Positions 1-31,469 of a stretch of DNA of 31,469 nt are shown one piece after another. The translations under genes and the position numbers were made by a program. This stretch comes from a virus. The stretch spans positions 1 through 31,469 of IMG/VR virus record IMGVR_UViG_3300006033_000424. One strand, 5' to 3'. The notes beneath the pieces were generated by a model. It did not search any database. It saw only the letters and a list, made by a program, of their open reading frames with translations, and was not told where the DNA came from. Position 1 is the first letter of the stretch. Every line of letters begins with the position of its first letter.

Positions 1-2
1 GA

Positions 3-143
3 AGCAAGGCCGTCAATGTCGCTATCTTCACGTACCGGCGCGACTCTTTGGAAGCCGGGAAGACCCGGGAGTACATGCGAGCTGATGAGGCTTTCACCCT
101 ACTGAAAACGGTCAAGGAGACCTACCATGCTGGTGTTGAATGA
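3..143 (+). CDS. C-terminal end of an unknown phage gene (partial)
   Basis: An open frame enters from the left edge and stops with TGA at 141-143, giving about 46 visible residues that end in TYHAGVE. The visible part is charged, with Arg/Lys/Glu-rich helices, and has no motif I recognise. It overlaps the start of the SbcD-like gene by 17 bases, and the AAGGAG ribosome binding site of that gene lies inside it, so the two are probably translationally coupled in one early operon. The position suggests a DNA replication or recombination function, but that is inference from neighbours only. Confidence 0.65.
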   Translation, partial: SKAVNVAIFTYRRDSLEAGKTREYMRADEAFTLLKTVKETYHAGVE

Positions 144-1176
144 CATCCACATCGGTGCTGCCAGAAAGGCCGGCACTACCCCCGCTTCACAGGAGGCGCT
201 AAGAACCTTCGTGTTCTCAGAGTTCTCTGACCTGCTGGCTTCCGGCCAGGACCAGGATCACCACACCGTCATCAACGGCGATCTGTTCGACAGGTTTGAA
301 GTCGAGGCAGCGGACCTGATTCGGACCTACGGCATCCTCTCGAAGCACATCGAGGACGGCAACAAGCTCACCCTCGTCATGGGCAACCACGACTTCAACC
401 CGAGGGGCGGCAAGGTTTCGTCCTTCCACGTGCTGGCCCACTTCCTTGCAGACCGATTCCCGGATTCTGTGCAGGTGGTGGATCACAACGTTGGGCTGAC
501 TCAGGTCAGCCGCAACGTCTGGGCCATCCCCCATATGCCCAACCAGGAGATGTTCAACCTTGAGCTGGAGTCGGCGGCCGAGGTCGGGGGCGGGCTCCTG
601 CTCCTTCACGCCAACTACGCCAACAACTTCGCGGACGAGGCCGACCACAGCCTGAACGTGTCTGAGGAGCAGGCCGACCGGCTGATTCAGGCGGGCTGGT
701 CTCTGTTGTTTGGGCACGAACACCAGTACAAGCTGGCCAAGAGCGGGGCCGTGGTGATCCCCGGCAACCAGATTCCCACCAGCGTTGCAGACTGCCTTGG
801 GTGCAGCGCCAAGTATCAAGCTCTCATCGAAGGTGACAAGGTCAGGGTCGACCGCCTGTACGGAATCGAAACCCTGTTCGCCGAGGTACCTTGGACTGAG
901 CTGGGCACCTTGCCCGATGAGTCCTTGAGATTCATCCGCGTGACCGGCACGGCGACGGCGGAGCAGGGCGCCGACGTTGTCTCTGAAGTGGCCAAACTCC
1001 GACAGAACCATCCGGCACTGGTAATCACCAATGCGGTCAAGGTCGAGGGCATGGCTGAGTTCGAGGCTCTGGCTGAGATGTCTTTCGAACAGATCACCGC
1101 CTTCAACGTGCTTGAGGCCTTACTTGCTGAGTTAGAGCCGAAAGAGCAAGAGACCGTACGGGAGTTGTTGAAATGA
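127..1176 (+). CDS. SbcD/Mre11-like metallophosphoesterase (T4 gp47-like nuclease subunit)
   Basis: A 349-residue calcineurin-like phosphoesterase. The metal-binding motifs are in family order: D6-x-H8 in NDIHIG, GDLFD at 51-55, GNHD at 86-89, an LLLLH segment near 157-161 and GHEH at 196-199. In this family they hold two metal ions (usually Mn) for DNA end and hairpin cleavage. The SbcC-like ATPase encoded 130 bases downstream is the expected partner, so the pair probably forms a cytoplasmic SbcCD/Mre11-Rad50 complex for DNA end processing and recombination-dependent replication. The start is set by AAGGAG at 114-119, seven bases before the ATG. Its stop overlaps the next start as ATGA. The C-terminal third is less conserved and probably forms the capping and partner-binding part. 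Confidence 0.93.
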   Translation: MLVLNDIHIGAARKAGTTPASQEALRTFVFSEFSDLLASGQDQDHHTVINGDLFDRFEVEAADLIRTYGILSKHIEDGNKLTLVMGNHDFNPRGGKVSSFHVLAHFLADRFPDSVQVVDHNVGLTQVSRNVWAIPHMPNQEMFNLELESAAEVGGGLLLLHANYANNFADEADHSLNVSEEQADRLIQAGWSLLFGHEHQYKLAKSGAVVIPGNQIPTSVADCLGCSAKYQALIEGDKVRVDRLYGIETLFAEVPWTELGTLPDESLRFIRVTGTATAEQGADVVSEVAKLRQNHPALVITNAVKVEGMAEFEALAEMSFEQITAFNVLEALLAELEPKEQETVRELLK

Positions 1177-1400
1177 ATGCAAGGTTAGTGGGGCTGATCA
1201 AAAAACATTTCAAACACCGGCTTCAAGCTAAAACCGGCTGGGGCCGGAACGACCTTTGGCAAGAGTTTGAAGCCGCCATCAATGACGCACTTTTGGAGTA
1301 CATAGACCATGCTGAAAACCCTCAAACTGTCGAAGTTTCGGAAACACACAGACCTCACTCTGTCCTTTACTCAGGGTCTCAACGCTGTCCGTGGGAGTAA
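1173..1400 (+). CDS. Small unknown protein between the SbcD and SbcC subunits
   Basis: A 75-residue frame that starts in an ATGA overlap with the SbcD-like gene and runs 92 bases into the SbcC-like gene in another frame. The first 45 or so residues are basic at the N-terminus and then amphipathic (for example NDLWQEFEAAINDALLEYID), which reads like a folded helical protein. The last 30 residues lie over the SbcC start and may be only lightly constrained. I do not recognise a family. T4 likewise has small genes between genes 47 and 46. The gene may encode a modulator of the nuclease complex, but there is no direct evidence for that. Confidence 0.6.
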   Translation: MNARLVGLIKKHFKHRLQAKTGWGRNDLWQEFEAAINDALLEYIDHAENPQTVEVSETHRPHSVLYSGSQRCPWE

Positions 1401-3405
1401 TGAAGCAGGGAAGAGCACCTTGCTAGAAGCATGGGCGTACGCATTCTTCGGTTCAAGAGCCTTACGTGACTCCCTCGATGATGTAGTGACGTGGGGACAC
1501 AACCCAAGAGACCTGAAAGTAGAGGTCGAGTTTGGGGACTACGTTGTTACCCGCAGCAAGTCGGGTGCTGAAGTCACCTCAATGGGGCAGGTCTTCGTTA
1601 CCGGCCAGACGGAAGTCACGAAGTTCTGCGAAAAGCTGCTTGGTTGTGATGCAACCACGGCCAGCAACCTGATGCTCTCGTCTCAGATGGGGTTGCGCGG
1701 GATTCTGGAGAGCGGCCCCAAGGCGACTGCCACGCTCATCGAAGACCTTGGGGAGTTCGACCTGTTCGACCGCGTCCTTGATAAGGCTCAGACTCAGCTC
1801 CCTCTGGGGTCGTCGGCGATTCAGGAGGACCGGGTTCGCAACCTGACTGCTCAACTTGAAGCGATGGAAGTCGTCGAGGCGCCTGACGAGGCTGCGTACC
1901 AAACGGCTTTGGCTGGTCTCGTGGCCGATGCGAACCGCCTCCAGGAGCTTATCCCGGCTGTGCTCGCGCCCACCTACGATCTCCTGTCCGAGAAGTATCA
2001 AGCGGAGTTGGCAGGTCGCAGTAAGCAGGACATCCTTCTGTCGGAATTGGCGCATGCGAAAGTGCGGGTGCAGGAGTTGCAGGCCGAGAAGGCCGCCATT
2101 GGCCCCGTCGCCGACCCTGAGCCCACAGACGGGCTAGAAGCCCAGATCGTGTCCGCCGCCCAGTGGCAGGACAGGTCCGCCGCCTACGGCAAGTTCCTGG
2201 CGCTGCCTCACGAGGCGGGCGTTCCTCGTGCGGCCTTAGCAGAGGAACGCTCTGCAATCACGGCAGCCGTGGAGGCCATCCGGGTAAAACTTTCTGACGC
2301 TCAGAAAGCTATCGCCGTGGCCCAGGCCCAGAAGGTGACGGCGTCTGTGTGTGGGTTCTGCAACCAGGACGTCAGCCAGTTCCCGGAAGTGGCCCGGAAG
2401 AATTCGGAGTTGGACAGCCGGGTGGCTGAACTGACGGCTCAGATCGAGGCTGACCGCACTGACTCGGCGCAGAAACAGAAACGGCTGAAGGAAATCATCG
2501 ACATCGAGGAGCAGGACGCTCGCCTGTATCGCGCTATGCGCGGGCGGGAAATCTACCTCGTGCTGGACGATAGCGTGATCCCCGTCAAGGTTCAGTGGGC
2601 AGGTGAGGCCCCGGGCGACGGTCCGGACCTGGAAGGTTTGCAGCGCAAACTCCACGAAACCCGAAAGTCAAATGATGCCAAGGTCGCGGCTTGTGCTAAA
2701 TTAGAGTGGCTGGACAAACACCTTGCCTACGCTGTTTCGAAGGTGCGCGAGTGTGAAGCCAAGGTAGCAATGACCACTCTGATGCCGGATTCCGAGTTCT
2801 CCCAGTTGGTTGCGGAAATGCAGAAAGCTGCGGAGGTTCGGGAGGCGGCAGAACAGAAGCTCAAAACCTTGCGTCAGGCTGCTGCTGACCTGACAGATGC
2901 CCACCAGGGTTTGCTGAACCGTTACAACAAGGCGCAGGAAGATCGGGCAAACCTTCAGGCGCGGATTGCCGAAGCGAACTGGGAGATCGAGACGTTGCAG
3001 TTCAACAACACGCTCGTTCGGAAGATCCGGGCAGCCCGCCCTGTGGTGGGTAACAAACTCTGGTCGATGGTCTTGTCCAGCGTCTCGGCCATCTTTACCC
3101 AGATGCGGGGCGAAAGCTCAGTCGTGACGAAGGGGGCAGACGGGTTCCTGATCAACGGCAAGGCTGTCAGCTCCTTCAGTGGCTCAACCCTCGATCTGCT
3201 GGGCTTGGCTGTTCGGTGCGCCTTGGTGAAGACGTTCATCCCGTCATGCGGGTTTGTGGTTCTGGATGAGCCAAGTGCAGCGTGTGACCAGGACAGGACC
3301 AACGCTATGCTGGGCTACATCGCAGCATCCGGGTTCAACCAAGTGTTGTTGGTGACTCACAACGACGCCAGCGAAGCTTTTGCTGACAACCTGATTCAAC
3401 TCTAA
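1309..3405 (+). CDS. SbcC/Rad50-like SMC ATPase (T4 gp46-like)
   Basis: A 698-residue ABC/SMC ATPase. The N-terminal lobe has Walker A GSNEAGKST at 29-37 and a Q-loop region around SSQMGLRG near 125. A long Glu/Lys/Ala-rich coiled coil follows (about 170-600), with a zinc-hook CGFC at 348-351 near its midpoint. The C-terminal lobe has the signature SSFSGST at about 621-627, Walker B FVVLDEP at about 649-655 and an H-loop VTHND around 684. Together these are diagnostic of Rad50/SbcC. The protein is shorter than bacterial SbcC (about 1,000 residues) and closer to phage gp46 proteins. The expected role is an ATP-driven clamp that holds DNA ends for the SbcD-like nuclease. The start ATG has GGAG about ten bases upstream and lies inside the preceding small gene, which suggests coupled translation. 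Confidence 0.95.
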   Translation: MLKTLKLSKFRKHTDLTLSFTQGLNAVRGSNEAGKSTLLEAWAYAFFGSRALRDSLDDVVTWGHNPRDLKVEVEFGDYVVTRSKSGAEVTSMGQVFVTGQTEVTKFCEKLLGCDATTASNLMLSSQMGLRGILESGPKATATLIEDLGEFDLFDRVLDKAQTQLPLGSSAIQEDRVRNLTAQLEAMEVVEAPDEAAYQTALAGLVADANRLQELIPAVLAPTYDLLSEKYQAELAGRSKQDILLSELAHAKVRVQELQAEKAAIGPVADPEPTDGLEAQIVSAAQWQDRSAAYGKFLALPHEAGVPRAALAEERSAITAAVEAIRVKLSDAQKAIAVAQAQKVTASVCGFCNQDVSQFPEVARKNSELDSRVAELTAQIEADRTDSAQKQKRLKEIIDIEEQDARLYRAMRGREIYLVLDDSVIPVKVQWAGEAPGDGPDLEGLQRKLHETRKSNDAKVAACAKLEWLDKHLAYAVSKVRECEAKVAMTTLMPDSEFSQLVAEMQKAAEVREAAEQKLKTLRQAAADLTDAHQGLLNRYNKAQEDRANLQARIAEANWEIETLQFNNTLVRKIRAARPVVGNKLWSMVLSSVSAIFTQMRGESSVVTKGADGFLINGKAVSSFSGSTLDLLGLAVRCALVKTFIPSCGFVVLDEPSAACDQDRTNAMLGYIAASGFNQVLLVTHNDASEAFADNLIQL

Positions 3406-3423
3406 CTTCGGAGAATAAGAAGA

Positions 3424-3630
3424 ATGACAGAAGACCGAACCTATACCTTTGGTGACGCCACAGCGGTGCGCCTACTTGAGAAGCTTGGAGTCGACCCGAA
3501 GGGGGTCACCAAGCTTTCGATCCACTTCGAGCCCAGAGGCCTGGCTCGCATCCAGGTAGAGAAGGTGGCAACAGACGCGTATCTGGCCGCCATCGAAGAG
3601 GCGGCGCAGACGTTCGAGGTGAAAGAATGA
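3424..3630 (+). CDS. Hypothetical 68-residue protein
   Basis: A short acidic protein of mixed alpha/beta pattern (MTEDRTYTFGDATAVRLLEK at the start) with no cysteine or recognisable motif. It begins 18 bases after the SbcC-like stop with a purine-rich GGAG leader, and its TGA overlaps the next ATG as ATGA. Operon position links it to the recombination and nucleotide genes. I do not recognise a family, and function is unknown. Confidence 0.7.
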   Translation: MTEDRTYTFGDATAVRLLEKLGVDPKGVTKLSIHFEPRGLARIQVEKVATDAYLAAIEEAAQTFEVKE

Positions 3631-3827
3631 AGGCCGTATTGGTTGGCCTCGTGGACGTCGGCGACCACTACGAGATCGCACTGTCGGTCGGGAGCGGGGT
3701 CGTCTGCCTACACCCGCAACAGGTTGCGTCCGTCGTCGATTCCCTGACCCTGCTCCTTGAAGGCCTCGGCTATGTGCCGTTTGATGAGGGCGAGGAGGAT
3801 GACGACCCTGATGAGCGGGTGCATTGA
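3627..3827 (+). CDS. Hypothetical 66-residue acidic protein
   Basis: A small protein with a beta-rich N-terminal half (MKAVLVGLVDVGDHYEIALS) and a strongly acidic tail (DEGEEDDDPDER). The start overlaps the previous stop as ATGA and the stop overlaps the deaminase start as TGATG, so it sits in a tightly coupled three-gene run. The acidic tail might mimic nucleic acid or bind a basic partner, but this is only a guess. No family is recognised. Confidence 0.7.
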   Translation: MKAVLVGLVDVGDHYEIALSVGSGVVCLHPQQVASVVDSLTLLLEGLGYVPFDEGEEDDDPDERVH

Positions 3828-4294
3828 TGGAGCGGCAGGTATTTGAGACGCAGGACAAGTGGGACCTGCGGTTTCTGGCCCTGTCTCAGCACATCGCCGG
3901 TTGGTCGAAGGATGACAGCACGCAGGTTGGGGCGGTTATCGCCGACCCTGACAGGCGTGTGGTCAGCATCGGATTCAACGGCTACCCGAAGGGTGTAGCG
4001 GACCAGATCCTGAGCCGGGAGCAGAAGCTGCTTCGCACGGTTCACGCCGAGGCGAACGCCCTTCACTTCGCCAACCGGGACGTGCATGGGTGCTCGATCT
4101 ATATCACCCACCCACCTTGCTGTAACTGTGCTGCACACCTGATCCAGCGGGGAATCTCAAGGGTGATTTTCTACGCCCCCTCCCCGTACTTTCTGGAGCG
4201 GTGGGGCGACTCATTCAAGGAGTCGCTCAGGATGTTCCGGGAGGCCAAGGTGATCACACTGAGTTCTGAACTACACCACCACGAAGGAGTTTGA
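3827..4294 (+). CDS. Deoxycytidylate (dCMP) deaminase
   Basis: A 155-residue zinc-dependent cytidine/deoxycytidylate deaminase. The zinc and catalytic motifs are HAE within TVHAEANAL (about residue 75) and PCCNC within PPCCNCA (about 99-104), the family's HxE...PCxxC arrangement. It should convert dCMP to dUMP, the substrate of the thymidylate synthase encoded two genes downstream, so the two form a short dTMP supply pathway. I chose the ATG at 3827, which overlaps the previous stop as TGATG. A TTG one codon upstream is also in frame. No strong Shine-Dalgarno site is visible, so translation is probably coupled. Confidence 0.9.
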   Translation: MERQVFETQDKWDLRFLALSQHIAGWSKDDSTQVGAVIADPDRRVVSIGFNGYPKGVADQILSREQKLLRTVHAEANALHFANRDVHGCSIYITHPPCCNCAAHLIQRGISRVIFYAPSPYFLERWGDSFKESLRMFREAKVITLSSELHHHEGV

Positions 4295-4296
4295 AG

Positions 4297-4467
4297 ATGC
4301 TTTCTACCGAATACACCATGTTGTTGGGCCTTCGTGCCCGAATGCCCAAGGAAGACCAAGACCTCATCGACGCAGCCGTAGTGGAGGTAAAAGCTCTCGT
4401 CGAGAGATACGGCGACCACGGTCTTGTTGCCATAGCTTTGGTTGGCGCTGAGTTAGGGGAGAAGTGA
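4297..4467 (+). CDS. Hypothetical 56-residue protein
   Basis: A short frame (MLSTEYTMLLGLRARMPKED at the start, ending VGAELGEK) with a good AAGGAG site upstream. It fills the space between the dCMP deaminase and ThyX exactly: the deaminase stop is two bases before its ATG, and its TGA is one base before the ThyX ATG. The sequence looks like a compact helical protein (LIDAAVVEVKALVERYG). No family is recognised. Perfect spacing, ribosome binding site and sensible composition support it as real. Association with the two nucleotide enzymes is inferred from position only. Confidence 0.75.
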   Translation: MLSTEYTMLLGLRARMPKEDQDLIDAAVVEVKALVERYGDHGLVAIALVGAELGEK

Positions 4468-4468
4468 G

Positions 4469-5371
4469 ATGAAGAAAGAAGAAATCTCTTGTGAGTACAT
4501 CACGCACATGGGCGACGACCTCAATGTCGTCAACAACGCTCGCGTCTCCTTCGACAAGGAGAGTGGGTGGCATCGTCTGTGCTGGAGCTGTGACTACGTT
4601 GGTCCGGCCACTGATGACCTGTGCCCCCAGTGCGGAGAGGACAATACAGGTTGGTTGGATGAAAGCGGTGTCCTGCCGGTTACTGACCAGAGTCTGATCC
4701 GTTTCCTCGCCACAGGTTTCCGCAAGTCCGAGTGGAACGAGATGATCCAGGGCGTCCGTTCGATGAGCGACTTGGAGATCCACAAGCTGTTCCTGAAGCT
4801 GCGGCGCCACGCCACCCACTGGGCACCGATGGCGCACCCCCATGTTCAGGTTCGGATCACGGCGCCGATCTTCCTGGCCCGCCAGTACGTGAAGCACCAG
4901 ATCGGCCTGACGTGGAGCGAAGTGTCTCGCCGGTATGTCGATGACGAGCCGACGTTCTGGTTCCCTGAAGGCTGGCGGGCTCGGCCAGAGGGTGGGATCA
5001 AGCAAGGGTCGAGCGACTCCTTTATCACTTCGATCCGCGCCGAGGACGAGAACGGAGAGTTCTACGTTTCTCCGGACGACATGGCCGAGGTCGCCACTGA
5101 CGCCGCCGTCGCCCTGTACCTGGGTATGGTCAACGGTGGGGTCGCCCCAGAACTTGCCCGAATCACCCTGCCGCAGAACATGATGGTCACCTGGCGTTGG
5201 ACGGGTAGCCTCGCCGCCTTTGCCAGGGTTTGCCAGCAGAGACTTGACCCGCACGCGCAGAAAGAGGCGCAGATTCTGGGACGGAAGATCGGGTACATCT
5301 TAGGGGACCTGTTCCCCGTGAGTTGGGATGCAATGGTAGGCGACTGCCTTGACCACCTTGACGTGAAGTAA
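4469..5371 (+). CDS. thyX: Flavin-dependent thymidylate synthase ThyX with zinc-ribbon insertion
   Basis: A 300-residue ThyX homologue, which would methylate dUMP to dTMP using methylenetetrahydrofolate, FAD and NADPH. Family landmarks are NNARVSF near 22-28, LIRFLA at 76-81, the core APIFLARQY at 132-140, SRRY at 153-156 and a C-terminal block with ARITLPQN and RLDPHAQKE. Two features are odd. A zinc-ribbon-like CWSC (38-41) and CPQC (52-55) pair is inserted after the N-terminal ARVSF motif, and about 25 extra residues lie between LIRFLA and HWAPMAH. The usual RHR of the ThyX motif reads KHQ at 142-144. The gene sits just after the dCMP deaminase, consistent with a dUMP-to-dTMP pathway. The ATG follows a GGGGAG leader. 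Confidence 0.9.
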   Translation: MKKEEISCEYITHMGDDLNVVNNARVSFDKESGWHRLCWSCDYVGPATDDLCPQCGEDNTGWLDESGVLPVTDQSLIRFLATGFRKSEWNEMIQGVRSMSDLEIHKLFLKLRRHATHWAPMAHPHVQVRITAPIFLARQYVKHQIGLTWSEVSRRYVDDEPTFWFPEGWRARPEGGIKQGSSDSFITSIRAEDENGEFYVSPDDMAEVATDAAVALYLGMVNGGVAPELARITLPQNMMVTWRWTGSLAAFARVCQQRLDPHAQKEAQILGRKIGYILGDLFPVSWDAMVGDCLDHLDVK

Positions 5372-5491
5372 CCTCACCGCCCTCCGCACGGAGCCACTCG
5401 GCTCAGGCCACTGTCAGGTCAGCATGACGGACATTCTAATAAGGATGCTGCGGGAAAACGTGTGGAGGGCACCCATATAAGGATAAAAATA

Positions 5492-5779
5492 ATGGGCTGC
5501 TTTTACTGTAATGAGTGGGCGAGCAAGAAACTCGATGACGTCCTTGTGTGCGAGGACTGTTTTCAGACAGTCAAACACATGACGACGGACAAACAAACAC
5601 GACGCCAGACAATTATTGATCGGTTGCAAAAAGTTCACGGCCTATTACTCAAGGCCGACCAGTCTCCGGTTATTTCTGACTGGATCAAGCGGGTTGGTGG
5701 GCGGCTTGACTATCTTGGTGCGTCGCTAAAAACGACTCAGAAAACGACAGGTCCGCTGAAGATCAAGAAGTTCAAATAA
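5492..5779 (+). CDS. Small CxxC-CxxC zinc-finger-like protein
   Basis: A 95-residue protein with two CxxC pairs (C3/C6 and C20/C23) that could form a single zinc site, followed by a basic helical region (DKQTRRQTIIDRLQKVHG) and a Lys-rich C-terminus. This resembles small DNA-binding or regulatory phage proteins but matches no family I can name. An AAGGAT site lies eight bases before the chosen ATG. An in-frame GTG at 5462 is possible but has no better leader. Base composition is more AT-rich than the upstream operon and matches the adjacent excisionase-like gene, so it may belong to the integration module. Confidence 0.75.
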   Translation: MGCFYCNEWASKKLDDVLVCEDCFQTVKHMTTDKQTRRQTIIDRLQKVHGLLLKADQSPVISDWIKRVGGRLDYLGASLKTTQKTTGPLKIKKFK

Positions 5780-5792
5780 TAAGAGGTCAAGC

Positions 5793-6071
5793 ATGGCCCT
5801 GAAGTACGTGACGATCAAAAAGATGGCTAAGCTAACCGGCTATTCAGAGCAGGCCATTCGAGACAAGATTCACCAAGGTGTCTGGAGTCCTTCTATGTGG
5901 GTGAAGGCTCCGGACAACCGTATTTTGGTTAATACTGAGGAGTACGAAAAATGGGCAGAGACGGACGTGGAGTGCGGGCAGCTTCCAAAAGCTCAATCGA
6001 AATCACCTTCATGTATCAGGGGCAGCAATGCAAAGAGCGGCTCTCCCTTGAGCCCACCACCGCTAATTTAA
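5793..6071 (+). CDS. Excisionase-like helix-turn-helix protein (Xis)
   Basis: A 92-residue protein. Residues 1-60 have the pattern of small winged-helix excisionases: a KKMAKLTGYSEQAIRDKI helix-turn-helix, a wing-like WVKAPDNRILVN segment and a closing EEYEKWAE helix. Xis proteins bend attachment-site DNA to direct the integrase toward excision. The last 40 residues overlap the integrase start by 121 bases in another frame and are Ser/Pro-rich, so they may be weakly constrained. Position directly before int supports the call. The start follows an AAGAGG leader. Confidence 0.75.
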   Translation: MALKYVTIKKMAKLTGYSEQAIRDKIHQGVWSPSMWVKAPDNRILVNTEEYEKWAETDVECGQLPKAQSKSPSCIRGSNAKSGSPLSPPPLI

Positions 6072-7117
6072 AAAGGGCCGAACAACATCGGGCTGCAATT
6101 CTTCACGCAATTGATCAAGGGGTATTCGATTACTCAGTGACTTTTCCAAACTCTCGCAAGGCTACTAAGTTCTCTAAAGTAAAAGGGTCAGCAATGACCC
6201 TTAAAGCGTATTTGGACGACTGGCTTGTTGAGAAGAGAAAGCATGTGAAGGATTCGACGTGGGTGGATTACGACCGAATCGTTCGACATGAGTTGATCCC
6301 GTCGATGGGCGGTAAGCCCCTCTCGGAGATCCGTATCCCTGTCGTCAAGGAGTGGCTGAAGGGCAAGTCAGTTGGGAATAAACGGCTGGCCAACCTTCAG
6401 AGCGTCCTCAGAACTGCGCTCGACGACGCCGTACAGGATGAGATCCTTGACTCCAACCCGCTACGGGAATGGACGTACCAGATCAAGGAGCGGACCCGGA
6501 TCGAGGACGACGAGGTTGATCCCTTCACTGCTGAAGAACAGCAGAGCATTTTGTCGGCGGCGACAGGGCAGATCAAGAACCTGATTCAGTTCGCGCTTTG
6601 GACAGGGATGCGGACGTCTGAACTCGTGGGACTGCGGTGGGGCGACATCGACTGGGTGAAGAACGAAGTCTTCGTCGTCCGGGCTGTTACCCAAAGATCG
6701 AAAGCGCCGGAGGACACCAAGACGAGGGGCAGCCGTCGCAAGGTCCGACTACTACCCTTGGCGTTGGAAGCACTGCTGGCGCAGAAAAGCTACACCTTCC
6801 TCAAAGGTGAGGAAGTCTTCCAGGACCCCCGGTACCAGGAACCGTGGGCCGGCGACTACCCCATCCGTGAGGTCTTCTGGCGACGAACCCTACAGAAGGC
6901 CGGGGTCAGGTACAGGTACCCCTATCAGACTCGCCACACCTACGCATCAATGATGCTATCAGCGGGGGAGGACGCAAGGTGGGTGATGGCTCAGATGGGG
7001 CACACCAGCTTGACCATGTTGGAGCGGAGGTACGGTCGGTGGATGCCTGAAGCAGCGCCGAAGGCTGGGTTACTGGCTGATGAGGTCTTCGGGAAGGCTG
7101 TGCGCGGAGGTGTCTAA
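5951..7117 (+). CDS. int: Tyrosine-family phage integrase
   Basis: A 388-residue site-specific recombinase. The N-terminus (MGRDGRGVRAASKSSIEITF) fits the arm-binding DUF3596-type domain. A core-binding SAM-like domain follows (about 80-180), then the catalytic domain. Catalytic residues are R221 (in TGMRTSEL), K257 (DTKTRG), R328-H329 (YQTRHTYAS), H351 (MGHTSLT) and nucleophile Y361 (RRYGRW). The position usually His in HxxR is Tyr here, as in many phage integrases with this N-terminus. GAGGAG nine bases before the ATG supports the start, inside the excisionase-like gene. The attP-like tRNA fragment begins 90 bases downstream, the normal arrangement for integrases that use tRNA genes. Confidence 0.96.
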   Translation: MGRDGRGVRAASKSSIEITFMYQGQQCKERLSLEPTTANLKRAEQHRAAILHAIDQGVFDYSVTFPNSRKATKFSKVKGSAMTLKAYLDDWLVEKRKHVKDSTWVDYDRIVRHELIPSMGGKPLSEIRIPVVKEWLKGKSVGNKRLANLQSVLRTALDDAVQDEILDSNPLREWTYQIKERTRIEDDEVDPFTAEEQQSILSAATGQIKNLIQFALWTGMRTSELVGLRWGDIDWVKNEVFVVRAVTQRSKAPEDTKTRGSRRKVRLLPLALEALLAQKSYTFLKGEEVFQDPRYQEPWAGDYPIREVFWRRTLQKAGVRYRYPYQTRHTYASMMLSAGEDARWVMAQMGHTSLTMLERRYGRWMPEAAPKAGLLADEVFGKAVRGGV

Positions 7118-7171
7118 AAAGTGTCTATTACCGAGCGAAAAGCATCGAAATCAATAGATGTTTTTAGACAC
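7110..7171. repeat. Inverted repeat with TGTCTA motifs, possible integrase arm sites
   Basis: GTGTCTAAAAA at 7110-7120 is followed at once by GTGTCTATT at 7121-7129. The right arm 7153-7171 carries AATAGA and TTTTTAGACAC, so the two arms pair over about 17 positions with a small internal mismatch. The repeat overlaps the integrase stop codon. The TGTCTA motif recurs at 7279-7284 on the other side of the tRNA-derived core. This arrangement suggests arm-type integrase binding sites rather than a terminator, because no T-run follows the hairpin. Confidence 0.5.
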
Positions 7172-7206
7172 AATCTCCGCTAACTGCTTGATTTTACTGG
7201 GGTATA

Positions 7207-7260
7207 TGGCGGACAGGGCGGGATTCGAACCCGCGTATGATCCAGCAACGGCGCGGGTTT
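7207..7260 (-). other. attP core: 3' end of a tRNA gene
   Basis: Read on the minus strand, 7234-7207 gives T-stem GCGGG, T-loop TTCGAAT, CCCGC, an acceptor strand CCTGTCC, discriminator G and CCA. The matching 5' acceptor (GGACAGG) and a D-arm are absent, so this is not a complete tRNA but the tRNA-identical part of a phage attachment site. Integration would rebuild the host tRNA 3' end. AACCCGCG at 7228-7235 is repeated inverted as CGCGGGTT at 7252-7259, which may be paired core-type integrase sites. A discriminator G and GG-starting acceptor fit a serine or aspartate tRNA, but the identity is uncertain. Confidence 0.75.
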
Positions 7261-7302
7261 GAGGGCTAATGTAGCTATTGTCTATCTATTCTTGCAATTT
7301 GC

Positions 7303-7334
7303 ATAAAAAGACCCTGTGCCCCTGGGCACAGGGT
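7303..7334 (-). terminator. Rho-independent terminator of the late operon
   Basis: A perfect hairpin with 10-bp arms (ACCCTGTGCC at 7311-7320, GGCACAGGGT at 7325-7334) and a four-base loop is followed on the minus strand by C and five T residues (7309-7305). It lies 20 bases past the stop of the last leftward gene. There is no T-run on the plus-strand side, so it acts mainly on late transcripts. Confidence 0.85.
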
Positions 7335-7353
7335 AAGCTACTACACCACAACC

Positions 7354-7971
7354 TTACCACCCCACGGTTACATCGTAGGAGAGCAGACCTTCTTCGTCCT
7401 CGGCTGCGACGAGAGCGTCGATGTTGGCTTTGTGAGTCCAGGAGGCAAGGTACATTCTTGTCCCTCTGTCCTCCAAGGCAATAGTGAACCCGGATAGCCA
7501 GTCATGGTAGCTCTCAAGGTCCGGCCAGACGTGAGTGACGTTAGCCTCATCCCTCCAGATCAGAAGATCAGCGTCCATCTGTACCTCTAAGCGCATACGT
7601 TCACGGACCCCTTGAAGTTTGTCAGAGAGGTTCTTCTGCGCAACAACGTCTGCGTCAAGTGTGATCCCGCCCAGCGTTATCGGCGACAAGAGTCTCCGTG
7701 CAAGTTCCGCCTCAATGGCAAACTTCTTTGCCTCTCGCGCTCGACCCCAATCGAGCTGCCAGGACTCAGTTGCCGGGTCCCACCTGTGATACTCGGAGGG
7801 CTGCAAACCTATATGCACCCAACCTTGGCTAACATACGCAAAAGACGAAAACAGGTCTTCAGTCGAGACCCCGTCTGGATGCTCTACACCCTGTCCGTTG
7901 GCTTGAGAAGCCCAATACATATATTCAGGCCGCCCATCGTCACTTAATTTTACATATTTTATTTCATTCAT
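7354..7971 (-). CDS. DUF4376-like phage tail protein (tail-fibre assembly type)
   Basis: A 205-residue protein. The N-terminal part (MNEIKYVKLSDDGRPEYMYW) is variable, and residues from about 75 to the end fit DUF4376-like proteins: an AREAKKFAIEAELARRL helix, a GGITLDADV strand pair, then a central VTHVWPDLESYHDW block and a final Ala-rich helix. Such proteins lie at the end of tail modules and are thought to be tail-fibre accessory or assembly proteins. I chose the ATG at 7971, four bases past the previous stop, over an upstream start that would overlap. It is the last gene before the late terminator. Confidence 0.75.
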   Translation of the reverse strand: MNEIKYVKLSDDGRPEYMYWASQANGQGVEHPDGVSTEDLFSSFAYVSQGWVHIGLQPSEYHRWDPATESWQLDWGRAREAKKFAIEAELARRLLSPITLGGITLDADVVAQKNLSDKLQGVRERMRLEVQMDADLLIWRDEANVTHVWPDLESYHDWLSGFTIALEDRGTRMYLASWTHKANIDALVAAEDEEGLLSYDVTVGW

Positions 7972-7975
7972 TTTG

Positions 7976-8692
7976 CTACACCGCAAAAACAAACTGTGGA
8001 TTTGAGCTTATTCGATCTGATCTGTACGGATCAAAAGCCGTTCTTTCTGATGTTGTGTTATTCCAAGGGTCAGAAAATATATCTATATACATAGTCACGT
8101 CAAAAAGACGTATTTCGCAGACTGTGTTTGAGGTGAATCTAGCGCAAACCCCATAGTACATGCCCTCTTCACTACCTACTCCAAATGGAGATGAAACTAA
8201 ATTGTTTAACATAACCCAGGGGATACTACCTGAGTCGTTACCGTCTATAGTGAAGGTCTTTGGGTAAGGAAAAGATGTATTTGCAACTCCAACAGAACCT
8301 TGATAAACCCCTACAACTCTTGGGTATCTATACTTTGAAGAGAAGGTAAGAGCGCCTGATGAGTTGAAAACCTCCAATCCGTGCGTCGACTCAAAGATTA
8401 AGGGGGTTGCATCGGCAGAGTATATTTTGTAGTTAAAGGCCGAAGTAGATAGACAAGAGACATTACCGGGGGCAGCAAATGTATTTGAATGGCCTATATA
8501 GGAGTTCAGTGAGTGTGGCTGCACAAACACAAGAATGGGGCCGGTAGTGCCAGAAGGTATCGGTATACTTCGCCACCCTATAGTCGAATTGGACGCAGCT
8601 AGAGTCCCAGACGATATTAGTCTAAGGCGAACAAACTGATCGTCTACAACAACAAAACCACTTGTGTTTATAAACTGAAACCCGTAACTCAT
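7976..8692 (-). CDS. Tail-tip accessory protein of the MSYG type (long paralogue)
   Basis: A 238-residue beta-rich protein starting MSYGFQFINTSGFVVVDDQF. Its N-terminus is paralogous to the 95-residue protein encoded just upstream, and it has an inner GLEVFNSSGALTF segment that repeats the same motif. Proteins with this beginning are common downstream of J-like genes in gamma-proteobacterial siphophages and are taken as virion or tail-tip components. Many Ser, Thr, Asn and Tyr residues and low GC content relative to the rest of the tail block are typical of rapidly exchanged receptor-binding regions. No enzymatic motif is visible. Confidence 0.75.
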   Translation of the reverse strand: MSYGFQFINTSGFVVVDDQFVRLRLISSGTLAASNSTIGWRSIPIPSGTTGPILVFVQPHSLNSYIGHSNTFAAPGNVSCLSTSAFNYKIYSADATPLIFESTHGLEVFNSSGALTFSSKYRYPRVVGVYQGSVGVANTSFPYPKTFTIDGNDSGSIPWVMLNNLVSSPFGVGSEEGMYYGVCARFTSNTVCEIRLFDVTMYIDIFSDPWNNTTSERTAFDPYRSDRISSNPQFVFAV

Positions 8693-8693
8693 A

Positions 8694-8981
8694 TTAAGCC
8701 CTACACAGGTGAACGGTTATCGTCTCTGAAGGGTTAGAGTACCAACGTTGAACTCTGAATCCGCCAGCCACTACATAGCTAAAAACCTCCGACCCGGAAA
8801 CATTAGATTTGTGGAAAACAAACCATGTCCCGTCATTAGATACTTCTGAGTTAGGGATTGTAACTAGCATTGTTCCAGCAGGCAGATTTATAGAATAACT
8901 TGACACATACCTGGTAAGTCGGTCACTTACATCCAGTACTTTAGCGCCACCAGCATCAAAGACTCTTAACCCATAACTCAT
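8694..8981 (-). CDS. Tail-tip accessory protein of the MSYG type (short paralogue)
   Basis: A 95-residue protein starting MSYGLRVFDAGGAKVLDVSD, all beta in pattern. Its ATG overlaps the J stop as ATGA and its stop is one base before the next ATG. Its beginning resembles both the following 238-residue protein and the last residues of the J-like protein (KVFDASGVKRVQLGD), which suggests a shared small beta module at the distal tail. No family function is established to my knowledge, and virion association is inferred from position and pattern. Confidence 0.75.
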   Translation of the reverse strand: MSYGLRVFDAGGAKVLDVSDRLTRYVSSYSINLPAGTMLVTIPNSEVSNDGTWFVFHKSNVSGSEVFSYVVAGGFRVQRWYSNPSETITVHLCRA

Positions 8982-11900
8982 ACTGTTAAATCCCCAAGTT
9001 GCACTCTCTTAACTCCACTTGCATCAAATACCTTAATAGCACGGGAGTCCATCTCCATTCTTGCACCAGATACAGCCGTCTTTACACTAAAGTTCGAAGT
9101 ACCTACTAACGCAATACTGCCGATCTGTGCAGACCCTATTGCCGCATTAGCAATGTATGTAGAAACGTTGCCTGGTGTAATCTGATCAATACCAGACATC
9201 GCACCACCTGGGGTGGGGTTATTAATCGTGCTTGAAACCACACCAAATGCTGTGGATTCAAACCCTACTGCCCAACCTGTTGCCCATTGAGCCTCTGAGC
9301 GGTTAGAGAAGCCAGCTGTAACGTCAATAACTCTGATCTGTGGATGGACCCAAGTGCTATTTAACTCTCCGATATAGATACAACACTTCGCGCCGTCGTG
9401 ACCGAATCGAACTGTTTTTGATGCGGCAGGCGCCCCCACCATCTTCGCGTATGTGTTGAGCCACGCACCTGTACCAGCATTAGCCCAGTTGTACCCGCCG
9501 ATCTCATAAGTGCATGTCTTGCCGCTCGCGTACTCGTAAATCTCAACGTTGAACTTCAACATTGTTGCCGACCACGTTTGTGGTAAGGTAATCTTCAATG
9601 CTCCAGTAATAGAGGGGTTTGATGTACCGAGTGAGCCACCTCCTGGTAGCTTAATGAAGGTCAAATTGTTGCTGGAGTCGTTGTTTAAAATCTGAGCGTC
9701 AGTTGGGCGTGCGGTAATATCCCCCCAATTAACAGAGATTGGAGACCCGGAGCTGAGTGTGACATTCCCAGCTGCGTCATAGATCGTGAAACTGGTTCCA
9801 TCCCATGCTGCGCCACTACTGCCGGGGGTTCCCACTCGCCACTTGTAGTTCCCGTCGTGGTAGCCCTGCCAGATGCCCTTGCCGGTCACCCACGATGCCG
9901 CGCCACCACGAATCCAGCCGGTTGCGTCGAGTGTAATGTTCCCCGAGGTCATAGTCCCGAGGTTTGCGCTGATGGCCGACAGATTGGTGACGGCAAGCCG
10001 ATCAGCTGTGACGCTGTTTGCGACCAGGTTGGAACCATCACGAGTAAATACCCACTGGGTTCCGTCCCACCCGTACAAACCTCTCAAAGTCAGGTCAGCC
10101 ACGTCCAGGAAGACTGCCAACTCTCCGCCAACCTCAGATGGGTTAGCCGGCAGAGTCGTCACTTTCGTGATACCCCCTGAAGCCAGAGGTGTCGCCGAAA
10201 CCACAGAAGATACGTTGAGGCCTGTAGTCCCAAACACGTCGTAGAACGCAACACGGAAGTACACAGGCATCCCAGGCTGAAGACCTGTCTTCATGAAAGC
10301 GTTATCCGAACCTTGGTAAATCTTGTAGGCCTCTGTCGTTGGGACTGTGTTAGTGGGGGACATCCACACAATCATGCCGACAAGGTCTGAGTCGCTGGGG
10401 CGCTCTGACATGATGCCTACCTGGCCGGGGCCTGGCTCCAACGTAACCGCACCGACAGCGGGCGCAGGGTTGCTGGCAACCAGAACAGCAGGGTTGGCGC
10501 TTTGCCCAACGTAAGAGTGAGCGAACACCTTGAAGGTCACTGACCTACGTGGCCCACCATCTCCAAGGTTCATCGCGTAGGTATAGGTAAACCACGGGTC
10601 CTTCGAGGACACCTCTCTCAACAGCGTGGCTCCGTCGTACACCTGAACGGTGTAGCGAACAGCAGTCTCCACGGGGTCCCAAATGATCGGGCAGTCTTGA
10701 CCACTAAAGCTAGGGTTAAACCTGAGATTCTGTACGTCTGGTTCAGTCAGGGACTCATTAACGACATGAATTACAGTGACTGGCATGCCCGTGCGCCCCA
10801 GCGCATTCTCCGCGCTGATTGAGATGGTGTAACTGCCTGCTGCGACGTCATCAATGTCAAAGCTGGGCTGAGAGGTGTAGGCCTCCCGGGGGCTATCGTC
10901 TTCCCGACGCCACCCCACGAGGTACCTTGCAGCTCCGGAACTCGGGGCAGTCCAACTCACGGCAATTCTGGTCGAGTAGTCGACTGTGTTGAGTCTCCTG
11001 ACCTCCGTTTTAGTGACCACGTTGGCCACCACTCCAGGCACTGTCGAAAGAACGCTGGTTTGCCTTGGTTGCAAGGACAAACCCTGCTCGATCAAGGCGT
11101 ACTTTCCGGGGATATGCTCAAGTCCCGTGATCTCCAGTATCCCAGGCTCTGCCTCCAGAACAGAGACGACACGCCACAGCTCCGGTAGCAACGTCTCTGT
11201 AGACAATACCCAGACGGCTCGATCCACAGGGGTCGCGTCGAGCGGGGCAATCAAAGTCACCTCGGTGACTTCCTCCGGATCGTCACCACTCCAGGCGATT
11301 GCTCGCTCCTGAGACACCCCAGCAGGCATCATGACGGTAATCGAGTAGGACTTACCTGGCTCCAACGTAACGGGCGCGTCCAACTGAAGGGTGGTAGTGG
11401 TTGCCCCCATGAGTCTACCTGCTACACGAACACCGGAACGAGCAGAGTCAGAGACCTGGATGATGTCTCCCGGCATCAGGCCAGAACCCTCGATTGACGT
11501 TCGAAAGCTGATCGTATCCGTCTCTTCCCGCTCTGTCAGAAGACTCCACAAACCAAACCGATGCGCCTGACCACGGCTGGTACAGCCAAAGGCCACGACC
11601 TCCGTCTCGCGGACACCGAAAAGATTGATACCCTCCCGATCCTCAACATACTCTGTTGTTTGGCGATAAAGATTTTCAGGATCGTTCCAGGAGACAAGTG
11701 CGACTGTGTGCCTCGCCCCTCTCGCCGTACCACTGTAGGTAAACAGACCATTGATGACGTTGGCGGCTGTGAAGATCCTGACAGGGTCAGCGGGCCTGTC
11801 CTGAGAGCAGAAAACTGAGTTGGAGTGCCAGTAGGTAATCCCTCTGAAGATGCTTGCCATGTTCATCAGAACACGGAGAGCCTCCTCTCTAGTTTGGAGA

Positions 11901-12961
11901 TAAAGGTTGCAGGTAAAACGAGGCTCCGTCCCACCGAAACCATCAGGGACAAGTTCGTCACAATACTGCGCGATGGCGTAGAGCGCCCATTTGTCAATTG
12001 TGCTGGTGTCGATATATCTGCCAAGTCCGTGCTTCTCGTTGGTGGCTAGGTCGTACCAACACCACGCAGGGTTGTCAGTCCAAGCTATCTTGAACGTGCC
12101 ATCCCAAAGGCCGGTGTAGACTCTGGTCTTAGGGTTGTAGTTGGTTGGGACCTTGACCTTTAGGAGGTCCATCAGATAGCCGCGAGTAGGGATGGAGCTG
12201 AACAGACCTGAATCGATCTTCATACCAAACATCGCGGAGTTTGGGTACGAGAACTCCTCCTTGACGATCTTCGTCATAGAGTCAAAGTACGTTCGATCCT
12301 GAACCGCCATCGTGGTTGAGTCTTGCGTTACACGTCGGACCCTAACATCCCAAGGACCTTGCCCCGGTAGGTCGAACTCGAAGCTACGCAGATAGTCGGA
12401 CGAGGTCTTCCCCTTGATTGTCTGCGTCATCACCTCAACAAACCCACCCCCATTGCTCTGCACGTCGATGGCAACCGTTACGGAGGTACCTGTCACGTCA
12501 CCGTTGGAGGTGTTCTGCTTGTAGAGGCTGGGCACCCTAACCGTGATACGTACAGCGTCAATGTATGTCTCCGGGATGGACCGAACCACGGGGCCACCTC
12601 CGGTGTTGCCGTACTTCACCTCTTGACCAACAGCAACCTCAGTGCTTGTGTTTCCGCTGCTGACAGGCAGAACGGCCTGGTGTTGGATGCCTGGAACAAA
12701 GGACCACGCAAGGCCATCAAGGTCGAAGTTTGGTGTGCCGTATTCGTTGCGCAGAGGGGTGCCGTCTAGGTAGATCGACCGCTCAGCCATCTCCAGCGAA
12801 ACGTCGGAGCCTACGAGCCCCTCCATCTCACCTTCCCCGATCAAGTCAACAAATCTGGCGAACTGCCGGGAGCGAAGCGAGTCCGGTGCCTCAATCGCCG
12901 CCCGACCGCCTTTCTTACCCTTGCCGCCGCCTGCGCCGCGTACCAACTTCAACTCAGCCAT
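8978..12961 (-). CDS. J: Central tail fibre / tail-tip protein (lambda J-like)
   Basis: A 1327-residue host-specificity protein. The N-terminus (SRQFARFVDLIGEGEMEGLV) is the usual J start. A phage-tail_3 (TipJ) region lies around residues 310-410, and fibronectin-III-like repeats run about 650-900. A segment rich in NSVTADRLAVTNLSAISANLG near 980-1010 is the trimerising stalk. The part from about 1100 to 1240 has a distinct Trp/Gly/Cys-rich fold (EIGGYNWA, RFGHDGAKCCIYIG) and is the likely receptor-contacting domain. The C-terminus ends KVFDASGVKRVQLGD. J forms the tail tip, ends in contact with the receptor and is assembled with I, K, L and M. The start overlaps the I stop as TGATG. J-like proteins are usually around 1,100-1,300 residues. 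Confidence 0.95.
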   Translation of the reverse strand: MAELKLVRGAGGGKGKKGGRAAIEAPDSLRSRQFARFVDLIGEGEMEGLVGSDVSLEMAERSIYLDGTPLRNEYGTPNFDLDGLAWSFVPGIQHQAVLPVSSGNTSTEVAVGQEVKYGNTGGGPVVRSIPETYIDAVRITVRVPSLYKQNTSNGDVTGTSVTVAIDVQSNGGGFVEVMTQTIKGKTSSDYLRSFEFDLPGQGPWDVRVRRVTQDSTTMAVQDRTYFDSMTKIVKEEFSYPNSAMFGMKIDSGLFSSIPTRGYLMDLLKVKVPTNYNPKTRVYTGLWDGTFKIAWTDNPAWCWYDLATNEKHGLGRYIDTSTIDKWALYAIAQYCDELVPDGFGGTEPRFTCNLYLQTREEALRVLMNMASIFRGITYWHSNSVFCSQDRPADPVRIFTAANVINGLFTYSGTARGARHTVALVSWNDPENLYRQTTEYVEDREGINLFGVRETEVVAFGCTSRGQAHRFGLWSLLTEREETDTISFRTSIEGSGLMPGDIIQVSDSARSGVRVAGRLMGATTTTLQLDAPVTLEPGKSYSITVMMPAGVSQERAIAWSGDDPEEVTEVTLIAPLDATPVDRAVWVLSTETLLPELWRVVSVLEAEPGILEITGLEHIPGKYALIEQGLSLQPRQTSVLSTVPGVVANVVTKTEVRRLNTVDYSTRIAVSWTAPSSGAARYLVGWRREDDSPREAYTSQPSFDIDDVAAGSYTISISAENALGRTGMPVTVIHVVNESLTEPDVQNLRFNPSFSGQDCPIIWDPVETAVRYTVQVYDGATLLREVSSKDPWFTYTYAMNLGDGGPRRSVTFKVFAHSYVGQSANPAVLVASNPAPAVGAVTLEPGPGQVGIMSERPSDSDLVGMIVWMSPTNTVPTTEAYKIYQGSDNAFMKTGLQPGMPVYFRVAFYDVFGTTGLNVSSVVSATPLASGGITKVTTLPANPSEVGGELAVFLDVADLTLRGLYGWDGTQWVFTRDGSNLVANSVTADRLAVTNLSAISANLGTMTSGNITLDATGWIRGGAASWVTGKGIWQGYHDGNYKWRVGTPGSSGAAWDGTSFTIYDAAGNVTLSSGSPISVNWGDITARPTDAQILNNDSSNNLTFIKLPGGGSLGTSNPSITGALKITLPQTWSATMLKFNVEIYEYASGKTCTYEIGGYNWANAGTGAWLNTYAKMVGAPAASKTVRFGHDGAKCCIYIGELNSTWVHPQIRVIDVTAGFSNRSEAQWATGWAVGFESTAFGVVSSTINNPTPGGAMSGIDQITPGNVSTYIANAAIGSAQIGSIALVGTSNFSVKTAVSGARMEMDSRAIKVFDASGVKRVQLGDLTV

Positions 12962-13587
12962 CAGACGGGCTCCTCTACAGTAAACAATTCAGCACTTACC
13001 ACTTGGGACCCGACAAGCAGGCGCCCATACCCAATAGAGACCGGGTGCCCGGACGCCACCGTATTAACAGGTCCATCGAAGGCGTAACTCGGCTTATTCT
13101 CAGGACGTTCATTCCCCTCAATCTTCGGAGGGGCAGGGGCCAGCATTTGTGAGACCCCTCCGATCACAAGGGATGCACCAATTGATACAACCCCCATCGC
13201 AGTCGTTGCTGCTCCACCAGCCGTACCTGCGGCCAAGCTACCCGAACCACCCAGGGCTCCCCAACCGAAGGGGTTCCACCACGCCACGGCAATCAGGACA
13301 ATACCGACGATGATCTGCCCGAGGCCGTCGTCGCCTCTACCAGAGACCACAGGGATGATCTTGATCACTTCTTCTACAGAACTGGGGTTGACGATTTCGT
13401 CGGCTGACAGTGGTGTCTCGCCAAGTCGAACCTGATACCCCGGCTCAGAGTTCTCCGTCAGGTGTTGCCGAAACCCTGGCACCATTACGGAGAGCGCCCT
13501 TACCGCTTCCGCAGGGGACTTCACATCAAGTCTGTAGCTGCGGCCGAATTTCCTGGCCAGCTCACCGTAGAGGCGGATCGTCTTCAC
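12961..13587 (-). CDS. I: Tail assembly protein (lambda I-like)
   Basis: A 208-residue protein with a beta-grasp N-terminus (MKTIRLYGELARKFGRSYRL, residues 1-75), then a hydrophobic Gly/Ala-rich stretch (about 90-150) and a Pro-rich linker that leads to GYGRLLVGSQVVSAEL. This is the standard architecture of lambda gpI, which is needed for tail-tip assembly but is not retained in the mature tail. The ATG overlaps the K-like stop, and its stop overlaps the J start. Hydrophobicity reflects the family pattern and need not mean true membrane insertion. Confidence 0.9.
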   Translation of the reverse strand: MKTIRLYGELARKFGRSYRLDVKSPAEAVRALSVMVPGFRQHLTENSEPGYQVRLGETPLSADEIVNPSSVEEVIKIIPVVSGRGDDGLGQIIVGIVLIAVAWWNPFGWGALGGSGSLAAGTAGGAATTAMGVVSIGASLVIGGVSQMLAPAPPKIEGNERPENKPSYAFDGPVNTVASGHPVSIGYGRLLVGSQVVSAELFTVEEPV

Positions 13588-14294
13588 AGCAGCTCCTTGT
13601 GTCGATATACGGAGTGGGTGTTTCTCACCCAGTACCCACCAAAGACGTCCTCAGAGCTGAGCCTACCTCTTAGGTGATGAAGGATTCTGCTGTTACCGAG
13701 ATAGATCGCCCCGTGATTCGGGACTTGGGACTGCATCGTCATGAGCACGACATCGTGCTCTCTCAGGTCCTCGAAGGGGATGTGAACAAACCCCCAATCC
13801 TTGTAGTTGTCAAGGTATAGGTCCTCACCCCTCTCCCACCAGTAATCCTGTCTGACTGGGTCGGCCAACTTGATGTTCAAGACTTGATCATAGTAGTCGC
13901 GGATCAACGTAAAACAGTCGATGACCCCGTGACAAAACTGACGCTTGCGCAAGGGGAGAACGAAGCCACTGGGCTCCAGAACTTTGTGGCTCCCCACTGG
14001 CCAATTTACGATCAGCCAAGGGAGGCCAGACTTTTCACACTCCACCAGGTCGGCATGAGAGGGCTCGGGGGGGACGCCGTAGTGCGAATGCACCACCATG
14101 AGGATTTCCCCGCTATCCTCCACGGCTGCCCAGTCCTCGGGAGCGATGGCGAACTCTCTCTCTCCTGAAGCGATGTTTCGGCAGGGCACGTAGACGGCTT
14201 TGTTGTCCCGTGCAACGACAAGCCCACAGGACTCCCGAGGGGCCTCCTGGGCTGCGTGGGCGACAGCTGCCTGAACAACTTTCATATCAACCAT
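13584..14294 (-). CDS. K: Tail assembly protein with JAMM and NlpC/P60 domains (lambda K-like)
   Basis: A 236-residue two-domain protein. The N-terminal JAB/MPN domain has E21 and the zinc-binding H69-x-H71 (HSHYG), S79 and D82. The C-terminal NlpC/P60 peptidase-like domain has C127 (VIDCFTL), H193 (NHGAIYLG) and a third polar site at H205 or H206. Both domains retain their catalytic residues, so it may cleave peptidoglycan or a tail protein during infection or assembly. I chose the ATG at 14294, which has GAGAGG upstream. A TTG two codons earlier overlaps the L stop. Confidence 0.92.
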   Translation of the reverse strand: MVDMKVVQAAVAHAAQEAPRESCGLVVARDNKAVYVPCRNIASGEREFAIAPEDWAAVEDSGEILMVVHSHYGVPPEPSHADLVECEKSGLPWLIVNWPVGSHKVLEPSGFVLPLRKRQFCHGVIDCFTLIRDYYDQVLNIKLADPVRQDYWWERGEDLYLDNYKDWGFVHIPFEDLREHDVVLMTMQSQVPNHGAIYLGNSRILHHLRGRLSSEDVFGGYWVRNTHSVYRHKELL

Positions 14295-14296
14295 CT

Positions 14297-15076
14297 TCAA
14301 CCTCTCAAGAGTCCTGCTCCGGGGAACCCCCCAAACGGCAAACCAACACGAGCTACATACGAAGAGTCAAGTCGACCCGTAGGTTGTGTTGCTGATTGCT
14401 CTTTCAGAGCTTCCTTCGGGAACCGCAACTTGCAGCTGTTCACCCTTTTCCCGCACTGATCAAGCAAGGGGTCAGACGTCGGGACGTCGTTTTTGTCTGC
14501 TACAGGGTCGCCCGTGTACCCGCATTCAGAGCCCCTATATTGCCACGGACACACATTTGGGACAACCACCCTTCTTGGCAACTTAATGCCCTGAACGTCG
14601 AGGAGGGATGCCAGCTCAAACTCGACCAGAACTTTGCTCTCGCTGGACTTCCGATTCACGAAAAAGACGTCCCTGGCGAACTCCGCAGTAGGGTCGGCAG
14701 TGGGGTTCACACCACCAGGGAAGTTCACAGCGTCTAGGTACTTCAGAAAAGTCCTTCTTCTGGTGACCTTACAACCAATAAGATCAGACATCTCCCGAAT
14801 AGCGGCTCCGAGGAGCCCTGTGACATTTGCCACCCGAATCCTGGGACGGGGGAGGGCGCCTGATCCCCGCCACTCGAAACCGTCCGCCTCCACTGGCATT
14901 GGAACGTACTGGTTACCGCCCCAGGTCACATAACCACCCAGGTTGTTGGTCCCCGCGTGGAAACGAAAGATAGAACCGCCAGGGTACATCGTGGTGTCAA
15001 GATCAAACAACTCGACGATAGCCGAAGGACTCAGCTTCTGGACTTCTGAAGCGATAGACGGAACTTCTCTGCTCAT
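14297..15076 (-). CDS. L: Minor tail protein with Fe-S cluster cysteines (lambda L-like)
   Basis: A 259-residue protein of the lambda gpL family. It has four conserved cysteines, C176, C185, C208 and C215, with spacings of 9, 23 and 7. This matches the spacing known for the cluster-binding cysteines of lambda gpL, which holds an oxygen-sensitive [4Fe-4S] cluster. It joins the tail-tip cone with M, K and J. The start ATG overlaps the M stop as ATGA, which excludes the longer upstream start. Confidence 0.92.
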   Translation of the reverse strand: MSREVPSIASEVQKLSPSAIVELFDLDTTMYPGGSIFRFHAGTNNLGGYVTWGGNQYVPMPVEADGFEWRGSGALPRPRIRVANVTGLLGAAIREMSDLIGCKVTRRRTFLKYLDAVNFPGGVNPTADPTAEFARDVFFVNRKSSESKVLVEFELASLLDVQGIKLPRRVVVPNVCPWQYRGSECGYTGDPVADKNDVPTSDPLLDQCGKRVNSCKLRFPKEALKEQSATQPTGRLDSSYVARVGLPFGGFPGAGLLRG

Positions 15077-15405
15077 CTGTAGACCCTCAAAAACTCGCAA
15101 CTCAACGATGAGTGCCACTTATCCTGCATATCCCTTGACCACTCTTTGCATACGACCTTCACCTCCTGTGAGGTGAATGGAGGTGTAAACGTGAACTCCT
15201 GTGACCCTCTCTTGGATCGTAGGAACACCAGAATCTCTTCTATCTCCTCGTGGGTGCCATTGAACCGCAGGGAATATTTGAACACCCCTGAGTTGATCCC
15301 TTCTGGATAGCTCTGGGAGTACCCATCGCCGAACTGGGCCTCTCGTACTCGTGACGACTCCGTCACTGTAAAGCCCGGTGCAGGTTCCCAATTGAACTCA
15401 CTCAT
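15073..15405 (-). CDS. M: Minor tail protein (lambda M-like)
   Basis: A 110-residue tail-tip protein. It has the family pattern: an N-terminal WEPAPGFTV, AQFGDGYSQSYPEG, and later FTPPFTSQEVKVVCKEW. M-like proteins link the tape measure and baseplate-like tip. The ATG overlaps the tape measure stop as ATGA, and its stop overlaps the L start. Length matches lambda gpM (109 residues). Confidence 0.92.
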   Translation of the reverse strand: MSEFNWEPAPGFTVTESSRVREAQFGDGYSQSYPEGINSGVFKYSLRFNGTHEEIEEILVFLRSKRGSQEFTFTPPFTSQEVKVVCKEWSRDMQDKWHSSLSCEFLRVYR

Positions 15406-18400
15406 GACAGCGCACCTCCATATCTCTTCTCGTTCGTGATCACCTCAAGAACTGCGGCTCTGACGGACTGCCTCAATTCTTTCGAGATGGCCTCACCCTG
15501 TTTGCGTCCACCCGCCTCATCCGAACCGCCTTGTACGTTGATGTGGAAGTGTTGGGTAACCGCAACCCCGCCTCCGGCTCCTTCCACATACACACCGAGC
15601 TTGCCATTACTCATTCTCTTCAGAGGCAAAGCCGCTTCAGGTCCAGCCTCTCCAGCGACCCCCGCTCGGAAGGCCCCTCCACTTGCAAACTGGAAGAGTG
15701 TCGGTCGGGTCAGAACCTCACCATTACCGAAGGCGCCACCCTTGGCAAAAGCCTGTACGCCTGTACTGGAGAAGGCGTTACCAAGGGCGTTAAACTTCAG
15801 CCCCTGACCTCCACCCATCCCTGACAGATTCGAACCAGAGGAGAGGGAGTATTGCCCCGCCGACGCTGACGGGAGCAGGGCGTTAACAGCCCACCCAGCC
15901 AACATGGAGAAAGCCTTGTGGGCCAGAAGTTTGCTCAGGTAGGTGAGCATATCTGTGACCATTGACCGAACGTTCATCTTCCCGGTAGTGGCCAGGTTAG
16001 CGAACCCATCTGAAGCAATATCCAAAGCACCTGTAAGACCTTCTTTGAACGTCGATGCAAGGTCCTTGGCCTCGAAGTTGATCTCCTTCACAGCAGCCAG
16101 AAGACCTGCCATTGGGCTGAGCTGATCGAAGGCGATACCCTCTGCTTGTGACCTTGCAGCCTCAGACGCAGCAGTCATGCTCTGGGTGACGACCTCTAGT
16201 TGGGCCTTCAGTTTGTCCTGGTACTCCGTGTCACCTGCTGCATTCGCTATGTCTTTGTTGAGTTGTGCGACAAGTGAGCTGTACTCCTTGGTGACGTCCA
16301 GTTGAGCTTGTAACCCTGCTAGACGAACAGGGTCAGCCTCTTTTGTCAGGGCATAGTTTTGTAGTTCGTACTCCAGGTTGAGCCGCTGTTGTTCGTTAAG
16401 TACAGTAAGTGCATCAATGTGTTGGTTGACGGCTTTGGCTTTGGTGATGTCCCTATTAATCCTCAGTTCGTCGACACGGTATGCTGCATCGGATTGTTCC
16501 GTATCCAGACGAGCTTGGGCCTCTTTGAGGTCATTCTCCAGTGCCTTCCTACCGACAGACGTCAGCTTCGGGTTGGTCAACTGCTGCTGCAAGGTTTCAA
16601 CTTCCTTGCGAGCTGCGATGGCAGCCTGTTCAGCACGAGCCTCCCCAAGTTTGTACAGAGCTTCGTTGTACTGACCCTCCGAGAGCAGACGTTGAGTGTG
16701 GTAAAGCTCCAGATACTTCTCCGTCATGTCGGAGCTTTGCTGCATCTGTTTCAACTCTGTCTGAGCTACACGTCTAGCGGTCGCTGCTGCGTCTCGGGCA
16801 ATCCGGTCATCTGCGGTTTGGGAGCCACGAGGTCCCTTATTTGCCGCCGCCTTCCGATCCATCGCCACCCATGCGGCCTGTTGCTGCTCCGCGAGTCTCG
16901 ACAGAGCGGCTGCTCTGGTGTCATTGCCCTCCGCCCAGGCTTTTCCTGCCTGGTCCATGATGTTGGTCAGGCTGATAGCACGCAGAGCTTCCTTAGTGAG
17001 ATTGGCCTGGTCCGCGACATTTTTCAAACCATCTGCCATCGCCTGAATCTCAGACGTGGAGAGGTTAATGAGCATGTCTTGGGTGATCGGCCCGCTACCT
17101 GCCAGGTAGGCCTTGGACTGGTTCACTAGGTCAATCGAACTGGCGAGGCTCTTCATTTCCTCAGCCGTTGCGCGAGCCTTCAGGGCTTGCTCTGCCAATG
17201 CAGACGCCAACTCTGGACTAGACGCAGAGGCAACCTGCGCCTCCCACGCTGCGGCCCTCTCCAACAACTGGGCTGCTCCTTCCTCCGAAGCCCTACGCCG
17301 TACCAGTGCAAGTGCCTCCTCCCCGACGACTGCGTCACGGAAGAGCTTGTCATACCCCTCAGTAATTTCCTTGATAGCTGCGGTCGAGTCTAGTCCTGCC
17401 TTCTTGGCGTCCTCACTGATCCCAGCAAAGACGGACTTCTCGATAGCCGTCGCCATCTGGGACTGAAGATTATCGATAGATTCAGACGTCTTGTATGCGG
17501 AGGCCGTCAATCCTTGAAGAAGTTTGATTTCCCCGTCAATAAGGGAGTCAGAGGCCCCTGTCTCCCGCAGCTTCTGAATGTTGGCACGCACCTTGGCGAT
17601 CTCATCGCCGTACTCACGCTCCATCCCTGTGAGGGCGTCCAAGGTTCTCTTGGTTGTGCTCAACCGCAGCGACAAAGCATCATCGCCCTTGTACAGCCCA
17701 GCGTTGAGGACACGCTCAACCTTAGCCTGAACTTCAAGGATTTCGGCTGACTCATTCTCCAGCCTCTGGGTGATTGACTGCACACGCTGAGCTACGGCAC
17801 CGTCTGTCGCCTCCACCGCTTTCTCTTTCGCAGCCACCTTCAGACTAGCAAGCCGCCGCTCCAGATCAGCGATCTCGACTTCCGCGTAACCTGTGTAGTC
17901 GTTGGAGGCGCTCAGGTTTTTGACACGGCGCTCCAGCTCCGCCATCTCGGCGTTGACGTCATCCAATGACTTCGCGCTGTGGTCCAGCTTCTTGCTTTCC
18001 AGATAGTGGATACCCAGGATGCCTGCACCGACGATGCTACCTGCGGCAGCCACCCCAGTCATCATGGAGCCAGCTGCGGCCGCTGCCTGAGCAACCTTAA
18101 AAGCTACCAGGGCCTTCGTCGCTTTATCAATAGCCGACGCAACAAACGAGATCGTCTTGGAAAAGGCCGCCCCAAAACCGATGATAACGGCTACATCAAA
18201 CGCAGCCGACAGAGCCGTCTTGATCGCGTCCTGGTTCTTTACCACGTAGTCGAACAAAGAGGTCAGCGCCTTCAACACCTCAAGTGTTGAAGCCACAATT
18301 GACTTCATCAGACTGTTGAACTCAGTTGAGTTGAATGTAGCTTGAAGCTGCTTACCGATCTCTTGGAACCCGAGGTCTGCTTCCGTGCTTTGGTAGGCCC

Positions 18401-20312
18401 CGATGACAGAGGCGTTGTACGCCGATTGCGCCATCAAAATCGAGTATTTACCACTATCCTTGAGCCCCTTCGCCATGTTGGCGAGCGAACCTTCGGCCTT
18501 CTCCGCCAGCTCGCTTACACGGCGCAGGAGTGTGGTCTCTTCGTTATACGACGAGATCAACTCTTGACGCCACACACGACGTGAACGTTGGTTCGTCGCG
18601 GCCCGCAGGAAGTCCTGCTGCTCGATAAAGGACAACTGCTTGATCTTCGATACGGCATCGTCGATGTACTTCGACGCACCGTACTCTGTCTCTGCGGAAG
18701 GGTCGTACCGACCAATGCCTGCTCTCCGCATCGCCCTCTCAGCGCGAAGGCTGATAGGTGTACCCATCAAATCATCAAGGAAGTTCCTAACGTAGGTACC
18801 TGCCTTCTGACCTCGAATACCAGTCTGGGCGAGGTTTGCCAACAGTGCCGACGCTTCTTCGATCTGAATGTTAAAGCTGCCGGCGACCCCGGTAATGTTT
18901 GTGAAAGCCTTAGCGATGTCGTCAAACGAAGCATTCACCGAGATAGCGGTGTAGCTCATGATGTTCGCGGCCCGCTCGAAGTTCTCGGCCATGATCCCAG
19001 GGTCTTGGGATGCGAGGCCAAAGTTGTAGAGCGTATCCAACACCATTGCAGTGGTCTCGCCCAAGCCTTTCTGAGCGAATACCGCAGCATCCGACGCCGT
19101 CTTCAGGAGTCCAATGCCCCGTGAAGCATCGACACCTGCAAGGCTCAACTTATGGAGGGCGTCTGCGTTCTCCTCGACTGTGAAGACCGAGTCCCGAGCA
19201 ACGTTGGTGAGATCCTTGAGGATCGTTTCGCGGACACCCCGCAGGGTCTCACCTTGGGAGAATCCCTTGGTATCCACAGTCGCAATGAATTGCGCTTGGA
19301 AGGTGGTATCCAGGCCACCTGTGATCGAGTCCTTAACGGATTTCGTTGCCGCTGCTGCTGCCAGAAGCACGGGCACCAGTTTGGCGTAGGAGAGCCACAA
19401 CCCGCCCAACACCCCTGTTACACCCCGCAAGGTTGCGTGGGTTGTCTGTTGAGCAAGGTTGAAGGCATGAGTGTGCAGCGTTGCATCACGAGCCACCGTG
19501 CCTGCTTCCTTGACACGTTGGGAAAGCAAGGACAAGGAGGGGGTGTTCAGGGCAGCCCCCCTGTAGAGAAGGCCTTCGGCGACAGCGACTTGTTTAACGG
19601 CTGCGGCCCTATCTTGTAGGAGTTTGAGCCTATTCTGCTCTACAGAAGCAGCTCCAGCTGCGGCACTCGCAGCCATTACCTGTGCCAGCTCACGCTCACG
19701 ATCTGCGGCAACTTTGGCCGCTGCGGCCCGCTCCTGGAGGAGTTTGATCCTATTCTGCTCTACAGAGGCAGCCCCAGCCGCAGCGCCTGCCGCAACAACC
19801 CTGGACAACTCAAGTTCCCGGTCTGCGGCAGCCTTGGCCGCTGCGGCTCGCTCCTGGAGGAGTTTGTTTCTGTTGTTTTCAACGGCGGAAACCCCAGCCG
19901 CAGCGCCTGCCGCAACAACCCTGGACAACTCAAGTTCCCGGTCTGCGGCAGCCTTGGCCGCTGCGGCCCGCTCCTGGAGGAGTTTGTTTCTGTTGTTCTC
20001 TACAGACGCTGCGCCTGCGGAGGCGCTAACTGCGGCCCTTGTGGCACTAGCTGCGGCCTGTGCGCTTGACCCGACCCCTCTAAGCTTCGCCTCGTAGGCG
20101 GTCATAGCAAGCTGTGACGCCTCCAGAGCTGCCTTCAGCTCCGTGACGTCCCTCTCCAGACGCTTGACTTTGTCGTTCTGGGCTTGACTTCCACCCGTAC
20201 CAAGGGCTTTGAGTTTGGTGTCGATAGCCGTTAGTTTTCTATCAGCCGAGGAAGTGTCGACATCTAGGACGAGGGTGGCCCCGGCGTTAGCAGATCCAGT
20301 TTCATTGATCAT
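15402..20312 (-). CDS. H: Tail tape measure protein (lambda H-like)
   Basis: A 1636-residue protein that sets tail length and is released during DNA injection. The N-terminal 340 residues are Ala/Glu/Lys-rich coiled coil and include four copies of a 40-residue repeat (LLQERAAAAKAAADRE) at about residues 87-230. A TP901-type tape measure core follows (QFIATVDTKGF and then TTAMVLDTLYNFGLA, about 340-560). Hydrophobic segments appear near 700-765, including VAVIIGFGAAF and IVGAGILGIHYL. Long coiled coil runs to about 1480, and a lambda-type C-terminal domain (SMLAGWAVNALL, then AFAKGGAFGNGEVL and GEAGPEAALPL) closes it. The ATG follows GGAG, and the gene starts 21 bases after the GT stop. Confidence 0.95.
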   Translation of the reverse strand: MINETGSANAGATLVLDVDTSSADRKLTAIDTKLKALGTGGSQAQNDKVKRLERDVTELKAALEASQLAMTAYEAKLRGVGSSAQAAASATRAAVSASAGAASVENNRNKLLQERAAAAKAAADRELELSRVVAAGAAAGVSAVENNRNKLLQERAAAAKAAADRELELSRVVAAGAAAGAASVEQNRIKLLQERAAAAKVAADRERELAQVMAASAAAGAASVEQNRLKLLQDRAAAVKQVAVAEGLLYRGAALNTPSLSLLSQRVKEAGTVARDATLHTHAFNLAQQTTHATLRGVTGVLGGLWLSYAKLVPVLLAAAAATKSVKDSITGGLDTTFQAQFIATVDTKGFSQGETLRGVRETILKDLTNVARDSVFTVEENADALHKLSLAGVDASRGIGLLKTASDAAVFAQKGLGETTAMVLDTLYNFGLASQDPGIMAENFERAANIMSYTAISVNASFDDIAKAFTNITGVAGSFNIQIEEASALLANLAQTGIRGQKAGTYVRNFLDDLMGTPISLRAERAMRRAGIGRYDPSAETEYGASKYIDDAVSKIKQLSFIEQQDFLRAATNQRSRRVWRQELISSYNEETTLLRRVSELAEKAEGSLANMAKGLKDSGKYSILMAQSAYNASVIGAYQSTEADLGFQEIGKQLQATFNSTEFNSLMKSIVASTLEVLKALTSLFDYVVKNQDAIKTALSAAFDVAVIIGFGAAFSKTISFVASAIDKATKALVAFKVAQAAAAAGSMMTGVAAAGSIVGAGILGIHYLESKKLDHSAKSLDDVNAEMAELERRVKNLSASNDYTGYAEVEIADLERRLASLKVAAKEKAVEATDGAVAQRVQSITQRLENESAEILEVQAKVERVLNAGLYKGDDALSLRLSTTKRTLDALTGMEREYGDEIAKVRANIQKLRETGASDSLIDGEIKLLQGLTASAYKTSESIDNLQSQMATAIEKSVFAGISEDAKKAGLDSTAAIKEITEGYDKLFRDAVVGEEALALVRRRASEEGAAQLLERAAAWEAQVASASSPELASALAEQALKARATAEEMKSLASSIDLVNQSKAYLAGSGPITQDMLINLSTSEIQAMADGLKNVADQANLTKEALRAISLTNIMDQAGKAWAEGNDTRAAALSRLAEQQQAAWVAMDRKAAANKGPRGSQTADDRIARDAAATARRVAQTELKQMQQSSDMTEKYLELYHTQRLLSEGQYNEALYKLGEARAEQAAIAARKEVETLQQQLTNPKLTSVGRKALENDLKEAQARLDTEQSDAAYRVDELRINRDITKAKAVNQHIDALTVLNEQQRLNLEYELQNYALTKEADPVRLAGLQAQLDVTKEYSSLVAQLNKDIANAAGDTEYQDKLKAQLEVVTQSMTAASEAARSQAEGIAFDQLSPMAGLLAAVKEINFEAKDLASTFKEGLTGALDIASDGFANLATTGKMNVRSMVTDMLTYLSKLLAHKAFSMLAGWAVNALLPSASAGQYSLSSGSNLSGMGGGQGLKFNALGNAFSSTGVQAFAKGGAFGNGEVLTRPTLFQFASGGAFRAGVAGEAGPEAALPLKRMSNGKLGVYVEGAGGGVAVTQHFHINVQGGSDEAGGRKQGEAISKELRQSVRAAVLEVITNEKRYGGALS
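19621..20050 (-). repeat. 120-bp tandem repeats in the tape measure gene
   Basis: A strict 120-base period is visible: the motif agtttg recurs at 19621, 19741, 19861 and 19981. The segments 19772-19860 and 19892-19980 differ at only one position (t19848 against c19968), which points to recent duplication or gene conversion. Each unit encodes 40 residues of Ala-rich coiled coil. The fourth copy degenerates after about 70 bases. Confidence 0.9.
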
Positions 20313-20333
20313 GTCCGGGGCTCCTCAATACTG

Positions 20334-20974
20334 CTAAGTGGTTGTCTGATGTTTTCGCATGGTTGTTAGCGCGACCCGTTCAGCAATCTGTAGTTTAGTG
20401 AAAGTCTCACTTCTGACATCTTCTGGGACGCCCATGTAGTCAAATATGACTGGTAGAGAGGAGTAGTTGAGGCCTGTCGGACCAGAAAAGCCGTGCATCC
20501 ACTGGGTCTCCAAAGCGTAGAGAACGTTGATGGCAAGGGTGTTCTCTTCCCAGACCTCTGGTAGCTCCTGCTCCCCCAAGTCCTCCAAGGTTATGCCGAT
20601 TTTTCTCAGCTCTTCCTCAGATGGACCGGGGGTGAAGAGCCTCTCTACGACTTCACGGAGTTTTTTTCCACTTGCCGGCCCTCAAGGGTGGCAGCGATGT
20701 AAGCGTCCAGGATTGCCTTACCAAATGTGGGGTAATTGTCGAGCACCTGTTCCAGGGCCTCGGCACTGAAGGGGGTGTCAACCTTCTCCCACCCGACCAT
20801 CAAATCCATCAGGGCTTCTACATCGGTGGTTTCCCCCTTAGACAGGCCTTCGAGGAACTCGGCCATCGCCTTCCGCCCCTTGTGCTTGAAGGTGCCACGG
20901 ATTTCAACAGGACCGTTCGGGGTAGGGATCTCAACGTCCAAGGTGAAGGTCGGTTTCGGTTGTACGGTGAACAT
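20334..20974 (-). CDS. GT: GT tail assembly chaperone made by -1 frameshift
   Basis: The G frame ends with TAG at 20647-20645, but a -1 shift at A AAA AAC (20666-20660) would join it to the downstream T frame. The result is a fusion of about 213 residues: 105 from G and 108 from the T frame, continuing KKLREVVERLF and on to the T region. The T part is charged and helical (ALETQWMHGFSGP, AERVALTTMRKHQTTT). In lambda, G and GT are chaperones for the tape measure and major tail protein and are present in a ratio set by frameshifting. The T frame has a TTG at 20588 but no convincing independent start. Confidence 0.85.
20645..20974 (-). CDS. G: Tail assembly chaperone G (zero-frame product)
   Basis: A 109-residue protein, beta-rich at first (MFTVQPKPTFTLDVEIPTPN) and helical in the second half. 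Position between the major tail and tape measure genes, length, and a slippery heptamer at its 3' end make it the lambda G equivalent. It is expected to bind the tape measure during tail assembly. GAGGAT just upstream serves as the ribosome binding site. Part of the translation is expected to shift to GT. Confidence 0.9.
   Translation of the reverse strand: MFTVQPKPTFTLDVEIPTPNGPVEIRGTFKHKGRKAMAEFLEGLSKGETTDVEALMDLMVGWEKVDTPFSAEALEQVLDNYPTFGKAILDAYIAATLEGRQVEKNSVKS
20660..20666 (-). promoter_or_regulatory. Programmed -1 ribosomal frameshift site A AAA AAC
   Basis: On the minus strand the G frame reads GTG GAA AAA AAC TCC, which contains the heptamer A AAA AAC, an efficient X XXY YYZ slip sequence in bacteria. 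It lies five codons before the G stop. The -1 frame is open upstream of T, so slippage gives the GT fusion. I did not find an obvious stimulatory hairpin close downstream by eye. Confidence 0.88.
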
Positions 20975-20991
20975 AGGTAAATCCTCGTGGT

Positions 20992-21037
20992 GGTCCCGGG
21001 TTATGTGTAGCCGTCCAGGCCCGGGACCCGAACGGCT
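20992..21037 (-). promoter_or_regulatory. Possible RNA pseudoknot in the G leader
   Basis: Two interleaved inverted repeats lie between the major tail gene and G. GGTCCCGGG at 20992-21000 pairs with CCCGGGACC at 21020-21028 (9 bp). AGCCGT at 21009-21014 pairs with ACGGCT at 21032-21037 (6 bp). Each arm of the second stem lies on the far side of one arm of the first, which is H-type pseudoknot order. In the minus-strand RNA the loops are 3, 5 and 8 bases. The structure ends about six bases before the G ribosome binding site and could tune G translation or protect the V transcript. Confidence 0.5.
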
Positions 21038-21051
21038 TTATGGTTTACAGC

Positions 21052-21705
21052 TTATGCCGCGTAGCGAACCGGCTCGGCGGCGTACGACAGAGTGATCTGG
21101 GACATCAGGGCTTCGTTCTGAGCCATTGTCGGCACACGCAACAGAGACCAGTAAGCGTTGGCAGCCAGGCGGGAGCCGTTACTGAACTCCATCAGCAGGC
21201 CGAACGGCTTGCGGGCTTCGTCCGCAGCAACCACGTCTGCGTACCAAGCCAGAGCCGGATCATCGTAGACGTCGATAGTCATGTTCACCGCACTGCGGAT
21301 GGTCGGCATCTGGCGGGCGACAACGTCCTGGATGGTCGACACGTCGGTGAACTGGACTTCGCCGCCGCTCGCGGAAAGACCCTTCACCTGGGAGATCGCA
21401 GTCCAAGTTGTCACCTTACGGATGGAGCCGACGCCCGTACCGGACGGGTACTTGGAAAGATCCGTGGTGTTGATGTTCTCCAGAACCACCGTACTACCTG
21501 TGGTACCCGCCCCGCAGCGAACGACGCGCTGATCCAGCAGACCCCAGCCGGAGCTGACTTCGACGTAGTCACCGACAGCGAAGGTATGGGCCGCCGAAGT
21601 GGTCATCTGACACGAGGTAGCGTTCGTGGCAGCAGTAACGTTCACTGCGTTGGAGTAAGTTTTTGCAATCTTGACCGTGGTGCCGGTCGAGAGGGTGATG
21701 GCCAT
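21052..21705 (-). CDS. V: Major tail protein (lambda V-like)
   Basis: A 217-residue beta-rich protein (MAITLSTGTTVKIAKTY at the start). Its position between the tail terminator and G, its length and its all-beta pattern fit a siphovirus tail tube protein, which polymerises into the tail tube. AGGAG before the ATG at 21705 supports this start over an ATG eight codons upstream. It has its own strong promoter about 100 bases upstream, in line with the high copy number needed. Confidence 0.85.
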   Translation of the reverse strand: MAITLSTGTTVKIAKTYSNAVNVTAATNATSCQMTTSAAHTFAVGDYVEVSSGWGLLDQRVVRCGAGTTGSTVVLENINTTDLSKYPSGTGVGSIRKVTTWTAISQVKGLSASGGEVQFTDVSTIQDVVARQMPTIRSAVNMTIDVYDDPALAWYADVVAADEARKPFGLLMEFSNGSRLAANAYWSLLRVPTMAQNEALMSQITLSYAAEPVRYAA

Positions 21706-21805
21706 TTTGTTCTCCTGAATTGCATGCAAGGACGGCCGAGCAGGTCCGCCCGAGCCTTGTCAGGAGAGTACCAAATAAGAAAAACTGATGCAAGGATAAG
21801 CAGGG

Positions 21806-21834
21806 TTTATATTAGGCCCATGAAAGACTGTCAA
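21806..21834 (-). promoter_or_regulatory. Strong sigma70-type promoter before the major tail gene
   Basis: On the minus strand, TTGACA (21834-21829, perfect -35) and TATAAA (21811-21806, five of six -10 bases) are separated by exactly 17 bases. Transcription would begin near 21799, about 95 bases before the major tail ATG. The -35 lies inside the 3' end of the upstream tail terminator gene. Confidence 0.7.
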
Positions 21835-22222
21835 AGAAGAACGGGGCGCGAAAATCCTGGGAGACCCACCCGTCCCGCTCCTGCTTCCTCCCAGCTCTTG
21901 GGACCTCAAACTGTACTTTGGTAGTCCTGGTAAAACTGACAACATTCTCGATGGAGTCAATCAACCCAAGTCGGGTCAGCGTGCCTGTTCCACCTTTTGA
22001 CATCAACGTGAACACCGCCTCCCCATAAACTCGACGCTCTGGGTGGTCGTTGATCGTCATCTGCGTAGCATCATCAAAGTCGACCTGCACCTTGATGAAG
22101 TGATCACCAACCTTGTCAAGGTCGATCTCTAGTGTGTTCTCCCAGAACACAGGGACGCTGACTGCAAGGGTTTCGGTGACCAGTTGGACGATGGAGTTTC
22201 TGGCTTCAGTGTAAGTTGTCAT
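21812..22222 (-). CDS. U: Tail terminator protein (lambda U-like)
   Basis: A 136-residue protein with an N-terminal helix (YTEARNSIVQLVTETLA), then a beta-sheet core (FIKVQVDFDD, VYGEAVFTLMSK) and a basic GRKQERDGW segment. The length, pattern and place directly upstream of the tail tube gene fit the U-type terminator, which caps the tail and joins it to the head. The ATG overlaps the preceding stop by four bases. The call rests more on gene order than on motifs. Confidence 0.7.
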   Translation of the reverse strand: MTTYTEARNSIVQLVTETLAVSVPVFWENTLEIDLDKVGDHFIKVQVDFDDATQMTINDHPERRVYGEAVFTLMSKGGTGTLTRLGLIDSIENVVSFTRTTKVQFEVPRAGRKQERDGWVSQDFRAPFFFDSLSWA

Positions 22223-22704
22223 GTCTTGAACCTCCCCATCATGGGTTTGGTGATCAGGGCGTAGGTGTGCTTCAAGTGGTTGAGCGTCTTGGCCCTGACA
22301 GCATCTCTACCTACGTTCACAGGCCTAAAGCTAATGGTCCCGTTTTCAATCTTCCAGGCGTAGGGCTCATCGTGTTCAGCTGCGTTGGTGAGGAATGCCC
22401 GCTGTCCAAGGGTGAAGCCGGATAGGTTGAAGTTGCCTTTACCCCAAGGTGCAGAGACTGGGTCAGGGTAGTCCAGCCCGTAGTAATCCTTCGTCGACAC
22501 GAAAGTTGTGTCAGGACTCCCGAATGACACGTTCCAGTTAGAAGCGAAGTCACCGGAATAGACGGGGCTGATGTTAGTGGCCCAGGCCTGGGCGTCGTAC
22601 ATCATGGTGAATACGACCCCCTCAAGTTGTCGCTTGGTGTTCGCCACCCACGTAGCGCACTGAGCCCTGAACTGTGACAGGTTGGTGATACGAACGGAGA
22701 TCAT
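22219..22704 (-). CDS. Minor tail / tail completion protein (lambda Z or HK97 gp10-like)
   Basis: A 161-residue protein. It opens MISVRITNLSQFRAQCATWV with a helix, then a WATNISPVYSGDFASNW motif typical of gp10/Z-type proteins. Gene order (directly before U) agrees. Z-like proteins finish the tail so it can attach to the head. The ATG is one base after the previous stop, which excludes a longer frame starting in the upstream gene. Confidence 0.7.
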   Translation of the reverse strand: MISVRITNLSQFRAQCATWVANTKRQLEGVVFTMMYDAQAWATNISPVYSGDFASNWNVSFGSPDTTFVSTKDYYGLDYPDPVSAPWGKGNFNLSGFTLGQRAFLTNAAEHDEPYAWKIENGTISFRPVNVGRDAVRAKTLNHLKHTYALITKPMMGRFKT

Positions 22705-22705
22705 G

Positions 22706-23536
22706 TCAGGTCCGCCTGATGTGCGCTGCCACGTAGCCGCCTTGGAGGTGCGCGGAGAGAATCTTCCAGTGTTCCCCTCGGAAGGTGGCGACACCCCCAG
22801 CGCGTACCGTCTGAGAAGCTGGGAGGAGCAGTTGAGCATCGCCCGTCTCGTACTTGACAGACGCTTGGGACAGGTACAGGAAGTGCTCCTGCCAGCGCAG
22901 AAATAGACCCCGGGTTGTCGCAGCCGTCTGAGTGTAGGTCTCTGTCACAGGGTCGAGGATGCGCTCTCCAGCTAGATCCACAACCACTAGGGGGTCATCC
23001 AGTACGTTTGAGAGGGCATCTGTAAGACCAGAGACCAGCTTGTAACTGTTCCGCACCAGGTAATACCGACCAGGGGTGCTCAGGATCGAGTTCTCCGGGA
23101 CACTCTCGTAGCCGGAGAAGAAGATGTGGTACTGGGGGTGGTACTCGGAGGAGTCTCTTTCGTCGGTTCCGTACTTGTTGAAGTCGATGGATGCGTATGC
23201 CAGCGTTCCAGCAGCCTCCGCCAACACCTGCGGGATTGATCGGATCTCCACAACATCGTCGGCTCCTTGGATGACGAAACGGGCACGGATTTTCTCGGTC
23301 TTCCAGTAGTCGAACGAACTGTCGCTGACCAGGTAAGGTTGTGCATCGATCTTGATCACGCCTCGGGTTGGGATGACCACAGCAGGGTCAGCAGACATGT
23401 TCCGGATCTTGATCCTTGTACCTTCAGTGCGGTACATGTCCAACGGCTCCAACTGGCAGCGGAAACTGTAAGTAGAGTCGTAGGCATCGACAGCCCGCAC
23501 CTTGTCAAAGAATTTCGCAACCTTGGTCAGCTTCAT
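22706..23536 (-). CDS. Hypothetical head-tail region structural protein
   Basis: A 276-residue protein of beta-rich pattern, with a helical N-terminus (KVAKFFDKVRAVDAYDSTYS) and a C-terminal ATFRGEHWKILSAHL. A PRGVIKI-like beta section and SFDYWKTEKIRARFVIQG lie in the first third. I do not recognise a family. Place between a connector-like gene and the Z-like gene suggests a head closure or neck protein. It starts four bases after the previous stop and ends one base before the next ATG. Confidence 0.8.
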   Translation of the reverse strand: MKLTKVAKFFDKVRAVDAYDSTYSFRCQLEPLDMYRTEGTRIKIRNMSADPAVVIPTRGVIKIDAQPYLVSDSSFDYWKTEKIRARFVIQGADDVVEIRSIPQVLAEAAGTLAYASIDFNKYGTDERDSSEYHPQYHIFFSGYESVPENSILSTPGRYYLVRNSYKLVSGLTDALSNVLDDPLVVVDLAGERILDPVTETYTQTAATTRGLFLRWQEHFLYLSQASVKYETGDAQLLLPASQTVRAGGVATFRGEHWKILSAHLQGGYVAAHIRRT

Positions 23537-23540
23537 TGGG

Positions 23541-24023
23541 TTACCCGTTGGTGATCGGATCGGAACCGGGGGTTACTGCACTAAAGTAGGGGCGGGGGGT
23601 GCGAACACGCCCTTCCTGCCCGAGTGCAAGGTAGGCCTCCTGAAGTTTCTTCCGCCACCGCTCATAGGCCGTGTTCACAGCCTTGATCGTCTCTCGATGA
23701 GGGTCGTTGAACCTCTCCATGCGGGCCTTCCCGTCCTCAATAGCCTTCGGGCTGAACATGGGCATCGACGCGGTCAAGGCTCGTGCCACCGCATAGGTTG
23801 CGAAGAGTCTGGCGTACCTCATGAACCTTTCCTGGGTACCTGTGAGAACAGGTTCCGGGACTAGGCTCATGTAGAAGGCATGGAGGCCGTCGCCGACCTC
23901 GTCCAACTCGGCCTCAAGGGTGTCCTCGTGGAGTTGGAGGTCGAACTCTGAATCCTCCAACTCCTCGTCACTCACACCCAAAGCCCCACGGACGTCGGCA
24001 GGAGTCGTGTAGTTACTCAACAT
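23541..24023 (-). CDS. Head-tail connector-like protein
   Basis: A 160-residue, mostly helical protein (YTTPADVRGALGVSDEELED at the N-terminus, then a helix ERFMRYARLFATYAVARAL and another with FNDPHRETIKAVNTAYERW). Small helical proteins in this place after the capsid gene are usually head-completion adaptors that sit under the portal. Its ATG overlaps the previous gene by 11 bases. The functional assignment is from pattern and position. Confidence 0.7.
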   Translation of the reverse strand: MLSNYTTPADVRGALGVSDEELEDSEFDLQLHEDTLEAELDEVGDGLHAFYMSLVPEPVLTGTQERFMRYARLFATYAVARALTASMPMFSPKAIEDGKARMERFNDPHRETIKAVNTAYERWRKKLQEAYLALGQEGRVRTPRPYFSAVTPGSDPITNG

Positions 24024-24249
24024 AGATCAGCTTCCCATGCTCGATCTGGACTTCGAGCCAATTGTCGATGGTCCAGGCCGAGGTCGGCTCGCCTTGCTCG
24101 AAGACCTGGTGCGTGTACGGATGGACCATACGGCCAAACACAGCCGACAGCTTCTTCGGTTCGGCGGGCTTGGTTTCCACAGGAGGGGGAGGAGCCTTGG
24201 GCGGGGTTTGAGTGGAGGGTTTCTGTTGGATGTTCTTGATTTCGCTCAT
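24013..24249 (-). CDS. Small Pro-rich head-region protein
   Basis: A 78-residue protein with a Pro/Lys-rich N-terminal half (QTPPKAPPPPVETKPAEPKK) and a short folded C-terminal part (MVHPYTHQVFEQGEPTSAWT and then IDNWLEVQIEHGKL). It might be an FI-like packaging accessory or a minor head protein. No family is recognised. The ATG follows AGAGG, and the gene is the first after the capsid terminator and candidate promoter. Confidence 0.75.
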   Translation of the reverse strand: MSEIKNIQQKPSTQTPPKAPPPPVETKPAEPKKLSAVFGRMVHPYTHQVFEQGEPTSAWTIDNWLEVQIEHGKLIYVE

Positions 24250-24276
24250 GGTGCACCTCTGGTTGACTATCAGGAT

Positions 24277-24305
24277 ATTTTATGCGACCTACGGGAGAAG
24301 GTCGA
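24277..24305 (-). promoter_or_regulatory. Candidate promoter just after the capsid terminator
   Basis: On the minus strand, TCGACC (24305-24300, four of six -35 bases) and TAAAAT (24282-24277, five of six -10 bases) are 17 bases apart. It begins one base beyond the T-tract of the capsid terminator, and transcription would start about 20 bases before the ATG of the Pro-rich gene. It is moderate in strength, so the call is tentative. Confidence 0.4.
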
Positions 24306-24306
24306 G

Positions 24307-24333
24307 AAAAAAGGGCCGCTTGCGCGGCCCTTT
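24307..24333 (-). terminator. Rho-independent terminator after the major capsid gene
   Basis: On the minus strand, arms AAAGGGCCGC and GCGGCCCTTT (10 bp each, at 24333-24324 and 24319-24310) enclose a GCAA tetraloop, and six T residues follow (24312-24307). It lies 15 bases after the capsid stop. A GNRA-type loop makes this a very stable hairpin. Confidence 0.92.
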
Positions 24334-24347
24334 CTGCACAACCAGTC

Positions 24348-25538
24348 TTACGACGTGGTCAGGGTCATACCCACCGTGGCGTCATCGAACAGGCGATGCA
24401 CTTCGCTGCCATAGTCGAAGCGCATTGCCGTTGCGCGGCGCATGACGTATGCCTCGATGGCGTTGTACGAGATCGTCAGCGACTGGACCCGACGCAGCGA
24501 GTAACGCTTGTCCAGGGCCATGATCGTGTTCGCCGCCCAGGCGGTGCCTTCCGGAACCAGGAACAGCTTGACGTTGGTACCCGGCCAAGTCGGGTTCATG
24601 ACTTCGAACAGGTTGTCGATACGGCGGCTGTTCGGGTCATCGTTGGTGATGATCGGCTTGCCTGTGCGGTTCTCGATGGTCAGCGCGGTGTCGATGTCGG
24701 TGACAATGTGCGAGGTGGTACGGCGCACAGAGCCTTCCGACAGGAACTTCACCCAGGCCTTCTGAGTCAGGGCGCCAGCGGTGGTGATCGCGGTATCGTA
24801 CTGGTTGGCACGCTTGACCAGACCCAGGGACGACAGCGAGGCGTCACCGGTATCCACGTCGCCGTTCCACACGGCCAACAGATCACCAATAGCCTTCTCG
24901 TTGCGCTCGATGGCTGCTTGACGGGAGATGGTCAGGGCCACGAAGTCGAGGGGGGTGTTGTTCAGCGCCTGGTCCGAGACTTCCATACCGATGGAGACGC
25001 CAGACAGACGGCGGCTCGTGTCGGACACGGTGATCTGGATCATGCTGACCGGCATCGCCAGCTGTGCCACACGCTGACCACGGGCCTTCTCAGCGTTATC
25101 GTAGTTCAGCACAGGCCATTCGTACTTGTCACCGTTGATGGTCACGTCCTGGCCGATCATGTCATTCAGGGCGTTCTGGGTGGTCATCATGTCCTCGGCC
25201 AGCTTGTCCTCGACAGCAGCCAGAACGACGGCCGGATAGAGGATACGGGAGGCGGGCACAGCGTCACGGGTGTTGACGTTGGCGTCACGGCTCGGGCGGC
25301 CTTCCAGCACGTCGGCAAGGGTGCTCGGGCGGATGCCAAGCTGTTTGTTACCCTTGACGAAGATGCCCTCGGATGCACACAGTTGTTCGAAGGTCGAACC
25401 GAAGCGCGAAGCGTCGGTCGGGAACATCGTGTTGATGCCTGCCTGGAAGGTCATACCGGCTTCTGCGAACTGCCGGTACAGGCCGACATTCAGGTCCACT
25501 TGTTGGGTCTGACCGTTATGGTCGATAAAAGCTGCCAT
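24348..25538 (-). CDS. Major capsid protein
   Basis: A 396-residue head shell protein. It lies after the decoration protein gene in lambda-like order, has the composition of a capsid subunit, and contains AAFIDHNGQTQQVDLN at the start, WPGTNVKLFLVPEGTAW in the last third and a closing RRATAMRFDYGSEVHRLF. I chose the ATG at 25538, which has AAGGAG just upstream and starts 11 bases past the previous stop. The longer upstream frame runs over the decoration gene. A strong terminator follows. Confidence 0.88.
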   Translation of the reverse strand: MAAFIDHNGQTQQVDLNVGLYRQFAEAGMTFQAGINTMFPTDASRFGSTFEQLCASEGIFVKGNKQLGIRPSTLADVLEGRPSRDANVNTRDAVPASRILYPAVVLAAVEDKLAEDMMTTQNALNDMIGQDVTINGDKYEWPVLNYDNAEKARGQRVAQLAMPVSMIQITVSDTSRRLSGVSIGMEVSDQALNNTPLDFVALTISRQAAIERNEKAIGDLLAVWNGDVDTGDASLSSLGLVKRANQYDTAITTAGALTQKAWVKFLSEGSVRRTTSHIVTDIDTALTIENRTGKPIITNDDPNSRRIDNLFEVMNPTWPGTNVKLFLVPEGTAWAANTIMALDKRYSLRRVQSLTISYNAIEAYVMRRATAMRFDYGSEVHRLFDDATVGMTLTTS

Positions 25539-25549
25539 GTTGCTTCTCC

Positions 25550-26023
25550 TTAGATGCGTTCGATGACGCCAGTTGTACCAACCGCGCCGGTCCCCACAGC
25601 ACCGAGGGAAACCACACGCCACTTTTGCACCACGTTTGCTGCTGTGGTCGCCTTGCAAACCTTGGGGGCACCAGTCAGTGCAGTACCCTTGGCCACCGGA
25701 GTACCAGCCACGACGATGTCGCCTACAGCGATCACGCCCGTGCCCGGGGTTCCTTGCAGACCGTCGAAGGTGACTTCGAACTTGCCGTTACGGAAGACGC
25801 CACCGATGGTGAAGCCATCAGTGGTACCCACTTCGACCGAAGACACGAAACCTTCGATGTCGTTGCCGACAGCACAAAGGTCGTAGCGAGATTCAGCGAC
25901 AAGTCGAACCGGCTTGCCTTTCTCAGCGTCGGTCCAGTTGTTTGCAGCGCCGGAACCTGCGCCGAGGCGGACGGTGTCAACGTCGCTGCTCAGAATGGTC
26001 GGCTTGATGTGAAACTTGGCCAT
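25550..26023 (-). CDS. Head decoration protein (lambda D-like position)
   Basis: A 157-residue beta- and Gly/Ala/Val-rich protein (MAKFHIKPTILSSDVDTVRL at the N-terminus). It lies between the scaffold/protease and the major capsid genes, the place of lambda D, and its repeated VxVGD-type strands fit a capsid cementing protein. It is longer than lambda gpD (110 residues). The ATG has AGGAGC upstream and begins 18 bases past the protease stop. Confidence 0.75.
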   Translation of the reverse strand: MAKFHIKPTILSSDVDTVRLGAGSGAANNWTDAEKGKPVRLVAESRYDLCAVGNDIEGFVSSVEVGTTDGFTIGGVFRNGKFEVTFDGLQGTPGTGVIAVGDIVVAGTPVAKGTALTGAPKVCKATTAANVVQKWRVVSLGAVGTGAVGTTGVIERI

Positions 26024-26041
26024 TTTCGTTGCTCCTGATGG

Positions 26042-26578
26042 TTAGCGAACCGCAGCGACGCGGTCACGGTAGAACGGATCAATATCCGACTTCTTCTCGG
26101 ACGTCTGGGCGGCATCAACTGCGGCCACACCACCGACCGGGAACTGCTTGGCGAAGTTGTCCTTCGTGGCGAGATAGTCAGCCACCACCTGAGCCGGAGA
26201 GGCAGAAGCCATATCCAGGGCCGAGGCCTTGAGGGCAATACGCATGTTGTTGGTCGCAGCCACCGCAATGTCCTTCAGAGGACCGACGACAGCCAGCAAC
26301 TCGTTGTGCTTGTCTTCCAGCTTGGAGTGCGCCAGACGAGCGTTGAACAGGTCTTCCTGGACTGCCTTCAGCTGTTCAGCCAGAAGTTTGGTAGTTGCAC
26401 CAGTATTGGCATCTTCCTTTGCCGCTTCCTGTTGGCCGGTAGCTTGGGTCTTCTCGGTCTGAGCGTCTGCCGAAACCTCGGGTTCTCCCGTCTTTTCAGC
26501 TTGAGCGCCCGCTTCCAGGTTTGCCCCTGCGGCCAAAGCAGCGATGTCCTGCTCGGTAAGGGTGGTCTTTCCTGCCAT
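26042..26578 (-). CDS. Nested scaffold protein from an internal start (Nu3-like)
   Basis: Inside the protease gene, an in-frame ATG at 26578 (codon 304, MAGKTTLTEQDIAALAAGAN) has AAGGAG eight bases upstream (26592-26587). Translation from it would give a separate 178-residue scaffold equal to the protease C-terminus. This is the lambda C/Nu3 arrangement. A second ATG, six bases upstream of this one, is in another frame. Confidence 0.7.
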   Translation of the reverse strand: MAGKTTLTEQDIAALAAGANLEAGAQAEKTGEPEVSADAQTEKTQATGQQEAAKEDANTGATTKLLAEQLKAVQEDLFNARLAHSKLEDKHNELLAVVGPLKDIAVAATNNMRIALKASALDMASASPAQVVADYLATKDNFAKQFPVGGVAAVDAAQTSEKKSDIDPFYRDRVAAVR

Positions 26579-27487
26579 CTCGGCATCTCCTTGATTGTTC
26601 ACATGCGAGTTCTCGACCCGCTTACCCGAATCGTACATAAAATTTTTTGATGGAGCAATAAGTTTTGCTTCTATGTCGGAGAGAACCTCATCAATCGACT
26701 TGATCCCATCGACAAGTCCTGCGTCCGCTGCCGCTTGACCGAAGAATTCACGCCCTTGAGCCATCACAGAGTCTGTAAACTCGTAGCTCTTGCCGCGCAT
26801 CTCAGCGACATGGTCGACAAAAATCTTGTAGGCAGCATCGACCCCAGCTTGAATCTGGGCTTTACCTTCTTCTGACAACTTCTCTACACCGTTCGCCAAG
26901 GCTTTGTACTTGCCAGCACGCACGACGGTCACCCCGATCCCGTACTCCTTGTACATCTCGGAACGCTCCATGTGAGTGGCGATCACACCAATGGAACCCA
27001 CACCGGCTGCCTTGCTTGCATAGACCTCGCCAGCCGCCGAACCCAACCAGTAAGCAGCGGAGTACATCGCCCCATCGGTGAAGGCGGTAACCGGCTTGAC
27101 TTTGTCGTGAACCATCCGGATCAGCTTGCCCGTATCAGAGACGCCTGACACCTGTCCACCGCCAGACTCAACATTCAAAAAGATGTGCTTCACGTCGGGG
27201 TTGGTTGCAGCGTAGACCATTGCCTCACGGATCTCGGGGTAGCCCGTCAGGCCGAAGTATTCGTTCCAGTCCTCATCATCGTTGTTGACCAACGGACCTG
27301 CGATGGTGATATGCGCAACGCCCTCATGGACCTCGACCAGACGTGGAACGCTCTCATCCGATTTGGCGGCTGGCAGAACAACCTGGCCAGACGCAAGCAT
27401 TTTGGTTTGGGCTTCAATCACGCCCAACATGGTGTGGAGGCTGGCTTCCGTCCCCATCCACAATTTGTCTTCAAAGCTCAGAAACAT
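26042..27487 (-). CDS. S49-family head maturation protease with C-terminal scaffold region (lambda C-like)
   Basis: A 481-residue protein. Residues 55-290 form an S49/SppA-like peptidase, with probable nucleophile S143 in AMYSAAYWLGS, an AAGVGSIGVIATHME block at about 160-174 and probable base K195 in RAGKYKALAN. This is the fold of lambda gpC. Residues 304-481 are Ala/Glu/Gln-rich, with a coiled-coil (KLLAEQLKAVQEDLFNARLAH), and look like a scaffold that can also be made alone from an internal start. GGAAAGGAG just upstream of the ATG supports the start. It would mature the head and then cleave itself and the scaffold. Confidence 0.92.
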   Translation of the reverse strand: MFLSFEDKLWMGTEASLHTMLGVIEAQTKMLASGQVVLPAAKSDESVPRLVEVHEGVAHITIAGPLVNNDDEDWNEYFGLTGYPEIREAMVYAATNPDVKHIFLNVESGGGQVSGVSDTGKLIRMVHDKVKPVTAFTDGAMYSAAYWLGSAAGEVYASKAAGVGSIGVIATHMERSEMYKEYGIGVTVVRAGKYKALANGVEKLSEEGKAQIQAGVDAAYKIFVDHVAEMRGKSYEFTDSVMAQGREFFGQAAADAGLVDGIKSIDEVLSDIEAKLIAPSKNFMYDSGKRVENSHVNNQGDAEMAGKTTLTEQDIAALAAGANLEAGAQAEKTGEPEVSADAQTEKTQATGQQEAAKEDANTGATTKLLAEQLKAVQEDLFNARLAHSKLEDKHNELLAVVGPLKDIAVAATNNMRIALKASALDMASASPAQVVADYLATKDNFAKQFPVGGVAAVDAAQTSEKKSDIDPFYRDRVAAVR

Positions 27488-27490
27488 GGT

Positions 27491-27664
27491 TCACTCCTTT
27501 CCTTTCAGTATCTTTTCCGCAAACGGGAGCGGAGGTCCCTTGTACTCAAAACGAAGAAGCCAGTCCGCAATTGCTGCTTCAGGTGTTTGACCTACTCCAA
27601 CAGCCCTGTCGCACCTGCATTCCCACCCCTCATCTGTTCTCGCCAACTTCCCTGTCACCTCCAT
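27491..27664 (-). CDS. Small unknown protein between Rz and the head protease
   Basis: A 57-residue protein (MEVTGKLARTDEGWECRCDR at the start, then a TPEAAIADWLLRFEYKG segment). AGGAG lies seven bases before the ATG, and the ATG is two bases past the Rz stop. Its stop is three bases before the protease ATG, so it fits its gap exactly. It overlaps the last 35 bases of Rz1 in a different frame. Two cysteines (CRC) and a conserved-looking helical C-terminal half are visible. No family is recognised. Confidence 0.7.
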   Translation of the reverse strand: MEVTGKLARTDEGWECRCDRAVGVGQTPEAAIADWLLRFEYKGPPLPFAEKILKGKE

Positions 27665-27896
27665 TGTCAAACTCCTGGAGCCGAGTTCTGCAATCCTCCT
27701 GGAGGGCTTTGCAGCTGTAGCCCCAACCCAGCAGATCCTTGACGTAGTCCTTCGCCGGATTGCGAGGGGGCGGGGCCTCGTCGCAGCTCTGCCGGCATTC
27801 GGTTGGTGTCACCCATGTAGGCGCGACGTAGGCTCTCGATGTTGAGCAACTCGTCGTCAGAAAACACAGCGGAAGTAGTAGTAGCATCCAACGCAC
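27630..27896 (-). CDS. Rz1: Rz1-like outer-membrane spanin lipoprotein
   Basis: An 88-residue protein with a signal peptide (MRWMLLLLPLCFLTTSCS) and a lipobox-like TTSC with the lipidated cysteine at C17, followed by a Pro-containing stretch (EAPPPRNPAKDY). It starts inside the Rz gene in another frame and runs 37 bases past the Rz stop. Nested Rz/Rz1 genes with a lipoprotein are typical of phages of Gram-negative bacteria: Rz1 in the outer membrane joins Rz across the periplasm to fuse the membranes at lysis. Confidence 0.88.
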   Translation of the reverse strand: MRWMLLLLPLCFLTTSCSTSRAYVAPTWVTPTECRQSCDEAPPPRNPAKDYVKDLLGWGYSCKALQEDCRTRLQEFDNGGDREVGENR

Positions 27897-28137
27897 GTTC
27901 TCGCTCCTTCACTTCAGATAGCCGCTGTTGTCTTTGCTTTCTGAGAACTGCCAGGGCTCGGTTCGCAGCTTCAAGTCGTTTACGTGCATCCTCAGAATAC
28001 TGGTCCGTAGCCGTGATGTAGGCTCCTTGCCATAAAGCCCTCTCTTTAGCTCCTCCATACGAATAACCCAGGTATCCAAGTAGCCCGTGAGTAGCTGCCA
28101 GTACGCCGATACCGGCGACGATTGCGTAAATTCGCAT
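27667..28137 (-). CDS. Rz: Rz-like inner-membrane spanin
   Basis: A 156-residue protein. An N-terminal membrane segment (IYAIVAGIGVLAATHGLLGY) is followed by a charged coiled-coil region (DARKRLEAANRALAVLRKQ) that would cross the periplasm, and a tail rich in Gly, Pro and Gln. It carries the nested Rz1 gene. It starts immediately after the endolysin stop. The RIYAIV start at 28137 is preferred because the upstream extension lies in the endolysin gene. Confidence 0.88.
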   Translation of the reverse strand: MRIYAIVAGIGVLAATHGLLGYLGYSYGGAKERALWQGAYITATDQYSEDARKRLEAANRALAVLRKQRQQRLSEVKERERALDATTTSAVFSDDELLNIESLRRAYMGDTNRMPAELRRGPAPSQSGEGLRQGSAGLGLQLQSPPGGLQNSAPGV

Positions 28138-28138
28138 T

Positions 28139-28855
28139 TCATGCCCACCCTTCCTTCCGTTGTTTGTACCGCTGGTAGATAACGACCCCACCCACCACAA
28201 GTCCGATGACCCCGAAAACCAGAAGGGGGTCGACGCTCAGGTTTTGAGCCAACTCCTTCAGGTCAGAAGACACAGAGGCCAACAGGGCTACACCTCCGGT
28301 AGCGGCCGTAGTTACCCCGCTTTGGGCAATCGGGGAGGAGGTCAGCTTGCTCTCAGGATCTACCTTCTGGGCAAGTGTAGGGGCCTCATCTGTGTAGGCG
28401 GGCTTCAGGTACAGCGCAGCCTCACGAGCCCTCCGAAGGACCAAACCATTCACAACCTTGCCGCCTGCTTTGTTCCACAACCCGAAAGCCCTGGACGCAG
28501 AAATCTTATCGCCAGCGTTGTGGTTCTTCAGTACGGAGCTTCGTCGGAAGCCTCCGATACCAATGTTGTAAGCAAGGCTTGTCATGGCTGCCAGTTCGTT
28601 GTCGTTCGGGGGGACCTTACAGGCGTGTCGCACTGAGCCCGAGAACTCCTCCAAACGAGCGCACAACCGCTGGTCGGCCTTGGCTTGACTCCATACCATA
28701 CCTTCGGTGACCCCTTCGGTCTCACCCCAGCCAATGGTCCAGACGCCTACGATGTCCTGGTAAGCGGTCAGCTTGCAGCCCTCTGACTCGGCGATCTCAA
28801 CGACCCCCTCCCAACTGATTGGCCAGGGTAGGTTCCTCTGTGGCAACTTCTTCAT
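28139..28855 (-). CDS. GH24 endolysin with a C-terminal membrane segment
   Basis: A 238-residue T4-lysozyme-type (GH24) endolysin that would cut the glycan strands of peptidoglycan. The catalytic E-x8-D-x5-T triad is E25, D34 and T40 (SEGCKLTAYQDIVGVWTIGW). The lysozyme domain runs to about residue 150 (NGLVLRRAREAALYL). A linker follows, and residues 210-228 (PLLVFGVIGLVVGGVVIYQ) form a strong membrane segment with a basic end (RYKQRKEGWA). Typical GH24 endolysins are about 150-165 residues and end after the catalytic domain, or have an N-terminal SAR helix. This one has neither a signal peptide nor an N-terminal helix. AGGAG seven bases before the ATG fixes the start, inside the previous gene. 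Confidence 0.92.
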   Translation of the reverse strand: MKKLPQRNLPWPISWEGVVEIAESEGCKLTAYQDIVGVWTIGWGETEGVTEGMVWSQAKADQRLCARLEEFSGSVRHACKVPPNDNELAAMTSLAYNIGIGGFRRSSVLKNHNAGDKISASRAFGLWNKAGGKVVNGLVLRRAREAALYLKPAYTDEAPTLAQKVDPESKLTSSPIAQSGVTTAATGGVALLASVSSDLKELAQNLSVDPLLVFGVIGLVVGGVVIYQRYKQRKEGWA

Positions 28856-29147
28856 TGATGTACTCCTGTGCTTCCTCGTAGGTTGTGAACCGACGCACCT
28901 CTACAGGCTTCAACACCCACACGCGGTACGCCCCGTCAAACCAAAACAACATGTTCCGTCTGGTCCATAGAGTCGACTTGATCGGGATGTACTCCAACAC
29001 AGCGACTGACCGAAAACTTCGCTTCCTAGCTGTACCGGTATGTACGACCAGCCCCTTAAAGCTGAAGGACCTGCGGACCCAAAAGTAAGAGCGGAGCCTG
29101 GTCCTTAGCCAATCCAATACTGCGGTGACCAGGCAGTTGACCCTCAC
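28797..29147 (-). CDS. Hypothetical protein of the lysis cassette
   Basis: A 116-residue protein starting from GTG in a GTGA overlap with the upstream gene, basic and aromatic in its first half (LRSYFWVRRSFSFKG) and acidic at the end (YEEAQEYINEEVATEE). The last 59 bases overlap the endolysin start. It is probably cytoplasmic: there is no signal peptide or clear membrane helix. I recognise no family. The start could also lie upstream, but that would overlap the preceding gene more. Confidence 0.6.
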   Translation of the reverse strand: MRVNCLVTAVLDWLRTRLRSYFWVRRSFSFKGLVVHTGTARKRSFRSVAVLEYIPIKSTLWTRRNMLFWFDGAYRVWVLKPVEVRRFTTYEEAQEYINEEVATEEPTLANQLGGGR

Positions 29148-29500
29148 GGTGACCCCAGCTTTGCTTTGACGTAGTGCCAAATCATCGTCCCAAGGCCTAC
29201 CGCCCCAGCCCACACAAGTCCCGTCAAAGTTTTCTCCCGGATGCTGCGCCACAGTTGACGACGCTCCTGCATGAACTCGATCACCTCTTGGTGGTAGCGT
29301 CGGTGCTCCTCTGGGTCACCTCCAGGAAAGCCTGAACGAAGAAGCTCTTTCAGTTCATCGAACTGCTCCTTCATACGTTGTTCTTCTTTGTGAGCATGCT
29401 CGTCCAGTCGGATCTTGATCCGGTTGTCGATGTGCATTTCAAGCTCAGCCAAAGTCATCTGCGGCGTTCTGCGCCGCTCCTCTCCACACCAATCGCTCAT
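29144..29500 (-). CDS. Putative holin or lysis-associated membrane protein
   Basis: A 118-residue protein. A charged helical N-terminal part (EMHIDNRIKIRLDEHAHKEE, then QRMKEQFDELKELLRSG) is followed by one C-terminal hydrophobic segment (TLTGLVWAGAVGLGTMIWHY) with a short basic end. The place just before the endolysin and spanin genes suggests a holin. The arrangement of one late membrane helix with a long soluble N-terminus is not that of the classic lambda-type holin with two or three helices. It overlaps the portal stop as ATGA. Confidence 0.65.
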   Translation of the reverse strand: MSDWCGEERRRTPQMTLAELEMHIDNRIKIRLDEHAHKEEQRMKEQFDELKELLRSGFPGGDPEEHRRYHQEVIEFMQERRQLWRSIREKTLTGLVWAGAVGLGTMIWHYVKAKLGSP

Positions 29501-31032
29501 TTAGCACCTAGCCCCAAACTGACAACTTCTGCCTTCTTGTTTTGCCCTCGCCCTGTCGAGGGTGTATCCCCGTTCAGGTTCTGGTTCATGGTGGAACCAC
29601 CATTCGAAGGCTCCTGTGTGCCTGCACCACCTCCGGTAGACGTGTGCTTGAACATAGTCCCGGATAGAGGTTTGTAACCTGGAGGCGGAAGCTTTCCTGT
29701 CAGCTTCAGGCACGCTTCTTCATCCGTAATGAGGCCGAGGCTCAGCTGCTCCAGGATCATCATCTGTTGTGTTTGACGGAAGGCAGCAAGATCCGCCTCC
29801 GGCCGCAGGTCGATGTCTGCATATTCAAACTTCGCCACGACATCGAGACCGAACAGACGCAGCGCCACGGTGAAAATTTGGCTGTAGAACTGGTCAAGCT
29901 TCTGTTTAACCGCACCGGTCGCACTCTTCATGAAGAGCATGGTCTCTGCGCTGGCGATATTCGAGCTGCCGCTTTGGAAGCCGAGGATGGTGCCCATTGT
30001 CTTGGCCCCTGTGGAGAGCCTGGAGTTGCCGATGCTCTGGAGGACCTCATACTCAGCGGAGAGGCCAGCATTCGACGGATTCTCGACCTCGAACCCAAGG
30101 GAGTCGAAGTAGACCAGGGCGTCCTCTGGTGACAGTCCGTTCACCTTGTCCTCAATCTCAGTCACCAGGGCTGTCATCTCAGCAGCGGCTTTGTCCGGAT
30201 CTACTTGAGCCTCGGGTGTCAGGAACTTACGGAACTTGTCCTCGTTGATGATGACCTTTTGCCTCGGGTGCAAGACCTTCTTGATGATCCGATGGATGTC
30301 CTGCGCGAAGTCTTCCTTGAAGAGTACAGGCTTGATCGCCGACTCGAAGGGGCTGGAGGCATAGGCATCGAGCAGGTCCTGGTCAAGTGTCACCATGACA
30401 AAAGTAGGCAGATCCAAGTCGATCTCTTCGCTGCCGACCACCTGGATAGGTTTCAGACCTCTACCGTCCGGGCGAAACTTCACGGACGAGATACTGACGG
30501 GTTGGATGTTGGCGGGGAGGCGAGCTTTGTCCAGCACCAACTCCCCTGACATTGCGCCATACATCATCAGCTCTTTGGCCAGGGATTCACTCAGGGACTT
30601 CAAGTTCTGGGTGTTGCTGAACCCCTGCGTGTAATCTGGCAGCACGTCCATGCGGGTGATGATCTGCTGAAGCAGCCCGGTTGCAACCACATCGATGGTG
30701 CCATCAACGGCTGAGAGTGCAGTCGCCGTGTACTTTGTGGGGATACCGACTCGAAGGTAGGCCCACAGGGCTGCGCTCAGGTCCGGGCTGGCGTGGGCGT
30801 AGTCATGGATGATCGTCCGCGTGTCTGCCGCATTACGAAGAGACAGGAGATCAGAATTAGCAAGTCTTCGGTCATTCCTGAGAATGTCCTGCTTGGCGTC
30901 CGGCTTCGTGCTCTTGAAGAACGATGGAAAGGCCTTCGAGCCTTTCTGGGTCTTCGGGGGAGGGGCCGGGGGTAGCTGGGTCGCCGCCTCAACGCTCGGG
31001 CGACCCAGGAGAGAGCGGAGCTTTGTAAACAC
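29497..31032 (-). CDS. Portal protein
   Basis: A 511-residue portal protein, the dodecameric ring at the capsid vertex through which DNA is packaged and ejected. It has the lambda/HK97-like beginning with SPDLSAALWAYLRVG, a core with LMMYGAMSGELVLDKARLP and SVKFRPDGRG, a long central helical part, and late IASAETMLFMKSATGAVKQK and FYSQIFTVALRLFGLDVV segments. A low-complexity Gly/Asn-rich tail follows. The start is GTG at 31032, with no strong ribosome binding site visible, so it is less certain. Terminase genes should lie to the right, outside the window. Confidence 0.88.
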   Translation of the reverse strand: MFTKLRSLLGRPSVEAATQLPPAPPPKTQKGSKAFPSFFKSTKPDAKQDILRNDRRLANSDLLSLRNAADTRTIIHDYAHASPDLSAALWAYLRVGIPTKYTATALSAVDGTIDVVATGLLQQIITRMDVLPDYTQGFSNTQNLKSLSESLAKELMMYGAMSGELVLDKARLPANIQPVSISSVKFRPDGRGLKPIQVVGSEEIDLDLPTFVMVTLDQDLLDAYASSPFESAIKPVLFKEDFAQDIHRIIKKVLHPRQKVIINEDKFRKFLTPEAQVDPDKAAAEMTALVTEIEDKVNGLSPEDALVYFDSLGFEVENPSNAGLSAEYEVLQSIGNSRLSTGAKTMGTILGFQSGSSNIASAETMLFMKSATGAVKQKLDQFYSQIFTVALRLFGLDVVAKFEYADIDLRPEADLAAFRQTQQMMILEQLSLGLITDEEACLKLTGKLPPPGYKPLSGTMFKHTSTGGGAGTQEPSNGGSTMNQNLNGDTPSTGRGQNKKAEVVSLGLGAK

Positions 31033-31062
31033 GGGCGCACCATTCTGAGTTTGGTTTCTCGA

Positions 31063-31110
31063 ATGGTACCCGATAAGCTATGTTTATTCAAACATCAGTA
31101 AAACTTATCG
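31063..31110 (-). promoter_or_regulatory. Nested inverted repeat and weak promoter-like sequence before the portal gene
   Basis: CGATAAG at 31071-31077 pairs with CTTATCG at 31104-31110, and ATGTTT at 31080-31085 with AAACAT at 31090-31095. On the minus strand, TTGAAT (31091-31086) and TACCAT (31068-31063) are 17 bases apart and overlap this repeat, each matching four of six promoter bases. It might be an operator-controlled promoter for the portal and lysis genes. There is no T-run to make it a terminator. Confidence 0.35.
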
Positions 31111-31113
31111 ATG

Positions 31114-31469
31114 TCAAAGTGGGCTATTGAGTCTCCGTGCAACTCTCAACAACCAGGTCTCTACAAAGACCTCCCCCGTAACGGAGTCCTCGATGCTTGC
31201 CTGGATCACGTACTTTGCGTCTGGGTCCCCGCCCACCACCTTCTGGTGGATATGCCCGTCTGTAACAGAGGGTTCTCCGACCAACATCTCTTGCGGGGAG
31301 GTTTCACCTCTACGTGGGCTTTTAGGGTTAAAGAAGCACGTCACCACGGGGTTCACCGGGTTGGACGTAAGATGCCGAATATCAAGGGAAAGTAGGTACG
31401 TCTCACCTACATCTTTTATGGCGAGCACATATCCGGACGTGCGATAACGCTCATCACTGGGAGGGGTTG
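31114..31469 (-). CDS. Partial gene at the right edge, possibly a tail- or head-associated structural protein
   Basis: An open frame enters from the right edge and stops at 31114, giving about 117 visible residues. The visible part ends with GGDPDAKYVIQASIEDSV and then ETWLLRVARR. This pattern (GG followed by Y-x-I and a closing beta strand) recalls small phage structural proteins of the fibre-tail adaptor kind, but I cannot confirm this. The 5' end is missing. An 81-base gap with an inverted repeat separates it from the portal gene. Confidence 0.6.
   Translation of the reverse strand, partial: TPPSDERYRTSGYVLAIKDVGETYLLSLDIRHLTSNPVNPVVTCFFNPKSPRRGETSPQEMLVGEPSVTDGHIHQKVVGGDPDAKYVIQASIEDSVTGEVFVETWLLRVARRLNSPL

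Follow-up and report, generated by a model that had tools for sequence, protein, structure and literature searches.

A putative zinc ribbon in the folate loop of a phage ThyX and the recurrence of cysteine-rich loops among its viral relatives

In the flavin-dependent thymidylate synthase ThyX of T. maritima, residues 27-37 form the folate loop, which limits the access of folate and is reshaped on the binding of dUMP (PMC11940539). R78 of this enzyme faces the N1 and O2 atoms of the reduced flavin, stabilising FADH-, and the same account states that a basic residue often fills such a role in flavoproteins (PMC11940539). According to PMC3498832, the substrate dUMP is hydrogen-bonded by R78, R80, S88 and R90, with R78 and R80 given as conserved contacts. 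Searches of the open-access journal literature returned no paper that describes a ThyX with a zinc ribbon.

Here we describe a ThyX gene with such a putative insert in the window, a 31,469-base stretch of viral DNA. Tail fibre, tape measure, head protease and portal genes lie on the minus strand; genes for a phosphoesterase, an SbcC-like protein and a dCMP deaminase precede the ThyX gene, and an excisionase and an integrase follow it. The tail, head and portal genes together with the excisionase and integrase identify the window as part of the genome of a temperate tailed phage. The features discussed below are as follows, L001 being the IMG/VR contig with the closest ThyX found (69% identity over 300 positions).

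3824..4294, plus strand: dCMP deaminase upstream of ThyX (PF00383, E 6.4e-20; phrog_174, E 5.7e-43; 64% identical to that of L001)
4291..4467, plus strand: 58-aa open reading frame between the deaminase and ThyX (phrog_18620, E 2.8e-10, 'membrane associated protein')
4469..5371, plus strand: ThyX-family flavin-dependent thymidylate synthase, 300 aa, ATG start (Pfam, phmmer against PDB, AlphaFold2 model)
4562..4663, plus strand: 34-codon (102-nt) in-frame insert with CWSC and CPQC, about residues 32-65, edges good to a few codons (absent from L001 in protein and DNA alignments)
4712..4813, plus strand: second insert, about 32 residues long and located within 82-115, ahead of H117 (the equivalent of T. 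maritima H53) and behind the helix that follows the folate loop (alignment)
4892..4900, plus strand: KHQ, residues 142-144, replacing R78-H79-R80 of T. maritima ThyX (alignment; viral loci)
5462..5779, plus strand: small CxxC...CxxC protein between ThyX and the excisionase and integrase (37% identity over 86 aa with a product of L001 at about 8978-9319)

Identity, fold and flavin motif of the ThyX gene

The product of 4469-5371 matched the Pfam family Thy1 (PF02511) with an E-value of 1.3e-28 and 100.5 bits against a curated cut-off of 24.8, and it matched ThyX chains in the PDB with a phmmer E-value of 4e-14. Its AlphaFold2 model, built on a 50-row alignment, had a mean pLDDT of 90.5 and a pTM of 0.86, and gave a VIA Z of about 19 with both T. 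maritima ThyX and PolB. The landmarks SRRY and HAQ that the initial annotation had read from the sequence were confirmed, at S153-R154-R155-Y156 and H262-A263-Q264, and the model placed the insert on an intact ThyX fold. In the 50 rows, which comprise the window and 49 viral relatives, S27, H117, H143, E151, S153, R155, Y156 and R231 were among the invariant residues. The phmmer alignment equates them with S30, H53, H79, E86, S88, R90, Y91 and R147 of T. maritima ThyX, in a numbering for which a 12-residue tag on the PDB construct was inferred and which is consistent with S30, H53 and R78. R147, and with it R231 of the window ThyX, we take to be catalytic. Judged by these alignments, the catalytic positions apart from R78 and R80 are conserved in the window ThyX.

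The residues K142-H143-Q144 do stand in place of RHR, as had been annotated. Their description as a variant of RHR(x7)S held for the substitution but not for the spacing, since the window reads KHQ(x8)S, one residue longer, and thus lacks the classical motif. The KHQ itself had been presented as an oddity, and it turned out to be the commonest form among related viral ThyX. IMG/VR was scanned with an alignment of the family (one of the two search patterns spans residues just past KHx and not KHx itself), and among the best 80 loci KHQ occurred in 47 (41 by regular expression and 6 read off printed misses) and RHR in none, the other forms being KHK (15), KHT (9), KHI (3), KHM (3), KHV (2) and KHE (1). 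The flavin motif had this additional residue in most of these viral rows as well. The 20 loci from the phage collection had KHK (8), KHQ (6), KHM (3), KYT or KYL (2) and RHR (1). The idea that KHQ marks an inactive or exotic enzyme was dropped as leading reading in view of its being the commonest form among the viral relatives. On these comparisons RHR(x7)S does not define the viral ThyX branch, and Pfam Thy1 is not keyed to the motif alone.

Since K142 retains a basic residue, the property ascribed to R78 would be kept. The equivalent of R80 is a glutamine in the window ThyX, so that its substrate affinity or specificity could differ. Across the viral KHx-type ThyX this position was occupied by Q, K, M, T, I, V, E or S; a reported dUMP contact is thus replaceable over a large branch of phage enzymes.

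The insert after LIRFLA was also present, with a length of about 32 residues and not the 25 estimated initially. Residues 77-117 number 41 in the window ThyX versus 9 in 137 of 154 aligned rows, and the long form was found in 17 of the 154, including Klebsiella and Acinetobacter phages, which deprives the second insert of the peculiarity attributed to it. It appears to lie just before H117, the equivalent of the H53 that stacks on folate or flavin.

The insert in the folate loop and the closest relative

In the phmmer alignment, with the inferred 12-residue tag offset, the segment ARVSFDM corresponds to residues 27-33 of T. maritima ThyX, and the folate loop 27-37 to residues 24 to about 34 of the window ThyX together with the insert. 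Because the insert is aligned inside residues 27-37, the ribbon would interrupt the folate loop. The annotated cysteines C38, C41, C52 and C55, in CWSC (38-41) and CPQC (52-55), were all verified, and 100 shuffles of the window produced 0 matches to a ThyX N-terminal signature followed by a double CxxC, indicating that the occurrence of this pattern is not a matter of chance.

The probable zinc ribbon of the initial annotation gained support from the CxxC knuckles, from Pfam zinc ribbons below threshold and from a predicted hairpin. Two CxxC knuckles and a beta hairpin make up the general anatomy of zinc ribbons, and both were present in the insert according to its sequence and the AlphaFold2 model, in which strands 35-38 and 44-46 flank the first CxxC and the block means of pLDDT over residues 31-70 are 91, 84, 83 and 75. 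The top Pfam matches of a 50-aa piece containing the insert were zinc ribbons below their cut-offs (DZR, E 0.0014; Zn_ribbon_NUD, E 0.0065); DZR (PF12773) scored 19.1 bits versus a cut-off of 27.3. The insert therefore appears zinc-ribbon-like by anatomy, without being a member of DZR. When the piece was folded alone, its pLDDT was 75, and the structural matches listed were mainly zinc-ribbon or zinc-finger chains, with Foldseek E-values of 0.39 or worse and every VIA Z under 5. As to the origin of the ribbon, a search of the phage collection with the ribbon alone returned chance-level matches only.

The ThyX of L001 lacks the 34 ribbon codons in a clean in-frame absence, seen in protein and DNA alignments alike, and shares KHQ and the second insert with the window ThyX. 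Both loci have the gene order phosphoesterase, SbcC-like protein, small open reading frame, deaminase, ThyX, small CxxC protein, helix-turn-helix protein and integrase, the roles in L001 being read off translations, with the deaminase and the CxxC protein compared by alignment. The next relatives, L104-L108 and L112, have no cysteine at the ribbon site either, which favours a gain of the ribbon in the line of the window.

The initial annotation had suggested that the ribbon might bind the small protein encoded next door. This suggestion found no support: in L001 no counterpart of the 58-aa frame separates the deaminase gene from that of ThyX, so that L001 lacks both that gene at this place and the ribbon, a single pair that is indecisive, and the one match of the frame in the phage collection was a weak one to a Microcystis phage (E 2e-3). 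The deaminase retains an intact zinc motif of HAE and PPCxxC, and the small CxxC...CxxC protein gave only weak family matches in Pfam and PHROG.

Recurrence and descent of cysteine-rich folate loops

Over 154 aligned rows the length of the folate loop ranged from 14 to 57 residues. Long inserts were mostly cysteine-free in many phages, and two or more cysteines were found in the loop of only 3 of the 154 rows, the window included. Among the unselected near relatives none of 77 loops had more than one cysteine (3 further rows gave no loop by regular expression), and cysteine made up 0.4% of the loop residues in this set (7 of 1746). This rules out the ribbon as a trait common to a whole clade of characterised ThyX. 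Unlike KHQ and the second insert, it kept its distinction among the near relatives; similar ribbons recurred elsewhere.

Besides that of the window, at least 18 distinct loops of viral or prophage ThyX have three or more cysteines at the ribbon site; they were collected from 295 loci with a ThyX frame, and 4 of the 18 lie in shortened frames (L183, L229, L234 and L250). A DNA pattern scan of IMG/VR for a ThyX N-terminus followed by two CxxC returned 13 contigs, 8 with the motif in frame; L177, L182, L184, L186 and L189 were set aside as DNA-pattern matches that have no in-frame double-CxxC loop. A looser scan required the N-terminus and one CxxC, and a scan for ribbons deeper in the folate loop returned nothing beyond L178 and L179, which had already been found. 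Among the matches listed, the pattern scans gave 67 distinct loops (13 further rows gave none), and a CxxC was present in 17, of which 16 had at least three cysteines and 14 at least four, an enrichment partly built in because one scan required two CxxC. By a tally of the one-CxxC scan alone, 12 of the 13 CxxC loops among the matches listed had at least three. A similar pattern in bacterial genomes picked out two contigs of the collection. L301, from Aminobacter sp. J41, encodes a ThyX with a loop identical to that of the IMG/VR contig L188, on which ground we took it for a prophage; L302 had no ThyX match. A 388-aa viral ThyX (L181:6871-8034, minus strand) combines a four-cysteine folate loop with an in-frame domain in the third variable loop, after KQGSS, which by eye appears to be of HNH type.

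ThyX trees were calculated with the columns of the folate loop and second insert excluded. Rows under 185 aa, rows over 345 aa unless ribbon-bearing, rows with no loop by regular expression, near-duplicates and L181 were left out, and L273, with three cysteines plus a CxH, was scored as having no ribbon. The state of the ribbon changed at least 11 times on a 158-row quick tree and at least 13 times on a more careful 45-row tree, in which 13 ribbon rows are joined by their 32 nearest ribbon-free relatives, both values being minima on uncertain trees with many weak inner branches, in which gain and loss are indistinguishable. A single inherited ribbon on the ThyX tree was rejected (13 rows versus 32; p-AU 0.0019; log-likelihood 649 lower). 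Five well-supported sets of the 45-row tree mix ribbon-bearing and ribbon-free rows:

window and L001: support 100/98
L252/L301 set: support 100/100
L003/L123 set: support 98/92
L281 set: support 99/91
SIO1-like set: support 100/100

The loops of L303 (ICBM1) and L304 (SIO1), for which the Celeribacter phage L009 stands in the tree, are short and have no paired cysteines, and L185, a member of the last set, which matches them at 71.7% and 68.9%, respectively, has a loop with four cysteines. The ThyX proteins of L281 and L252 belong to separate supported sets and are 48% identical overall, and their loops agree by eye at 21 of 29 positions, which suggests an exchange of the loop between them. 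The common pattern on these two diverged backbones is CxHCGTGxDExGNPxCWLxDDVC. The ribbon of L281 had no matches in the phage collection.

Possible roles of the ribbon and comparison with known systems

We consider it probable, from sequence and model, that the window encodes a functioning ThyX which receives its dUMP from the dCMP deaminase next to it and carries a putative structural zinc ribbon on its folate gate. The deaminase encoded just upstream would supply dUMP, from which the window ThyX would make dTMP with methylene-tetrahydrofolate and reduced FAD, and the folate loop that opens and closes the folate site would carry the inserted four-cysteine ribbon. The most likely role of the ribbon would be a structural one limited to its surroundings, with a small metal-stabilised domain giving order to the loop or offering an additional contact surface beside the active site, and phages appear to have gained, lost or exchanged such ribbons at the folate loop many times. 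The comparisons show the family and predicted fold, the conserved catalytic positions, the insert and its absence from L001, the recurrence at one site and the rejection of one origin on the ThyX tree; the binding of zinc, the synthesis of dTMP and an influence on the gate are what we infer in this proposal.

The ribbon may instead be a neutral or nearly neutral passenger in an insertion-tolerant loop, binding zinc only for its own folding and having no effect on catalysis, a reading to which we give somewhat less than an even chance. The wide range of loop lengths, mostly reached without cysteines, makes it a serious rival, and it is favoured by the ribbon-free sister L001 and by the contrast of L303 with its ribbon-bearing match L185. 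On the other hand, the four cysteines were kept in all five related loops compared by eye (L180, L250, L239, L197 and L234), in which much else differed, and this argues for selection on metal binding. The repeated appearance of ribbons at one site also speaks against a passenger, as do the alike loops of L281 and L252, which look as if a useful module had been exchanged.

Zinc ribbons are common interaction modules, and the placement of this one on the folate gate and its recurrence in several clades would fit a docking or regulatory device that governs the access of folate, either by recruiting a partner such as a folate enzyme, a reductase or a further enzyme of nucleotide metabolism or by responding to zinc or redox state. 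The solitary phage-collection match of the 58-aa neighbour counts against such a role, which we regard as unlikely. Somewhat more doubtful still is the most far-reaching version, in which ribbons were built repeatedly on the folate gate in at least five ThyX lineages and exchanged as a cassette that controls the enzyme, as a metal- or redox-responsive lid or as a dock for a partner that delivers folate; if true, this would give ThyX a mode of regulation or channelling that is not known for it. That the altered dUMP and flavin contacts of KHQ have led the clade to make another modified pyrimidine nucleotide and no longer dTMP is very improbable: position 80 is variable over the viral set although described as conserved (PMC3498832), and the top-ranked structural match was PolB, a UMP/dUMP methylase, but PolB ties with T. 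maritima ThyX in Z, the remaining catalytic positions are kept, the neighbouring deaminase yields the usual substrate, and no further base-modification gene was recognised among the scanned proteins, which cover part of the window's genes.

ThyX is a bacterial drug target, and its folate loop helps to set the order of substrate binding. A ribbon-bearing phage ThyX and its ribbon-free sister of 69% identity therefore form a natural pair for studying how the gate functions and whether it can be regulated.

Compared with known systems, the window ThyX has the fold of the canonical TM0449 of T. maritima (PDB 1o26, 8reo and others; rmsd 2.0-2.2 over about 200 residues) and most of its active-site positions, whereas TM0449 has RHR(x7)S where the window has KHQ(x8)S, and has neither a zinc ribbon in its folate loop nor an insert before H53. 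The KHx-type ThyX of Pectobacterium phage phiTE, phiEco32 and roseophage SIO1 resemble it in having KHQ or KHK for RHR, SRRY and, mostly, a flavin motif of equal length, but have no four-cysteine folate loop. The Schitoviridae-type ThyX of Klebsiella and Acinetobacter phages (L005, L020 and L022) carry the insert after LIRFLA as the window does, together with KHK and a short cysteine-free folate loop, in contrast to the KHQ and cysteine-rich loop of the window. The ribbon-bearing viral ThyX, including L179, L180, L185, L187, L239, L252, L281 and L301, belong to different ThyX clades and have ribbons mostly unlike that of the window in sequence and spacing, and they share with it a cysteine-rich loop at the same site.
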